Source: Planctomycetota bacterium (lineage in GTDB: Bacteria; Planctomycetota; Planctomycetia; Planctomycetales; Planctomycetaceae). Taken from it: a DNA stretch of 60,985 nt. The notes below the pieces were generated by a model that saw nothing but the letters and a program-made list of their open reading frames with translations, ran no database searches and was not told the DNA's origin. The position numbers and the translations under genes are program-made. Positions within the stretch are counted from its first letter, which is position 1; every line of letters begins with the position of its first letter. This document shows positions 1 to 60,985 of this stretch, piece by piece. The stretch is from contig VGZH01000029.1 in the NCBI GenBank assembly GCA_016872645.1, positions 1-60,985 on the forward strand, read 5' to 3'.

Positions 1-2
1 AC

Positions 3-740
3 CGATCGGCGATGTTGTATTGCTCGGCGTTGTCGCGAGCTGGTTTCCATGTGCTGACCTTCGACTTTCGCAATCACGGCGACAGTGATTCGATGCCCGG
101 ATATGTCCCTTTGCATTGGCTAACGCACTTCGAGGTGATGGACCTCAATGCAGTGATCGACCACGTTTATTCGCAACCTGACCTCAACGAACTCCCGTTG
201 GGTTTGTTCGGAATCAGTCGAGGTGGCGGTGCCGCGCTGTATGTCGCAGCACAACGCCCGGAAGTGTTGCAGGTCGCTACGGAAGGAGCCTTCGGATCGG
301 AAATGCTGATGATGGCGCACGCTGAACAGTTTGTTGCGATCGCCGCTCCCGAAGTGATGGCGAAGCTGTTTCCCAAATGGCACTACAAAGTGACCATCAC
401 GCTCACACGCTGGATCAGCCAGCGGCGGCGACGTTGCCGCTATGCGATGCTTGAACGAGTCCTTCCGCAATTGGCTGGCAAACCGACACTCGTGATTGCG
501 GGCCAGCGCGACACGTACGTAATGCCCAGAGTCGCACGGGAGATCACACGCTTGATCGGTCAACCGGAAGCATTGTGGTTGGTTGCAAAGGCCAAGCACA
601 ATCTCGCTCGTTCAGTGAATCCTGATGAGTACGATCGTCGCTTGGTGGAGTTCTTTTCTCGCTTGGAGCCGCCGTTCGACGACTCGAAAAGTTCACTCCC
701 GTCGAAAGCCTCGCACAGTCGCGGGACCAAGCCCAAATAA
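3..740 (+). CDS. Alpha/beta hydrolase family protein, 5' end outside the window
   Basis: The frame is open to the left edge, so the N-terminus is probably missing; the first ATG seen is at 12. The visible part has alpha/beta-hydrolase features: a strand followed by FDFRNHGDS, the nucleophile elbow G-I-S-R-G (serine about 70 residues after that ATG), a late Asp in GQRDTYV and a candidate catalytic His in AKHNL. This order (Ser, Asp, His) is the usual triad order. The family covers esterases, lipases and peptidases, and the substrate cannot be read from the sequence. The C-terminal 25 residues are polar and look like a tail. The haem protein at 772 follows 31 bases downstream on the same strand. 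Confidence 0.75.
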   Translation, partial: RSAMLYCSALSRAGFHVLTFDFRNHGDSDSMPGYVPLHWLTHFEVMDLNAVIDHVYSQPDLNELPLGLFGISRGGGAALYVAAQRPEVLQVATEGAFGSEMLMMAHAEQFVAIAAPEVMAKLFPKWHYKVTITLTRWISQRRRRCRYAMLERVLPQLAGKPTLVIAGQRDTYVMPRVAREITRLIGQPEALWLVAKAKHNLARSVNPDEYDRRLVEFFSRLEPPFDDSKSSLPSKASHSRGTKPK

Positions 741-771
741 CCCAACGGACTCTTCAACCAAAGGGACTCGG

Positions 772-3700
772 ATGTCTCAGGTGCTCACCCATGACCGCCG
801 GCTCAAAGATGGTTGGGCTCATTCACTGGTCCTCGCATCTGCGATGCTCGTTGGCTTGAGGCCGAGCGGAGAAACTCTGGTCGCTGCGGAATCTGCGCTC
901 AAAGCTCCCGCCGGATTCGACGTGCAGCTGTTTGCGGATGACGCACTTGCTCACGACATTCACTGTCTGACGATGGACTCCCGCGGACAAATTACCGTCG
1001 CGGGGAACGGGTTTATCAAGCGATTGATCGACTCTGACGCTGATGGCGTTGCAGACAAAGCGGAACTCTTTGCGGAAGGTCCAGCGATCGGAGTGCAGGG
1101 CATGTACTGGCACGGTCCCGATCTCCTGGCCGTTGGTGGCGAAGGGCTGTTGAGGTTTCGTGATCGCGATGGTGACGGCAAAGCCGATGGCCCACCAGAT
1201 GTGCTGTTGAAGGTCAAGTGCGGTGGAGAGCATCATGCACACTCGATTCAGCGCGGACCGGATGGCTGGTGGTACTTGATCGCTGGCAACGATACCGGGA
1301 TCGATTCCAAATATGTCACGCTGCCGACCGCGCCGATCAAACGGCCAGAGGCGGGTGTGCTGTATCGACTCAAGCCGGACCTTAGCGGTGGCGAAGTGGT
1401 TGCTCACGGCCTGCGAAACTCGTACGACTTCGCGTTCAACCGCATGGCTGATGCTTTCACATTCGACAGCGATGACGAGCGTGATGTTTCGCTGCCGTGG
1501 TATCGTCCGACGCGTGTGCTTCAGTTGCTGCCGGGATCGCACGCGGGTTGGGTAACGCGAAGTTGGAAGCGTCCCGATGAGTTCCTCGACATGCCCCCCG
1601 TGGTGGCGGCTGCCGGGCGGGGTTCACCGACCGGCGTCGTCTGTTATCAGCATCGGCAGTTTCCAGAGAAATACCGCGAGTCGCTGTTCGTGCTCGACTG
1701 GACGTTCGGCCGGGTGCTCGCGTTGCCGCTCGCGCGAAAAGGATCCGCTTGGAAAGCGGAACCGGAACTGTTTCTGTCGTCGGCCGGTGATCATGGCTTC
1801 GCACCGACCGACGCCGAAGTTGGCCCCGACGGCAGTTTGTTCTTGAGCGTGGGTGGCCGAGGGACTCGCGGCGGTGTCTGGCGCGTGTCGTATCCCGCGG
1901 GAAGAAAAAACAAACTGACGGTTGACGAATTGACTGAAGACTCGTCGGCGACCGACAAGCTCAGCGCGTGTCTGACCGCTCCGCAGCCCTTGAGCAGTTG
2001 GTCGCGAGCATACTGGCAACCGTTGGCTCGGCAGCTCGGCCGCGAGCAGTTTGTCGAGACCGCAAACAACGAGGCCTTGTTACCAGCCGTACGGTTGCGA
2101 GCAATCGATGTTCTCACCGAGTCGTTCGGTGGCATCAGCGAAACCGAAGCAGCGGATTTGTCGCAAGCCACGCCGGCCGAAGTGCGCGCGAAGGCGATCT
2201 GGTCGTTGGGACGCACACGCGTCAAGCCGCTTGACGCCGAGGTCACGAATTCGTTTCTTCAGGACCGTGATCCACTCGTCGCTCGCGCGGCTCTCGAGGC
2301 GATCTTGTCGGCTGAGAACGTCAGCGATTGGTCGCTGCTCGTAAACGGGATCGTGCAGCAACTCAGTGGTGACGACCGCTTCAATCGTCTGACGGGCAGC
2401 CGACTCGTTGCGAGATTGGATCAAGCCAGCTTTCAATCGCTGTCACAAACGGTCGTGAAGACTGGTTGGCAAGGAACGTTAATGTACGCCGTCGGTTATC
2501 TGCCACGATCAACCGCCTCCACGAAGTATGGCATTCAACTCGCGGTGCGAGTGCTCGATGGCGATCACCCGGCGAGCCTGAAACTGCAAGCCGCGCGATT
2601 GCTGCAACTGGCGTTGGGGGACATGGTGCCCCCCGCAGGGACGGCTGCGGCGTTTGAGGCGTATTCGACGCGACTCGACCTGTCGGCCTTCGAGCGCGAT
2701 CTCGATCCGTTGCGAGTCCGCTTGACCGAATCGTTTCCAACAGGCGACCCCGAGGTCGATCGCGAGTTGGCGCGAGCGCTGACGATGCTTTCGATCGCAA
2801 ACACGAAGTTGCTCGATAAAGTGCTGGCAAAGATCACCGACGACAGTGATCCGGTCGAGGACATTCACTATTTGCTGGTGGCAGCGCGCATCCTGACCCC
2901 TCGCAATCGAGCACAGGCGGAGGCGATCGCTCGCGGCTTGGTACGACTGGAGCCGAAGATCGTCGCGCGAAAGATGCACCAGGACCTCAACTGGGACGAT
3001 CGCGTCGGCGAGCTGTATCGCGAGCTGGCGAAGCTCGACAACGATCTTGCTGATCAACTGGTCGTGCAGCCGGAGTTTGGTCGGCCGGGGCACGTCTTGT
3101 TCCTCACGCAACTGCCGCAAGACCTGCTGCCGAAGGTCATCGAGCGGTACGTCCAAGCGATCACGGACGATGCCGATTATCCGTGGAACAACGATGTCGT
3201 GTTTCTGATCGGCGAATCGAAACAGCCCGAACATCGTGAATTGCTGCGGCGCCAATTGGAGCAGTTCAAGGTTCGTGGAGCGATTCTGGTCATCCTCGCT
3301 CAGCAGCCGGAGGAACGGGATCGAGATCGATTCGTCGAGGGCTTGGACGAATCACGAGTGGAAGTGCTGACGGCCTGCCTCAACGCGTTGGCTGCGCTCA
3401 AGCCCAACCAGACCGCTGATGAACAGCTCGCGCTCTTGAAGGCGTTGCGACGGTTGGGAACCGATGAGAAGGAATTCCCGATCCGCGACAAGGCGGCGAA
3501 ATTACTGGCTCGAAACTTCGGAAGAGATTTAGGATTCGTTTTTGGTCCGCCCGGCTATCGGCCACAAAATGAAGCGGTTCAGCGCTGGACTGAGTTTCTG
3601 ACGAAGATGTTTCCGGCCGAATCGGCACGCGCGCTGGGAGGAGACGCCGAGACGCTGACATGGTTGACTGAACAGCTGGCACTCGTGGACTGGACGGCCG

Positions 3701-4134
3701 GCGATGTCGAGCGCGGTCGACAACTCTTTGAGAAACGCTCGTGTGCTCAATGTCACGGTGGCCGGCGAGGGCTGGGCCCCGATTTGGCGGGTGTCACCAG
3801 CCGTTTTTCTCGCCAGGATCTGTTCGTCGCGATCGCGCTGCCAAATCGCGATGTCTCGACCCGCTACCAAACGACTCTGTTTGAGACCAAGCGCGGGAAG
3901 GTCCATACCGGCCTGATTGTCTACGAATCGGCAGAGGGCTTTTTATTGCGGAACTCAACCAACCAGACAATCCGCATCGAAACGTCAGACATCGAGACCC
4001 GGCGCACGCTTCCGCAGTCGTTGATGCCTGGCGGTTTGCTCAAGGACTTTCGCTCGGCCGATTTTGCGGATCTCCTGGCATACCTCAAGAGCCTGGGTAG
4101 ATCGACACCTCCGTCAGCAACGACAGCCCGCTGA
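772..4134 (+). CDS. Secreted PVC-type haem-binding CxxCH protein with beta-propeller and HEAT-like repeats
   Basis: A protein of 1120 residues from the ATG at 772; the frame is open upstream to 625, but that part overlaps the previous gene. A hydrophobic stretch near residues 18-28 may be an export signal or anchor. Residues about 45-400 resemble the PVC-type membrane-bound dehydrogenase/NHL-like propeller domain (GFDVQLFADD, RDRDGDGKAD). The middle is rich in helical repeat segments of HEAT type. The C-terminus carries one c-type haem site, C-A-Q-C-H, followed by GPDLAGVTSRFSR and the conserved tail seen in planctomycete haem-binding proteins. Such proteins are thought to act at the cell surface in oxidation of carbon compounds; the substrate here is unknown. 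The histidine kinase starts 40 bases downstream. Confidence 0.85.
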   Translation: MSQVLTHDRRLKDGWAHSLVLASAMLVGLRPSGETLVAAESALKAPAGFDVQLFADDALAHDIHCLTMDSRGQITVAGNGFIKRLIDSDADGVADKAELFAEGPAIGVQGMYWHGPDLLAVGGEGLLRFRDRDGDGKADGPPDVLLKVKCGGEHHAHSIQRGPDGWWYLIAGNDTGIDSKYVTLPTAPIKRPEAGVLYRLKPDLSGGEVVAHGLRNSYDFAFNRMADAFTFDSDDERDVSLPWYRPTRVLQLLPGSHAGWVTRSWKRPDEFLDMPPVVAAAGRGSPTGVVCYQHRQFPEKYRESLFVLDWTFGRVLALPLARKGSAWKAEPELFLSSAGDHGFAPTDAEVGPDGSLFLSVGGRGTRGGVWRVSYPAGRKNKLTVDELTEDSSATDKLSACLTAPQPLSSWSRAYWQPLARQLGREQFVETANNEALLPAVRLRAIDVLTESFGGISETEAADLSQATPAEVRAKAIWSLGRTRVKPLDAEVTNSFLQDRDPLVARAALEAILSAENVSDWSLLVNGIVQQLSGDDRFNRLTGSRLVARLDQASFQSLSQTVVKTGWQGTLMYAVGYLPRSTASTKYGIQLAVRVLDGDHPASLKLQAARLLQLALGDMVPPAGTAAAFEAYSTRLDLSAFERDLDPLRVRLTESFPTGDPEVDRELARALTMLSIANTKLLDKVLAKITDDSDPVEDIHYLLVAARILTPRNRAQAEAIARGLVRLEPKIVARKMHQDLNWDDRVGELYRELAKLDNDLADQLVVQPEFGRPGHVLFLTQLPQDLLPKVIERYVQAITDDADYPWNNDVVFLIGESKQPEHRELLRRQLEQFKVRGAILVILAQQPEERDRDRFVEGLDESRVEVLTACLNALAALKPNQTADEQLALLKALRRLGTDEKEFPIRDKAAKLLARNFGRDLGFVFGPPGYRPQNEAVQRWTEFLTKMFPAESARALGGDAETLTWLTEQLALVDWTAGDVERGRQLFEKRSCAQCHGGRRGLGPDLAGVTSRFSRQDLFVAIALPNRDVSTRYQTTLFETKRGKVHTGLIVYESAEGFLLRNSTNQTIRIETSDIETRRTLPQSLMPGGLLKDFRSADFADLLAYLKSLGRSTPPSATTAR

Positions 4135-4174
4135 CACCGTCGGGCTCAAACGGGTCATCTCCGCGAAGTCAGCC

Positions 4175-7132
4175 ATGACAACTTCAAGAAAACTCAGCCT
4201 CGGTCTCGCAACAACACTCGCTCTCTTGGGACTTTGTGGCCTGACGTTGTTGGTGCATTGGCCGACGGATGAAAGTCTCAACGCCGGCCGGGAAGCGATA
4301 CTTCAAGACATCCGCATCAGCTTTGGTGTCACTTTGCTTCTCATGACCTCGGCCGGAATCGTTGCCGTGGTGACCAGCGTGGCAATCAGGCGTAGCCTCG
4401 TCAACTCGAGCATACCGCTGCCTGAGAACACTAAGGAGCAAATACAAGTTGACGAACATGAACCCGAAAGTGGGTTACGCTACCGCGCGGCTTTTGAAGG
4501 TGCCGCAGTCGGAATGTACCAGGCTGACTTGATCACTGGGCAACTGCTGCGCGTCAATCATCGCTTTTGTTTCATGGTGGGCTACAGCCAGGCGGAACTG
4601 TTGAACGCGCCATACCAGAACATCCTGCACCCTGGGGACCGCGAGTCCGTTCTCAACGGGATGAACCGCTTGTGGCGCGGAGATATTTCGGAGTATCACG
4701 CCGAAGTCCGCTATGTTCGCAAAGGGGGAGATGGTCATCTTTGGGGAGACGTCGTCGTCAATCTCATCCACGATCATACCGGCCGACCAATGCAAATGGC
4801 GGCGGTGATCAATGACATCTCCGACCGCAAACAGGCCGAAGAAAGAGTGCGTGCCACGGAGCGGCAACTACGATCATTCTTGGATAACAGCGCGGTCTGT
4901 GGGTGGATGAAAGACGAAGAGGGGCGATACGTTTTTCTCAGCAAGAATCATCAGCGGCATTTTGGAGTCCGTTTTGAAGACTGGCAGGGAAAGACTGACC
5001 TTGAACTTTTGCCTCAGTCGATTGCCGACCAGTTTCGAGCCAACGATCAGATCGTACTTAAGACGGACCGAGCCTTGGAAGTTCTCGAAGAAACGCGAAC
5101 GGCTGACGACAAGCAGTCTTGGTGGTTGTGCCACAAGTTTCCGTATCGGGACGAAAGTGGAAAACGATTTGTCGGCGGGCTCGGCGTTGATCTCACAGAA
5201 TACAAGCGGATCGAAGACGAACTCCGCCAAAGCGAACAACGTCTCTCGCTCGTGATCCAAGGAGTGAATGTTGGCTTGTTTGACTGGGAACTCGGCAGAG
5301 ACACTGTTCGTTACTCCCGTGAGTGGAAGGGACAACTTGGTTATGCGGAAGTCGAAATCGGAGATCGGTTCGACGAATGGCAGTCGCGTTTGCATCCAGA
5401 CGATCTCGAACCAGCGTTAGAGAAAATTCGAAGGTATCTCGAGAATCCATGGCCCGGCTACCAAACGGAATTTCGCATGCGCCACAAAAATGGTTCTTGG
5501 CGTTGGATTCTCGCACTCGCCACGTTGATCGACGGCCCGACAGGTAAGCCCGTCCGCATGATTGGCATTCACATAGATATCACCGCTCGAAAGGAGGCCG
5601 AGGAATCACTGCGTGAAAGTGAAAAGAGGCTGCGGTTGGCCAATGAGACGGCCAATATCGGCACTTATTTCGCCGATTTTGAGACTGACTGCGTTCGCTA
5701 TTCACCCGAACTTTGCGCGATGCTCGGCGTGGAATCCGGGATCGAACGAAAATTGGAGGACGGATTTCAATTTGTGAAACTGGAAGACCTTCGCCAGGTC
5801 CGCGCAAGCTTTAATGCGGCAATCAACCCAGCAGGAGACGGCCGCCAAGGGGTCGAAGCACGTATCGTTCGTCCGGGGGGAGAAGTGCGCTGGCTTGCGA
5901 CCCACGGGCAGGTGGAGTTCCGTGACACGCCGACTGGCCGCATTCCGTGGAGGCTCGTGGGCGCCTGTCTCGACATCACCGAACGCAAACGAACCGAAGT
6001 GTCATTGCGTCAACTCAACGACGAACTCGAGGAACGCGTCTCCGAACGGACGCATGTGCTGTACGCCAAGCAAGAACGATTGCAAGCGATTCTCAACAAC
6101 GATTTCAATGCGGTGCTGACCGTTGACCGACAAGGACGAGTGGAATCGGTCAATCTTGCGGCTCTGAGCATGTTCGGCCATTCGCTCGATGAAATGATCG
6201 GCCGGCGGTTTCAAGAGTTTGTTCCACTGACCGAAGGTCAAATGCAGAGTGGTGATGGTTGGATGCAAGCGGAAAACGGCTTAGCGGGAGTCATCGGCAA
6301 CAGTCTCGAGGTGGTCGCTCGACGAAAAGATGGTTCGACATTTCCAGCCGATCTGGCAGTGAGCGAGATCACGCACCTCGGTCTTTTCTGCGGCATACTT
6401 CGGGATCTCTCGGAAAACAAGCGGCTCGAACGGGAAGTGGCCGAGGCAACTGCTTTCGAGCAGCGCCGCATCGGTCAAGATTTGCACGACAGCGTGGGGC
6501 AGCAACTCACCGCGTTGACGATGGTGGCCCAGGATTTGGTCGAGTCGTTGTCCCCTGATTCATGCGCTTCCGCCCCGCAACGGCAAGGATTCGACCAGTC
6601 CAAGTTGTCACCGAAGCTATCCCGTCTGTCGCCGGGCGAACTGGCCGAACAGCTGCGGCGGGATTTGCAGAAAACGCTCGAAGAGGTCCGTTCCATCAGC
6701 CGAAACCTGAATCCAGTTCCGATCGACTCGCAGGGACTCATGGTGGCTTTGACGGATCTGGTCGAACGGACGGGTCTGCAATCGCGCGTCTCCTGCACAT
6801 TCGAATGTGACCGTCCTGTCGCGATTGAAGACAATGTCGTGGGAACTCATCTCTTCCATATTGCTCAGGAAGCGCTGAGCAATGCGTTACGACACGCTCT
6901 GGCTCGTGAAGTTCGCATCAGTCTTCAGCAAGACGATTTGCAAATCGTCCTGCGAATCCAAGATGATGGTCGCGGAATACCATGGCCGTTGCCGCAACGC
7001 GAAGGACTCGGACAGCGGATCATGAGAAATCGGGCCGACATGATCGGCGCGACTCTGACCATTGATCGAGCCAAACCTAAAGGGACGATTGTGACTTGCA
7101 CTCTGACAACGGGAATGAGACATCGAGCGTGA
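4175..7132 (+). CDS. Membrane sensor histidine kinase with five PAS domains (NarL/HisKA_3 type)
   Basis: A protein of 985 residues, started at the ATG at 4175 because it begins just after the preceding stop and gives a clean membrane anchor. Two hydrophobic segments (about 8-28 and 49-71) flank a short periplasmic loop. Five PAS-like units follow: first near 103-220, second from about 230, third from about 355, fourth from about 490 and fifth around 640-760. The HisKA_3 dimerisation helix carries the motif GQDLHDSVGQQLTAL with the predicted phospho-His at about 771. The ATPase domain shows an N-box (QEALSNALRH) and DDGRGI. The short loop and many PAS units suggest cytoplasmic sensing (redox, ligand or light); no cofactor residue is evident. 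The cognate regulator lies 94 bases downstream. Confidence 0.92.
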   Translation: MTTSRKLSLGLATTLALLGLCGLTLLVHWPTDESLNAGREAILQDIRISFGVTLLLMTSAGIVAVVTSVAIRRSLVNSSIPLPENTKEQIQVDEHEPESGLRYRAAFEGAAVGMYQADLITGQLLRVNHRFCFMVGYSQAELLNAPYQNILHPGDRESVLNGMNRLWRGDISEYHAEVRYVRKGGDGHLWGDVVVNLIHDHTGRPMQMAAVINDISDRKQAEERVRATERQLRSFLDNSAVCGWMKDEEGRYVFLSKNHQRHFGVRFEDWQGKTDLELLPQSIADQFRANDQIVLKTDRALEVLEETRTADDKQSWWLCHKFPYRDESGKRFVGGLGVDLTEYKRIEDELRQSEQRLSLVIQGVNVGLFDWELGRDTVRYSREWKGQLGYAEVEIGDRFDEWQSRLHPDDLEPALEKIRRYLENPWPGYQTEFRMRHKNGSWRWILALATLIDGPTGKPVRMIGIHIDITARKEAEESLRESEKRLRLANETANIGTYFADFETDCVRYSPELCAMLGVESGIERKLEDGFQFVKLEDLRQVRASFNAAINPAGDGRQGVEARIVRPGGEVRWLATHGQVEFRDTPTGRIPWRLVGACLDITERKRTEVSLRQLNDELEERVSERTHVLYAKQERLQAILNNDFNAVLTVDRQGRVESVNLAALSMFGHSLDEMIGRRFQEFVPLTEGQMQSGDGWMQAENGLAGVIGNSLEVVARRKDGSTFPADLAVSEITHLGLFCGILRDLSENKRLEREVAEATAFEQRRIGQDLHDSVGQQLTALTMVAQDLVESLSPDSCASAPQRQGFDQSKLSPKLSRLSPGELAEQLRRDLQKTLEEVRSISRNLNPVPIDSQGLMVALTDLVERTGLQSRVSCTFECDRPVAIEDNVVGTHLFHIAQEALSNALRHALAREVRISLQQDDLQIVLRIQDDGRGIPWPLPQREGLGQRIMRNRADMIGATLTIDRAKPKGTIVTCTLTTGMRHRA

Positions 7133-7226
7133 ATCGTGGTATGGATTACGCTTCCAACGAATGCTCGTGCTCCGTCGAAGTCAGTAATGAGAGAGTTTGT
7201 CGCCGTTGAATTGAGGAGAGAGCAAC

Positions 7227-7898
7227 ATGCCGCGAAACGAAACCGCCAAACCGGCTCGCGTTCTGATCGTCGATGATCATCCGGCAGTCCGTGAGGCTCT
7301 GGCGTTGCGCATTTCACGGAACGCCGATCTGCTCGTCTGCGGCGAAGCCTCCGATTTGGCGGAGGCTTTGCAACTCATCAGCGAGACAAAGCCGGATGTG
7401 GCTGTCATCGACATTAGTCTGAAGACCGGCAACGGACTCGATCTCATTAAACGCATCAAAGCACGCGGCGAGACTGTGCGGATGCTGGTCTGGTCCATGT
7501 ATCAGGAATCATTGTACGCCGAGCGCGTGCTGCAAGCCGGCGCCTTGGGCTACATCACCAAAGAACAGGCGACCGACAAAATCGTGGATGCCATCCGGAG
7601 AGTTCTGGAAGGCAAGATTTATCTGAGCGAAGCCATGACTGAGAAATTGCTGATCCGCATTCAGGCCGGCAGCGTGCTCGGGCAAGGCCATCGCCCCGAA
7701 GAGCGTCTTTCCGATCGTGAATTGGAAGTATTCCAGCTCATCGGCAGCAGTTTCGACACTCAAGAGATTGCTACGCGACTCAAAGTCAGCCCTAAGACCG
7801 TCGAGACATACCGATTCCGCATGAAAGAGAAACTCAACATCACCGACAGCAAAGAACTTTTTCGGCGCGCCCTGCACTGGGTCGAGGAAAACCACTAG
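7227..7898 (+). CDS. NarL/FixJ-family response regulator
   Basis: A protein of 223 residues. The receiver domain (about 10-130) has the acidic pair D16-D17 and the phospho-acceptor Asp at about 62 in VIDISL, followed by a conserved Lys-containing region (YITKEQ). A LuxR-type helix-turn-helix occupies about 158-215 (LSDRELEVFQLI, QEIATRLKVSPKTVETY). It is a DNA-binding transcription regulator, most likely phosphorylated by the five-PAS kinase directly upstream. A purine-rich Shine-Dalgarno (gaggagag) precedes the ATG. The universal stress protein gene 48 bases downstream is a plausible co-transcribed or regulated gene. Confidence 0.93.
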   Translation: MPRNETAKPARVLIVDDHPAVREALALRISRNADLLVCGEASDLAEALQLISETKPDVAVIDISLKTGNGLDLIKRIKARGETVRMLVWSMYQESLYAERVLQAGALGYITKEQATDKIVDAIRRVLEGKIYLSEAMTEKLLIRIQAGSVLGQGHRPEERLSDRELEVFQLIGSSFDTQEIATRLKVSPKTVETYRFRMKEKLNITDSKELFRRALHWVEENH

Positions 7899-7946
7899 CG
7901 TTTCTTATGGCTCACTAAACGCCGGGCAAACGGACGGGAGAACATC

Positions 7947-8381
7947 ATGGGTTGGCTGCCGAAGAAAGTTGTCGTGGTTCCGGTGGACTTTTCGACGGCC
8001 TCCGCGGACGCGCTGCGGACGGCGATGGAATTGGTGGCGCAGCCAAAAGATTTGCATGTGCTGTACGTCACATTGCCATCGGCGACAATGATGTTCCCGG
8101 AAGGTTGGGCCGCAGAGAACGCTTCCTCACGAACGCAAGCGGCAGCTCAACAGTTGTCGAAATTCTTGGCTGACCATCAAGCCTCCGACGTCACTCAGAT
8201 CATCCGTGAAGGGGATCCCGGATTGATGATTGCCGACTATGCCGATGAAGCTCACGCGGACCTGATCGCGATGCCATCGCATGGTTATCACGGAGTCGCG
8301 CGGGTGCTGCTCGGCTCGGTCACCGAACGAGTCTTGCGTCACGCCAAGTGTCCGATTCTTGTGTTGCGTCGACAGGCCTGA
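7947..8381 (+). CDS. Universal stress protein UspA family
   Basis: A protein of 144 residues forming a single Usp domain. It begins with KVVVVPVDFSTAS and ends with the ATP-binding region SHGYHGVARVLLGS and the C-terminal strand CPILVLRR. The nucleotide-binding signature G-x2-G-x9-G-S is nearly intact; the first Gly is replaced by Pro (MPSHG). Single-domain Usp proteins bind ATP or AMP and act in stress survival. The position just after a two-component pair suggests the system responds to stress or energy state. It converges with the gene ending at 8425. Confidence 0.92.
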   Translation: MGWLPKKVVVVPVDFSTASADALRTAMELVAQPKDLHVLYVTLPSATMMFPEGWAAENASSRTQAAAQQLSKFLADHQASDVTQIIREGDPGLMIADYADEAHADLIAMPSHGYHGVARVLLGSVTERVLRHAKCPILVLRRQA

Positions 8382-8424
8382 ATCGAGATCAGCGGGTATC
8401 GGCGGGAAGAGTCCCCCGCAGACT

Positions 8425-10929
8425 TCAGTCGACGTACAGAAACTCGTTCGAGTTCAGCAGCACTTGGCAAAAATCTGTCAGCGTGGACGAAGCCGCTGTC
8501 GCGTTGCGAGCGGCTTGCTGGTTAAGAAACTCGATGGCGGCAGCACGTTCCGCCCCGTTCGGTTCGCGACCGAAGGCCAAGCGGTACGCCACGACAATTT
8601 GATCATCGCGTTGGCTGCCCGCTTCGGACTGTACGCGGCGAGCGAACGCTGCGGCATGGGCCAGCGAGTCTTTGCTGTTGATCATCAGCAACGCCTGAGT
8701 GGGCGTCGTTGTCACATTCCGTTCGGGAGTGCTCGAAAAACCGTCCGCCGAATCGAAGACGTCCAGCAGCGGATCGGGCGAATTGCGGCGTTGTTCGGTA
8801 AAGATCGAGCGTCGTGGCTTCGAGGCGGGAACGCTTGGCCCACCCGCCTGTGCATCCAGCTTACCGGCGACTAGCAGCAGGGAGTCTCGGATTTGTTCAG
8901 CATCGAGCCGGCGAATGTTCGCTCTCCAAAGAAGTCGATTGGCCGGGTCTTTAAGCTGTTGCTGTTCGGCGTTCGGATTTGTTGCCGACTGCCGGTAGGT
9001 TGCGGATGTGACGATCAGTCGATGCAACGATTTGAAGGACCAGGGAGTGAGCTCGGAGTCTTTTACGGTTGCGCGCCCGGCGAAGCGGCTCGCCAACCAA
9101 TCGAGCAACTCTGGATGACTTGGCGATTCGCCGAGGCGGCCGAAGTCGCTGGTTGTTGCGACCAAACCTTTTCCAAAGTGGTACTGCCAGATGCGATTGA
9201 CCATCACGCGCGGCGTGAGCGGATTGTCGGCTGCGGTCAGCCAACGAGCCAACGTGGTTCGTCGACCAGTGGATCGCGGCGCGTTCGGAGCCGGGAGAAT
9301 CTTGGCCGGAGAATCGTCGAGCACGGAGAGCAATCCCGGGACGATGTCGGTCTCGGATTTGTCGCCGGGGATCACCGTCGCCGGCGCAATCGGGCCGACA
9401 TCCGTGACGGTGTAACCGATCGGCAGTGTGGCGGGCTTGAGGTCGTCGAACTTTTTCAGTTCCGCTCGCAGTTCGTCCCATTTCTTTTTGGACTCGTCCT
9501 TGAGCTTTGCTCCGACTTGTTCGTGTTCGTACTGCACTTGGCGGTAAGCCAGGTCGTAGAGTTGCCGGTCGAGCGGTGCTAACTTGCCGACGTCATCTGT
9601 CTTGAGGATCGCTTGGATTTCCGCCGGAAACTTGAAGATCGCGCTGGCCTTCAACTTGGCGAGATGCGGGGCTTCGAGTTCGGACAGCTTGGCGCGGATG
9701 TCGGCGGTCTTCGCGTCCCACTCGGACAGCTTGGCCTGGTGAGCTTCGATCTCGGCTTTGGTTGCCAGCGGCTGTGTGTCCTGCGGCAGGATGCCGGCGA
9801 AGAAGGCTCGCAGACGAAAATAGTCCTTCTGCAAGATCGGGTCGAACTTGTGATCGTGGCATCGCGCGCAACCCATGCCGAAGCCGAGAAACACGTCGCC
9901 GGTCACGTCGGTGATGTCGTTGAGGATTTCATTCCACTGCGTCCGTGCGTCGCGCTGGTTGTATTCGTAGAGCGACAGTCGCAAGTAACCGGTTGCGGCG
10001 AGAGCGTCTGGATTTTCTGGAGCGATCTCGTCGCCGGCAATTTGCTCCTGCACGAAGCGGTCGAATGGCTTGTCGCTTTGGAACGAGCGGATGACGTAGT
10101 CGCGATACCGCCAGGTGTGTGGCCGGTAATCGTCTTTGCGATAGCCGTCCGATTCGGCGTAGCGGACCAGGTCGAGCCAGTGCCGCGCCCAACGCTCGCC
10201 GTAGGCTGGGCTGTCGAGCAACCGATCGACGAGTCGCTCGTAGGCATCGTCACGCGAGTCACTTTCAAACTCGACAATCTCGGAACGAGTCGGTGGCAGG
10301 CCGGTAAGGTCAAAGGTCAGACGTCGAATCAGCGTGCGTCGGTCGGCTTCGGGAGCGGGAGTAAATCCATCGGTCACGAGTTTCGCAGCGATGAAGTGGT
10401 CGATTGGATTGCGAATTTGAAATTTCAGATTTGAAATTGCAGAGTTCAAATCGGGGACACTTGGATCGCGGATCGGTTGGAAGGCCCAGTATTGTTTATC
10501 GGCATCGGTGATCCCCTGGCCGCCGGGAGTGAGGACTCGCGACTTGCCATTGTCGGTCGGCCAGGGCAGGCCGCGTCGAACCCACTCGGTCAGTGCGGCG
10601 ATCTCGTTCTCTTTCAGCGGCGCGTCAGGCGGCATTTCCAGCCCCGTCCGGTTGATGGCTGCGACGATGAGACTCTCGGCCGGCTTGCCGATGACGACGA
10701 CCTCACCGTTCTCGCCACCTTTGAGCACAGCTTCACGCGAATCAAGTCGCAGTTGGCCCTTTTGCTGTGACTCGCCGTGGCACTTCAGACAGCGAGCGAC
10801 CAGCACCGGGCGAACCTTCGACTCAAAGAATTTGTTGGCTTCGGGATCGACGGTTGGCTCTTCGGCGCGCAGCGAGGTCCACGAACAGATCGCGATGACA
10901 AACAAACCGCAACCAAAGACGTGATTCAT
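8425..10929 (-). CDS. Planctomycete cytochrome C (PSCyt1) / DUF1549 / DUF1553 protein
   Basis: A protein of 834 residues with a signal peptide (about 1-22). The N-terminal planctomycete cytochrome-C domain has the haem motif C-L-K-C-H near residue 50 and the characteristic MPPDAPL. DUF1549 follows (AKLVTDGFTPAPEADRRTL, then GYGERWARHWLD-type sequence), and DUF1553 forms the C-terminal half (RRTTLARWLTAADNPLTPRV, NRIWQYHFGKGLV), ending in LLNSNEFLYVD as is typical. Such proteins are numerous in planctomycetes and are often paired with a DUF1501 partner. No partner is adjacent here: its neighbours are a Usp gene and a ketoacyl synthase. The function is unproven; surface redox chemistry in polymer breakdown is the usual suggestion. 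Confidence 0.93.
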   Translation of the reverse strand: MNHVFGCGLFVIAICSWTSLRAEEPTVDPEANKFFESKVRPVLVARCLKCHGESQQKGQLRLDSREAVLKGGENGEVVVIGKPAESLIVAAINRTGLEMPPDAPLKENEIAALTEWVRRGLPWPTDNGKSRVLTPGGQGITDADKQYWAFQPIRDPSVPDLNSAISNLKFQIRNPIDHFIAAKLVTDGFTPAPEADRRTLIRRLTFDLTGLPPTRSEIVEFESDSRDDAYERLVDRLLDSPAYGERWARHWLDLVRYAESDGYRKDDYRPHTWRYRDYVIRSFQSDKPFDRFVQEQIAGDEIAPENPDALAATGYLRLSLYEYNQRDARTQWNEILNDITDVTGDVFLGFGMGCARCHDHKFDPILQKDYFRLRAFFAGILPQDTQPLATKAEIEAHQAKLSEWDAKTADIRAKLSELEAPHLAKLKASAIFKFPAEIQAILKTDDVGKLAPLDRQLYDLAYRQVQYEHEQVGAKLKDESKKKWDELRAELKKFDDLKPATLPIGYTVTDVGPIAPATVIPGDKSETDIVPGLLSVLDDSPAKILPAPNAPRSTGRRTTLARWLTAADNPLTPRVMVNRIWQYHFGKGLVATTSDFGRLGESPSHPELLDWLASRFAGRATVKDSELTPWSFKSLHRLIVTSATYRQSATNPNAEQQQLKDPANRLLWRANIRRLDAEQIRDSLLLVAGKLDAQAGGPSVPASKPRRSIFTEQRRNSPDPLLDVFDSADGFSSTPERNVTTTPTQALLMINSKDSLAHAAAFARRVQSEAGSQRDDQIVVAYRLAFGREPNGAERAAAIEFLNQQAARNATAASSTLTDFCQVLLNSNEFLYVD

Positions 10930-10980
10930 TCCAGCGGTTCCTCAATCGGCGTTGCCGGAGGGTTTCGAATACACAGCACA

Positions 10981-11070
10981 CTAACCCGAAGCGACAGTCA
11001 GGGCGAGCGCTCCAGCGGATTTGAAATCGAAGTTTCGGAAGGCGATCGTCCTGACTGTCGCTGCGGTTTA
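10981..11070. repeat. Imperfect palindrome, candidate terminator or palindromic element
   Basis: Perfect 12-base arms (10991-11002 gcgacagtcagg and 11050-11061 cctgactgtcgc) are separated by 47 bases. Pairing extends imperfectly both ways: outward through ctaaccc/gtttagttag and inward through gcgagcgctcc/ggaaggcgatcg. It sits directly after the ketoacyl synthase stop (11068-11070) and before the start of the DUF1549 gene, both on the minus strand. It could end the synthase transcript or be a dispersed palindromic repeat. No T-run is attached, so terminator activity is uncertain. Confidence 0.55.
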
Positions 11071-12120
11071 GTTAGCGTTCAACTCGATGCCCAGCATGAT
11101 CGAACTCAAGCCGCTGCCGATGCCCAGCAGCGCGACTCGGTCACCGGGAGCGACGTGCCCGCGTTCGACGCCGAGGGCGAAAGCGGTTGGTAGAGCGACG
11201 GCTCCCGTGTTGCCGAGGAATTCGACGGTTGGAAAGTCGATCTCTGCCGACAGGCCCAGTCGATCTAATAGGAGCTTGCGGTGTGCCTTGCCGACTTGAT
11301 GGGTGAAAACTTTTTGGACTTCGGCGGTTTGCCAGCCGAGTTCCAGTTGGAAGCGATCCCACGTCGCAGCGGCGAGCTCGATGCCGGCGTGCAACAGAGC
11401 TTCGGAATCGGTTTGCATGCGCGGTCGGCCATCGGCAGTGACCGATTCCACTCCGCCGGCACAGAGTTCGTGGTGGCTGGTGTCCGTCAAACAAACTCCG
11501 CCGAGCAAACGATGGCCGCTGCGGCTGAGGTCTCGATGACAGAGCACGATGGCTGCCGAACCCGATCCAATCGTCAGTGATGCGAAGTCGAGCTTGATGC
11601 TCTGCCGAGTCACGTCCGGGCTGGTCAACAACGAATGGATCGTACCTTCGACGAGATCGCGTCCGTCCTCCGTCCCGACCACGATGCCCGCTCGGACTTG
11701 TCCGAGTTCGATCATGTTCGCCAGGACGAGCATCCCGTTGAGCAATCCCAGACACGCGTTGCTGACATCAAGGATCGCGGCGCTCTTCGGAAGACCAACC
11801 GCGTGATGCACTCCGCTAGCCGTTGCCGGTTCGAGTTGATCGCGGCAGACCGAACCGTGGATGAGCAGGCCGATGTCGTCGGCTTTCAGCCCAGAGGCAT
11901 TGAGCGCCTTGCGTGCGGTGATCGAACTGATCTGACTCGGCCTAACGCCCCGATCGAAGAAGCGTCGCTCGTGAATGCCGGTCATCAGTTCGAGTCGTCC
12001 GAACGGCAAACCGAGTCGCTCGTAAACCGGAGCGAGTTGCTGTTCAATCTCATCCGACGTCACGACGTGAGGCGGCAATTCGCAAGCGAGACTCTCGACG
12101 CAGACGTGCTCGTAAAGCAT
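11068..12120 (-). CDS. 3-oxoacyl-ACP synthase III family protein, OleA-like
   Basis: A protein of 350 residues with a thiolase fold. The catalytic triad is visible: C123 in SNACLG, H274 in FTHQVG and N304 in LGNTGA. Glu97 in RDQLEPAT lies 26 residues before the Cys, the same spacing as I recall for the catalytic Glu and Cys of OleA, the enzyme that condenses two acyl-CoAs head to head. This favours an OleA-like role over housekeeping FabH. Ole genes are known from planctomycetes, but no oleB, oleC or oleD lies next to it here. It is preceded 5 bases upstream by a small gene with which it is surely co-transcribed. Confidence 0.82.
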
Positions 12121-12125
12121 GGTGC

Positions 12126-12326
12126 TCAGTGCGCCATGACCGGAGCACGATTAACGTGCTCGGCCAATTCCGTCACCTGGCGAAGGTTCGCGCGGCGCTC
12201 TTCTTCCGACGCATCGGTCGGTTGATCGTTGATGTCCAGCATGATTGAGCTGCGAACGAAGCGAAGACCCTTCAAGAGGATCTCTTTTTGGTCTTTGGTC
12301 AGCTCCAGAGTGATTGATTCGCTCAT
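12126..12326 (-). CDS. Small hypothetical protein upstream of the ketoacyl synthase
   Basis: A protein of 66 residues, acidic and probably helical, without signal peptide or membrane segment. It contains a Leu/Lys-rich N-terminal half ([20 protein letters not shown]) and an Arg/Glu-rich middle. It ends 5 bases before the synthase start, so the two genes form a translationally linked pair. I do not recognise the family. A role as a small partner of the synthase is an inference from position only. Confidence 0.6.
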
Positions 12327-12677
12327 TCAGAAAACCTTAACGACGAGTGTCTCGCCGCATGTTTGGCAAAGTCGGTGGCGGCGGCAGCCTCCGACGCAGC
12401 GGGATGATAACCGTGCAATTCACGGTTCTCAACCGGGCAGATTCATCGTCCAGCTTGGATTGCGGGCTTGCCATCGACTCTGTTCCACAGCCAGATTTGA
12501 CCGGCAAGTCCCGCCGTTAACCGGAGGATGCGCACAACCGCTGTGCCGGGAGCGGTCGCCGTCTTGGGCGTCGTCGGCAGGGTTTGCCACGATGGCAAGT
12601 GTCCGCATTCTTCATTCCTCCCAGATGGCCGTTACGATATGCCACCTCGTCAGACACTTGGGATTGGGGCTTGACCG
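12327..12677. promoter_or_regulatory. Divergent intergenic region with a palindrome upstream of glnA
   Basis: About 350 bases without a gene separate the divergent small protein gene and glnA, so it should hold both promoters. The one clear signal is a perfect palindrome TTGCCA-cga-TGGCAA at 12584-12598, about 80 bases before the glnA start, which could be an operator. I see no convincing sigma-54 promoter and no other structure I would defend. Confidence 0.4.
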
Positions 12678-14090
12678 ATGACACCGCGCGAAGTGCTGGC
12701 TCTCTGCCGTGAACGGGAAATCCAGGCGATCGACCTGCGCTTCATGGATTTTCCGGGGACTCAGAAACACGTCACGATCCCGGCCAAGATTCTGAAAGAA
12801 CGCAGCTTCGAGGATGGCTTCGGCTTCAGTGGCAGTTCGCTCCGCGGCTGGCAGTCGATCAACGAGAGCGACATGCTGCTGGTCCCCGTGGCCGAGACTG
12901 CCATCGTCGATCCGTTCCTCAGCCGGACGCTGGCGATAACCTGCAACATCCAAGACCCGACTACTCGGCAGGATTACCCGCGCGATCCGCGCAACGTTGC
13001 TCGCAAGGCGATGAACTACATGCTGCAAACCGGTGTCGCCGACGTCGCGAACATCGGGGCGGCCGCTGAGTTCTTCGTGTTCGACGATGTCCGGTTTGAT
13101 CAGAACGAGCACGAAGCGTATTACCATATCGACAGCGTCGAAGGTCAATGGAACCGCGGCAAAGGTTCGACGGGACCGAACGCCGGTTACCAGATTCGTT
13201 TTAAAGAGGGCTACTTCCCGACGCCGCCCGCTGACACGCTGCAAGACCTGCGCACCGAGATCATGCTCAAGCTGATGGAATGCGGCATCGAGGTTGAAGG
13301 GCAGCACCACGAAGTGGCGACCGCCGGCCAATGCGAAGTCGACATGCGATACGCTCCGTTGCTGCGTACCGCTGACAACCTGTTGCTCTACAAATACCTC
13401 GTGAAGAACGTCGCCGCTCGACACGGCAAGTCGGCGACCTTCATGCCTAAGCCGCTCTGGAACGACAACGGCTCTGGCCTGCATCTGCACTTCTCGCTGT
13501 TCAAGAACGGCGCGCCGTTGTTCGCAGGCTCCGGTTACGGAGGACTCAGCGAGCTGGCGATGTGCGCGATTGGCGGGATTCTTAAACACGGACCAGCGTT
13601 GATGGCGTTCTGCTGTCCGACAACCAACAGCTACAAGCGACTTGTCCCGGGCTTCGAAGCTCCGATCAATCTGGCCTACAGCTACCGCAACCGCTCGGCG
13701 GCGATTCGCATCCCAGTTCACAATCCGAACCCCGAAAGCCGCCGCCTCGAGTTCCGCATCCCGGATGCCTCATGCAATGGCTACCTCGCCATGAGTGCGG
13801 TGCTGATGGCCGCGCTCGACGGCATCCAAAACCGCACGCACCCCGGTCCGCCGTTCGACAAAGACTTGTACGACCTCGAACCGGAAGAGTTGAAGTCTGT
13901 TTCCCAAGTGCCGAGTTCGCTTGAGGAATCCCTCGCGGCGCTCCGTCGCGACCACGAGTTCTTGCTCAAAGGGGACGTCTTTACAGAAGACGTGATCGAC
14001 ACCTGGATTTGGTACAAGACCACCAACGAAGTGGATGCTCTGCGTCAACGGCCGCATCCGTTTGAGTTCACCATGTATTACGACGCGTGA
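12678..14090 (+). CDS. glnA: Type I glutamine synthetase
   Basis: A protein of 470 residues, the normal size for GlnA type I. It makes glutamine from glutamate, ammonia and ATP as a dodecamer in the cytoplasm. The N-terminal beta-grasp includes DLRFMDFPGT. The catalytic domain shows the metal-ligand region (AAAEFFVFDD), the ATP-binding segment FMPKPLWNDNGSGLHLHFS and the glutamate loop around GFEAPINLAYSYRNRSAAIRIP. The sequence FDKDLYDLEPEE places a Tyr (about 398) at the adenylylation position of GSI-beta enzymes, so control by adenylylation is possible; no glnE or glnB is in the window. The stop codon overlaps the next start (GTGA). Confidence 0.97.
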   Translation: MTPREVLALCREREIQAIDLRFMDFPGTQKHVTIPAKILKERSFEDGFGFSGSSLRGWQSINESDMLLVPVAETAIVDPFLSRTLAITCNIQDPTTRQDYPRDPRNVARKAMNYMLQTGVADVANIGAAAEFFVFDDVRFDQNEHEAYYHIDSVEGQWNRGKGSTGPNAGYQIRFKEGYFPTPPADTLQDLRTEIMLKLMECGIEVEGQHHEVATAGQCEVDMRYAPLLRTADNLLLYKYLVKNVAARHGKSATFMPKPLWNDNGSGLHLHFSLFKNGAPLFAGSGYGGLSELAMCAIGGILKHGPALMAFCCPTTNSYKRLVPGFEAPINLAYSYRNRSAAIRIPVHNPNPESRRLEFRIPDASCNGYLAMSAVLMAALDGIQNRTHPGPPFDKDLYDLEPEELKSVSQVPSSLEESLAALRRDHEFLLKGDVFTEDVIDTWIWYKTTNEVDALRQRPHPFEFTMYYDA

Positions 14091-14635
14091 GAAAGCTTGC
14101 CGTGCCCCGATCGCTTATCGACCGCCGCATTCTGATTTTCGTCGAGGATGCCTACGAAGACCTCGAACTGTGGTATCCCAAGTTGCGACTGATCGAGGCT
14201 GGGATTCACGTCACGATCGCCGGGCCGAAGGCCGGCCAGCGATACGTCGGCAAGAACGGTTATCCGTGCGTGCCGGATGCGTTGATCTCTGAGATGGAGT
14301 CGGCGGATTTTCACGGTGTGATCTGTGCCGGTGGCTGGATGCCGGACAAGCTGCGACGCGATCCGAAGGTGTTGCAGTTGATTCGGGAGTTCGCGACGGC
14401 TGGCAAATTGGTCGCGGCGATTTGTCATGGCGGATGGATGCCGATCTCGGCGGGCGTGTATCGCGGCGTACAGGTGACTGGCTCGCCGGGCATCAAGGAT
14501 GACCTGATCAACGCGGGGGCCATTTGGTCCGACGCCGCGGTCATCGTCGATCGGCATTTCGTGTCGAGCCGCAAGCCGGACGACCTGCCCGACTTTTGCC
14601 GAGCGATGTTGGATGTGCTTTCGAAGGGGACGTGA
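14087..14635 (+). CDS. DJ-1/PfpI family protein
   Basis: A protein of 182 residues from the GTG at 14087, which overlaps the glnA stop; a second in-frame GTG at 14102 is an alternative. It has the DJ-1/PfpI Rossmann-like fold: RRILIFVEDAYEDLEL, then the nucleophile elbow AAICHGGWM with Cys at about 113 and a neighbouring His. Members act as proteases, glyoxalases or deglycases; the exact activity cannot be told. The stop overlaps the ATG of the next gene (TGATG), implying translational coupling of glnA, this gene and the phosphodiesterase. Confidence 0.9.
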   Translation: MRKLAVPRSLIDRRILIFVEDAYEDLELWYPKLRLIEAGIHVTIAGPKAGQRYVGKNGYPCVPDALISEMESADFHGVICAGGWMPDKLRRDPKVLQLIREFATAGKLVAAICHGGWMPISAGVYRGVQVTGSPGIKDDLINAGAIWSDAAVIVDRHFVSSRKPDDLPDFCRAMLDVLSKGT

Positions 14636-15515
14636 TGACTCCCGAAATCATCGCGCATCGCGGTGCATCAGCAGATGCCCCAGAGAACACGCTCGCCGCA
14701 ATTCAGCTTGCATGGCAGCAGGGAGCCGATGCCGCTGAGATCGACGTGCAGCGCACGGCCGATGGACAGCTCGTTGCGATTCACGACGACACGATGCTGC
14801 GAACGGGCGGAGTGGATTGGGCCGTGAAGGATTGTACGCTTGCGAAACTCAAAAAACGCGACGTCGGCTCATGGAAGTCGCCGCAGTTTGTCGGTGAGCG
14901 AATACCGACGCTTGCCGAAGTCCTCACAATCGTGCCTCAAGGCAAGCGGTTGTTCATCGAGATGAAGTGTGGCGTCGACGCGATTCCAGAACTTGTTCGC
15001 GTCTTGTCGGCGGCGAAGACCACTCGCGATCAAACCGTACTCATCGGCCTCGACTTTGACACGATCGTCGCTGTGAAACGTGCGCTTCGCAATCGTTTGG
15101 CGATGTGGGTGACGGTGCAGTCTGTTCGCAAGAATCGCGGCCGCGAACAAGTTATTCCGCCGACCAAGCAGCTCATCAGAAAAGCTCTGGCTGGGAAACT
15201 GGATGGGCTGGACATCAACGATCTCGTGCAGCGTAAGCCGGGTGACATCGCACGGATTCGATGTATTCGTGTGTCTGGACGGTGAACTCGGCGGAGCGTG
15301 CTCTGTGGTTGCAGGACGAGGGGATGGAGCGCATCACCACCGATGCTCCAGAGCGGCTCGCGAAAGTCGTGCGGCATCTGACGCCGCCTGCTCAATTGCC
15401 ACCTTGCTGGTGGATTGAGTTCAATTTTCGCGATGGTGGTACGGTTTATCTTCTGGCCGGTCTCGATCGAAAAAATAAAACCTGGAAATGGCTTGTGGAG
15501 TGGCAAGGGGGCTGA
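14635..15515 (+). pseudogene. Glycerophosphodiester phosphodiesterase, frame broken near 15250-15276
   Basis: The N-terminal 210 or so residues are a clear GDPD domain: EIIAHRGASADAPENT with the catalytic His-Arg, then AAEIDVQRTADGQLVAIHDD (metal Glu/Asp and His), and LFIEMKC. The frame ends at 15285, but the characteristic C-terminal part (WTVNSAERALWLQDEGMERITTDAPERL) continues in another frame to 15515. Between them a third frame reads HGFDVFV, the expected strand before WTVN, so two small indels near 15250 and 15272-15275 are likely. The gene is either recently inactivated or affected by sequencing error. The intact enzyme would hydrolyse glycerophosphodiesters to glycerol-3-phosphate and an alcohol. 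Confidence 0.75.
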
Positions 15516-15548
15516 CGCTCACACCTTGTGGGACTGCGCCTTGAACCA

Positions 15549-16643
15549 TCAGGCGACAGCCGCATGATGGATGCCGAGCACTTTTTGATAGACCGCGACT
15601 GTTTGCTGGGCCATGCGAGCCGTGCTGAAGTCTCGCCGTACCATTTGGCTCGCGGCGTCAGCGAAGCGGCGTGCTCGGAACGGGTCGCGAAGCAGTTCGA
15701 GCATTCGGTGAGCCAGGGCTTCGCTGTTGGATGGCGGTACGAGCAACCCCGTCTCGTTGTCCCGGACGATCGAGTCGACACCGTCGACGTCGCTGGCGAT
15801 GACTGGTCGTCCGAGTGCCATCGCCTCCAGCATCAGAGTGCCGAGTCCTTGACGCAGGGACGGCAGACAAAAAATGTCCATCGCCGACAACGACTGCGAC
15901 AAGTCCAGCAAGTTCGGTACGAAAGTGACTCGATCAGCAATCTCCAATTCGCGTGCCAGGCGGCGCAGGTTGGCTTCCTCGGGACCGGCTCCGGCCACCA
16001 GAAACTCGGCGGCGACGTCCGCTGCGACGACTCGCTGAGCGGCTCCCAAGAAATACGTAAAGCCTTTGACCGTTTCGAGCGGTCCGGCGGTCCCGATCAC
16101 AGGCGTGCGGTGCGGTTCAAAGATCGGACGCGGTAACTCTGCCGGTACGTCGACGCCGGTGGGGATCACCGAACACAACTCGGGTTTAAGTTTCGCGCGG
16201 TGCAGTAATTCGGTGCGCACCACCTCGCTGACGGTGATGATGTGATGCCCCCAAACCTCTGAGAACGGCAATCGCTCACGCGGTTGAAGGAAGTCCTGCA
16301 TCGTCAGCACGAACGGACAGCCCAGACGCTTGGATAACCATGTCCCTGACGGCAGCAGGTGCCGCGACTGAATGTGAATCAACGCGGGTGGGTCTTCACA
16401 AAGGTCTGTGAGCAGCCAGCGCCGCACCACCTGTCCCAAAACTGGTGTAAGCAAATGCGGATATTCTTCGATCGGTAGCTCGTCGCGATGGTCGCCTTTC
16501 ACCATGCGAGCACAGGGACAAACGATTTGAGTTCGAAAGCCATGCTGCGGCAGTTGTTCAGCCAGACGCAACGTGTACGCGCTCGTTCCGCGCAGCGAAA
16601 ACGAATCAGCGAGCAACAGAATGAAGGGGGATTCGGCGACCAT
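15549..16643 (-). CDS. Glycosyltransferase family 4 protein
   Basis: A protein of 364 residues from the ATG at 16643; a further upstream TTG at 16706 is less likely. It has the two-Rossmann GT-B fold. The N-terminal domain begins FILLLADSFSLRGTSAYTLRLAE. The C-terminal nucleotide-sugar domain has the interdomain PTGVDV, the strand VIGTAGPLETVKGF and the donor-binding E-x7-E region (SLRQGLGTLMLEAMALGRPVIASD). It transfers an activated sugar, probably in surface polysaccharide or glycolipid assembly. It diverges from the membrane protein/ExeA-like pair at 16812-18461. Confidence 0.9.
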   Translation of the reverse strand: MVAESPFILLLADSFSLRGTSAYTLRLAEQLPQHGFRTQIVCPCARMVKGDHRDELPIEEYPHLLTPVLGQVVRRWLLTDLCEDPPALIHIQSRHLLPSGTWLSKRLGCPFVLTMQDFLQPRERLPFSEVWGHHIITVSEVVRTELLHRAKLKPELCSVIPTGVDVPAELPRPIFEPHRTPVIGTAGPLETVKGFTYFLGAAQRVVAADVAAEFLVAGAGPEEANLRRLARELEIADRVTFVPNLLDLSQSLSAMDIFCLPSLRQGLGTLMLEAMALGRPVIASDVDGVDSIVRDNETGLLVPPSNSEALAHRMLELLRDPFRARRFADAASQMVRRDFSTARMAQQTVAVYQKVLGIHHAAVA

Positions 16644-16811
16644 CGGGAGGGCACAATAACATCCGTGGGGATGAGTTCGAGGAGGATTCAGGTTTCGTCG
16701 AACCAATGGCTAGTTCGGCGGAATAAATCACCCAAGCCGCAAAATCGTCAAAGTTTGCCAGATTTGCGGCCGATCTCTCGAAAAGACATCCTCGTCTCGC
16801 GGGAGTTGACT

Positions 16812-17573
16812 GTGTCTGAATCGCCATCGAAATTCGAAATCAAACCTGAAGGGTGCTCGGCTTCCGTGTTGTTTTCGATTTTCGCGTGCGAAGACCCGCA
16901 CGACAGGGGAACTACCGACCCAACAATTTTGGCTGCGATCGAAGCAGCCGTTGCGCTGCCGACCGCGAAGTTTTCCGACTCGGAGACGACTCCGCCAGGC
17001 AAACTCTTTGCTGCGAAGCTGACGGAAACCACGCCCAAGTCGCGATCCGAGGACAAGTCGTCGCGGCTCAAAAAGGTTCCGCAAAGAAGCAGTGCGAACG
17101 GATTGCTCACAGCATTGCGGTCGCGCCGCATGCGGATCGTTTCGACGGTTGCTGGCGTCTTATTTGTTTGCGGGCTCGTCATATCAAATTGGAAAAGCGG
17201 CACGCCAGGATTTGATGACCCAATCACCGAGATGGACCTTGCAGAATTCAACAAAGTGTCGGGGTTCGATGAAGCACGCATCGGCGGCGGCTCCGAGCCT
17301 CAACCGCTGAGTGTCCTCTCGGACGCAGAACCACTTCCCACGACGGATCTTTTTCCTCGAGTGAAGTCGAGCCCGCGTTTGCGGCCATTGGGATTGGTAA
17401 CTCCTGCAAACCACCAAAGCTCGCGAGAGCAATCGGCAAGTGCCCTAGTTCTGGCCTCCGCAACGTCCGTTGAATCGCGAGTCGCCATGCTCACAGGACA
17501 AATCGAATTCGAGCCGCAACGCCGATTGGCGAAAATTTCAGAGCGTCCTTTCTGCAGTCTCGAAATGCGGTAA
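16812..17573 (+). CDS. Single-pass membrane protein of unknown function next to an ExeA-like ATPase
   Basis: About 253 residues from the GTG at 16812, chosen because a gggag Shine-Dalgarno lies 6 bases upstream and because the longer start (ATG 16671) would leave only 27 bases to the divergent glycosyltransferase. An N-terminal cytoplasmic part of about 105 residues, with basic residues before the membrane, is followed by one transmembrane segment (about 109-126, STVAGVLFVCGLVI) and a proline/serine-rich external part of about 125 residues. This is the layout of GspB-like or other anchoring partners of ExeA-type ATPases, but no sequence family is recognised. The ATPase gene starts 51 bases downstream. 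Confidence 0.6.
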   Translation: MSESPSKFEIKPEGCSASVLFSIFACEDPHDRGTTDPTILAAIEAAVALPTAKFSDSETTPPGKLFAAKLTETTPKSRSEDKSSRLKKVPQRSSANGLLTALRSRRMRIVSTVAGVLFVCGLVISNWKSGTPGFDDPITEMDLAEFNKVSGFDEARIGGGSEPQPLSVLSDAEPLPTTDLFPRVKSSPRLRPLGLVTPANHQSSREQSASALVLASATSVESRVAMLTGQIEFEPQRRLAKISERPFCSLEMR

Positions 17574-17624
17574 TCAGATTCGAATGTTTGCTCCCACAGG
17601 ATGGCGGCAAGGGACACACCGATC

Positions 17625-18461
17625 ATGTACTCGCAGTATTGGCAGTTGAAGCGACGGCCGTTCGAGAACACGCTCGAACCGGAGTTCTTCTTTCCGAGTC
17701 AGACCCACCAAGCCGCCTTGTTGAAGCTTCGTTACCTGATCGAAAACCAAAAAGGGGCGGGCGTGCTCGTTGGCCCGACGGGCGCCGGAAAGACATTCGT
17801 CACACATCGTTTGGCCAATAACTTGGGCCGGCAAATCGGGCCATGGATCAACTTGGTGTTTCCGCAGATGTCTGCCGACGATCTCCTGACCGACGTTGCG
17901 ATTCGACTGGGTGGCGAGTCTGTCGTTTCCGATAGGCCAACACCCTCCGTGTTTCCGCGAGGTGCAGCGCTGCGAATGATTGAGCGGTCCTTGGACGAGC
18001 ACGCGAGCGCAGGACGCCACCCCGTGCTGGTCATCGATGACACGCATCTCATCGACGACCCGGCGACACTGCAGGCATTGGAATTGCTGCTCAATTTTCA
18101 GCAGCCACCGCAACGAGCATTCTCGCTGATCCTCCTGGGAGATCGGCTGTTGTTGTCCCGATTAGCTCGGCTTCCGCGATTCGAAGAACGGCTCGCCGTC
18201 CGAGCGATGTTGCAGGCGCTGTCACCTGACGAGACAGCGCGATACATACAGTTTCGGCTGGAAGTTTCAGGTGCTCGAACTGCAATCTTTGATGACGAAG
18301 CTCTGGTGGAGATCGCGGAGCTCAGCGGTGGAATACCGCGCCGCATCAATCGGCTCGCCGACCTCGCTTTGCTGGTTGGTTACGCAGATGCACGCGGTGA
18401 ATTGTCCGCTGCGGACGTGGCGGCTGTGTCTGATGAACTCGCTACTGTCGGAGTGGATTAA
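17625..18461 (+). CDS. ExeA/GspA-like AAA ATPase
   Basis: A protein of 278 residues from the ATG at 17625. The N-terminus MYSQYWQLKRRPFENT is typical of the ExeA family (general secretion pathway protein A). Walker A is GPTGAGKT at about 46-53 and Walker B is VLVIDDTHL. Sensor-type segments (SLILLGDRLLL, LPRFEERLAVRAML) and a lid domain (AELSGGIPRRINRL) follow. ExeA proteins use ATP to help assemble secretion or export complexes, and relatives occur in exopolysaccharide/exosortase clusters. There is no C-terminal peptidoglycan-binding domain; the membrane protein just upstream may supply the envelope part. Confidence 0.88.
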   Translation: MYSQYWQLKRRPFENTLEPEFFFPSQTHQAALLKLRYLIENQKGAGVLVGPTGAGKTFVTHRLANNLGRQIGPWINLVFPQMSADDLLTDVAIRLGGESVVSDRPTPSVFPRGAALRMIERSLDEHASAGRHPVLVIDDTHLIDDPATLQALELLLNFQQPPQRAFSLILLGDRLLLSRLARLPRFEERLAVRAMLQALSPDETARYIQFRLEVSGARTAIFDDEALVEIAELSGGIPRRINRLADLALLVGYADARGELSAADVAAVSDELATVGVD

Positions 18462-18561
18462 GCTCGCCGTCGGCGGCACTCACCTGTAGACGGCGACTTT
18501 ACGAAACCGCATCGCACGCCGATGATGCTCGCGAAGAAAGTTCGGACGAGGAACCCTTGAC

Positions 18562-19656
18562 GTGTTGTTGTATTTGTCAGACGGCTATTTGTGGGGAATG
18601 GTATTCTGGCTGATCGCCGGCGGTTTGGTCTTTTGGTTGCTGTTGCGGCTGCGAGGCCAGTGGCGTGGCCAACCGAAACGATTGAGTTGGGTGAACGCAG
18701 GGCTGTCGACGTGGATGGCGTTGGCGCTGCTGACCACGATCGAGTTGTATTTTGCGTTGGTCTATGATGCTTCCGACTCGTTCAATATGACCAACGTGTC
18801 GAAAAAGTGGTTCAAACTGCATGTGGATAAACATCGATTCGAAATTCGTCCTGGCGAAGGGCTGATGATTCGCGATGACCGCGACTACCCGACGCGGCTT
18901 GCCAAAGACCAGCGGCATTTGGTGTTCCTTGGTGATAGTTTTACATTCGCGCAGGGTGTGAAGGACGTACGTGACCGCTTCAGCAATCGCGTGCGAGCGG
19001 CGCTCGAACCGGCCTCGAACGGGCGAGTCATCGTGTCCAATCTCTCCGACGCCGGTACTGACTTATTCTGGATCGATGGAATTCTAAAAGTGCTTTTTGA
19101 GAACGGCCATCGCGTGGACACGGCGGTCTATGTGCTGTGTCTCAATGACATCGAGACATTTCACGAGCGGCATCGGACGTACTACCAGGACTTGAGTAAG
19201 CACTCGCCGACTTTTTTTCTGTTTCGCGATACGTATTTTTTCAATTGGCTCTATTTCCGGGTTCGACAAGCAACGCTGAAAGATGTGCGTGGATATTTCT
19301 CGTTCGTTCAAGAGTACTACTCGGGCGAGCCCTGGAAAAAGATGACGCTGAAACTGGATGAAATGCAGGCGTTGTGTAAGACACACGGCACAGACTTTCG
19401 CTTGGTCGTCTTTCCGTTCCTGCACAATCTGGGGCCGGAATACCCGTTTCGCGAGGCTCATCGGAAGATCGTCGAGTACTGCCAGGCACGCGAGATTCCC
19501 ATTTTGGACCTCGAGCCTGAACTGACACCGTTTTCGTCGCGGGGGCTCACGGCTAACCGATTTGATGCGCATCCGAACGAATTGGCGCACCGAATCGCTG
19601 CCGAAGCACTCCTGAAGAATTTGCTTCCGGATTTCGTACCGCATAGAAATCCCTGA
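18562..19656 (+). CDS. Membrane-anchored SGNH/GDSL hydrolase
   Basis: A protein of 364 residues from a GTG at 18562. Two N-terminal transmembrane helices (about 8-28 and 47-68) precede an SGNH domain. Block I is VFLGDSFT with the nucleophile Ser at about 126, an Asn-containing block is VLCLNDIE, and the catalytic Asp-x-His is DAHPNE near 334-336. Such anchored SGNH proteins resemble acyltransferase/acetylesterase partners (AlgX/AlgJ-like) that modify polysaccharides. With the GT4 enzyme and ExeA-like ATPase nearby, O-acetylation or deacetylation of an exported polymer is a reasonable inference. Confidence 0.85.
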   Translation: MLLYLSDGYLWGMVFWLIAGGLVFWLLLRLRGQWRGQPKRLSWVNAGLSTWMALALLTTIELYFALVYDASDSFNMTNVSKKWFKLHVDKHRFEIRPGEGLMIRDDRDYPTRLAKDQRHLVFLGDSFTFAQGVKDVRDRFSNRVRAALEPASNGRVIVSNLSDAGTDLFWIDGILKVLFENGHRVDTAVYVLCLNDIETFHERHRTYYQDLSKHSPTFFLFRDTYFFNWLYFRVRQATLKDVRGYFSFVQEYYSGEPWKKMTLKLDEMQALCKTHGTDFRLVVFPFLHNLGPEYPFREAHRKIVEYCQAREIPILDLEPELTPFSSRGLTANRFDAHPNELAHRIAAEALLKNLLPDFVPHRNP

Positions 19657-19740
19657 CGAGACGGTCCATAATCCCGCCCCGGTTGAGTGAGAACTCACCC
19701 TCTTACTTCTTCCGCAAGCCCCGTGCAAATTTTCCTGCCA

Positions 19741-20103
19741 ATGACCAATAAAGTTTTTCGCCTGGAACGCGACGGAAACGTCCTGATCGTCATCCCTCAA
19801 GGGGATGCCAGCGCATTCCGTTATCACGACGTTCACCTGGAATCCAACGCGACCCTGGAAGTGCTCGACGATCCGTCACTGGTGCATGTTGTCGTGGATT
19901 TCAAAGCTGAGCAGATGTTGGGGTCGATCATCATCAGTGTGGTGATCAAGGTGTGTCGAAAGGCGGGTGGCAAAGGAGGCCAAGCGGCGTTCTGCAACGC
20001 CTCGCCCGACATGCTTGACGTGCTGCAAACGATGAATTTGACCAGGCTTTGGACGCATTATCCGAGTCGAGGTGAAGCGATCGAGGCCGTACGAGCTGTT
20101 TGA
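19741..20103 (+). CDS. STAS-domain protein (anti-sigma factor antagonist-like)
   Basis: A protein of 120 residues from the ATG at 19741. It follows the STAS alternating beta/alpha pattern: FRLERDGNVLIVIPQGD, then HVVVDFKAEQMLGSIIISVVIKVCRKAGGKGGQAAFCNAS, then DVLQTMNL. The phospho-acceptor position (normally D-[ST]-S at the tip of the second helix) reads EQMLGSI, so classical SpoIIAA-type phosphorylation at the usual Ser is uncertain. No kinase or phosphatase partner is adjacent. It precedes the Ppx/GppA gene by 60 bases. Confidence 0.8.
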   Translation: MTNKVFRLERDGNVLIVIPQGDASAFRYHDVHLESNATLEVLDDPSLVHVVVDFKAEQMLGSIIISVVIKVCRKAGGKGGQAAFCNASPDMLDVLQTMNLTRLWTHYPSRGEAIEAVRAV

Positions 20104-20163
20104 GTCGTCCGGCGAAAGTCGTACGACCCGTGAAGAAGTGGCCCAGAGGCGAAGGACCTGCAT

Positions 20164-21744
20164 GTGACCGTCGCTGTACCCATCGAGATTGCTGCCGCTA
20201 GTCCCGCCGCTCGCCCGGTTGCGGTTATCGATATTGGCACCACCGCTATCCGCATGGCCATCGCTGAGATTGATGGTGCTGGCAGCATCCGCATTTTGGA
20301 AACGGTGTCGCAAGGAGTGGACCTCGGCAAAGACACGTTCACGCGCGGCGCGATCAAACGCGGCACCATCGAGGACTGCGTCAAGGTGCTCGTCAGCTAT
20401 CGCCAGTTGTTGCGCGAATACCAAGTCACCAGCACGGATCAAATTCGAGTTGTCGCCACCAGCGCGGTGCGCGAGGCGTCGAATCGTTTGTCGTTCATCG
20501 ACCGCGTCTATATTGCCACCGGCCTGACCGTCGAAGCGCTGGACGAGGCTGAGGTCAATCGGATCACGTTCGTCGGCATCAAGCCATTCCTCGATTCGGA
20601 ACGGATGCTCGCGTCAGCCAAGACGGTCGTGGTCGAAGTTGGCGGCGGCAGCACGGAAGTTCTGTTGGTGCAGAACGGTCAAGTGGCGTACTCGCACACC
20701 TACCGACTTGGGTCGCTGCGGTTGCGCGAGATGCTCGAAGAGCATCGTCTGCCGAAGCTGAAGGTCCGCTCGATCATGCAGAGCCAGATCGGCCGTACGG
20801 TCGAAGAGATCGTCATGCACGTTCCCCCCGAAGGCTCGACCGAATTGATTGCTTTGGGAGGCGATGTCCGTTTTGCGGCATCACAGATTCTGCCCGAAAA
20901 GAAACTTCAGCAACTCGGCAAGGTCTCAACTGCAGCGCTCGAGCGCTTCACCGACAAGGTGTTGGAACTCTCTCCCGACGAGATCGTGCAGAAGTACCAA
21001 ATTGCATTTCCCGATGCCGAAACGCTTGGTCCCGCCCTGCTGGCGTACAGTCTGCTGGCCCGGACGTTGCGCCTCGATCACATTTTAGTCACGAACGTCA
21101 ATCTTCGTGACGGTCTGTTGAAAGACATGGCTGTGCGCGGCGCGTGGACAGAGGACTTCGCCGAGCAAGTCATTCGCTCCGCGATCGATTTCGGCCGCAA
21201 GTTCAATTTCGACGAGCAGCACGCCGCGCACGTGGCGCTGCTGGCCAAGAAGCTGTTCGAGCAGTTGCGAGAACAACATCAACTCGATGCTCGCACCGGC
21301 CTGTTGTTGCACGTCGCCGCGTTACTGCACGAGATCGGCCTGTACGTCAATACGACCAGCTACCACAAGCACGCGATGTACCTGATCCAAAACGGAGAAC
21401 TGTTTGGGCTGACTCGGCGAGATCAATTGCTCGTCGCGCTCATTGCCCGGTATCACCGCCGAGCCTCTCCGAAGCCGACTCATCCTGGCTACGCCTCGCT
21501 CGACCGAGACAGTCGCGTCACCGTCAGCAAGCTTGCCGCGCTGTTGCGGGTCGCCATCGCGCTTGACCGTTCGTACTCGCAACGCATCCCGGACCTGACC
21601 TGCGAGCGTGAAGACGACCGCCTCGTCATTCAAATTCCGAATGCCGAGGACTTGTCACTCGAACAACTCGCGCTCAAGCAAAACGGCTCGCTGTTCGAGG
21701 AGACCTTCGGACTGCAAGTCGTGCTTCGAGCCAAACAAGGCTGA
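20164..21744 (+). CDS. ppx: Ppx/GppA exopolyphosphatase family phosphatase
   Basis: A protein of 526 residues from a GTG at 20164. The actin-like ATPase-fold domain begins VAVIDIGTTAIRMAIAEI and includes VEVGGGSTEVLLVQNG and the glycine-rich loop. The C-terminal HD-like helical domain reads LLLHVAALLHEIGLYVN and LIARYHRR. Enzymes of this family cleave polyphosphate or pppGpp, linking phosphate storage and stringent response. The length matches the longer Ppx form with an extra C-terminal domain. The next gene starts 6 bases after the stop, so both are co-transcribed. Confidence 0.9.
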   Translation: MTVAVPIEIAAASPAARPVAVIDIGTTAIRMAIAEIDGAGSIRILETVSQGVDLGKDTFTRGAIKRGTIEDCVKVLVSYRQLLREYQVTSTDQIRVVATSAVREASNRLSFIDRVYIATGLTVEALDEAEVNRITFVGIKPFLDSERMLASAKTVVVEVGGGSTEVLLVQNGQVAYSHTYRLGSLRLREMLEEHRLPKLKVRSIMQSQIGRTVEEIVMHVPPEGSTELIALGGDVRFAASQILPEKKLQQLGKVSTAALERFTDKVLELSPDEIVQKYQIAFPDAETLGPALLAYSLLARTLRLDHILVTNVNLRDGLLKDMAVRGAWTEDFAEQVIRSAIDFGRKFNFDEQHAAHVALLAKKLFEQLREQHQLDARTGLLLHVAALLHEIGLYVNTTSYHKHAMYLIQNGELFGLTRRDQLLVALIARYHRRASPKPTHPGYASLDRDSRVTVSKLAALLRVAIALDRSYSQRIPDLTCEREDDRLVIQIPNAEDLSLEQLALKQNGSLFEETFGLQVVLRAKQG

Positions 21745-21750
21745 TCGCTG

Positions 21751-22548
21751 ATGCCTCCCGAACTGCGAATCGCCGAATCTGCTGCCCATGCCGGAGCCGA
21801 AGTCGCGCTGCGACACTTTCAGAACTTCGCGAACGTTGTCAGCCAATCTAAACCTGGCGAGCCGAGCTTCAACCGTGTCTCGGTGGCCGATGTCGAATCT
21901 GAGCACGCGATTGTCGAAGTTATTCGTCGCGAGTTCCCGAACCATGCGATCCTGGCCGAGGAAGCACACTTCGCCGACGCGAATGCAGAGCATCTGTGGG
22001 TCATCGATCCGATCGACGGCACGAATAATTTCTTGCATGGGATTCCGCAGTTCGGCATCTCGGTCGCTTACTACCGAGCTGGGCAACCGGTCTGCGGAGT
22101 GATCCTGAATCCCGCTCGCGGCGACAGTTTTGTCGCGTCGCGCGGTCACGGAGCCTTTCACAACCTTCAGCGAGCGCGTGTCTCCGAACATCGACGCCTC
22201 GACGAAGTTCTGATCGGCCTTGGCTTCTACTACGACCGCGGCGCGCTTATGGAGGCCACGTTGTCCGCGATACGCGAACTTTTCGGTCACAACATTCACT
22301 GCATCCGCCGCCTGGGAGCCGCGACGATCGACCTGTGCATGGTCGGCTGCGGGCAATTCGGAGCGTACTTCGAGTACGAACTCTCTCCGTGGGACTTCGC
22401 CGCCGGCCGGCTGTTTGTCGAAGAAGCTGGCGGCCGAGTCACCACCTGCTCTGGCCAACCGCTGCCGCTCAGGAAGACGCACATCCTCGCCACCAACGGC
22501 CACCTGCACGAAACAATGCTTGGCATTGTTCAGCGTCATCTCCCTTGA
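21751..22548 (+). CDS. Inositol monophosphatase family protein
   Basis: A protein of 265 residues with all IMPase motifs: the Glu of the first metal site in AILAEEAHF, the core WVIDPIDGTNNFLHGIPQF (metal Asp pair and GT) and the C-terminal WDFAAGRLFVEEAGG. The family hydrolyses inositol monophosphate, fructose-1,6-bisphosphate, PAP (CysQ type) or histidinol phosphate under Mg2+ dependence; the substrate cannot be decided from motifs. It is coupled to the upstream Ppx/GppA gene, so both may act in phosphate metabolism. Confidence 0.93.
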   Translation: MPPELRIAESAAHAGAEVALRHFQNFANVVSQSKPGEPSFNRVSVADVESEHAIVEVIRREFPNHAILAEEAHFADANAEHLWVIDPIDGTNNFLHGIPQFGISVAYYRAGQPVCGVILNPARGDSFVASRGHGAFHNLQRARVSEHRRLDEVLIGLGFYYDRGALMEATLSAIRELFGHNIHCIRRLGAATIDLCMVGCGQFGAYFEYELSPWDFAAGRLFVEEAGGRVTTCSGQPLPLRKTHILATNGHLHETMLGIVQRHLP

Positions 22549-22768
22549 ATGTCAGCGGCTGGTCGGGATTTCGCAGAAAAATCGAGGAAGCTAGTTGGCT
22601 TGCGAGACGCAGGCAGTGATGGTGGCACTCGGGCGAATGCGTTCCTCGAGGGCTTCGAGGGGACAGTTCAGATCCGTTCGACGTCGCCGTGTAAACCTGC
22701 GGGGTGCGAAACGGGAGAACGTGGAAAGAAAGCCAGCGAGATTCGCACCCGATTTTCGATCGCACCTC

Positions 22769-25369
22769 TCAAGGAACGGCGTGCTTGCGGATGAATTCGA
22801 TAATCGGCGTCGAGTCTTCTAAGCCGTGTGGATGATGACCGACTCCCTGCTTGCGGATGAGTTCGATTTTGCCGCCAAGCTTTTGGTATCGCTCGGCGAT
22901 CAGGCCGGTGTTCTCGTCCCACGGCACGACCTCGTCGGCATCGCCGAAGACGTGCAGCAATGGAACTTTCGCAGCGGCCAGTCCTGCGAGGTTATCGATC
23001 GGATTCAGCTTCCAGGCGATAGCTTCGGCTTCATCCGCGAAACGAAAGCGTTCGAGGACCAGGTTCCAATCGCCCGCACTCCCCTGGCCCTTCCCCTTTC
23101 CACCGGGCCAGCTTTTGAAGTCGCAGACCGGAGCGTCGCCGTAGATGCAAGCAACCTTGTCTGGATTCGCGGCCGCCCAGTTGTAGCAGTACAAGCCGCC
23201 GCGACTCAGACCGACCAGTGCTGGCTTGCTCGCGAAGCCGTAGCGCCGAGTTAACTCGCGATACAGCGAGTTCCAGTGCGAGACGGCGTCGGGGCAGCCG
23301 AGCATGTTCGGCACACTCAAGTAGACGATGTGAAATCCGTGCCCGAGCAGCGCGATATCGGGAGCCGGCTTGTGTCCGAAAAACTCGCCGTGCCAGACCC
23401 ACGGTCTGCCTGCGCCAACTTTCTTGGGGACGACGACGCTGGCGGACTTGCCAGCGACATCGAACTCGTAGCGATCGAATCCATTCCAGTCGGACTTCTT
23501 GCCGGGGAACGGTTCGGCATTCGGCTTGAGTTCCAGGTTGATGTGAACCGGCCGCGCGAGTTTTTCGATTTGCTGATTCAACTCGGCGGCTTCGGCGGTT
23601 GCTTCCGCGATCGGCTGACCCTTCGCCATGCCGGGTCGCAAGTGCCCGACGTCATTCAGCCACGCATCTCCCTGCAACCGCTGTCGACGTTGGACGAGCT
23701 TCAGTAACTCCGCTGCGTGCTGCGTCGGCGCGAACGGTTTGAACTGAGTCAGGTCGCTCTGCCCGGTACGGAGCTCGTGAGCGGTCACGAAGCCAATCGA
23801 TTCTCCCTTTTGCAGCACGTCGTATCGGGAAGCGTTCGCAACCGCCGACTTCACGTCGAACGTCGCAAAGTATTCTCGAGCCGACGTCAGCTCGAGTGAG
23901 TCGGGGTTCCAAGTCGGATCGACCGGCAGCGGCACGAGCATTTGTTCGTCGGTACCCAAGAACTCGCCATCGAGTTCAACAACCGGTCGTGTGTTCGGCC
24001 AGCCGAACATGGCGTCGATGATGACTTGTGTCATCAGCCAGTGACCGGTCGTGCCGGCATGAACGCCGTCCCCGGCGAGCACGAACTTCGGGTTTTGTTT
24101 GCGGCGCGCCGCGAGGTGCGCGTTCATCGGACCATGAATGTCGATGACCGTCCAGCCGTTCGCTCGCTGCGAGATCAGCCACTCGGAATACCAATCCAGC
24201 ACTCCATTGTATTCTTTGCTGCCGCCTCCCTTGAGTGGCTGCGGATCGTAGGTTGGCGGAGTCAGGTGGATGACCTTGGCTCCGGCCGCCGCGGCCGCGG
24301 CTCGCAGTCGACGAATGCCGTCCTGGTACTTCGCGAATCGCTCCTCGGCGAACGGCAGATAGATACCGCAGTTCATTCCGTAGCAGGCAACAACAAGGTC
24401 CGGCTTCAGCTTGTCGAGTACTCGGTGCAGTCGCTCATGCACATCCGGCCGAGGAAACTTGCCGCCCGCGTGCCCGTCTTCGGACAAGCCGGAACAGGTC
24501 TCGCTCGGCAGGCCGAGATTGATGAACTCAGTCGGTCGATTCGGGAAGCGCGTGGTGAGAAACGTCTCTAAGTACGCGATGTACTGGCCGGAGTAGGTGA
24601 TGCTGTCACCGAGAAACACGACCCGCTTGGCCTTCAACAACGCTGCCGCTCCGGGATCGACTGGCGTGAGTTTGGACAAGTGCGGACGCAGCAAATCGTT
24701 CCAGACTTTGTAACCCGCCGGCGTCATGTGCTGCTTGTCTTTGAGAAACAGTTCGTCGCGCGGCAGTCCGTCTTTGCCGAGCATCGGAGTCACGACATCA
24801 ACAAACGTCAGCTTCGGCCCACGCTCGCAGAACGCGCGGATTCGAGCGTTCGCATCACGCTGTGTTTCGACGTACTTCCAGCGTGACCCGCTGGGCTTGA
24901 TGGCGATGAACAGGATGTGTGTCTCCGGCAACTTGCCACGCACCTTGGCGACGAACTGCTCGAAGTGTGACGCGACGGTCTTGGCCGACTTGCCGGAACC
25001 AATGTCGTTGTCGCCGGCGTAGAACACGATCGCTCGCGGTTGGTGAGCGGCGATGATTCGCTCAGCGAAGTGCGTCGAGTCTTCAATCTGCGATCCGCCG
25101 AATCCCCGATTGACGACCAGCAGTTCGGGAAACGATCGCTGCACATCCCACATCCGGATGCTCGAACTGCCGATGAAAAGGATGCCCCCCTTGTTCGGCG
25201 GATGCTTCAGATCGGCCTCTTCGAACGCTGCAATCGTCTTCTCCCACTTGGCGAACTTGGCCGGGTTCTCGTCCGCCCAAGCGTTCAGCGTGAAACCCAA
25301 GAAGACGAGCGAGATCGCGAACCATCGGCATCGCGAAATGTTCCGGGGTATGCCTCCGAGTGTGGGCAT
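22769..25369 (-). CDS. Secreted three-domain hydrolase: SGNH + SGNH + alpha/beta hydrolase
   Basis: A protein of 866 residues from the ATG at 25369, with a signal peptide (about 14-32, ending NAWADE). Domain 1 (about 60-230) is SGNH with GSSS (Ser68), Asn121 and Asp211/His214. Domain 2 (about 247-455) is a second SGNH with GDSITYSG (Ser256), GMNCG (Asn333) and Asp434/His437. Domain 3 (about 610-866) is an alpha/beta hydrolase with GLSRGG (Ser722), an Asp in FGDADE (810-812) and a late His in GVGHHPHG. All three active sites look complete. A likely job is stepwise deacylation of a decorated polysaccharide outside the cytoplasm. Domain order and size are unusual. Confidence 0.88.
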   Translation of the reverse strand: MPTLGGIPRNISRCRWFAISLVFLGFTLNAWADENPAKFAKWEKTIAAFEEADLKHPPNKGGILFIGSSSIRMWDVQRSFPELLVVNRGFGGSQIEDSTHFAERIIAAHQPRAIVFYAGDNDIGSGKSAKTVASHFEQFVAKVRGKLPETHILFIAIKPSGSRWKYVETQRDANARIRAFCERGPKLTFVDVVTPMLGKDGLPRDELFLKDKQHMTPAGYKVWNDLLRPHLSKLTPVDPGAAALLKAKRVVFLGDSITYSGQYIAYLETFLTTRFPNRPTEFINLGLPSETCSGLSEDGHAGGKFPRPDVHERLHRVLDKLKPDLVVACYGMNCGIYLPFAEERFAKYQDGIRRLRAAAAAAGAKVIHLTPPTYDPQPLKGGGSKEYNGVLDWYSEWLISQRANGWTVIDIHGPMNAHLAARRKQNPKFVLAGDGVHAGTTGHWLMTQVIIDAMFGWPNTRPVVELDGEFLGTDEQMLVPLPVDPTWNPDSLELTSAREYFATFDVKSAVANASRYDVLQKGESIGFVTAHELRTGQSDLTQFKPFAPTQHAAELLKLVQRRQRLQGDAWLNDVGHLRPGMAKGQPIAEATAEAAELNQQIEKLARPVHINLELKPNAEPFPGKKSDWNGFDRYEFDVAGKSASVVVPKKVGAGRPWVWHGEFFGHKPAPDIALLGHGFHIVYLSVPNMLGCPDAVSHWNSLYRELTRRYGFASKPALVGLSRGGLYCYNWAAANPDKVACIYGDAPVCDFKSWPGGKGKGQGSAGDWNLVLERFRFADEAEAIAWKLNPIDNLAGLAAAKVPLLHVFGDADEVVPWDENTGLIAERYQKLGGKIELIRKQGVGHHPHGLEDSTPIIEFIRKHAVP

Positions 25370-25494
25370 CGCAGTTCCTTTCGGCTTGGGATAGCGTAAA
25401 CAAACGCCGCAGAGGTTAGAGTTTGGGCGTGAAAACGGTAGCCTCGGCGCCACAGTCCTAAACGATCCCAGACGGTTGATGGAGGGTTCTCGCG

Positions 25495-25769
25495 ATGACC
25501 TCCTCGATCTCGATTTTCGGTGTGTTGTTCAAGGTTCTGTTCGTCGGTGTGTTCTTCACGGTCATCTCTGGGTTCTGGCGGATGCGTGGGATGGCGAACA
25601 AATTCTTCACTCTGGCCGAGCAAGAGATGGAGCGCAAGCTGCGCGAAGGCCTGTCAAAGCCGGCCTCTGCAAGTACGCAACTCCTGATCCAGCAACCTGC
25701 TCACATTGCGGCAGTCGACTGACGGCCAACGCGATGGAGTGTCGGAACTGCGGCGCGGCTGCGCCGTGA
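25495..25769 (+). pseudogene. Small membrane protein with zinc ribbon, frameshifted
   Basis: The first frame (ATG 25495) encodes one transmembrane helix (IFGVLFKVLFVGVFFTVISGFW) and a charged linker, then loses sense after LREGLSKP near 25655-25665. In another frame the sequence continues to 25769 with a C-terminal double-Cys zinc ribbon: CKY, then CSHCGS and CRNCGAAAP. Anchored zinc-ribbon proteins of this kind are common, so a single-base indel near 25660 most likely splits one gene. A TGGAGGG ribosome-binding site precedes the start. The function is unknown. Confidence 0.55.
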
Positions 25770-25893
25770 GCTCCATCGGCGAATTCCGCCGATCAGCGAC
25801 GTTGGGAAATCCGTGACGCGCCGCACAATCGCCACAGTTCGGCCAGCTTCGCGCCGATCTAATTGCTGAGGGATGGGCGCGAAGGAACGCAAT

Positions 25894-26922
25894 ATGTCCG
25901 AAGCGGTACGAGTGATCTACATCATCGGAGCGGGCCGAAGCGGCTCGACTTTGCTCGATACTGTGCTGGCCAGTCATCCCGATGTGGTTGGTGTCGGCGA
26001 GTTGGTCAATCTGCACAGCGCAGGTTGGACATCGAACGAAGTCTGCGCATGCGGCAAACTGGGAACCGAATGCGACTTTTGGACGCGCGTCCGCGAAGGC
26101 TGGCAACGTCGCGTGCCGGAGGCGACCGTCGAGGGCTATGTCGCTTTGCAAAAGCGCATCGAATTATTTTCTGGACTCGGCTTGGTGCAGCTGGCTCGGA
26201 TGCTGCGGCAGCGGTTTTCTCCCACCTCCGAATTTCATGCGTACCTGCGACAGACTGAGGCGTTGTATCAGTCGATTGCCGAGACGAGTGGTAAGTCGAT
26301 CATTGTCGATTCGTCGAAGAATCCGATTCGGGGCGCGTTACTCGCGCACCTGCGCGGGATCGACCTGCGGTTGGTGCATTTGGTGCGAGACGCTCGCGCG
26401 GTGGTGTGGTCACGCAAGAAGGCGTTGGAGGCGGACCAGAAATCGGGAGTGCAATTCCCGATCAAACCGCGTTCGGCGTTGTATTCGGTCGCATTCTGGA
26501 CATTCATGAATGTGCTGGCCGCGCTCACCTGCCTGTTTCGACGGCGTCAATCACAGCGGATGCGGTACGAAGACTTCGTCGCGGAACCGCAGGCTCAACT
26601 GGAACGGCTGGGGCGCATGTGCGGCTTGGATTATTCAACCACCGCACAAGCGTTGCTGGCTGGTCAGCCTTTGAAAGTTGAACATCCCATCGCGGGAAAC
26701 CGGATGCGAATGAAAGGAAGCGTGACGCTCAAACCGGACTGGGAATGGCGAGATCGTTTGCCGGGTCGCGACCGCGCCGTCTGCTGGTTGTGTGCGGGAT
26801 GGTTGCTGCTGGCATTCGGCTACGGCCGAAAGCCAGTTGGAAAGCAACGGTCGGCATCGGCAAGTCCATCGTGGTTCGCGAGTGTCTGGGGGTGCTTCAC
26901 ACGCTCGACCGCCAACCGGTAG
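25894..26922 (+). CDS. Sulfotransferase family protein
   Basis: A protein of 342 residues from the ATG at 25894. The 5'-phosphosulfate (PAPS) loop is IIGAGRSGSTLLDTVLASHP at about residues 10-28, and the 3'-phosphate motif is LVHLVRDARAVVWSRKK. The enzyme would transfer a sulfo group from PAPS to a sugar, lipid or protein acceptor. There is no signal peptide, and a modest hydrophobic stretch near 205-220 may associate with the membrane. Together with the sulfatase at 45757 it shows sulfated polymers matter to this organism, although the two are far apart. Confidence 0.88.
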   Translation: MSEAVRVIYIIGAGRSGSTLLDTVLASHPDVVGVGELVNLHSAGWTSNEVCACGKLGTECDFWTRVREGWQRRVPEATVEGYVALQKRIELFSGLGLVQLARMLRQRFSPTSEFHAYLRQTEALYQSIAETSGKSIIVDSSKNPIRGALLAHLRGIDLRLVHLVRDARAVVWSRKKALEADQKSGVQFPIKPRSALYSVAFWTFMNVLAALTCLFRRRQSQRMRYEDFVAEPQAQLERLGRMCGLDYSTTAQALLAGQPLKVEHPIAGNRMRMKGSVTLKPDWEWRDRLPGRDRAVCWLCAGWLLLAFGYGRKPVGKQRSASASPSWFASVWGCFTRSTANR

Positions 26923-26989
26923 CCCAGGCCCAGGTGGCCTGGAGGATTTCGCCGCAATGAACGAATCGACCGACCCACGAGGGCTCGGG

Positions 26990-27754
26990 CTACATTTCAG
27001 AGTCGTCCAGTTCCAATTCGGGTAAGTCACCCCAGCACTCCTCGGGTGTCCGTGCGACGATCCGCTTCACGGACAATCCGTGCCCCAGCAGGATCAGGCC
27101 GGAGACCGAAGCGATGATTCCGCTGGTAATTGCCGGACCGATTGCGTTCTGCAATCCGAAGACGATTAACCACGCGATCCCCAAGATGAACGCCAGGATT
27201 GCCGGAAACGCACTGCCGTTGAGGACTTCTCGTAACCGATTTGTTCCTGTCAGCCGCACCGGCCAGACGTTGCCGTCGCGAAACAGATGCAGTTGTCGAT
27301 TCAACCAGACTCGGACCCGGCGGCGCGAGGCGAAATACAATCCGATGTGATTCACGACAAACGAAAACAACATGCCGCACAGTCCAATCGTCATCGCCAC
27401 TCGCACCTCATCAATGACTTTCTGTTTGGTGATCGCTCGCCAGCAGCCGGCGAGCACCGGAAACGCGATCGACGACATCAGGAAGATCTTCAAGAAGCCG
27501 CTGCCGACCAGAAACCACCAGATGCTGTGCGACCGTCGCGGCTGTGGATCGACTCGGCACAGCCACGCCGCTGTCCGCCAGTCGTTGAGGCCAAACTTCA
27601 AACAGAACACGGCAACTCCGATCGCCGGATGAGTGGTCAGCTCGGCGACGACGATCGCGACCGCCAGCAACAACCACCACGGAATATGCCAGTGCCGGCC
27701 GCTGGTCGTCGGTTCAATCTCAAATAATTCGCCGGCTCGGACGTCGTCGCTCAT
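26990..27754 (-). CDS. Polytopic membrane protein of unknown function
   Basis: A protein of 254 residues from the ATG at 27754. After a short acidic N-terminus there are about five to six hydrophobic segments (LLLAVAIVVAELTTHPAIGVAV, LVGSGFLKIFLMSSIAFPVL, VAMTIGLCGMLFSFVVNHIGLYF, FPAILAFILGIAWLIVFGL, AITSGIIASVSGLILL). The C-terminus is acidic (ELELDDSEM). No catalytic motif is seen and I do not recognise the family. It diverges from the squalene-hopene cyclase gene and converges with the sulfotransferase. Confidence 0.7.
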   Translation of the reverse strand: MSDDVRAGELFEIEPTTSGRHWHIPWWLLLAVAIVVAELTTHPAIGVAVFCLKFGLNDWRTAAWLCRVDPQPRRSHSIWWFLVGSGFLKIFLMSSIAFPVLAGCWRAITKQKVIDEVRVAMTIGLCGMLFSFVVNHIGLYFASRRRVRVWLNRQLHLFRDGNVWPVRLTGTNRLREVLNGSAFPAILAFILGIAWLIVFGLQNAIGPAITSGIIASVSGLILLGHGLSVKRIVARTPEECWGDLPELELDDSEM

Positions 27755-27912
27755 CGTGGCTAATGATGTAACGCCGCTCGACGGATCCGGCAAACGTTTC
27801 AACTGAACTTGCGGCCGAAACAAATGCGTGCCTACGATCCGCGCGACTTGAAATTGATTGGCCTCCGAAATTGGTCAAGGCAGACTGATTTCTGTTCAGG
27901 AGTTTCAAAGGA

Positions 27913-30099
27913 ATGAGTGCGGATTGGCTGGAATCTCGTGGTCGGCGATTTGATCCAGCTCACGATCGGTTGGGGCGCGGGCCGTCGTTCCCGACCACGC
28001 CGGTGCGAGGCCGCGACTCGGGGAAATCGCACGAGCAAATGGAAGCGACGCTGGCAGCACAAACTCTCGAACAAGCACCCTTGCAGGAAGCGATCGGTCG
28101 TGCGCGGGACTACCTCTTCTCGATCCAGCATGACGACGGTTATTGGTGCGGCGAGCTGGAAGGGGACACGATTCTCGAAAGCGAATACGTCCTGCTGCTG
28201 ACGCATTTGGGTCGCGGACAGTCCGAGCCATCGAAGCGGTGCGCGAGTTACATCCGACAACAACAGCTTCCCGACGGAGCATGGGCGATTTATCCGGGCG
28301 GTCCGTTGGAGATCAGTGCGTCCGTGAAATCGTACTTCGCGCTGAAGATCGTCGGCGACTCGCCGGATGCCGAGCACATGGTTCGCGCACGCAACGCGAT
28401 CCTCGCGGCGGGCGGGGCCGAGAAGGTCAACAGCTTCACGCGATTTTATCTCGCGCTGCTTGGCGTGATTTCCTACGAGCAATGTCCGGCAGTGCCTCCG
28501 GAAGTCGTGCTGCTGCCGAAGTGGATGCCGTTCAACATCTCCGAGATGTCGGCCTGGTCGCGGACGATCATCGTGCCGCTCAGCCTGATGTGGGCATTCC
28601 GGCCAGTCACGGCGCTGCCGGCCGAACAAGGCATTCGCGAACTGTTTGTTCGCTCGCCGGAAGAACTGCCGACGTCGATGCCGAAATGTGAAACGCTCGA
28701 CGCGCTGACCAGGAAGACGTTGATCGATTGGGAGTTGTTCTTTCGCCGCGTCGATGCGACGCTGAAGGCGATCGACCATTGGCGCATCCGACCGCTCCGC
28801 AAGCGGGCGATCAAGAAGGCAACAAAATGGATGCTCGACCGCTTCGCCGACAGCGACGGACTCGGAGCGATCTTCCCGCCGATCGTGTGGAGCATCGTTG
28901 CGCTGCGGTGCCTCGGCTATTCCGACGATTCGCCAGAGGTCCGGTCGCAGTTGCTCGAACTCGAACGGCTGACGATTTCTGAAGGCGACGCCGACCGCTT
29001 GCAGCCGTGCAAATCGCCGGTGTGGGACACCGCGATCGCGACAATTGCTCTGCGCGATGCTGAGGTGCCACCGGAACATCCTTCGCTGCAACAATCGATG
29101 CGCTGGCTATTGTCGCAAGAGATTCGGCAACGAGGGGACTGGGCCGAACGAGACTCAAAAACCGAACCGTCCGGCTGGGCGTTCGAGTTTCGCAATGCAT
29201 TCTATCCAGACGTCGACGACACCGGCATGGTGTGCATCGCGCTCAGCCGCTGCCTGCCGGAACTGAATTGGGCGGCCGACTTCCTGCTCGACGATTGGAG
29301 CGGGCATCCGGAAGACAAAGACGTCGCCGCCGTCGTCGCCGGAAAGGCCGAAGACGCGGAAGATGCGGTGGCTCAAGTCCGGTCGATGGGACCAATTCTC
29401 AGCGCGGTGCATCGAGGAGCTCGCTGGATTCTGGCGATGCAATCCAGCGACGGTGGCTGGGGCGCGTTTGACAAAGACAACACGCGCGAATTGTTCACTC
29501 GTGTTCCGTTCGCTGATCACAACGCGATGATCGATCCCAGCACCGCCGACTTGACCGCTCGCATGATCGAAATGTTCGCGGGCCTGGGAGTGTCGATCGA
29601 CCATCCGGCGATTCAACGAGGTTTGAAATTCGTCTGGTCGAAACAGGAGCACGATCACTGCTGGTACGGCCGTTGGGGAGTCAACTATCTCTACGGCACC
29701 TGGCAGGTGATCGTCGGACTGACACAGATCGGCATCCCGACAACCGACCCGCGCATCCGTCGCGCGGTCGAGTGGCTCAAAGCCAAACAGCAAAGCAACG
29801 GCGGCTGGGGCGAAACGATTCGCAGCTACGACGAACCTGCTCTGCGCGGACAAGGCGAAACGACGGCTTCGCAAACCGCGTGGGCTTTGCTCGGCCTGAT
29901 CGCAGCCGGCGAAGGTCATTCCGAAGAGACGCGTCGCGGAATCGAGTATCTTCTCCACACGCAACTTCCCGACGGCACCTGGCACGAGGCCCAATGGACC
30001 GGTACCGGCTTTCCGAAGGTCTTCTATCTGAAGTACCACCTCTATCGAATTTACTTCCCGTTGATGGCTCTGGGCCGGTTTGCCAGGGGATCCGCTTGA
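27913..30099 (+). CDS. shc: Squalene-hopene cyclase
   Basis: A protein of 728 residues; the ATG at 27913 has AAGGA just upstream, while an internal ATG at 28039 would give the more usual N-terminus. It is an (alpha/alpha)-barrel terpene cyclase of class II: the protonating D-x-D-D motif is PDVDDTG at about 432-435, and several QW repeats are visible (QSSDGGWGAFDKDN, QQSNGGWGE, QLPDGTW). It converts squalene to hopene at the membrane, the first step of hopanoid formation. No squalene-synthesis (hpnCDE) genes lie nearby, so the pathway is dispersed. Confidence 0.96.
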   Translation: MSADWLESRGRRFDPAHDRLGRGPSFPTTPVRGRDSGKSHEQMEATLAAQTLEQAPLQEAIGRARDYLFSIQHDDGYWCGELEGDTILESEYVLLLTHLGRGQSEPSKRCASYIRQQQLPDGAWAIYPGGPLEISASVKSYFALKIVGDSPDAEHMVRARNAILAAGGAEKVNSFTRFYLALLGVISYEQCPAVPPEVVLLPKWMPFNISEMSAWSRTIIVPLSLMWAFRPVTALPAEQGIRELFVRSPEELPTSMPKCETLDALTRKTLIDWELFFRRVDATLKAIDHWRIRPLRKRAIKKATKWMLDRFADSDGLGAIFPPIVWSIVALRCLGYSDDSPEVRSQLLELERLTISEGDADRLQPCKSPVWDTAIATIALRDAEVPPEHPSLQQSMRWLLSQEIRQRGDWAERDSKTEPSGWAFEFRNAFYPDVDDTGMVCIALSRCLPELNWAADFLLDDWSGHPEDKDVAAVVAGKAEDAEDAVAQVRSMGPILSAVHRGARWILAMQSSDGGWGAFDKDNTRELFTRVPFADHNAMIDPSTADLTARMIEMFAGLGVSIDHPAIQRGLKFVWSKQEHDHCWYGRWGVNYLYGTWQVIVGLTQIGIPTTDPRIRRAVEWLKAKQQSNGGWGETIRSYDEPALRGQGETTASQTAWALLGLIAAGEGHSEETRRGIEYLLHTQLPDGTWHEAQWTGTGFPKVFYLKYHLYRIYFPLMALGRFARGSA

Positions 30100-30115
30100 A
30101 ATTGGCTGTTAGTCC

Positions 30116-30144
30116 TTGGTCATCCGAAAAGCATTAATGACCAA
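30116..30144. terminator. Inverted repeat between convergent genes
   Basis: Eight-base perfect arms TTGGTCAT (30116-30123) and ATGACCAA (30137-30144) flank 13 bases between the convergent cyclase and HD-domain genes. The position suits a shared terminator, but no clear T-run follows and the arms are AT-rich. Confidence 0.35.
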
Positions 30145-30168
30145 TAACCAACGATCAATTGCCTTGAG

Positions 30169-31140
30169 TTACTTCGCGGTCTGTCCCTTGAACAGCTTGC
30201 GGTCGATTCGGGCCAGGAACGGGGTCCAGGTTGAGCCGGTGTTGGGATCGTCGGCGATCGTGCGGGCGAACTCGTGGACCTTCGCGTCGAGGTTGTCGAG
30301 GTGATGCAAGGCGATCGCTTCGGGAGTCATCGGCAGGCGGACGGCTCCGTGCTCGTAGGAACCGTGATGGCTGGCGATCATGTGCTTGAGCCGCAACGCG
30401 ATCTCGGTCGGGAACGATTCGTTGGTCAGCCGTTCGACCTCGGCGATTTTCTCGGTCAGCATCTCGATGCCGATGATCAGGTGGCCGAGCAACTGCCCCT
30501 CATCGGTGTAGACGAAGGCATTGTCGAGACTCATCTCACGGACCTTGCCGAGGTCGTGCAAGAAGATGCCAGCCAGTAACACGTCGAAGTTGACGGCCGG
30601 GTAAAGGTCGCGAATCCGCTTAGCGGTCTCGAGCATGTTGACAATGTGCTCGACCAAGCCGCCACGATAGGCGTGATGCGTTTTAACTCCGGCGGCGGCC
30701 TTGGAGAGATCATCCATCAACTCGTCATCGATCAGGAAGCATTCCATGAGTGCTCGAAGCTGCGGATGCTCGATCGACAGCAACAAGTTGCGGAGCTTGC
30801 GAAGCAATGCTTCGACGTCAGCGTTCGGACGCTGCTCGAAATCCTCGGGGTTGAGGATGTTGGCGGGGACGGTCCGGATTTGAGTCAGGATCATTTGCAG
30901 GTTGCCCTGATGAAGCTGGACTCGGCCGCAGACTTTGACGAAGTCGCCAGCGTTGACGTTGGCGAGCGATTCCTCGACCACGTTCCACATCAGGCCGGAC
31001 ATGGTTCCGGTACGGTCGCGCAGCGAGGCAAGCAAAAAGAGATTTGCTTGTCGGTTGGCTCGAAGCTGCTTGTCCGCCAGCAAGTAGACTTCTTCGACGG
31101 AATCGCCGTCCTTTAACTCTTTCAAAAACTGACGAGCCAT
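30169..31140 (-). CDS. YhaM-like OB-fold/HD-domain phosphohydrolase (3'-5' exoribonuclease family)
   Basis: A protein of 323 residues. An N-terminal OB-fold nucleic-acid-binding region (about 14-95, LFLLASLRDRTGTMSGLMW, VKVCGRVQLHQGNLQ) precedes an HD domain (about 155-290) with His at HHAYRGGLVEH, the HD pair in FLHDLGKV (195-196) and a later His in IASHHGSYEHG. This architecture matches YhaM, a Mn2+-dependent 3'-5' exoribonuclease. Its length matches the family. A terminator-like hairpin lies just upstream, separating it from the YTV protein gene. Confidence 0.88.
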   Translation of the reverse strand: MARQFLKELKDGDSVEEVYLLADKQLRANRQANLFLLASLRDRTGTMSGLMWNVVEESLANVNAGDFVKVCGRVQLHQGNLQMILTQIRTVPANILNPEDFEQRPNADVEALLRKLRNLLLSIEHPQLRALMECFLIDDELMDDLSKAAAGVKTHHAYRGGLVEHIVNMLETAKRIRDLYPAVNFDVLLAGIFLHDLGKVREMSLDNAFVYTDEGQLLGHLIIGIEMLTEKIAEVERLTNESFPTEIALRLKHMIASHHGSYEHGAVRLPMTPEAIALHHLDNLDAKVHEFARTIADDPNTGSTWTPFLARIDRKLFKGQTAK

Positions 31141-31205
31141 GAGCGAAGCCTTCTAAGGCGGCTCAGCGGTTTGCGAGCAGCCGAGGCGAATGTTAGGGGC
31201 GAACT

Positions 31206-31254
31206 GAAAACGAAAGAAGGCCGGCGAAACTTGTCGCCAGCCTTCGTGTTTTCG
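31206..31254 (-). terminator. Hairpin downstream of the YTV-repeat gene
   Basis: GGCGA (31223-31227) and TCGCC (31234-31238) form the core, extended by GAAGGC/GCCTTC and by flanking GAAAAC/GTTTTC, giving a long imperfect stem with A/T-rich edges. It lies just after the YTV gene stop on the minus strand and before the HD gene start, as expected for an intrinsic terminator. Confidence 0.55.
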
Positions 31255-31285
31255 TAGGACGGGCAAGAGTGCCCCTCCTCTGGCT

Positions 31286-32668
31286 TTACTTTGTCCCACA
31301 GTTTGGGCCAGGTTGACCTGCGACGCAGGTCGGGCAGCTTGGCTGCGGGCAGACCGGACTGCAGACCGTGTAGGGTACCTGGCGGCAAACGACTCGCGGC
31401 ACGCAGTAGCTTTGCTTGACCGGCACTTGGCGAGCGACGCAGCGAGTGCGTGTCTCCATGCGGGTGTAAGGCACTTGCTTGCAGACCGTGTAGGGAACCT
31501 TGCGAGTGCGCGTCTCGGTGACCGTCGTGCAAGTCGTGTAGGGCACCTTCTTCGTGTAGCACTTCTCCGTCCACGAGCAGGTGACGTATGGCACTTTGCG
31601 AGTCCGGCATTCTTGGCGAGTGCTGCAAACCGTATACGGCACCTTGCGAGTGCGCGTCTCGGTTTGCATCGTGCAGGTCGTGTACGGCACTTTGCAGGTG
31701 CGCGTTTCCTGAGTCATCGTGCAGGTCGTGTACGGCACTTTGCGAGTGCAGGTTTGCTGCACGGTGCGGCAGACTTGGTAGGGAACTCGGCAGGTCCGAG
31801 TCTCCGGAATCCAGCGCGTGCAGCAGACTGCTTGCTTGACGACTTTCGGGCACCAGACCTTGCGGCAGCAGATGGTCGGCGGACATTGAACTTGAACGGT
31901 ACGGCAGCAGCCAGGCTTGTAGGTGCAGCAACCAGTGCAGGGATCTTGGCTCCAGCATCCTGGATCCTGCACGCACTTGTTGATGATCGGGCCAGGGACG
32001 CACTCACTGACCGTCTTCCATTCGCCGCAGCAGACATCGACGTACTTCGTCTCGGTGCAGGGGCGGCAAACGGTGTAGCAGACGTCTTTGTAGCACGTCT
32101 CGGACACGACTTTGCAGGTCGTGTAGCACTCGTCCCGCCAGCACGTTTGCACGCAGGGCTTGCAGACGGTGTAGCACTGATCGCGATAGCAGGTTTGATA
32201 GCACGGCTTGCAGACGTTGTAGCACTCGTCGCGCCAGCAGGTTTGCGTACAGGGAACACAAACAGTGTAGGACTCGTCACGGTAGCAGGTCTGGTAGCAC
32301 GGCACGCGCATCGTGCAGGTCTCGTCGCGCCAGCAGGTTTGAGTCACAGGACGGCAGACGGTGTAGCACTCATCGCGATAGCAAGTTTCATAGCAAGTCT
32401 TCGTGCAGCAGACGGGAACCTGCTCGCACAACTGATCGTAGACGGTCTGATAGCAGATCTTTTCACAGCGGTCCCAAACGACGTCCTGGACCGTCTTGTA
32501 ACAGGTCGTGCATTGCTGCTGAGCCTGGCAGAGATCACCACAAGGAGCGCAGGTTGAAGTCGGGCAACAGTTGTAGCTGGCCGCCCCGCAATATCCCGCT
32601 TGTGCGACGTGAGCTCCCGCCAGCAGCAAGAACAAGACGCACAACATCGTCCACACGTTGCGTTTCAT
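31286..32668 (-). CDS. Cysteine-rich YTV-repeat cell-wall protein
   Basis: A protein of 460 residues from the ATG at 32668 with a clear signal peptide (about 1-24, ending HVAQAG). About 75 residues are Cys (16%). Two repeat classes follow. Residues about 90-195 have tandem units of roughly 22 residues built on C-[YW]-R-D-E-C-Y-T-V-C-x-P-C. Residues about 285-440 have units of roughly 17-20 residues built on T-R-K-V-P-Y-T-[TV]-C. A Cys/Pro-rich linker joins them. This matches the YTV-domain proteins described from Rhodopirellula baltica as cell-wall constituents. Extensive disulfide cross-linking in the proteinaceous wall is the likely role. A long leader with a stem-loop lies upstream. Confidence 0.88.
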   Translation of the reverse strand: MKRNVWTMLCVLFLLLAGAHVAQAGYCGAASYNCCPTSTCAPCGDLCQAQQQCTTCYKTVQDVVWDRCEKICYQTVYDQLCEQVPVCCTKTCYETCYRDECYTVCRPVTQTCWRDETCTMRVPCYQTCYRDESYTVCVPCTQTCWRDECYNVCKPCYQTCYRDQCYTVCKPCVQTCWRDECYTTCKVVSETCYKDVCYTVCRPCTETKYVDVCCGEWKTVSECVPGPIINKCVQDPGCWSQDPCTGCCTYKPGCCRTVQVQCPPTICCRKVWCPKVVKQAVCCTRWIPETRTCRVPYQVCRTVQQTCTRKVPYTTCTMTQETRTCKVPYTTCTMQTETRTRKVPYTVCSTRQECRTRKVPYVTCSWTEKCYTKKVPYTTCTTVTETRTRKVPYTVCKQVPYTRMETRTRCVARQVPVKQSYCVPRVVCRQVPYTVCSPVCPQPSCPTCVAGQPGPNCGTK

Positions 32669-33060
32669 CGCAAGCACTCCTCACTCATCATCGCGGTGCA
32701 CTCTTAGTTGGTAGTTTGTCCTGTGTGGCCTGCGCACGAAAACTTGAGCGAAGCTCAAACTTTCGCGATGACGACCCGGCGCAGGCTGAACACCTCCGTC
32801 GCGGTCATTCGCCAGAACGAACTCCCTCCCTAGAGATGGTCCTGTGACCAATGCCTGACACCGTGGACTCACTCGAGTTCCTCTCACTCGTCGTCATCGT
32901 AAATCGGCATGCCATCGCTGAAGACTGTGCTCAAAGCCGACCACTGTTGGAGGATCACAGTCGAAAAATCGGGCGCAGCTTCACAGACCGCTACAACTCA
33001 TCCGGTCGCGCTGGCGAGCGGCAAGAATTGCCAATCGGGAGACCTGGCCGCAAAACAAAC
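32669..33060 (-). promoter_or_regulatory. Intergenic leader region with nested stem-loop upstream of the YTV gene
   Basis: About 390 bases hold no recognisable gene. A nested stem-loop is present. Outer arms GCCTGCGC (32728-32735) and GCGCAGGC (32779-32786) enclose an inner hairpin with 13-base arms (32737-32749 and 32753-32765, two mismatches) and a GAA loop. It lies about 60-120 bases before the YTV start, so it could be in the 5' leader of that mRNA or end the LOG-family transcript. Confidence 0.4.
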
Positions 33061-33627
33061 TCACTTCGGATCGTGAACGATCGTCTCGGCCGCGAGTCGG
33101 CTGAGCAGCACTTCTGGCCGCTCTTCGATGACCAGCAGATTGCGATGTTTTGGCTGAATGAAGCCTTCCTGCACCGCGTGATCGACCAATCGCAGAAGCG
33201 GGTCGTAGTAGCCGCCGACGTTCAGCAAACCGGTCAGCTTGCGATGCAGCTTCAACTGCGACCAGGTGACGACTTCGAAAAACTCCTCGAAGGTTCCAAA
33301 TCCACCCGGCATTGCGACGAAGGCGTCCGACAGGTCAGCCATCAACGCCTTGCGAGCGTGCATCGAAGCGACGACGTGCATTTTGGTCACGCCGGAATGC
33401 AGCAGTTCTTTGGTCGCCAGAGAGTCCGGGATGACACCGATGACCTCGCCCCCGTCAGCCAGCATGGCATCGGCGAGCACTCCCATCAGGCCGATACTGC
33501 CGCCGCCGTAAACTAAACCGGTCCCCTCGCGGGCTAGCAATTGTCCGAGTTCGACGGCCGCCGCGCGATACCGCGGGTCCATTCCGACTTTCGAACCACA
33601 AAAGACACAAAGACGTCGCAAACGCAT
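33061..33627 (-). CDS. LOG-family (TIGR00730) Rossmann-fold protein
   Basis: A protein of 188 residues from the ATG at 33627. It begins with the typical LCVFCGSK, has YGGGSIGLMG and the family motif PGGFGTFEEFFE, which is the PGGxGTxxE signature of cytokinin-activating phosphoribohydrolases (LOG) and lysine-decarboxylase-like proteins. The probable reaction is hydrolysis of a nucleoside 5'-monophosphate to base and ribose-5-phosphate. It diverges from the oxidoreductase gene at 33750. Confidence 0.92.
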   Translation of the reverse strand: MRLRRLCVFCGSKVGMDPRYRAAAVELGQLLAREGTGLVYGGGSIGLMGVLADAMLADGGEVIGVIPDSLATKELLHSGVTKMHVVASMHARKALMADLSDAFVAMPGGFGTFEEFFEVVTWSQLKLHRKLTGLLNVGGYYDPLLRLVDHAVQEGFIQPKHRNLLVIEERPEVLLSRLAAETIVHDPK

Positions 33628-33749
33628 GATTTCTCCTTCTCCGAAATCGCCGAGGTCGCAGAGTTTGAAAACTCGCGGGCCACTCTGCAAACTGCGGACG
33701 TGTTTACGGAATTGCCAAACCTTCTCCGCTTGCTCAAGGAACTCCCGCC

Positions 33750-35069
33750 ATGTCTCGCCGCCTCAGCCGACGTCAGTTTTTGGGAACCTCCGCCGCCGCG
33801 ACCGCTTGGTGGGTGGGGATGTCCGACCGCAGCTTTGCTCAATCGAAGTCCCCGAATGAAAAGTTGAACCTCGCGATCGTCGGCGTCGCCGGCAAAGGAG
33901 GGGACAACGTCAACAACCTCGTCAGCGAGAACATGGTCGCCCTGTGTGACGTTGATCGGAACAATCTCGGCAAAGCAGGTGAGCGGTTCCCGAACGCCAC
34001 GAAGTTCGAAGACTACCGCGAGATGTTCGACAAGATGCAGGACAAGATCGACGCGGTCGTCGTTTCGACTGCCGATCACACGCACGCTCCGCCGAGCGCG
34101 CTGGCGATGACGCTGGGCAAACACGTCTACTGCGAGAAGCCGCTGGCTCACACGGTGCGTGAGGCTCGCGTGCTGGCGGGACTGGCCAAGAAGCACAAAC
34201 TCGCCACGCAGATGGGGACTCAGATTCACGCCGGCGACAACTACCGCCGAGTCGTCGAGGTCATTCAAAGCGGCGCGATCGGCCCGGTGCGAGAAGTCTT
34301 TAACTGGTGCAACAAGGGTTGGTCCGATGGCCGCTTCGGAACACCGAAGCCGGCCCCCGCGCATCTGAATTGGGACCTGTGGCTTGGCCCGGCCAAGCAG
34401 CGCGAGTTCTGCGACGGCATTCATCCGGCCAACTGGCGACGCTTCTGGGAATACGGCTCCGGGACGTTCGGCGACATGGCGTGCCACGTTATGGACTTGC
34501 CGTTCTGGGCGCTCAATCTGCGATATCCGACTTCTGCCGCGTGCGAAGGACCGGAACTGCATCCGGACGGAGCACCCGCCTGGACGAAATGCGATTTCGA
34601 CTTCCCGGCTCGAGGTGATATGCCAGCTTTGAAGTTTCACTGGTCGGACGGCGGAGCTCATCACGATCTCGTCAAGAACACGAAAGACCCCAGCGGCCGG
34701 TCACTCAGCGAATGGGGACTCGGTGCGCTGTTCGTCGGCGACAAGGGGATGCTGGCCGCAGATTACGGCCGGTATGTCCTGTTGCCGCAGGATAAGTTCA
34801 CGGACTTCAAAGCGCCGGAGAAAACAATTCCCGCGTCGATCGGTCACTGGCGCGAGTGGGTCCAAGCCTGCAAGACCGGCTCCCCGACGACGTGCAACTT
34901 CGATTACTCCGGAGCATTGACGGAAACGGTGCTGCTCGGCATTGTCGCGTTCCGTGCCGGAGCAAAACTCGATTGGGATGCGACCGCACTCAAAGCTCGC
35001 AACTCGTCAAAAGCGGATGTGTTCCTGACCAAAGAATACCGCAAGGGCTTTGAGGTCGCCGGCCTCTGA
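33750..35069 (+). CDS. Gfo/Idh/MocA family oxidoreductase with Tat signal
   Basis: A protein of 439 residues. The N-terminus MSRRLSRRQFLGTSAAA is a twin-arginine signal, so the protein is exported folded, probably with its nicotinamide cofactor. The Rossmann domain (LNLAIVGVAGKGGDNV) and the conserved EKPLAHT (Lys at the catalytic position) are present, as is GTFGDMACHVMDLPFW in the substrate domain. The family oxidises or reduces sugars and sugar acids. It is the first gene of a five-gene same-strand run, ahead of a ketodeoxygluconate-kinase-like gene and a KdgF-like cupin. Confidence 0.93.
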   Translation: MSRRLSRRQFLGTSAAATAWWVGMSDRSFAQSKSPNEKLNLAIVGVAGKGGDNVNNLVSENMVALCDVDRNNLGKAGERFPNATKFEDYREMFDKMQDKIDAVVVSTADHTHAPPSALAMTLGKHVYCEKPLAHTVREARVLAGLAKKHKLATQMGTQIHAGDNYRRVVEVIQSGAIGPVREVFNWCNKGWSDGRFGTPKPAPAHLNWDLWLGPAKQREFCDGIHPANWRRFWEYGSGTFGDMACHVMDLPFWALNLRYPTSAACEGPELHPDGAPAWTKCDFDFPARGDMPALKFHWSDGGAHHDLVKNTKDPSGRSLSEWGLGALFVGDKGMLAADYGRYVLLPQDKFTDFKAPEKTIPASIGHWREWVQACKTGSPTTCNFDYSGALTETVLLGIVAFRAGAKLDWDATALKARNSSKADVFLTKEYRKGFEVAGL

Positions 35070-35217
35070 CCACCACCCGCGCTCGGCGTGGGTCGCTCGA
35101 TCTCGCCGTTTTGCCCGACCGTAGGTCTTCCGCAGCGAAGGGAGACCTGCGGCCCAAGACAGCAGCGGGGTCGGCAGACCCACACCGAACGCATCACTCA
35201 CCTCAACGAAAGACAAC

Positions 35218-36291
35218 ATGCTCAACATCTCTCAGACTGGGGCTTTGGATTTTCTGTCGCTCGGTGCGCTCGTGCATCGGCTCGACCCGGGCATCATCCC
35301 GTTCCGCAAAGCGAACAAGTGCGACATTCACGTCAGCGGCGGTGAGTTCAATGTCTCGGCGAATCTGTCCGACTGCTTCCGGATGAATACCGGCGTCGCG
35401 AGCGCGATGGTCGATTATCCGATCGGCCACTTGATCGCTGAACGAGTCCGCGCGATGGGCGTGAAACCGTTCTACAAGCACTTTGAACATGACGGCGTCA
35501 CCGGCCCGAATATGGCCACCGTCTACAGCGATCAAGGTTTGGGTGTCCGCGCGCCGGTCGTGTTCTACAACCGCAGCAATGAGGGAGCCGCTCGGCTGAA
35601 GAAAGGGGACTTCGATTGGAAATCGATCATGGCTGGCGGAGTTCGATGGTTTCACAGTGGCGGCATCTTCGCCGCGCTCTCCTCGACGACTCCCGATTTG
35701 ATTATCGAAGGAATGCAAGCTGCAAAGGCGGCTGGTGCGGTCGTCTCGTTCGACCTCAACTTCCGAGCAAAGCTTTGGCAAATTTCCGGCGGCTTGGAGA
35801 CTGCTCAAGCAACCTTGCGAAGAATCTGCGCGAACGTGGATGTGCTGGTTGGCAATGAAGAAGATTTGCAGAAGGGACTCGGCCTGAAGGGGCAAGATGT
35901 CGAATCCTCATCAAAGCTCGACCCGGCCGCGTTCTTCGGCATGATGGACGACGTCGTCAAGCAACTGCCGAACATCAAGGTGGTCGCCACGACGCTGCGC
36001 GAAGTCCACACGACCAACAAGCACGACTGGAGTGCCGTCTGCTGGATCGAAGGGAAGACGTACCAAGCTCCGACGTGTGAACTCGGCGTCTACGACCGAG
36101 TTGGCGGGGGCGATGGGTTCGCAGCCGGATTCATCTACGGACTGCTCAAGGGCCGCTCGCCGGAAGAGGCGATCAAGCTCGGCTGGGCACACGGCGCGCT
36201 GCTGACGACCTTTCCCGGTGACACCACGATGGCTACGGTCGATCAAGTCGAAGCGTTCGCGAAGGGCGGCTCGGCACGAATTCAGCGATAA
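35218..36291 (+). CDS. PfkB-family sugar kinase, 2-keto-3-deoxygluconate kinase-like
   Basis: A protein of 357 residues. PfkB features: N-terminal GGxxxN-type substrate segment (HVSGGEFNVSANLS), SFDLNFRAKLW typical of KDG kinases, and the C-terminal anion hole with catalytic Asp in YDRVGGGDGFAAGFIYG. The expected reaction is ATP-dependent phosphorylation of 2-keto-3-deoxygluconate to KDPG, the entry of uronates into central metabolism. The KdgF-like cupin downstream supports this. A 148-base gap separates it from the oxidoreductase, and the start ATG at 35218 is preceded by a weak purine tract. Confidence 0.85.
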   Translation: MLNISQTGALDFLSLGALVHRLDPGIIPFRKANKCDIHVSGGEFNVSANLSDCFRMNTGVASAMVDYPIGHLIAERVRAMGVKPFYKHFEHDGVTGPNMATVYSDQGLGVRAPVVFYNRSNEGAARLKKGDFDWKSIMAGGVRWFHSGGIFAALSSTTPDLIIEGMQAAKAAGAVVSFDLNFRAKLWQISGGLETAQATLRRICANVDVLVGNEEDLQKGLGLKGQDVESSSKLDPAAFFGMMDDVVKQLPNIKVVATTLREVHTTNKHDWSAVCWIEGKTYQAPTCELGVYDRVGGGDGFAAGFIYGLLKGRSPEEAIKLGWAHGALLTTFPGDTTMATVDQVEAFAKGGSARIQR

Positions 36292-36360
36292 AGTCGCCGA
36301 GTCACTCCGTGAATCGAACCTCCGGTCATGGAGTGGCCGGGCTACTTCGAGGAGAGCAGC

Positions 36361-36741
36361 ATGGGCTTCATTGACATCTCCAATTTTCAAACGATCGAGC
36401 CGGTACCCGGTTGCCGGATGCGGACGCCGTTCGGAAAAAATTTGATGCTGTCGCATCTCGAAATGGACGAGGGAGCCGAAGTGCCGCTGCACTCGCATCC
36501 GCACGAGCAAGGGGGCATGCTGATCCGCGGCACGCTGGAACTAACGATTGGCGATGAGACTCGGTTGTGTCAGCCGGGAGCGATGTTCCTGATCCCGCCG
36601 AATGTCAAACACCGAGCGGTCGCCGTCGGTGGCCCGTGCTTGGTGCTCGATGTTTTCAGCCCGGTGCGCGAAGACTACGCCGAACTTGTGAATCGTTACA
36701 TCCCCTCGGTTGATCCTCCGTCCGCCGACTCCCCGAGGTGA
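36361..36741 (+). CDS. Cupin protein, KdgF-like
   Basis: A protein of 126 residues from the ATG at 36361, with a good Shine-Dalgarno (gaggagag) upstream. The cupin metal site is intact: PLHSHPHEQGG (two His and Glu-adjacent ligands) and the second motif PPNVKHRAV with the last His. The HSHPHEQ form resembles KdgF, which linearises 4,5-unsaturated uronates released by pectate or alginate lyases before ketodeoxygluconate formation. It follows a KDG-kinase-like gene by 69 bases and precedes a secreted esterase by 3 bases. Confidence 0.82.
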   Translation: MGFIDISNFQTIEPVPGCRMRTPFGKNLMLSHLEMDEGAEVPLHSHPHEQGGMLIRGTLELTIGDETRLCQPGAMFLIPPNVKHRAVAVGGPCLVLDVFSPVREDYAELVNRYIPSVDPPSADSPR

Positions 36742-36744
36742 ACC

Positions 36745-37848
36745 ATGCCATTTCGAGCCGCATTCGCCGCCGTTGTGATTTCATTTCTGAGTTGGGGATT
36801 GCGTGCTCATTGCGATGAGCTTCCGACCCCTCGTTTGCCGCGCGACAAGCTGTTGGTTTATCGCGGCCCAAACAACGAGCAACTCCCAGTGAAGACTCCG
36901 GCCGATTGGCTCATACGCCGCGCGGAGATTCTGCAGGGGGCACAGTCGGTGATGGGCAAGCTGCCTGGGAAAGAGAAACGCTGTCCGCTTGACGCGAAGG
37001 TCGAGGAAGAGGTCGATTGCGGCAGCTATGTCCGAAGGTTCGTGACGTATGCGTCGGAACCGGGCTCCCGCGTCCCGGCGTATCTGTGTGTGCCGAAGAG
37101 TTTGCTCGGCGCCGACGGCAAGAAGGCTCCCGGCGTGTTGTGTCTGCACGGCACGGACAACGTGGTCGGTCACGGAGTGGTCGTCGGCTTGGGTGGGAAA
37201 CCGAATCGGCAATACGCCAGCGAACTTGCCGAGCGGGGCTTTGTGACGCTCGCACCGAATTACCCATTGCTTGCGAAGTATCAGCCGGACATCAAGTCGC
37301 TTGGCTGGGAGAGCGGGACGCTCAAAGCCGTGTGGGACAACATGCGCGGGCTGGACCTGCTCGATTCGTTGCCGTATGTGAAATCGGGTGCGTTCGGGAC
37401 GATCGGACATTCGCTGGGCGGGCACAATTCCGTGTACACGGCGTTCTTCGATGACCGGATCAAAGCGGTGGTGACGAGTTGCGGACTCGATTCTTATCTC
37501 GATTACTACGACGGCCATGAGAAGAACTGGTTTCCCGAAAAAGGTTGGTGTCAGACACGCTACATGCTAAAGTTGGCCGAGTATCGTGGCCGCTTGCAGC
37601 AGATACCGTTCGACTTTCATGAACTGGTCGGCTCGCTCGCCCCGCGGCAGGTACTGATCGTAGCGCCGCTCAAGGACTCGAACTTCCGACACGACAGCGT
37701 TGATCGCGTGGCTGCTGCCGCTCGTGAAGTGTTCAAGCTGTACGGCCACGAAGATCACTTGCGCGTCGAGCATCCCGACTGCGGCCACGACTTCCCGAAC
37801 GAGATGCGACAACTTGGTTACGAACTGTTTGATCGCGTACTGAAGTAA
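36745..37848 (+). CDS. Secreted alpha/beta hydrolase (acetyl-xylan-esterase-like)
   Basis: A protein of 367 residues with a signal peptide (about 1-24, ending LRAHCDE). The alpha/beta hydrolase core shows PGVLCLHGTD, the nucleophile elbow GHSLGGHNS, a late Asp in VAPLKDSNF and a His in HPDCGHDFP. Related planctomycete proteins are annotated as acetyl-xylan esterases or dienelactone-hydrolase-like. It begins 3 bases after the cupin stop, so it belongs to the same transcript, and deacetylating a uronate- or xylose-containing polymer fits that context. Confidence 0.85.
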   Translation: MPFRAAFAAVVISFLSWGLRAHCDELPTPRLPRDKLLVYRGPNNEQLPVKTPADWLIRRAEILQGAQSVMGKLPGKEKRCPLDAKVEEEVDCGSYVRRFVTYASEPGSRVPAYLCVPKSLLGADGKKAPGVLCLHGTDNVVGHGVVVGLGGKPNRQYASELAERGFVTLAPNYPLLAKYQPDIKSLGWESGTLKAVWDNMRGLDLLDSLPYVKSGAFGTIGHSLGGHNSVYTAFFDDRIKAVVTSCGLDSYLDYYDGHEKNWFPEKGWCQTRYMLKLAEYRGRLQQIPFDFHELVGSLAPRQVLIVAPLKDSNFRHDSVDRVAAAAREVFKLYGHEDHLRVEHPDCGHDFPNEMRQLGYELFDRVLK

Positions 37849-37891
37849 TACCTCTCGCGATTCGCCGACCTCAATTTTTCAGGAGTCTCAA

Positions 37892-38989
37892 ATGCCTTTG
37901 TCACGCCGTCAGTTTCTGACTACCGCTGCCGTGGGAACCGCCGCAATCGTTGCTGCTCCGGCCGTTGTCACCGCCAGCAAGACCGACAAGCCGCTGATCG
38001 TTGGCGAAGGGGAACATCGCTTCGAGGTGCAGCATGAGTGGCCGCAGCTTCCTGAGAAATACACCTGGCAAACAACGCACAACGTCGCGGTCGATCAGTC
38101 GGGCAACCTTTACGTCATTCACGAGGGACGTGCTGATCTGAAAGATCATCCATCGATCTTCGTGTTCGATCCTGAAGGCAAATTCGTTCGCGCGTTCGGT
38201 GCTCAGTTTCAAGGTGGTGGACACGGGATCGAAATTCGCAAAGAAGGGAGCGAAGAATTTCTTTACGTCTGTGCGTATCAGCATCTCAAGACGTTCGCCA
38301 AGATGGATCTCAAGGGTGGGATCATCTGGCAGCAGTACGCTCCGATGGAATCGGGAGTTTATGCGCCGGGTGAGAACACTCGGCCCGAAGACCGCCCGGA
38401 GCGAGATAAGGTTTGGGGGCCGAATCGATTTCTGCCGACCAACTTCGCGTTTCTTGATGACGGCGGCTTCCTGTTGATCGACGGTTACGGAGCCTCCTAC
38501 GTCCATCGCTACAACAAAGACGGCAAATGGCTGAACTGCTTTGGCGGCGTCGGCGACAGCGAAGGAAAGTTCCGGACTCCGCATGGAGTGTGGGTCGACA
38601 AGCGAGACGGGCGGACGCCCTCAATCGTCGTCTGCGATCGTGCGCATCACACGTTGCAGTACTTCACGATGGAAGGCAAATATCTCGAAACGATCAAAGG
38701 CTTCGGCTTACCCGCCAATGCCGAGACTTGGAAGAACCTCCTCTGCATTCCTGAACTGCACGCGCGCGTCACGCTGCTCAACGAAAAGAACGAAGTGGTC
38801 GCCCGGTTGGGTGAGGATGTGGCTCGCATCACCGCAAAGGACGGCGGACAGATTCGCGGCGACAAGTCGAAGTGGCTCGACGGCAAGTTCGTGCATCCAC
38901 ATGACGCTTGCTTCGGAGCGGACGGCAGCATCTTCGTCGCCGAGTGGGTCGGGACCGGTCGCGTGTCAAAGTTGAAAAGGTTGGGATAA
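37892..38989 (+). CDS. Tat-exported NHL/six-bladed beta-propeller protein
   Basis: A protein of 365 residues. A Tat signal (SRRQFLTTAAVGTAAIVAAPAVVTA) is followed by NHL-like repeats (HNVAVDQSGNLYVIHEG, GKFRTPHGVWVDKRDG, VHPHDACFGADGSIFVAEW). Relatives include peptidyl-alpha-hydroxyglycine amidating lyase-like and SMP-30-like propellers. No catalytic assignment is safe. It is the last gene of the oxidoreductase-kinase-cupin-esterase run and is followed by a terminator-like hairpin at 39007. Confidence 0.88.
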   Translation: MPLSRRQFLTTAAVGTAAIVAAPAVVTASKTDKPLIVGEGEHRFEVQHEWPQLPEKYTWQTTHNVAVDQSGNLYVIHEGRADLKDHPSIFVFDPEGKFVRAFGAQFQGGGHGIEIRKEGSEEFLYVCAYQHLKTFAKMDLKGGIIWQQYAPMESGVYAPGENTRPEDRPERDKVWGPNRFLPTNFAFLDDGGFLLIDGYGASYVHRYNKDGKWLNCFGGVGDSEGKFRTPHGVWVDKRDGRTPSIVVCDRAHHTLQYFTMEGKYLETIKGFGLPANAETWKNLLCIPELHARVTLLNEKNEVVARLGEDVARITAKDGGQIRGDKSKWLDGKFVHPHDACFGADGSIFVAEWVGTGRVSKLKRLG

Positions 38990-39006
38990 CAGCCAACAGC
39001 TTTCAG

Positions 39007-39040
39007 CCCACAGCCATCAGCCGGCTGAAGCTGTGGGTTA
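39007..39040 (+). terminator. Terminator-like hairpin after the five-gene run
   Basis: Arms CCCACAGC (39007-39014) and GCTGTGGG (39030-39037) enclose an inner self-complementary AGCCGGCT (39019-39026), and the sequence continues into a T-rich stretch (ttattat). It starts 18 bases after the propeller gene stop. The upstream bases repeat a cagcc(a/c)acagc-like pattern. Confidence 0.55.
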
Positions 39041-39065
39041 TTATCACAAAACCAGCGGGCCAATC

Positions 39066-39418
39066 ATGCGAAACCACAAGAATCTCATGGTTTGGGAAGA
39101 TCTCATCCGCGTATTGGTTTGCCGCTACCGTTTCACCGCTTCGCTTCCTGGCAAAGATCGATTCACCTTGGGGACCGAGTTCAAACGTCAAGCGGTTTGA
39201 GTTCGGACGAAAGTGGTCGCTGCCGGTAGGATCGAATCACCCGTGGATTCCGTCTAAGTTCTCGATGCGGCCTATCAAGGACTCAAGGAGATCAGGTCTG
39301 GCATCGAATTCGCCGTCGAGCTGGGCATGCCGAAGCCCGAACTCGTGGGCGATCCGCTCAATTTTCTCGATCGGTTGGCGGGGGCCGTGTTTTCGTGTCG
39401 GCGGTCGATGCCATAGCG
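39066..39418 (+). pseudogene. Remnant of a four-helix-bundle (S23/IVP-type) protein
   Basis: The ATG at 39066 opens a 44-codon frame reading MRNHKNLMVWEDLIRVLV... and DRFTLGTEFKRQAV, the typical start of four-helix-bundle proteins (TIGR02436, 23S rRNA intervening-sequence protein family). It stops at 39198-39200. The expected next helix (SIPSNIAEG) is not found; a frame near 39258-39418 ([22 protein letters not shown]) may be a degraded later part. The 500 bases between the propeller gene and peroxiredoxin hold nothing else recognisable apart from the hairpin at 39007. It is most likely a decayed gene. Confidence 0.55.
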
Positions 39419-39490
39419 TTGCACTTCGCGGCGCGAGCAACACAATACGGTGACTGTTTCCCTCACTCTTCTGGATTTGGAGAATGCCAA

Positions 39491-40081
39491 GTGTCGAATC
39501 TCGTTCAAAAAGCGGCCCCCGATTTTAATGCTCAGGTTGTGGATGGCGGTCAATTCCGTCCGTTGAAGTTGTCGGATCTGCAGGGCAAGTACGTTGTCCT
39601 CTTTTTCTACCCGTTGGACTTCACGTTCGTCTGTCCGACGGAGATCACGGCCTTCAGCGACAAGGTCGATGAGTTTGCCAAGCGGAATTGCCAGGTCATC
39701 GGCGTGTCGGTCGATAGCCATTACTCGCACCTGGCTTGGACCCAGGTGCCGCGCGATAAAGGTGGACTTGGCGACATCAAGTACCCGCTTGTTGCTGACC
39801 TGACCAAGTCGATCGCTCGTGATTACGGCGTGCTGATCGAAGGAGCGGGTATCGCTCTACGTGGCTTGTTCCTCATCGACAAGGCGGGAATCGTCCGCCA
39901 TCAAGTCGTCAACGACTTGCCGCTGGGCCGCAACGTGGACGAGGCGATCCGGATGCTCGACGCCTTGCAGTTCTTTGAGGCCAACGGCGAAGTCTGCCCG
40001 GCGAACTGGAAACCCGGTTCCGCGTCGATGAAGCCCGACCCGAAGGGGAGCCAGGAGTATTTCTCGAAGTGCGCGAAGTAG
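39491..40081 (+). CDS. Typical 2-Cys peroxiredoxin (AhpC/Prx1 type)
   Basis: A protein of 196 residues from the GTG at 39491, preceded by TGGAGAA at the right distance; a longer frame upstream has no family match. The peroxidatic Cys is C48 in DFTFVCPTE and the resolving Cys is about C169 in GEVCPANW, the arrangement of typical 2-Cys enzymes. The enzyme reduces H2O2 and organic hydroperoxides in the cytoplasm, recycled by AhpF or thioredoxin. It is followed by a strong GC hairpin, so it is probably a single-gene transcript. Confidence 0.95.
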
Positions 40082-40104
40082 TCACACCAACACACTCAGG
40101 CGAG

Positions 40105-40130
40105 CGGGGGGCATCTGCCCCCCGATTCGT
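40105..40130 (+). terminator. Intrinsic terminator after the peroxiredoxin gene
   Basis: CGGGGGGC (40105-40112) and GCCCCCCG (40117-40124) form a perfect 8-bp GC stem with a four-base loop, followed by attcgttt. It lies 24 bases after the peroxiredoxin stop. Confidence 0.6.
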
Positions 40131-40193
40131 TTCAGGTGGAGCAACGTTCGACCGGGGGGCTGACGTCTTCCCGCTCGCCAAGGCAAATGTGCC

Positions 40194-41906
40194 ATGCAAA
40201 ACGTCGAGATCGCACGCCTCTTTGAGGAACTCGCCGACCTGCTGGAGTTGGATGGCGCGAATCCGTTCCGCGTGCGAGCGTATCGCAATGCGTCTCGGAC
40301 TCTGGAAGCGTTGTCGGCGGATGTCGCCACAATCGTCGGACGCGATCCGGGCGAGTTGCAGCAACTCGAAGGAATTGGCAAAGACCTCGCGGACAAGATC
40401 GTCGTCATCGTCCGCACTGGTGCGCTGCCGCAGTTGGAAGAGTTGAAAACGAAACTTCCGCCCGGCGTCGTGCAGATGCTGCGCATTCCGGGGCTCGGTC
40501 CGAAGAAGGTCGCCGCGCTCTTCAAAGAATTGGGTCTCCAAACGCTCGACAGCTTAAAACAAGCGGCCGAGCAAGGTCGCATCGCGGAGCTGAAAGGCTT
40601 CGGGAAGAAGACCGAGCAGTCGATTCTCGAAGGACTCGCCCTCGCGACCGAAGCCAGTCAGCGTGTTTTCCTCGCCGACGCGAAGGCCGAAGCGGATGCG
40701 ATCGTCGCCGATTTGCAGAAGCTCGGCAGCATCACGCAAGCCACTGTCGCCGGAAGTTGCCGACGACGCAAAGAGACGGTCGGCGATCTCGATGTGCTGG
40801 TCACGTCAATCGACTACAACGCGGCGATGGATCGGCTGGCAGCGAATCCGTTGGTGGTGAAGGTGCTCGCTCGCGGCGATACCAAGCAGCGTGTGCGGTT
40901 GAAGTCCGGCTTGGAACTTGATCTGCGAGTTGTCCCTGACGAATCGTTCGGCGCAGCCTCGCAGTACTTCACCGGCTCGAAAGAGCACAACATCGTCATT
41001 CGGCGACGTGCTCAGGAGCGCGGCTTGAAGCTCAACGAGTACGGCCTTTTTCGCGGAGACGAACTGGTTGCGAGCCGCACCGAGGAAGAGGTCTACGCAG
41101 CCGTCGATCTGCCCTGGATTCCGCCGGAACTGCGGGAAAATCGCGGCGAGATCGAGCTCGCGGAGCAAGGCAATCTGCCGAAGCTGATTGAACTCGGAGA
41201 CATTCGCGGCGATTTGCACATGCACACGACAGCGACCGACGGCATGAACTCGATCCGCGAGATGGCCGAAGCCGCCAAGGCGCGCGGCCTGAAGTACATC
41301 GCGATCACCGATCACTCGAAACGAGTCACGATGGCCAACGGACTCGACGCCGAACGACTGCGAGCGCACTGGAAAGCGATCGACCAAGTACGAGGCGAAG
41401 TGAGCGGCATCGAAATCCTCAAAGGGATCGAGTGCGACATCCTCGAAGACGCAACGCTGGATCTGTCCGACGACGTACTGGCCGAGGCCGATTGGGTACT
41501 TGCCGTCTTACATTACGGACTCAAACAACCGCGTGAGCAGATCGACAAGCGGTTGCTGAATGCGATCCGCAATCCGCACGTCGATGCCATCGGCCATCTA
41601 ACCGGCCGCTTGGTCAATCAGCGACCGGGAGCCGATGTGACGTTTGAAAATGTTCTCAAAGCGGCCGCCGATCATGGAACCTGGTTAGAGATCAACGCAC
41701 ATCCCAGCCGGCTCGACCTGGACGACATCCACGCCGCCGCCGCAAAGGACCGAGGCATTCCGATTGTCATCAACACCGACGCTCACAGTACAGCCGGCTT
41801 CGACGTCATGCAGTATGGAATCTTTCAAGCCCGACGCGCGGGGCTAGAAGCGAACGATGTTGCGAACACTCGAACTTTCAGAGACTTTCAAGAGCTGCTC
41901 GGTTGA
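40194..41906 (+). CDS. polX: DNA polymerase X family protein with PHP domain
   Basis: A protein of 570 residues, the usual length for bacterial PolX. The N-terminal helix-hairpin-helix region ([23 protein letters not shown]) binds DNA. The polymerase palm has [17 protein letters not shown] with its catalytic carboxylates, and a further Asp in ELDLRVV. The C-terminal PHP domain begins [12 protein letters not shown] with metal-binding His/Asp residues and ends near NTDAHST; it gives Mn2+-dependent 3'-5' exonuclease activity. It acts in base-excision and gap-filling repair. The start ATG at 40194 gives the family N-terminus [18 protein letters not shown]. Confidence 0.96.
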
Positions 41907-41990
41907 GGTGCCGGCTTTCGGCCGGATGCCGTGAGCCGATGGCCGACAGCCGTTATCACACTTTTTATTTCTCTCGCCGGAGACATCCCA

Positions 41991-43106
41991 ATGGACTCGC
42001 GATATCGCATCGCCGACACCAGCCAGATCATCACCCCTGCATTAGTCGTGTTTCGGGAATTGCTGGAAGACAACCTGCGGCGGATGATCGAGATCGCCAA
42101 ACGGCCGGAACGGCTGCGTCCGCACTGCAAAACACATAAGACGCGCGAGATTGCTCGCATGGAATTGGAACTCGGCATCGTCAAGCACAAGTGCGCGACG
42201 TTCGCCGAGGCCGAGATGCTGGCCAGCGTCGGCATCAAAGACATCTTTCTGGCCTACAACCTCGTCGGCCCGAACGTGCGGCGCGCTGTTGAGTTCGTGA
42301 AACAGTTTCCAGAAGTGACACTGTCCGTCACGGCGGATCATCCGCGCGGCATCGCTTCACTGGGTGAAGCGCTGGACACGGCCGGATGTCGAGTTGACGT
42401 GCTGTTGGACATCAACGTCGGGCAGCATCGGACGGGCGTCCCGGTCGGCTCGCATGCGGCCGAGTTGTATCGCCAGATCGCGGCGACTCGCGGACTGAAT
42501 CCGGGTGGCTTTCACGTTTACGACGGACATCAACATCAGCTCTCGCGAGACGAACGCCGAGTCGCCGTCCTGGCGGAATTCGACAAGGTGCGAGCGTTTC
42601 GTGACAACTTGGTCGCGTCGGGACAAACGGTGCCGCGCATGGTCTGCGGAGGCACAGCCTCGTTTCCGATCTACGCCGAGATCGACGACCCGACGATCGA
42701 GCTCAGCCCCGGTACTTGTGTGCTCAACGACGTTGGCTACTCGGAGCACTTTCCCGATCTGGTTTTTCCCCCCGCTGCTGTGATGCTGACGCGAGTCGTC
42801 AGCCGTCCGGCCGCCGATCGAATCACTCTGGACCTCGGTTACAAAGCAGTCGCGTCTGATCCTCCGGCTGGGCAGCGCGTGATGTTTCCCGACCTGCCCG
42901 ATGCCAAGCAAGTCCTGCAAAACGAAGAACACCTCGTGTTGCAGACGTCTCGCGCGAACGAATTTCAACCAGGAGACGAACTGCTGGCGATTCCGCGTCA
43001 TGTCTGCCCGACGAGTGCTTTGCATCGAGCGATCTTCGTGATCGCGGGGGGCGAGCTTGTCGATCAATGGGAAGTCGCCTCGCGCGATCGTTGGCTGACG
43101 ATTTGA
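41991..43106 (+). CDS. D-threonine aldolase-like, PLP-dependent alanine-racemase-fold protein
   Basis: A protein of 371 residues from the ATG at 41991. The alanine racemase N-terminal barrel carries the PLP Lys in RPHCKTHKT. The C-terminal beta domain ends with the metal-binding pattern HVCPTSALH, the H-x-C signature of D-threonine/D-serine dehydratase-type enzymes, where His and Cys hold a divalent metal. The likely reaction is cleavage of D-threonine to glycine and acetaldehyde, or D-serine dehydration; these cannot be separated here. The preceding 80 bases contain short GC palindromes (41905-41950). Confidence 0.88.
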   Translation: MDSRYRIADTSQIITPALVVFRELLEDNLRRMIEIAKRPERLRPHCKTHKTREIARMELELGIVKHKCATFAEAEMLASVGIKDIFLAYNLVGPNVRRAVEFVKQFPEVTLSVTADHPRGIASLGEALDTAGCRVDVLLDINVGQHRTGVPVGSHAAELYRQIAATRGLNPGGFHVYDGHQHQLSRDERRVAVLAEFDKVRAFRDNLVASGQTVPRMVCGGTASFPIYAEIDDPTIELSPGTCVLNDVGYSEHFPDLVFPPAAVMLTRVVSRPAADRITLDLGYKAVASDPPAGQRVMFPDLPDAKQVLQNEEHLVLQTSRANEFQPGDELLAIPRHVCPTSALHRAIFVIAGGELVDQWEVASRDRWLTI

Positions 43107-43261
43107 GCAATGACTGAAACTGTGCCGTCTGCCGAATGAAGTCGCTTCGAGTTATCTCTTGATCTCCAAATCCCGCTTCACCACCACGAGCATCTCGTCT
43201 TGACGACCAGTTGCCCGCGAGTCGTTGCGGCCGAGCATCTGCCTGAAACGCCCTTTGGGGG

Positions 43262-44917
43262 TCACTTCAATTCCTTGATGCGGATGCGGCGGTACTCCAT
43301 CTGGCCGCGGTCAGCTTCGAGACCGATGGGGCCGGTGGTCGGCAGTTCGTTGGGGAATTTCAACTCTTCGCCGTTGCAGGTACAGGTGGCGACTTTACCT
43401 TTGACGATGACTTCGATCTCGTTCCAGTCTTGTGGCTTGTACTTTTTCAAGTCCTTGTACGGGCCGGCGACCAGGTAGTCGCGACATTGAAGCTGCGGCT
43501 TGCGAAGGAAAATACCGCTGTCGGCGTTCACTTCGGCGCGAAACTCCAGCTTCAAGTGGAAGTCGTGCGGGAACTCGCGCGTGGTCCACATCTGAGCCAG
43601 GCCCTTGCCCGGATTTACAACGATATGACCGTCACGAGCGGAGTAACGGCCATCGCTGGCGTCTTTCTGGCCTTTAAACTCGGGGCCGTTGGCGTAGTGC
43701 CAGCCGGTCAGATCGGTCCCATTGAGCAGCATCTCGAAGCCCGGCTCCAGCACAAACGCGCTCTCGGTTTGAGACGGCAGGACCATGATGCAGGAGGGAC
43801 TGGTGATCGCGATCGGTTCACCGACAGATTTCAAACCGCCGGTCTGCGAGTCGATCCGAAACGTCACGACGTTATTTCCCGGCATGTTCGCGCACAGCAG
43901 CAGTTCACCACCGGGCATGATCGCCAGGTTTTGCGGACCCTTGCCAAGGCTTGGTTCAATGCCGATCAGCGTCAGCTTTCCATCGTCACCAATGCGGTAA
44001 GCGGCGATGCTGTCGTGCCCGCGATTCGTGCCGTACAGGAAACGGCCGTTCGGTGTGATCTTTAAATCGGCGCAGTGGCTTGTTCCTTTGAAGTCGGGCG
44101 GAACGGTCGAAATGGTTTGTTTCTCAGTGAGCTTGCCCGCTTGAGAGTCGTAGTCAAACACAGTCACCGAATTGCTGAGTTCGTTGATGACGTAGACTCG
44201 TTTGCCGTTCGGGTGAAACGTCAGATGCCGAGGCCCGGCTCCCGCGGGTGATTTGGCGAACGGCGGATCGTTGGGAGTCAGTTTCGACGTCTTCGCATCC
44301 AGCCGGTAGCTGAGCACTTGATCGAGTCCCAAATCTGCCGCGAACACGAACCGATTGTCCGGGCTGACGACGATACAGTGCGCGTGCGGTTCCTTCTGCC
44401 GAGCGGGATCGACGCTGGATCCGGTGTGCTGCACGAAGGACGCCGCCTCGCCGAGCGAACCATCCGCCTGCACCGGCAGCGACGCGACGCTGCCGCTGGA
44501 ATAGTTGGCAACGAACACCGACTTGCCCATCGCGTCGACATCCAGAGAGCAGGCCGCTGTGCCGCGTGCCGATTGGCGATTGAGCAGTTTCAGTTTTCCC
44601 GTGCGTCCCTCAATCTGGTACGCGGCCACTTCTTCGTGGTCTTTGCCGCCGAAGTTTTTCGCGTGGATCGAGTACAGAAATTTCTGGTCTTTCGAGACCG
44701 CCAGGAAAAACGGATTCTCGACGCCGGTTGTCTGATGCCGCGGTCTGAGCTGGCCGGACTTCGAATTCCCCTCGAAAGCGTGAATGGCTCCTTTGTCCCC
44801 GGCTGCGAAGGACGAAATGAAGACCAATGGTTCGTCGGCGATGACTGTCGGAGTGAAGTGGCTCAACATCGCACCTGCCAAAAGAGGAAATAAGGATCTC
44901 ACAACGTGAAAGTTCAT
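43262..44917 (-). CDS. Secreted lactonase (beta-propeller) fused to a DUF1080 domain
   Basis: A protein of 551 residues with a signal peptide (about 1-27). Residues about 30-365 form a seven-bladed propeller of the 6-phosphogluconolactonase/YbhE type (EPHAHCIVVSPDNRFVFAADLGLDQ, GAGPRHLTFHPNGKRVYVINE). Residues about 372-551 are a DUF1080 / 3-keto-disaccharide hydrolase domain (FEMLLNGTDLTGWHYANG, GIFLRKPQ, WNEIEVIVKGKVATCTCNGE, EYRRIRIKELK). The pairing suggests oxidised sugars (lactones and 3-keto sugars) handled by one exported polypeptide. An overlapping short frame (43156-43266, minus) follows the stop. Confidence 0.9.
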   Translation of the reverse strand: MNFHVVRSLFPLLAGAMLSHFTPTVIADEPLVFISSFAAGDKGAIHAFEGNSKSGQLRPRHQTTGVENPFFLAVSKDQKFLYSIHAKNFGGKDHEEVAAYQIEGRTGKLKLLNRQSARGTAACSLDVDAMGKSVFVANYSSGSVASLPVQADGSLGEAASFVQHTGSSVDPARQKEPHAHCIVVSPDNRFVFAADLGLDQVLSYRLDAKTSKLTPNDPPFAKSPAGAGPRHLTFHPNGKRVYVINELSNSVTVFDYDSQAGKLTEKQTISTVPPDFKGTSHCADLKITPNGRFLYGTNRGHDSIAAYRIGDDGKLTLIGIEPSLGKGPQNLAIMPGGELLLCANMPGNNVVTFRIDSQTGGLKSVGEPIAITSPSCIMVLPSQTESAFVLEPGFEMLLNGTDLTGWHYANGPEFKGQKDASDGRYSARDGHIVVNPGKGLAQMWTTREFPHDFHLKLEFRAEVNADSGIFLRKPQLQCRDYLVAGPYKDLKKYKPQDWNEIEVIVKGKVATCTCNGEELKFPNELPTTGPIGLEADRGQMEYRRIRIKELK

Positions 44918-45006
44918 GGGTCGCTCCCGCTCGATGAATAGTTGCGTGGTGAAAATCGTCCGCTCCAGCGAAGCGGCACGGTAGAAAGTCGAGCGCCGCG
45001 CATCAA

Positions 45007-45068
45007 CCAGTACGACGCGCCAGCGAGTGGTTAAATCTTCGAGACCACTCGCTGGCTCGTCGTGCTGG
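45007..45068. repeat. Long inverted repeat, 25-base arms
   Basis: Arms 45007-45031 and 45044-45068 match at 23 of 25 positions around a 12-base AT-richer loop (taaatcttcgag). It lies between the flavoprotein gene stop (45078, minus) and the lactonase fusion start (44917, minus). It could terminate the sulfatase-flavoprotein transcript or be a mobile palindromic element; the stem is much longer than a usual terminator. Confidence 0.65.
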
Positions 45069-45077
45069 AATCGCAGG

Positions 45078-45722
45078 TCAGTACAGTTTTTCGCGGTATG
45101 CCTTGTCGATCATCGCGTCGAGTTCGCTGGCCGGCGCGGCCAGACAGAGCTGATCGACGAGCATTTTGCCCAGCGTTGGCATTTGATCGCGTGTCAGCCG
45201 ATAGTCCGCGGACCAAAGTCGCGACCGCTTCAGAGCCTTCGCGCATTGCAGGAACGCCTCACGCACATCGACCAGTATTCCGCTGCGAGGCGTCTTACCG
45301 CCGACCGCGCAATCGTCGAGCAGTTCTGATCGCAGCACGACTCGCGCGACCCCGTTTACACGGAGCGTTTCGTCGATGCCAGGAATTAGAAACAGCAGTC
45401 CAACGTATGGATTGCACGCCAGATTCCTCAGCGAGTCGATGCGATTGTTCCCCAATCGATCCGGCACAAACAGCGTCTGGTCGTCCAGCACGCGAACGAA
45501 TCCAGGGGCGTCGCCTCGTGGCGAAATGTCAGCTGAACCGTCGGCCGCCGCGCTCGACAAACACAAAAACGGCGACCGCTCGATAAAGTGTCGGCAATGC
45601 TCATCGAGTCGATGCAGGCACTTGCGAGCCGCAATCTCGGAGGGTGCTCCGTACAACGCCCGCAACTCACTTTCGCTGTCGGCCACTTCGATCATTCGCC
45701 CGCCAAAGCTTTCAGTTTTCAT
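45078..45722 (-). CDS. Pyridoxamine 5'-phosphate oxidase-like FMN protein
   Basis: A protein of 214 residues from the ATG at 45722. It has the split-barrel flavin fold: FLCLSSAAADGSADISPRGDAPGFVRVLDDQTLFVPDRLGNNRIDSL, NPYVGLLFLIPG, and LRVNGVARVV. This resembles the MSMEG_1061-type PPOX subfamily, which binds FMN or F420. The substrate is unknown. It begins 34 bases after the sulfatase stop, so both genes are likely co-transcribed, though no functional link is evident. Confidence 0.87.
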   Translation of the reverse strand: MKTESFGGRMIEVADSESELRALYGAPSEIAARKCLHRLDEHCRHFIERSPFLCLSSAAADGSADISPRGDAPGFVRVLDDQTLFVPDRLGNNRIDSLRNLACNPYVGLLFLIPGIDETLRVNGVARVVLRSELLDDCAVGGKTPRSGILVDVREAFLQCAKALKRSRLWSADYRLTRDQMPTLGKMLVDQLCLAAPASELDAMIDKAYREKLY

Positions 45723-45756
45723 TTCGCATTTCCCTAAGCGAGGTCGGCACAACGGT

Positions 45757-47127
45757 TCATTTCCCTGCGACGGCATCTCGATCACGCTTCGCCGCTCTGT
45801 CGAGTTCATCGAGCATTTGTCGGACTCGGTCGGGCAGTTGTTCGGCCAGGTTCTTGGACTCGGCTGGATCGCCCGCGAGGTCGAACAGTTCGACTCTGCG
45901 AGCGTTCTTGTCTTCGTGAACGATGAGCTTCCAGTCGCCGAGTCGCAAAGAACGCGAACGCCAGCCGGGTGCAACCGCGTACAACGGACGAGTCGCCAGA
46001 TCGGCATGTTCCGTGAGCAGCGACACGAGGCTGATGCCGTCCCAATTCAATTCACGTTCGAGACGAGCACCGGCAATGGCACAGAACGTCGGCATCCAAT
46101 CGGTGATCTGCACGGGGCTGCTCACCTTGCCGGGTTTCGCTCGGCCGGGCCAGCAGACGACCGTCGGGACGCGCGTGCCACCTTCGTACAGCGATCCCTT
46201 TTCGCCGCGCCAGGGATGATTGTTGCCGACCAGCTTGCCGTTCGGACAGTTGTCGTCGGGGTAATTGAGATCGTTGTTCCCAGCCGTGCTGCCTCCGTTG
46301 TCGCTGGTGAAGACCAGCAGCGTGTTGTCGTGACGCCCCTTCTTTTTCAAAGCCGTGATGATTCGGCCAACCGCATCGTCGAGGTGCATCACGCAGGCGG
46401 CGTAGTGGCGTGGAACGTCCCCTTTGATCGAACCTGGTACACCACGCAACCACTCGTCCGGTTCTTTGATCGGCAGATGGACCGCCGTGAACGGGACGTA
46501 CAGAAAGAACGGGGCGTTGCCGCGCGACTCAATCCACTTCACGGCCTCGGCGGCGATCAGGTCGGTGACGTGCCCCGGTTCTTCGAGCAACTTTTCGTTG
46601 CGGTGCCACGTCTGTGTGAATGGCCCTTGCTTATAGCGGTGATTCCACGGACTGACTCCGCCAGCCAGCGAGCCGTAAGAATGATCGAAACCAAAATGAT
46701 TCGGCCCCTGCTCTGGCAGCGATCCGAGATGCCACTTGCCCGTGAGGCAGGTGTCGTAACCGACGCTCTGCAACGCTCGCGGCAGAGTGACTGTGTCCCA
46801 CGGCAACGCCCGTTCGTTCTGCGGATTCGTGACGCCGAAGCGGCTCCAGCAGCGGCCAGTCATCAATCCCGTTCGAGTCGGGCTGCACACCGGAGCAACG
46901 TAGTGCTGTGCGAGTTCGAGTCCTTCGCGTGCGAGCCGATCCAGATGCGGCGTCGGTACGTTGCCGCCGTGAAACGCGACGTCGGCCCAGCCGAGGTCAT
47001 CGGCCATGATGAACACGATATTCGGCTTGGCCGCTGGCGATTCTTCATCAGCCATCGTCACGTGACACGCGGTCAGCCATAAGATGCCGAACGAAAACCA
47101 GCCAAGACTTCTGTTGGTTCTTTTCAT
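45757..47127 (-). CDS. S1-family arylsulfatase
   Basis: A protein of 456 residues with a signal peptide (about 1-26). The metal-binding start PNIVFIMADDLGW (Asp43, Asp44) and the formylglycine site C81-S-P-T-R are intact, so it should be matured by a formylglycine-generating enzyme. Later conserved segments include GKWHLG and LVFTSDNGG. It removes sulfate esters from polysaccharides or small aryl sulfates in the periplasm. Planctomycetes are notably rich in such sulfatases. Confidence 0.95.
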   Translation of the reverse strand: MKRTNRSLGWFSFGILWLTACHVTMADEESPAAKPNIVFIMADDLGWADVAFHGGNVPTPHLDRLAREGLELAQHYVAPVCSPTRTGLMTGRCWSRFGVTNPQNERALPWDTVTLPRALQSVGYDTCLTGKWHLGSLPEQGPNHFGFDHSYGSLAGGVSPWNHRYKQGPFTQTWHRNEKLLEEPGHVTDLIAAEAVKWIESRGNAPFFLYVPFTAVHLPIKEPDEWLRGVPGSIKGDVPRHYAACVMHLDDAVGRIITALKKKGRHDNTLLVFTSDNGGSTAGNNDLNYPDDNCPNGKLVGNNHPWRGEKGSLYEGGTRVPTVVCWPGRAKPGKVSSPVQITDWMPTFCAIAGARLERELNWDGISLVSLLTEHADLATRPLYAVAPGWRSRSLRLGDWKLIVHEDKNARRVELFDLAGDPAESKNLAEQLPDRVRQMLDELDRAAKRDRDAVAGK

Positions 47128-47260
47128 GCTCGGCCTTCCGATATCCTAGAGTGCGGGGCGACGGAGTGGGCAGTGGCCTGATGGTCGCTTTTGAGTGAGA
47201 AAACAACAACCTGGCGAGCAACAACAAGCCTCACGGCCGCCGGATTGGAAGGGCTGTTTC

Positions 47261-50188
47261 ATGTCGCGGTTTTCCCTGTTCGTTTCGTTGGCTGCTCTGG
47301 CCGGGTTCGTTGTCGTGACGGCGCAGCCCGACAAGCCATCCGCTGAACCGACGTTGGACCAGCGTTTCAACAACCACGTGCTGCCGTTTGTCCAAAGCCA
47401 CTGCGTGAGCTGTCACGGGATCGAAAAACAAGAAGGAAAGCTCGACCTGAGCGCTCAGTCGTCACTTGCAGCCGTCGTGCAGAATCATCTCGTGTGGGAC
47501 CTCATCCTGGAACGACTCGAAGCTGGCGAGATGCCGCCCAAAAACGCTCCGCAACAACCGACCCCGCATGTCCGGCAAGTTGTCAGCGAGTGGATCAAAG
47601 AATTTCGCGAGCACGAAGCCCGCCGCCACGCGGGCGATCCAGGGCCAGTGCTGGCGCGGCGGTTGAGCAACGCCGAGTTCGACAACACGATCCGCGATCT
47701 GACCGGCGTCGATCTCCGTCCAACCCGCGAATTCCCCGTCGATCCCGCCAACGAAGCAGGATTCGACAACTCCGGCGAATCGCTGACGATGTCGCCGGCG
47801 CTCGTGAAGAAATATCTGGCAGCGGCTCGACTCGTCGCGGATCACGTCGTGCTCAAGCCGGAGGGATTCGTCTTCGCTCCGCATGCCGCTGTGACCGAAA
47901 CCGATCGCGACAAGTTTTGCGTGCAACAGATCGTTGACTTTTATCAGCGGCACAATGTCGATCTCGCGGACTACTTCTTTGCCGCGTGGCAACGACGACA
48001 CCTCCCCGAACGAGTGATCTTTTCCCAATCTCGAAGTCGGACAGAATCGTCCAGCCGACGTTTCGAATCACGATCACCGCTTTCCCTCAGCACGAAATAT
48101 CTCGATGCGATGTGCTTGGCGCTGATGGAATCCGAACCGACTGGCCCACTCGCCGAAGTGCGGGCCGAATGGGACAAGTTGCCGTCTGATCCGCAGCAGT
48201 CAGATGAGGCGCGGCGGGGGTGCGAGCGACTCCGCGACCTCGTCATCAAGCTGCGCAAAGAACTCGATCCAAAGATCGAGAAGCTGCATGTGAAGGGGCA
48301 GTCGGATGGCAGCCAGCCGCTGGTCCTGTGGTGGAATCGGCAGCTCGCTGCTCAGCGGATGCGATATTCCGGTGAGGGCAAGGATGAGTCGCTCGATGCG
48401 GCTCGCGAGCGCTTCTGCCGCGTGTTTCCGAATGCGTTCGCGATCTCCAGCCGTGGCCACTACGCCGACGCGAAATTGGGGGCCGATGTACGCTTGCTGA
48501 CGGCCGGATTTCACTTGATGCAAGGCTACTTCCGCGACGACGAACCGCTGTATGAACTGATTCTGGACGAAGCCGGCCAACGCGAACTCGATTTGCTGTG
48601 GCAAGAGTTAAACTTCGTCACCGGTGTCCCGATGCGGCAGTACAAAGATTTTCTGTTCTTCGAGCGCGCTGAGCCGCCCCGCTTCGCTGGCGGTGCCGAG
48701 TTCGATTTCGCTCGCCCTGAAGACAAGGACGTGACGACCGAAGCGAAGCTCACGCGAATGCGAGACGCCTATCTGGTCAAGGCCCGCCAGCAAGAAGCCA
48801 GCGCTCCAGCGATTGAGGCGATCGAAACCTATTTCGCGAACATGAATGCTGACTGCCGCTGGATCGAGAAAGCGCGACTCGACGCAGAACCGAGCCACCT
48901 CGAATCGCTCACCAAGTTCGCCAAGCGTGCGTATCGCCGTACCCTGTCGCCCGACGAGCGGGACGATCTGCTCGCGTTCTATCGTCGCCTGCGCGAGCAA
49001 GACGGACTGAACCACGAAGAGGCGATCCGCGATTCGGTCGTCAGCGTGCTGATGTCGCCACACTTCTGCTACCGCTTCGATTTCGTGGCGTCCGGTGAAG
49101 CCGCCCATCTGTTGTCGGATGACGAACTCGCCAGCCGGTTGAGCTACTTCATATGGTCGAGCATGCCCGATGATGAACTGCTGGCTCACGCCGCTGCTGG
49201 CGATCTGCATCAGCCGGAAGTGCTCATCGCGCAGACGCGCCGCATGTTGCAAGACGACCGCGTTCGAGGTCTCGCCACCGAGTTCGCTGGCAACTGGCTG
49301 GAATTCCGCCGCTTCGAGGAACACAACAGCGTCGATCGCCAACGCTTCGCCAGTTTCACGAACGAACTGCGGGCCGCCATGTTCGAAGAACCGATCCGTT
49401 TCTTCATCGACGTTGTGCAGCGGGACGGCTCGGTCCTCGATTTCCTGTACGCCGATCACACGTTCGTGAACTCAATCCTCGCGAAGCACTACGGCATCCC
49501 CGCAGCCGTATCGGTCCGCGACACGAATGCCGAACCGCAAACCGGCCCGGCAACCTGGTTCCGCATCGAAGACGCTCATCGTTACGGTCGGGGCGGGCTG
49601 CTGCCGATGTCGGTCTTTCTGACGAAGAACTCACCCGGCCTGCGGACGAGTCCCGTGAAGCGTGGCTACTGGGTCGTCCGCCGACTGCTCGGCGAGCACA
49701 TCCCGCCGCCACCACCGGAAGTTCCCGAGCTTCCCAAAGATGAAGCGATGCTTGGCGATCTGACGCTGCCACAACTTCTCGTTCGACACCGCGATCACCA
49801 AGCCTGCGCGGGCTGTCATCAACGCTTCGATTCGATCGGCCTGGTCTTCGAGAGCTACGGCCCAACCGGCGAACGCCGCGACCAAGACTTTGGCGGCCAT
49901 TCGGTCGATGCACAGGCCACCTTCCCCGACGGCAGCGAGGGGACTGGCCTCGACGGCCTGCGGCGATACTTGTCGCAGAAACGTCAGGAGGAATTCCTCG
50001 AAAATCTTTGCCGCAAACTGTTCGCGTACGCCCTCGGCCGAAGCCTGCAACTGTCGGACAAGACGACCATTGAGCAGATGCGTGCTAAACTGTCAGCCGG
50101 CAATGAACGGTTCGGCAGCCTGATCGAGTCGATCGTCACCAGTCCTCAATTCCTGACGAAGCGTGGACAAGACGAACGCCGCAAATGA
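47261..50188 (+). CDS. PSCyt1/DUF1587/DUF1592/DUF1588/DUF1585 cytochrome-type protein
   Basis: A protein of 975 residues from the ATG at 47261, with a signal peptide (MSRFSLFVSLAALAGFVVVTAQ). The cytochrome-C-like start has C-V-S-C-H near residue 48. DUF1587 (RRLSNAEFDNTIRDLTGVDLRP), DUF1595/1592 (AYRRTLSPDERDDLLAFYRRL, DDELASRLSYFIWSSMPDDELL), DUF1588 (RGYWVVRRLLGEHIPPPPPEVPELP with a second C-A-G-C-H) and DUF1585 (LCRKLFAYALGRSLQ) follow in order. It is always found with a DUF1552 partner, here 25 bases downstream. Haem-dependent surface oxidation is the usual hypothesis, unproven. Confidence 0.95.
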   Translation: MSRFSLFVSLAALAGFVVVTAQPDKPSAEPTLDQRFNNHVLPFVQSHCVSCHGIEKQEGKLDLSAQSSLAAVVQNHLVWDLILERLEAGEMPPKNAPQQPTPHVRQVVSEWIKEFREHEARRHAGDPGPVLARRLSNAEFDNTIRDLTGVDLRPTREFPVDPANEAGFDNSGESLTMSPALVKKYLAAARLVADHVVLKPEGFVFAPHAAVTETDRDKFCVQQIVDFYQRHNVDLADYFFAAWQRRHLPERVIFSQSRSRTESSSRRFESRSPLSLSTKYLDAMCLALMESEPTGPLAEVRAEWDKLPSDPQQSDEARRGCERLRDLVIKLRKELDPKIEKLHVKGQSDGSQPLVLWWNRQLAAQRMRYSGEGKDESLDAARERFCRVFPNAFAISSRGHYADAKLGADVRLLTAGFHLMQGYFRDDEPLYELILDEAGQRELDLLWQELNFVTGVPMRQYKDFLFFERAEPPRFAGGAEFDFARPEDKDVTTEAKLTRMRDAYLVKARQQEASAPAIEAIETYFANMNADCRWIEKARLDAEPSHLESLTKFAKRAYRRTLSPDERDDLLAFYRRLREQDGLNHEEAIRDSVVSVLMSPHFCYRFDFVASGEAAHLLSDDELASRLSYFIWSSMPDDELLAHAAAGDLHQPEVLIAQTRRMLQDDRVRGLATEFAGNWLEFRRFEEHNSVDRQRFASFTNELRAAMFEEPIRFFIDVVQRDGSVLDFLYADHTFVNSILAKHYGIPAAVSVRDTNAEPQTGPATWFRIEDAHRYGRGGLLPMSVFLTKNSPGLRTSPVKRGYWVVRRLLGEHIPPPPPEVPELPKDEAMLGDLTLPQLLVRHRDHQACAGCHQRFDSIGLVFESYGPTGERRDQDFGGHSVDAQATFPDGSEGTGLDGLRRYLSQKRQEEFLENLCRKLFAYALGRSLQLSDKTTIEQMRAKLSAGNERFGSLIESIVTSPQFLTKRGQDERRK

Positions 50189-50213
50189 TGTTTCCCCGAG
50201 AGGTCGATCTGTG

Positions 50214-51533
50214 ATGACAAATCAATCTCGAATTAGCCGCCGCACGGTCCTGCGAGGCGTCGGTGTTGCGATGTCTCTACCGTGGCTGGAGTCGGTTCCG
50301 GTGTGGTCCGATGAGTCGGGCAAAAGTGCCCTGCCTCCGAAACGTTTCGCGGCGATGTTCATGGGGAATGGGATCAATCCGAAGCATTGGTGGGCCAAGG
50401 GGGCCAGGGCGGAGATGGAGTTGAGCAGGACGCTGGAGCCGCTCGCGCCGCTCAAGACGAAGCTCAATGTCGTCAGCGGCCTGTTCAACAAGCACGCGAC
50501 CGGGGTAGGTATTCATCCGGGACAGACCGGCAACATTCTGTCGGGTGTGGCGTTGCAAAAGGGAGCGGTGCTGCGCGGCGGAATCAGCGTCGATCAGGTA
50601 CTCGCCAATCGGTTCGGCGAAGAGACGGCGATGCCCAGCTTGGTGCTCGGCTGCGAGCAGCCGATCACCGGGTATCACGAGACTAACTTTTCGATGGCGT
50701 ACAGCTCGCACATTTCGTGGCAGGATGCGAACTCGCCGGTGCCGATGGAGGTCTATCCGTCGCTGGCGTTTGACAGCCTGTTCGACAACCAGGGAAGCAA
50801 GCGGACCAAGAGTATCCTCGACCGGGTCAAAGAGCATGCCGCGCATCTGAGTCGGCAGGTCAGCAGTGCCGATCAGGTGAAGCTTGATGAGTACCTCGCC
50901 AGCGTTCGCGAAGTCGAGAAACGCGTCGAACGAATGCGCGACGAGAAGACGACCGCCGACACGAACGCCGCGAATCGAGGCCGACTGGCGATCACGATGA
51001 AGCGTCCCGACAACGGCCTGCCCGAGGACATCCGCGAGCACATGCGGCTGATGGGAGACATCATCGCCCTCGCATTTCAGACCGACAAATCGCGTGTCGC
51101 CACGCTGCTGTTGTGCCGCGATCTGTCGGGCCTGTTCTATCCGTTCCTCGACGTGCGGACCGCACATCATCCGGCGTCGCACTACGACGAAGGGGACGAC
51201 TACGAAAAGGTCTCGCGATACTACGTCAGCCAGCTCGCGTACCTCGCCACGCGGCTCAACGAGATGCCGGAGGGGGAAGGGACGGTGCTCGACAACTCGT
51301 GCCTGATGTTCGTCAACAATATGTGGTCGGGCAGCAAACACGACTCGTCCAAGGTCCCGCTGCTTCTGGCCGGTGGTCTGGGTGGCACGCTCGAAACCGG
51401 TCGCGTCTTGGATTTCACCACGAGCGGCGATGAGAACCGCAAACTGTGCAGCCTGTACCTGTCGCTGCTGGACCGCATGGACGTGAAGCTGCCGCAATTT
51501 GGCGACGCAAACTCGCGGCTCGCGGGGCTATGA
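50214..51533 (+). CDS. DUF1552 protein with Tat signal
   Basis: A protein of 439 residues from the ATG at 50214. The N-terminus RISRRTVLRGVGVAMSLPWLE is a Tat signal. DUF1552 features include RFAAMFMGNGINPKHWWAKG, HATGVGIHPGQTGNILSG, and the C-terminal LMFVNNMWSGSKHDSSKVPLLLAGG. DUF1552 belongs to the sulfatase/alkaline-phosphatase-like superfold related to DUF1501. It is the partner of the preceding DUF1592 gene; both are exported and probably act as a pair. Confidence 0.94.
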   Translation: MTNQSRISRRTVLRGVGVAMSLPWLESVPVWSDESGKSALPPKRFAAMFMGNGINPKHWWAKGARAEMELSRTLEPLAPLKTKLNVVSGLFNKHATGVGIHPGQTGNILSGVALQKGAVLRGGISVDQVLANRFGEETAMPSLVLGCEQPITGYHETNFSMAYSSHISWQDANSPVPMEVYPSLAFDSLFDNQGSKRTKSILDRVKEHAAHLSRQVSSADQVKLDEYLASVREVEKRVERMRDEKTTADTNAANRGRLAITMKRPDNGLPEDIREHMRLMGDIIALAFQTDKSRVATLLLCRDLSGLFYPFLDVRTAHHPASHYDEGDDYEKVSRYYVSQLAYLATRLNEMPEGEGTVLDNSCLMFVNNMWSGSKHDSSKVPLLLAGGLGGTLETGRVLDFTTSGDENRKLCSLYLSLLDRMDVKLPQFGDANSRLAGL

Positions 51534-51563
51534 ACGCGATCATTTCTCCGGAGAGCGCACGAT

Positions 51564-51745
51564 GCGGCACCAAGTTGTCACAGATTGCGGCGACTGCCAA
51601 CGAACTCATCGACCGCCCGCCCGGCGAACTGTGAACGGTGGTGTTTCTGAAGCTGCTGGAGTTCAGTCATCGCGAGTTGGCTGAGGTGCATGAATGCAAC
51701 GAACGCACGATTCGACGCCGCATCGGTCACATCCGCGAGGTTTAG
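51564..51745 (+). pseudogene. Decayed C-terminal part of an ECF-type sigma factor
   Basis: One frame reads ...NELIDRPPGEL, then TGA (51632-51634), then TVVFLKLLEFSHRELAEVHECNERTIRRRIGHIREV to a TAG at 51743. The second part is a sigma-70 region 4 helix-turn-helix (RELAEVHECNERTIRRRI). In functional family members the interrupted position usually holds Arg, so CGA to TGA decay is the simplest explanation. No regions 2 or upstream start are found. The rest of 51534-51961 holds no other recognisable gene. Confidence 0.55.
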
Positions 51746-51961
51746 CGGGGTGAATCGGAGTGAAGGTACTCCAGCAGGTTAGCTCTTTGTTGCCACTCCC
51801 GTTGGGCTGGATACCATGTCGCCTGGTTCCGCCCGTCCGAGGCGGAGGTTTGGCTGGCCGGTCGTGCGATGCACTTCTTTCGCGAACGAGGCAGTCTAAG
51901 TTTGCCTGAGTTCGCGCTTGATCGGTTGGCTCCGTGACGCACATCACTGAGGGAGCTGAGA

Positions 51962-54073
51962 ATGTCGAAGCACAAGGTCGATGAGATCAGGAACGTCGCT
52001 TTCGTTGGGCACGGGCATTCGGGAAAGACGACTCTGGCCGATTTGCTGCTGTTCAAGGCGGGTATCGGCACGCGAGCCGGTTCGGTGGACGACGGCACCA
52101 GCCTGCTCGACACCGATGATGACGAGAAGGAGAAGAAGCAGTCCCTCTTCTCGCATGTCTGCCGCTACGAGCACGCCGACCATCGGGTCAATTTGATCGA
52201 CTGCCCCGGCTATCCCGACTTCATCGGCCAAGTCTGCGGCGCGTTGCGAGCGGTTGAAACCGCTGTCGTGGTGCTGAATGCGAACGCGGGACTCGAAGTG
52301 AATGCTCGCCGTTGCTTCCAACTGGCGACCGACGAGCATCTCGCGCGAATGATCGTGGTCAACCGAGTCGACGGCGACAACGTCGATATCCCAAAACTCG
52401 TCGCGAGCATCCGTGATCACTGGGGCAGCTCGTGCGTGCCGATCAACGTCCCGAACGGAACCGGCAGCAAGTTCACTGCGGTTCACAGCGCGCTGCAAAT
52501 CAAAGGGGACGTCCCGGCTGGCTTGCCGCTCAATCCGCAGGACTACCATCAAGCGTTGATGGACGCGATCGTCGAGGCCGACGAGTCATTAATGGAACGA
52601 TTTCTTGGCGGTGAAGAAGTCTCTGAAGACGAAATCATCCATCTCATTGGCAAAGCGATCGGACATGGCACGTTGATTCCGATCATGTTTACCTCTGCCA
52701 AGACCGGAGTTGGAGTGCAGGAGCTTGGCGATGCGCTGGCCGATTATGCGCCGACGCCGCTGGATGAAGATCATCACGCGACCGGCGAAGGAGGCAAGGA
52801 CGTCATTATCAATCCGTCGCCGGATGAGCCGTTTGTCGCGCAGGTTTTCAAGGTCCGCATCGATCCGTTCGTCGGCAAGCTGGCCTATCTCCGCGTCTTC
52901 TCCGGCCACATCGCCAAGGACACGACGGTTCAGGATCACCGCAACAACAAGATGATCAAGCTCAGCAATCTGCTGGAAGTGCAAGGCTCGAAGAGCGAAC
53001 CGGTCGATTACGCCACGTCCGGCGACATCATCGCCATCGCGAAGGTGGAAGACTTGTCGGTCGGTGACACCGTCTCGGCTCAGGGAGTCCATGTGGATTT
53101 CCCTCCGATTCATTTCCCACGCCCGATGGTCGGTCTCGCCGTCACTCCGAAGACCGCGGCCGATCAGCAGAAGATTTCTGTTGCGCTGCACAAGATCGAA
53201 GAGGAAGACCAAACCTTCCACGTCACGCGCGAGGCTCAGACCCACGAGATGGTCATTCAAGGGATGAGCGACCTGCATCTGCAAGCGATCGTGCATCGGC
53301 TTCACAAGCGGGACAAAGTCGACGTCAACACCGCCATGCCGCGCATCCCGTACCGTGAAACCTGCAACATGAACGCCGAAGGGATGTACCGCCACAAGAA
53401 GCAGTCGGGCGGCTCCGGTCAGTTCGCCGAAGTCCACTTTCGCATCGGCCCGCTGCCGCAAGGGATCGTGCCGGAGGAATACTTCATCAAGGAACGCTTC
53501 GAGAGTCTGCGGTCATTTCACTACGACCCTGTGCTGAATTACGCCTTCGTGGACTGCGTCAGCGGCGGCAGCGTTCCAAACAACTTCATTCCCGCCGTCG
53601 AGAAGGGAGTGAAGGAGCGGATGGAGAAAGGAGTGCTCGCCGGTTATCAGGTTCAAGACTGCTGGTGCGTCCTGTTCTTCGGCAAGGACCATCCGGTGGA
53701 CAGCAACGAAACCGCGTTCAAGACTGCCGGGCGGCAGTGTTTTAAAGAGGTCTTCGCAAAGGCGAAGCCGGTGTTGCTCGAACCCATCGTGAAGGCGGAG
53801 ATCACTGTCCCCGGCGAAAAGCTCGGGGACATCACCAGCGACCTCAACACGCGCCGCGGTCGCATGGAGGGAATGGACACGCTCCCCGGAAATTTCACGG
53901 TCGTCAAAGCTTCGGTGCCGCTGGCGGAAATTCAAACCTACGCCCGCAGCTTGTCGAGCATTACCGGTGGCCAAGGCTCGTACACCTTCGAGCCATCGCA
54001 TTACGAAGTCGTCCCCGGCAACGAGCAACAAAAGATCGTCGCTTCGTCAAAGGTCCACGAAGAAGAAGAGTGA
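51962..54073 (+). CDS. EF-G2-like translation elongation factor paralogue
   Basis: A protein of 703 residues with all EF-G domains. The GTPase motifs are G1 GHGHSGKTT, G3 DCPGYPDF (canonical DTPGHVDF) and G4 NRVD (canonical NKxD). Domains II-V follow (SGHIAKDTTVQDH, RIPYRETCNMNAEG, GGSVPNNFIPAVEKG, and RRGRMEGMD with a shortened tail). These deviations are typical of the EF-G2 paralogue class rather than the main FusA. The role may be specialised (ribosome recycling or stress); GTPase activity is expected. An AGGGAG-like site precedes the ATG. It stands alone, without ribosomal protein genes. Confidence 0.9.
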   Translation: MSKHKVDEIRNVAFVGHGHSGKTTLADLLLFKAGIGTRAGSVDDGTSLLDTDDDEKEKKQSLFSHVCRYEHADHRVNLIDCPGYPDFIGQVCGALRAVETAVVVLNANAGLEVNARRCFQLATDEHLARMIVVNRVDGDNVDIPKLVASIRDHWGSSCVPINVPNGTGSKFTAVHSALQIKGDVPAGLPLNPQDYHQALMDAIVEADESLMERFLGGEEVSEDEIIHLIGKAIGHGTLIPIMFTSAKTGVGVQELGDALADYAPTPLDEDHHATGEGGKDVIINPSPDEPFVAQVFKVRIDPFVGKLAYLRVFSGHIAKDTTVQDHRNNKMIKLSNLLEVQGSKSEPVDYATSGDIIAIAKVEDLSVGDTVSAQGVHVDFPPIHFPRPMVGLAVTPKTAADQQKISVALHKIEEEDQTFHVTREAQTHEMVIQGMSDLHLQAIVHRLHKRDKVDVNTAMPRIPYRETCNMNAEGMYRHKKQSGGSGQFAEVHFRIGPLPQGIVPEEYFIKERFESLRSFHYDPVLNYAFVDCVSGGSVPNNFIPAVEKGVKERMEKGVLAGYQVQDCWCVLFFGKDHPVDSNETAFKTAGRQCFKEVFAKAKPVLLEPIVKAEITVPGEKLGDITSDLNTRRGRMEGMDTLPGNFTVVKASVPLAEIQTYARSLSSITGGQGSYTFEPSHYEVVPGNEQQKIVASSKVHEEEE

Positions 54074-54090
54074 GCCGCGTGTCACATGCG

Positions 54091-54993
54091 TCAGAAATGG
54101 AGCTGCACGCCCGCCACGAAGCTCGGAAGCGATGTGCCGCCGAGCTTGAGGTAGTCGTAGCCGGTGAAGACTTCCAGCCGATTGAGCATCATTCCAACGG
54201 TCGCTCGGCCATGAAACATCGTGGCATGGCCGAGCGTGCCCCAGTCGATGACCCCGGAAATGACCCAGGGATCGGCTGGGTAAAAGTCCGCGCCGTAGGT
54301 GAAGTTGAATCCCGCGTTGCCGCCAAAGCGATCCGACAACCAGTTGACTCCCAAGCCGGTGTAGAACGCCGCACGGCGACTTTGAGCGAACCGATAGACG
54401 AGGTTTGCATCTCCGTTCCAGAGCGTGTCGTGTACCGACGATAGCGTCTCGCGTCGGAAGTTCCATTCGGTGTCCAAGCCCCAGCGAGAGCTCGTGTCGA
54501 GCCGCAAGCGGCCGCCATGTTTTTGCAGGCCGTCGAAGTTGGTTCCTGACTCCGCAAGGAATCGTCCCGACCAGGGCTTGGCCCATTCCGGTTGCGGGAC
54601 TTGGTTGACGAAGTAGCCGTCCCAATTCTCGGCATACGGGAAGTCGGCCATCGTCAGCACCTCGTCTTTGTCCTCAAGGATCGAGCGGGGTATCAGCCAC
54701 GGCGATGCCAACACGGTGAAGACCGCTCCGCCGGTGAAGCTGCTGGCTTGATGATGATCGCATTCGCAGTCGCTGCTGAAGAGGCTCGTCAGCAGGCTTC
54801 CGAAAAACGAATCGCCATCATCGTCTTCGTCCGAGTGGCTGCCAGGGCTGCTGGCTGACTTGGGCGATGACGAACTGGAATCCCGGACTTCGCTGCGCGC
54901 GGAACTCAACAGACCGTCGGCCGACACCGGCGCGGAGCCGAACAGATTCAGCAGCGCGAACCAACAACCTGCGGCAACGATCGCACGAGCCAT
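54091..54993 (-). CDS. Putative outer-membrane beta-barrel protein
   Basis: A protein of 300 residues from the ATG at 54993 with a signal peptide (about 1-27, ending PVSADG). A low-complexity Ser/Asp-rich stretch (SSSSSPKSASSPGSHSDEDDDGD) with a Cys pair (DCECDHH) follows. The rest shows alternating aromatic/hydrophobic strands (FAESGTNFDGLQKHGGRLRLD, AAFYTGLGVNWLSD, GNAGFNFTYGADF, LEVFTGYDYLKLGG) and ends in Phe (AGVQLHF), the usual sign of barrel insertion by BamA. I do not recognise a family. It converges with the EF-G2 gene, which ends 17 bases away. Confidence 0.7.
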   Translation of the reverse strand: MARAIVAAGCWFALLNLFGSAPVSADGLLSSARSEVRDSSSSSPKSASSPGSHSDEDDDGDSFFGSLLTSLFSSDCECDHHQASSFTGGAVFTVLASPWLIPRSILEDKDEVLTMADFPYAENWDGYFVNQVPQPEWAKPWSGRFLAESGTNFDGLQKHGGRLRLDTSSRWGLDTEWNFRRETLSSVHDTLWNGDANLVYRFAQSRRAAFYTGLGVNWLSDRFGGNAGFNFTYGADFYPADPWVISGVIDWGTLGHATMFHGRATVGMMLNRLEVFTGYDYLKLGGTSLPSFVAGVQLHF

Positions 54994-55183
54994 CACGGAG
55001 GCTCCCGGAGTTGCGATCCAGTCCCGACCAGCCGGATCGAAGGGGGCGCGAAGATAGGACGTCCCCGATTGTACCGGCAACAGGAGTTGCTCGCCGTGCG
55101 ACTTGTCCTGTTGTCTGGGCGGTCTTAGCATCCTTTCGACGTTTGACGGACTCGATCACACTTCCGCTTCGGAGACTTTTTCC

Positions 55184-55963
55184 ATGCGACGCCTACTACT
55201 GCTGTTGCCCGCTTTGTTGTTGCCCATACTCGATTTCGCCCGCGCTGCGGACGACGACTTCAAGCCGATCTTCGACGGCAAGACTTTGGCCGGCTGGCAC
55301 AAGAACCCGGAGCGGATCGGACACGGCACCGGTGGAAGCTGGGTCGTCGAGGATGGTGCCATCGCTGGCGAGCAAGACCCGCCCGGCAGCGGCAACGGCG
55401 GTATCCTGCTGACCGATGAGAAGTTCAAGGACTTTGAGTTGCTCATCGACATGAAGCCCGATTGGGGCGTCTGCTCCGGCCTGTTCGTGCGAGCCAACGA
55501 CAAGGGGCAGTGTTTCCAGATGATGGTGGACTATCACGACCGAGGAAACGTCGGCCACATCTACGGCGAAGGAACCGGCGGCTTCAACACCCGGCCTTAC
55601 GACATCTTTGGCGAAGAGAAAGACGGCAAGCTTCTGAAGCTGTTCGCCAAGCCGACCGAACCTGCTCCGACCACAACCCTCACATGCACGAGCGACGAAT
55701 GGCTCAAAGCCTGGAAGGTCAACGACTGGAACACCGCCAAGGTTCGCGTCGTTGGCAATCCGCCGCAGATCACGACCTGGATCAACGGCCTGAAGGTCAA
55801 CGAATTCGACGGTTCAAAGTTCGACGGCAAAGGCTACGACGCGAAGAAGGTCGCCGAAACGCTCGGCCCCGCCGGCTCGATCTCCGTCCAAGTCCACGGC
55901 GGCAAAGGCTGGCCCAACGGAGCCAAATGCCGCTGGAAAAACATCAAGGTCAAACGGCTGTAA
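55184..55963 (+). CDS. Secreted DUF1080 protein (3-keto-disaccharide hydrolase family)
   Basis: A protein of 259 residues from the ATG at 55184, with signal peptide RRLLLLLPALLLPILDFARA. The concanavalin-like DUF1080 fold begins FKPIFDGKTLAGWHKN and includes SWVVEDGAIAGEQD, GNGGILLTDEKF, WNTAKVRVVGNPPQITTWINGLKV and ends with WKNIKVKRL. The family cleaves 3-keto-glycosides after dehydrogenase action. It converges with the metallohydrolase gene whose stop is 11 bases away. Confidence 0.92.
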   Translation: MRRLLLLLPALLLPILDFARAADDDFKPIFDGKTLAGWHKNPERIGHGTGGSWVVEDGAIAGEQDPPGSGNGGILLTDEKFKDFELLIDMKPDWGVCSGLFVRANDKGQCFQMMVDYHDRGNVGHIYGEGTGGFNTRPYDIFGEEKDGKLLKLFAKPTEPAPTTTLTCTSDEWLKAWKVNDWNTAKVRVVGNPPQITTWINGLKVNEFDGSKFDGKGYDAKKVAETLGPAGSISVQVHGGKGWPNGAKCRWKNIKVKRL

Positions 55964-55974
55964 ATGTCTGCGGC

Positions 55975-58473
55975 TTAGGGTAACCGGCCGGACTCGGCAA
56001 TTGCGTGGTAGACCGCCTTTGCCTTTTCAAACGTCCGTTTCGCTTCGTCACGTTCCGATTCCGCGATCACTCGCTCGCGGTTTTTCCAGAGCAGGTCGAT
56101 GACCTCTTCGCACCAGCGGGCGCTGTCGCGGGAGGCGCGGATCGGTTGGCCGGCGACGAGGACGTTGACCGGGTTCGTGTGCAGTTGCGGGAAGTGACGC
56201 AGAGCGACCCAACTACTGCGCTCGATCGGGATTTGAAATTTGAGGTCGTGAATCTTGCCGTCGGCCGGCACTTTCCGGGACACGACCGCTCGGCCGTTGA
56301 CGACGATCTCGACCAGCCGCTCGCCTCCCTCGACCGATTTGTCGGAACGCGGGCCGTGCAGTTCGACGGTGTCGCCGACGAGCCGTTTGCCACCGACTGG
56401 CTCGACGACTCCTTGAGCGACGGTCTCCGGAGTGACCGGAGCGAACGCGACCTTCGCGGTGATCGTGACCTCGCCGGGCTGCGACAGCGCGACGTCATCG
56501 AAGCCGGGGCGAGCGTCGTTGACTCCGAAGTCGAGCGCGTGGGCGAAGCCGTCGGAGACATACGACCGTCCGAGTTTGATTCCCTCGCACCACGCGGCGA
56601 AATCGACTTTCTCCACGTCACCAAGCTGGACGTACACACGGCCTTGCCCGACGCGGCGGCTGCTCATGCAGGGGAAGTCGGTCTCGCCGCTGGCCTTCAA
56701 CGGGAAGCCACAGTTGAGGATGTGATACCAAGTGTTCCACTCCTGAATCCTCCGAGTGTCCATCGCGCTGATAAAGTCGCAGACCCCTTCGACGACCGTG
56801 ACTGGCAACTCCATTGCGCCGACACCGTTCATTTCAGGAATCGCGAGGTTTGGCAATTGATCGGCGGCTCGGTCGTGAGCCTGCGTCAGTTCCCGCTCGG
56901 TCAATGAACGATCGCCGTCGGTGTCGATCTTCTCGAACGGCTCGGGCATCAGTGCGCCTTTCGTTTCATCGAGCGACAACTTGCCGTTCTTGTCAGCGTC
57001 CCGCTTGGTGAGGAATCGCGCTGCAGCTTTCGGTGGATCAATCCACAAACCGCTGGCCGAATGCGCGTAACCGGTGACTCCGCCTTGCTGTTTCGCCCAG
57101 CGCATGACGGGCGTTGTCCAAGTCGGCCAACCTTTCGTTTCGGTTCCGTCCGAGCCGGGATAGGTTTGATCTCGCAGATTCAACAGGCAGACATGCCCCA
57201 ACGCCTGCGAACCGAATCCGCTGACTTCGACATCGTACTTCAGCAGCGTGAACGTCTCGCTGATATTGAGCGGTGCGGGCTGAAAGAACTGCCTCTGAAA
57301 CTTGTAACAGGGCCCCCACGTCAGCACGCAGCCGACGTTCAAGCCTTCCCCTTTGACTTGCCGGAACATGTCCTCCGGCGTTACCCCTTCGGTCGGAACC
57401 GTGTAGTGAGCACACCCGGCCGCGTGGATGTGATGATCGCCGGAGTAGAAGCCGAAGTCGCGCGGGTTGACCCAGCGTTCGAGGTTGAGTTGCCAAGTTG
57501 ACGAGTCACTCGGTGACTCGACTTTCGCATCACGGAGCGACACGTCTACTTTCTTCTCACGCACCCAATACTCCGGCCCGCGCGCGAACTGCACGGTGAA
57601 CTCGCCCGGAGGCAGCAGCAGAGACTCACCATCGACGCGATAGACCTGCGGCTGAAAAAATAAATCGGGAGCGAGCCGTTTCGGCTGCGGCGGGTAGATA
57701 CGCGCTGCGCGATCCTTCACAACAAGCGCCGCGGTTGTCGGCATTCCATCGAAGTCGCGAATGGACAGTTTCACGGGGATTGCCGGGGCAATGCGAAACA
57801 GCACCGGCACCTCACCGCGAAAGCCGAGGTCTTGGTTTCCCTGTTCGAGATCAATGCCGACCGTCGCTTCTCGCTTGCCGGACTCCGTGGAGAGGATCAA
57901 CCCGATGGCGTACTCGACTTCCAAACCGCTGAGCCGATCGGTCATCGGCGGTTGCTCAAACATCTCGGCGGAGAGAAACCGATCACCGTCTTGTTTGATG
58001 TTCTCGTTGTCGTTCAATTCCGTCTGCTGCTGCCGCTGTAACGAAAACTTGCTGGCTCCAGCATAGACCGCTCCGCCCTGCGGACTGATCAGCTTCATCC
58101 GCTTCGTGACCGTGCTCTCGTTGAGCACTTTGATGAGCACCGGCGTGAATCCGAACTGCTGCAACTCAGCGGCGGCCGGCCCGCGCCGCACCTTCACCCG
58201 CGACTCTGGATTGATGTGCGCGAGCAACAACACACGCGGGTCGAGCAATTGTTGGAGTTGCTTCGCGTCACGCTCTTTGGCCGCCGCGTTGAGCTTCTCG
58301 ATCTCCGCGGCTGGCAACGGTGAGCCGAGGAACTGCAGCGCGTCGATGATCCGTTTGGCGTTCGCCGCCAGCGGCTGGCCGTCAACGTCGCCAATCGGCA
58401 GCGGATCAGCGGCAAGTGCGACTCTTCCGAGCAGCAGACAGAGGAGGAATGCTCGAACTGTAATCTTTGTCAT
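55975..58473 (-). CDS. Secreted CehA/McbA-family metallohydrolase with EF-hand insert
   Basis: A protein of 832 residues with a signal peptide (about 1-21). The metal-binding core resembles CehA/McbA-type PHP hydrolases: SGDHHIHAAGCAHY near 342 and GYAHSASG further on. Two EF-hand loops are inserted at about 490-503 (DADKNGKLSLDE) and 514-526 (DTDGDRSLTERE), suggesting Ca2+ dependence. The N-terminal 300 residues are a separate beta-rich region. The substrate is unknown; relatives act on esters, carbamates or phosphates. The minus-strand DUF1080 gene lies 48 bases upstream, so they are probably co-transcribed. Confidence 0.85.
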   Translation of the reverse strand: MTKITVRAFLLCLLLGRVALAADPLPIGDVDGQPLAANAKRIIDALQFLGSPLPAAEIEKLNAAAKERDAKQLQQLLDPRVLLLAHINPESRVKVRRGPAAAELQQFGFTPVLIKVLNESTVTKRMKLISPQGGAVYAGASKFSLQRQQQTELNDNENIKQDGDRFLSAEMFEQPPMTDRLSGLEVEYAIGLILSTESGKREATVGIDLEQGNQDLGFRGEVPVLFRIAPAIPVKLSIRDFDGMPTTAALVVKDRAARIYPPQPKRLAPDLFFQPQVYRVDGESLLLPPGEFTVQFARGPEYWVREKKVDVSLRDAKVESPSDSSTWQLNLERWVNPRDFGFYSGDHHIHAAGCAHYTVPTEGVTPEDMFRQVKGEGLNVGCVLTWGPCYKFQRQFFQPAPLNISETFTLLKYDVEVSGFGSQALGHVCLLNLRDQTYPGSDGTETKGWPTWTTPVMRWAKQQGGVTGYAHSASGLWIDPPKAAARFLTKRDADKNGKLSLDETKGALMPEPFEKIDTDGDRSLTERELTQAHDRAADQLPNLAIPEMNGVGAMELPVTVVEGVCDFISAMDTRRIQEWNTWYHILNCGFPLKASGETDFPCMSSRRVGQGRVYVQLGDVEKVDFAAWCEGIKLGRSYVSDGFAHALDFGVNDARPGFDDVALSQPGEVTITAKVAFAPVTPETVAQGVVEPVGGKRLVGDTVELHGPRSDKSVEGGERLVEIVVNGRAVVSRKVPADGKIHDLKFQIPIERSSWVALRHFPQLHTNPVNVLVAGQPIRASRDSARWCEEVIDLLWKNRERVIAESERDEAKRTFEKAKAVYHAIAESGRLP

Positions 58474-58521
58474 GGCCGGCCTCTTGATAGTCTTTTTCCC
58501 CGTAGCCGGTAGTCCGATGTG

Positions 58522-59160
58522 CTATTTGGCCGGTTTCAACTCGCGAATTCTCAGCTTGCGGAATTCGAGCGGAGCACCCTCCGCTTGCAGGCCGATGTAG
58601 CCTTCCGTTGGTTGCAGGCCGGTCGCTTCCCAGGCGAGTTGCCCGTTGCACCAAAACGTGACTTTGTCGCCGACCACGAGCACATGCCACTCGTTCCATT
58701 CGCCCGGCTTCTTCTGCAACTGCGGGACTTCTTTCGCGCCGTTGATCTTTCCGCCGATGAAAGCTCCCTCGTGGGCCTTCGCGAGGTTGATTTGATTGGC
58801 CCCGACTTTCTCACCGCTGCGGATGAAGAAGCCGCTGTTGTAGTTTTCTTTGACGGCTCGCCATTCGAACTTCATCTCGAAGTCACGATACGACTTGGCC
58901 GAGCCGAGGTGCGGCTTGCCTCCACCGGACAACTTGATGGCGCCTTCTTCAACCTTCCAGTTATCCGGCAGTTCTTTGGGAGGAGACTCTTTGCCTTCAA
59001 ACCGCCAGCCGGTGAAGTCCTTGCCGTTGAACATTGCCACGAATCCGGCGTCGCGCTCTTCTTTGCTGAGATCATCCGCCCGGGCGATGGTGCCAACGAG
59101 CAGCAGGCCGAGACAGGTCACCCAGAGTCGTCCACCGTGTCGAAATCCAGTTGCGTGCAT
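58522..59160 (-). CDS. Secreted DUF1080 protein (3-keto-disaccharide hydrolase family)
   Basis: A protein of 212 residues from the ATG at 59160, with signal peptide RLWVTCLGLLLVGTIARA. DUF1080 elements: FVAMFNGKDFTGWRFEG, NWKVEEGAIKLSGGG, FEMKFEWR, NSGFFIRSG, WHVLVVGDKVTFWCNGQ and the C-terminal strand EFRKLRIRELKPAK. It likely hydrolyses 3-keto sugars in the periplasm and shares a transcript with the metallohydrolase downstream. The DAHP synthase gene ends 70 bases upstream on the same strand. Confidence 0.92.
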   Translation of the reverse strand: MHATGFRHGGRLWVTCLGLLLVGTIARADDLSKEERDAGFVAMFNGKDFTGWRFEGKESPPKELPDNWKVEEGAIKLSGGGKPHLGSAKSYRDFEMKFEWRAVKENYNSGFFIRSGEKVGANQINLAKAHEGAFIGGKINGAKEVPQLQKKPGEWNEWHVLVVGDKVTFWCNGQLAWEATGLQPTEGYIGLQAEGAPLEFRKLRIRELKPAK

Positions 59161-59229
59161 CTCAATCTCCTTGAGGTCGGGTCGGGATTCGAACAACGAA
59201 CATCTGCAACTCGGACGAGGTCGTCCAAG

Positions 59230-60279
59230 CTAAGATTTGCGGAGCTTCTCGTGGGCTTCCAGAATCAACGTTTCGGTTTCGTTCCAGGCGATGCAGCCGT
59301 CGGTGATTGAGACTCCGTAGGTGAGCAACGACGGATCGGACGTCAGTTTTTGATTGCCCGGATGCAGATTACTTTCGAGCATCAGGCCGATGATGTTCTG
59401 GTTGCCGGCGACTCGCTGAGCGATGACTTCACGCCAGACGTTCGGCTGATTGCGGTAGTCTTTGTTCGAGTTCGCGTGGCTGCAATCGACGAGCATGCGC
59501 GGCGAGAGCTTCGCGGCCATCAGTTCAGCGGCCGCTGCGGAGATTTGCTCCGGCGAGTAGTTCGGCCCCGAGCGACCGCCACGCAGGATCAGATGTCCCC
59601 ACGGATTGCCGCGTGTGTTGACGACGCAGGTGTGGCCGTCGCCGTCGATGCCCAGAAACGCATGTGGCGTGCGGCCGGCGATCATCGCGTCGATCGCGAC
59701 TTGCAGGCCGCCGTCGGTGCCGTTCTTGTAGCCGACCGGCATCGACAGCCCGCTGGCCATCTGTCGGTGAGTCGGCGATTCGGTTGTGCGTGCGCCGATC
59801 GATGCCAGAGTCAGCAAGTCGGCAATGTACTGCGGCGTGATTGGTTCGAGCAGTTCCGTCGCGGCAGGTAATCCCAGATCGCCGATGTCGAGCAGCAGCT
59901 TCCTCGCCAGTCGCAAGCCGGCTTGGATGTCAAACGAATCGTTGAGGTACGGATCGTTGATCAGTCCCTTCCAGCCGACCGTTGTTCGCGGTTTCTCAAA
60001 ATAGACCCGCATCACCAGCAGCATTTGCTGGGCAACTTTTTCGGCCAGTCCTTTCAGTCGCTGAGCGTATTCGAACGCCGCTTTGGGGTCGTGAATCGAG
60101 CACGGCCCGACGACGACCAGCACGCGACAGTCCTCACCGGACAATATCCGCTGGATCGACTCGCGGTTATCGAGCACCGTTTTTGTGGTCGCGGGTGTGA
60201 TCGCCAATTCGGCCTTCAAAACCTTGGGTGCGACCAGCGGAACGGTGCTGACAATGTTGATGAACTGAGTCGGTTGCAT
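59230..60279 (-). CDS. 3-deoxy-7-phosphoheptulonate synthase (DAHP synthase, AroFGH type)
   Basis: A protein of 349 residues from the ATG at 60279. It condenses phosphoenolpyruvate and erythrose-4-phosphate, the first step of the shikimate pathway. Diagnostic segments: VVVGPCSIHD, MRVYFEKPRTTVGWKG, ARTTESPTHRQMASGLSMPVGYKNGTDG, HTCVVNTRGN, ILRGGRSGPNY and VDCSHANSNKD. This is the class I-alpha (E. coli AroG/F/H) form, normally feedback-controlled by an aromatic amino acid; which one cannot be read. It diverges from the selenoprotein candidate. Confidence 0.96.
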   Translation of the reverse strand: MQPTQFINIVSTVPLVAPKVLKAELAITPATTKTVLDNRESIQRILSGEDCRVLVVVGPCSIHDPKAAFEYAQRLKGLAEKVAQQMLLVMRVYFEKPRTTVGWKGLINDPYLNDSFDIQAGLRLARKLLLDIGDLGLPAATELLEPITPQYIADLLTLASIGARTTESPTHRQMASGLSMPVGYKNGTDGGLQVAIDAMIAGRTPHAFLGIDGDGHTCVVNTRGNPWGHLILRGGRSGPNYSPEQISAAAAELMAAKLSPRMLVDCSHANSNKDYRNQPNVWREVIAQRVAGNQNIIGLMLESNLHPGNQKLTSDPSLLTYGVSITDGCIAWNETETLILEAHEKLRKS

Positions 60280-60453
60280 GAGAGCCTCAAACGAAAACCA
60301 AATTTGGGCCGGACATGTTAGCGGCGAACTCGCACGGCGCGGAGCACGCCAGCCTGGCGAAGTGAGCATCCCCCCTCCCAATCCGTATCAAACGCTCAAG
60401 AACAAGTGAATTGCAGCGTGACCACGCGGAAGGCCGACCTTAGAATCCTGCAC

Positions 60454-60478
60454 CTCGCGAGATTGGTCTGCTCGCGAG
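60454..60478 (+). promoter_or_regulatory. Two palindromic octamers upstream of the selenoprotein candidate
   Basis: The self-complementary octamer CTCGCGAG occurs twice, at 60454-60461 and 60471-60478, 17 bases apart, ending 36 bases before the ATG. They could be a paired operator or form an 8-bp hairpin in the leader. Confidence 0.4.
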
Positions 60479-60514
60479 TTTTCGCCTTGTTCCGAACTTG
60501 AGGAGATTTAGTCC

Positions 60515-60883
60515 ATGAGAAAAGTTTGGTTGAGTTCCCTGATGCTGACGGCTGCGCTTGGTTGTGGCCAAAACAGTACGCCTCCGGTGGCGAGCGATCC
60601 GCACGCCGCTGATCCGGCCAGTGCCGCCGTTGTCGACGAAGCTCTCCCGAAAGGGACGGTGCTGGTGACGCTCAAGTTGCCAGAGATGACCTGAGGCGGC
60701 TGTGCCGCTGCCGTGCGCAGCGATCTGGCGAATCTCGAAGGCGTTTCCAACGTCCAAACCGACCTCAAGAAGCGGACCTGCCAGTTCCATCTGGCGAACA
60801 AAGACCTGGACTTGAAAGCGAAGCTGACTGAATTGGCTCAAAGCAATGAACACATCAAAGGTTTCGAGATCGTCTCGCAATGA
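60515..60883 (+). CDS. Candidate selenoprotein: lipoprotein-like heavy-metal-associated (HMA) domain with in-frame TGA
   Basis: From the ATG at 60515 (AGGAG at 60501-60505 is its ribosome-binding site) the frame runs 59 codons, meets TGA at 60692-60694, and continues in sense to TGA at 60881-60883, giving 122 residues if the first TGA is read through. The N-terminus MRKVWLSSLMLTAALGC looks like a lipoprotein signal (Cys17). The rest is an HMA fold (MerP/CopZ-like): VLVTLKLPEMT-[TGA]-GGCAAAVRSDLANLEGVSNVQTDL. TGA sits at residue 60 where the first Cys of the metal-binding M-T-C-x-x-C should be; the second Cys is present. Selenocysteine is the best reading. A Cys-to-stop mutation or sequencing error is the alternative. 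Confidence 0.78.
60706..60722 (+). promoter_or_regulatory. Candidate bacterial SECIS hairpin
   Basis: CGCTGC (60706-60711) and GCAGCG (60717-60722) form a perfect 6-bp stem with the 5-base loop CGUGC. The loop G at position 2 lies 18-19 bases after the in-frame TGA. This fits the general bacterial SECIS pattern: small loop with G near its 5' side, stem of 4 or more pairs, and loop 16-37 bases from the UGA. Confidence 0.6.
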
Positions 60884-60937
60884 TTCGGCGGCAGGTTTGC
60901 AACCTGCCCATCGATCTTGCCTGATCTCGAACTTGCC

Positions 60938-60985
60938 AAACAAACACAGCCCGGTCACCAAACGGTGTCCGGGCTGCTGTGTTTT
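60938..60985 (+). terminator. Strong intrinsic terminator at the window edge
   Basis: ACACAG-CCCGG-t-CACC pairs with GGTG-t-CCGGG-CTG(c)TGT around an AAAC loop (about 60944-60982), followed by TTTT. It is about 55 bases after the second TGA of the HMA gene, so the transcript is expected to extend through the readthrough frame. Confidence 0.75.

Follow-up and report, generated by a model that had tools for sequence, protein, structure and literature searches.

An in-frame TGA as a probable selenocysteine codon in a small HMA-domain lipoprotein gene of planctomycetes

The last gene of the window (the whole stretch of DNA analysed here, 60,985 nucleotides) very probably encoded a genuine selenoprotein, namely a small HMA-domain lipoprotein with an in-frame TGA in place of the first Cys of the metal-binding motif; the probability of this reading was put at about 0.93, a figure that applied to the selenoprotein and not to its metal. 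The original prediction had reached the same reading from the window alone, and it was now supported by a TGA conserved in 31/31 loci of a blind scan, coding selection after the TGA (pN/pS 0.29), the presence of sel genes, and a SECIS hairpin, the last of these being evidence beyond the original prediction.

The gene comprised 123 codons from its ATG to its terminal TGA (Table 1). Translation with TGA read as U gave one internal U only, at residue 60 within the motif MTUGGC, which confirmed the predicted in-frame TGA at the first Cys of the HMA signature, and the next stop was the terminal TGA. The codons in between continued the HMA pattern, as had also been predicted: PF00403 spanned residues 52-109 (E 2.5e-11; 44.3 bits versus a cut-off of 24.8, with U entered as C). 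The N-terminus resembled a lipoprotein signal (MRKVWLSSLMLTAALGC), and lipidation was predicted at Cys17 of the lipobox-like sequence LTAALGC; in alignment A5 (32 rows), Cys17 was C in 16/16 rows having a residue in that column, most of the other rows being trimmed there. The strong terminator proposed to follow the second TGA stood in part: a strong hairpin lay there (the window's final 55 bases gave -27.6 kcal/mol), but a consensus terminator scan of the window listed zero terminators on the + strand. The window was an entire contig (C29) of a 213-contig draft genome and ended in TTTT. An Rfam search gave no family over threshold in the window and, for L001, five weak matches, all to unrelated families.

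Table 1. Features of the putative selenoprotein gene and its 3' flank, in window positions
Feature	Position	Strand	Basis
Whole gene, HMA-domain lipoprotein, 122 residues, with probable selenocysteine as residue 60	60515..60883	+	Translation with TGA=U, Pfam
Predicted signal peptide, ending in lipobox-like LTAALGC, Cys17 being the presumed lipidated residue	60515..60565	+	Sequence inspection
HMA domain, beta-alpha-beta-beta-alpha-beta, residues 49-122	60659..60880	+	PF00403, AlphaFold2, structural matches
Internal TGA, probable selenocysteine U60, first residue of U-x-x-C metal motif	60692..60694	+	TGA in 31/31 blind-scan loci
Cys63, second residue of U-x-x-C	60701..60703	+	32/32 rows of A5
SECIS hairpin: 6-bp stem 60706-60711 with 60717-60722, loop CGUGC 60712-60716, 11 nt after UGA	60706..60722	+	
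Cys89, third Cys, start of strand 3	60779..60781	+	A5: C 28/32, A 3, V 1; position from AlphaFold2 model
Asn111 and His113 of conserved N-x-H, loop between helix 2 and strand 4	60845..60853	+	A5: N 31/32, H 30/32
Terminal stop TGA, not kept as TGA in orthologues	60881..60883	+	
Post-gene hairpin (arms within this span), probable terminator, at contig end	60942..60984	+	Absent from consensus scan list

The internal TGA was followed through a sample of 150 genomes of the family, 39 of which had a match to the protein at E<=0.001; 29 of the 150 carried a match with an internal TGA (translations viewed for all but G009, G077, and G120), and two TGA fell within the match row in G142 and G077. In the genus of the window, 9/11 genomes matched, the window's own included (no match in G083 and G144), and TGA occupied the codon in 9/9. 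Across the nine species of this genus, the internal codon never varied, whereas the terminal stop was mixed (three TGA, two TAG, and four TAA), and purifying selection was evident after the TGA (pooled pN/pS 0.29; median dN/dS 0.20 over 36 pairs). A blind scan of a named genome collection aligned only the residues after U, leaving the codon itself invisible to the search: 215 stretches fitted the pattern, 31 passed tblastn, and the preceding codon was TGA in 31/31 and Cys in 0/31, with a pattern that required [GR]GC directly after U and that CPIC-type Cys forms would escape. The titles of these 31 loci named planctomycetes in 29 cases and a 'bacterium' only in two. Three of the 29 planctomycete titles (L106, L108, and L111) read Candidatus Kuenenia stuttgartiensis, and these names were probably wrong (mislabelled bins). 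The TGA gene was present, together with SelA and tRNA-Sec, in Planctomycetes bacterium K23_9 (L119; CP036526.1, a chromosome titled complete genome), a cultured organism. Two loci of the blind scan departed from the rest: L134 met a further stop 39 codons on, its frame looking broken, and both L131 and L134 were without the usual start. UGA conservation in orthologues with coding conservation on both sides was thus found, as expected of a bacterial selenoprotein; the relatives, in which either Cys or TGA had been envisaged at the codon, carried TGA throughout these two sets (9/9 and 31/31), and the degradation after the TGA that would have spoken for a dead gene was seen in L134 as the one exception.

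The genome of the window (G000) contained the whole set of selenocysteine genes named in the original prediction as a check: SelA on C27 (519.5 bits), SelB on C36 (333.5 bits), SelD on C23 (297 bits), and tRNA-Sec on C16 (75.3 bits, anticodon TCA). In the family sample, SelB was over its cut-off in 26/29 genomes with a TGA match versus 34/121 others (Fisher 1.1e-9); the three TGA-match genomes with SelB not over the cut-off (G014, G049, and G078) had SelA and SelD, and SelD was below its cut-off in G122, a genome with the TGA gene, SelA, and SelB. tRNA-Sec scored at least 65 bits in 23 of the 29, matched weakly in G103 (55.0 bits) and G078 (49.1 bits), and did not exceed the gathering score of 47 in G056, G148, G124, and G127 even with wider scoring; all six of these low or absent cases had SelA or SelB. 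Scores near 50 were not telling, as G061 (50.0) and G007 (48.1) reached them without SelA. G056 and G148 had SelA, SelB, SelD, and the TGA gene yet no tRNA-Sec over that gathering score, the tRNA gene being either absent from the assembly or divergent. In a phylum sample of 392 genomes, 53 had a match and SelA was searched in 29 of the 53: it was present in 11/11 genomes with a TGA match (translations inspected for five of the 11) versus 8/18 without, the 18 being part of 40 matching genomes without TGA and including two of the window's family. The SelD of the window's genome (L074, C23:9115-10047) lay inside a 753-aa open frame, which suggested a domain fusion; in the 16 other genomes having SelD over the cut-off, the open frame was 647-879 aa long.

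The hairpin after the TGA consisted of a six-pair stem closing a five-nt loop, in which positions 2 and 3 were GU, and its 11-nt spacer equalled that of the Escherichia coli fdhF SECIS. It was compared across 47 loci (31 from the blind scan plus 16 picked for carrying TGA) on about 37 distinct contigs, giving 30 distinct 33-mers; the window sequence set the pairing register, which the remaining sequences then tested. In this fixed register, pairing far exceeded that under synonymous recoding: (i) 175/180 positions versus 105.8±6.3 in the 30 distinct 33-mers (0 of 20,000 recodings), (ii) 93/96 pairs versus 53.8±4.5 in an earlier set of 16 loci, and (iii) 40/42 pairs versus 23.8±3.0 in seven divergent representatives. 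In two stem pairs, both partners varied. At the Arg codon, the silent base tracked its partner, being C with Ala in 6/6 (CGC) and A or G with Ser in 24/24 (CGA/CGG/AGA; Fisher 1.7e-6, with related sequences counted as separate), and one codon earlier, the silent base of Ala was complementary to base 1 of the Ser, Gly, or Arg codon in 30/30. In alignment A4 (10 distinct rows), 95.0% of cells paired versus 81.4% after shuffling (0 of 500), and the covariation score was 0.411 versus 0.150 (0 of 500), all slid registers scoring lower; two of the five measures in A4, the number of pairs with both partners changed (391/500) and that of further pair types (450/500), were no higher than in shuffles. 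In the nine species of the genus, the nine codons directly following the TGA were letter-identical, versus 7/54 of the remaining codons (4.8e-7). Compensatory changes, some of them at silent sites, preserve the hairpin.

Folding gave a less uniform picture than pairing in the fixed register. The minimum free energy (MFE) structure of the 22-mer contained the hairpin in 30/30 distinct sequences, and that of the 33-mer lacked it in 7/30, including sequences of the window's genus, in which a competing hairpin had the lowest energy; z-scores of folding energy against synonymous recoding were uninformative (mean -0.91 after the TGA, -0.69 in the upstream control, and +0.26 downstream). The bacterial SECIS (bSECIS) model, as given in the accessible part of a recent review, has a stem of 4-16 bp, an apical loop of 3-9 nt, a G in the first two loop places, and a distance of 16-37 nt from the UGA (PMC13188914, Fig. 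2 legend). The planctomycete hairpin, lying directly downstream of the UGA, fitted these values for stem, loop, G, and distance with no substantial difference seen from known bSECIS elements as that part of the review describes them, and 28/30 distinct sequences reached the limit of -7.5 kcal/mol as 22-mers.

Homologues aligning Cys with the UGA were found in two places: an MTCPIC paralogue in G056, a genome that also had the TGA gene, and a related lipoprotein subfamily with MTCGAGC versus MTUGAGC in two species of one genus. The G056 paralogue (L138; C270:1-4000, match 1075-1422 on the - strand) was 44% identical to the window protein (E 4.1e-26), which falls inside the span of values for Sec relatives from other genera, and its stem was mostly missing (2/6 pairs, counted by eye). 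G007 and G061 carried Cys-type CPISC lipoproteins (MNCPISC); SelA had no match there, and neither SelB nor SelD was over its cut-off. A tree built on 47 rows, with 73 columns only, placed the G056 paralogue, the G007/G061 CPISC proteins, and 31 Sec rows in one supported clade (96/91), the inner forks of which were mostly open, giving poor inner resolution; these close Cys forms may be either old paralogues or losses of Sec. The description of the family as obligately Sec was dropped, given the Cys relatives in the same clade and a scan pattern blind to CPIC forms. L078 fell outside the clade on a long branch and was retained in the hairpin counts (5/6 pairs).

Several further loci were recorded beside these relatives. 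L103 (G283) and L081 (G324), from two species of one genus and with near-identical surroundings, had TGA and TGT at the codon, respectively, a natural Sec/Cys swap in genomes that both had SelA. L017-L023, L025, L026, and L028 made up a second, more divergent lipoprotein group with TGA at the first Cys (MTUGGCRA, MTUAGC, and similar); several of them (such as L018, L019, and L025) had a stem after the TGA stronger than in synonymous recodings, and others did not. In L030 (G142, match 1501-1821), a further related lipoprotein, the single motif MHUPAGU contained two in-frame TGA.

An AlphaFold2 model built from 32 sequences had 66 residues with pLDDT >= 90 and block means of 86-95 from residue 51 on, with strands at 49-54, 77-83, 88-93, and 118-121 and helices at 61-72 and 100-110; this modelled fold, together with the Pfam score above the gathering cut-off, assigned the protein to the HMA domains. 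The structural matches were HMA domains as well, among them ATP7B 6a71 (Z 9.8, rmsd 1.9, 72 aligned) and MerP 1osd (Z 9.5, rmsd 2.1, 72 aligned). In the model, Sec60 sat in the loop before helix 1 and Cys63 at the start of this helix, while the positions of Cys89 and N-x-H, by HMA topology, flanked the metal loop. We read these residues as a putative soft-metal site that includes Sec. Cu(I) was the first choice for the bound metal, with somewhat less than an even chance, because the profile's best matches were copper carriers and a His in the equivalent last loop is known from cyanobacterial Atx1 (ScAtx1); Hg(II) or Ag(I) came next, and redox use of the Sec-Cys pair third.

Outside the genus of the window, no neighbouring gene kept a steady place and orientation, and none pointed to a metal; several shared neighbour clusters, sulfatase-like by eye, recurred at scattered places. 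Within the genus, an SBP56 gene followed at about 0.3-0.9 kb in five named loci, and Pfam confirmed the gene in one of these. Reversed, the end of contig C20 (L136) was identical to the final 127 bases of the window (60859-60985), as expected for an assembly-graph overlap, and C20 had SBP56 near its end, about 0.7 kb past the overlap. Because of this identity, and because C20 was colinear with the relatives through the gap into SBP56, the TGA gene and SBP56 are almost certainly adjacent in the window's genome too. SBP56 was present in 6/19 genomes examined; all six belonged to the window's genus and carried the TGA gene. A shared operon of the TGA gene and SBP56 was considered but not adopted, given the strong hairpin between the two genes and the confinement of SBP56, among the genomes examined, to one genus. 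The SBP56 of Hyphomicrobium is a periplasmic methanethiol oxidase that depends on Cu, and a gene for the copper chaperone SCO1/SenC lies beside its own (PMC5739008); a copper-supply role is worth testing for this reason.

Two readings would deny selenocysteine at the codon. The TGC-to-TGA sequencing or assembly error that the original prediction had named as the main rival, or equally a recent nonsense mutation leaving a pseudogene, drew on the TGA being one base from a Cys codon in a 213-contig draft; its probability is now negligible, because independent assemblies share the TGA (31/31 blind-scan loci, 9/9 genus orthologues, and the K23_9 chromosome) and homologues other than L134 are intact after it, with purifying selection persisting there. 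The TGA might instead be a programmed stop, so that a short lipopeptide is made, or be reassigned genome-wide to another amino acid, and the selenoprotein reading does give one signal two meanings in the 3/9 species, the window's included, whose terminal stop is also TGA; this alternative is nonetheless very improbable, since the downstream codons are under purifying selection, the terminal stop of orthologues varies and the internal one never does, and TGA matches follow the Sec machinery. On these same grounds, pseudogene and genome-wide TGA reassignment were both rejected. In the preferred selenoprotein reading, the UGA would be decoded by SelB and tRNA-Sec under the direction of the hairpin starting 11 nt downstream, as its conservation and covariation suggest, and the product would be a small secreted HMA protein with a predicted lipid anchor, with Sec60-x-x-Cys63 on the metal loop and, on the modelled fold, Cys89 and His113 contributed by neighbouring elements. 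By analogy with Atx1, CopZ, and MerP, it would most likely bind a soft metal tightly at the cell envelope and then pass it on or buffer it.

What such a protein does with selenium was weighed among three proposals, each doubtful. As a selenium-dependent metallochaperone, it would hold Sec as a permanent Cu(I) ligand (with Cys63, Cys89, and His113) and not as a catalytic residue, Sec being kept in every blind-scan locus of the UxxC type (GGC), and in the genus of the window the SBP56-family protein encoded alongside may receive copper from it; taken whole, this is an unlikely combination, which if true would link selenium, copper, and sulfur metabolism. The Sec-Cys pair might serve redox chemistry instead of metal binding (thiol-disulfide exchange, or reduction of peroxides or methylthiols): bacterial selenoproteins commonly have UxxC as a redox motif (PMC2398784, PMC13188914). 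Against this rather improbable use, the fold is that of HMA and not thioredoxin-like, conservation extends to a third Cys and a His, which by HMA topology flank the metal loop, and the sequence neighbours are Cu and Hg proteins. A sponge for Hg(II) or Ag(I), a MerP-like detoxification exploiting the affinity of selenium for mercury, is likewise to be regarded as unlikely: all 32 members of A5 matched the MerP model TIGR02052 at E<=0.001 and MerP structures were among the structural matches, but the window protein scored 30.7 bits against a cut-off of 92.55, no merT- or merA-like neighbour was recognised in the neighbourhood lists (first residues, by eye), and many planctomycetes retain the gene with no constant neighbour beside it.

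Most selenoproteins of known function are oxidoreductases (PMC2398784). A conserved family that has the fold of a metal carrier and a SECIS backed by compensatory silent changes would be a clean system in which to ask whether selection can favour Sec as a metal ligand, and the chromosome of K23_9 makes the question testable. Where annotation takes UGA only for a stop, the gene would end after residue 59 or go unnoticed, and because of this, selenium use by planctomycetes is probably under-counted.

Selenocysteine in HMA/MerP-type proteins is of a known kind, and the claim to this effect in the original prediction was partly borne out: the accessible part of the Global Ocean Sampling selenoproteome lists a Sec-containing MerP with two sequences and 0 Cys homologues in its data set (PMC2398784, Table 2), and that of a 2026 review lists a UxxU metal-binding family, a mercuric transport protein, and a UxxC E1-E2 ATPase (PMC13188914). 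Selenoproteins of planctomycetes are also already known as such, as the available text of PMC4807772 indicates. The family having a lipoprotein signal, UxxC, a third Cys, and N-x-H was not found described in literature listings or in the accessible text of PMC13188914, PMC9312934, PMC2398784, PMC1088965, and PMC4807772, and a text search of PMC12013277 and PMC5029168 gave no mention of such a family; an earlier report is possible, Haft 2023 and Haft 2025 (cited in PMC13188914) being the likeliest places.

The 32 members of A5 matched 13 NCBIfam families at E<=0.001, all of them related HMA families and none equal to the planctomycete family. Besides MerP, the window protein stayed far below the cut-offs of three models: (i) CopZ (NF033795), 34.4 bits versus 91; (ii) NF041115 (UxxU_metal_bind, metal-binding (seleno)protein), 31.3 bits versus 95, with 28/32 members matching at E<=0.001; and (iii) NF045683 (MerT/CopZ fusion-like heavy metal transport selenoprotein), 24.7 bits versus 375, with 24/32 members matching at E<=0.001. 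NF041115 shares a metal-binding domain with Sec in its motif, but it has two Sec (UxxU) where the planctomycete protein would have one Sec and one Cys (UxxC). NF045683 is likewise a selenoprotein with a CopZ-like domain, but it has 235 positions and, by its name, a MerT part, whereas here a single HMA domain stands behind a lipoprotein signal. The Sec-containing MerP of the Global Ocean Sampling data is alike in being an HMA/MerP-type protein with Sec; the present protein is a planctomycete lipoprotein with UxxC, a third Cys, and N-x-H, the accessible text on that MerP giving neither motif nor organism. With the Atx1, CopZ, and MerP metallochaperones and the metal-binding domains of ATP7B, the planctomycete protein shares the fold and the position of the metal motif, and it differs from them in the probable Sec replacing the first Cys, the predicted lipid anchor, and the conserved His in the last loop.
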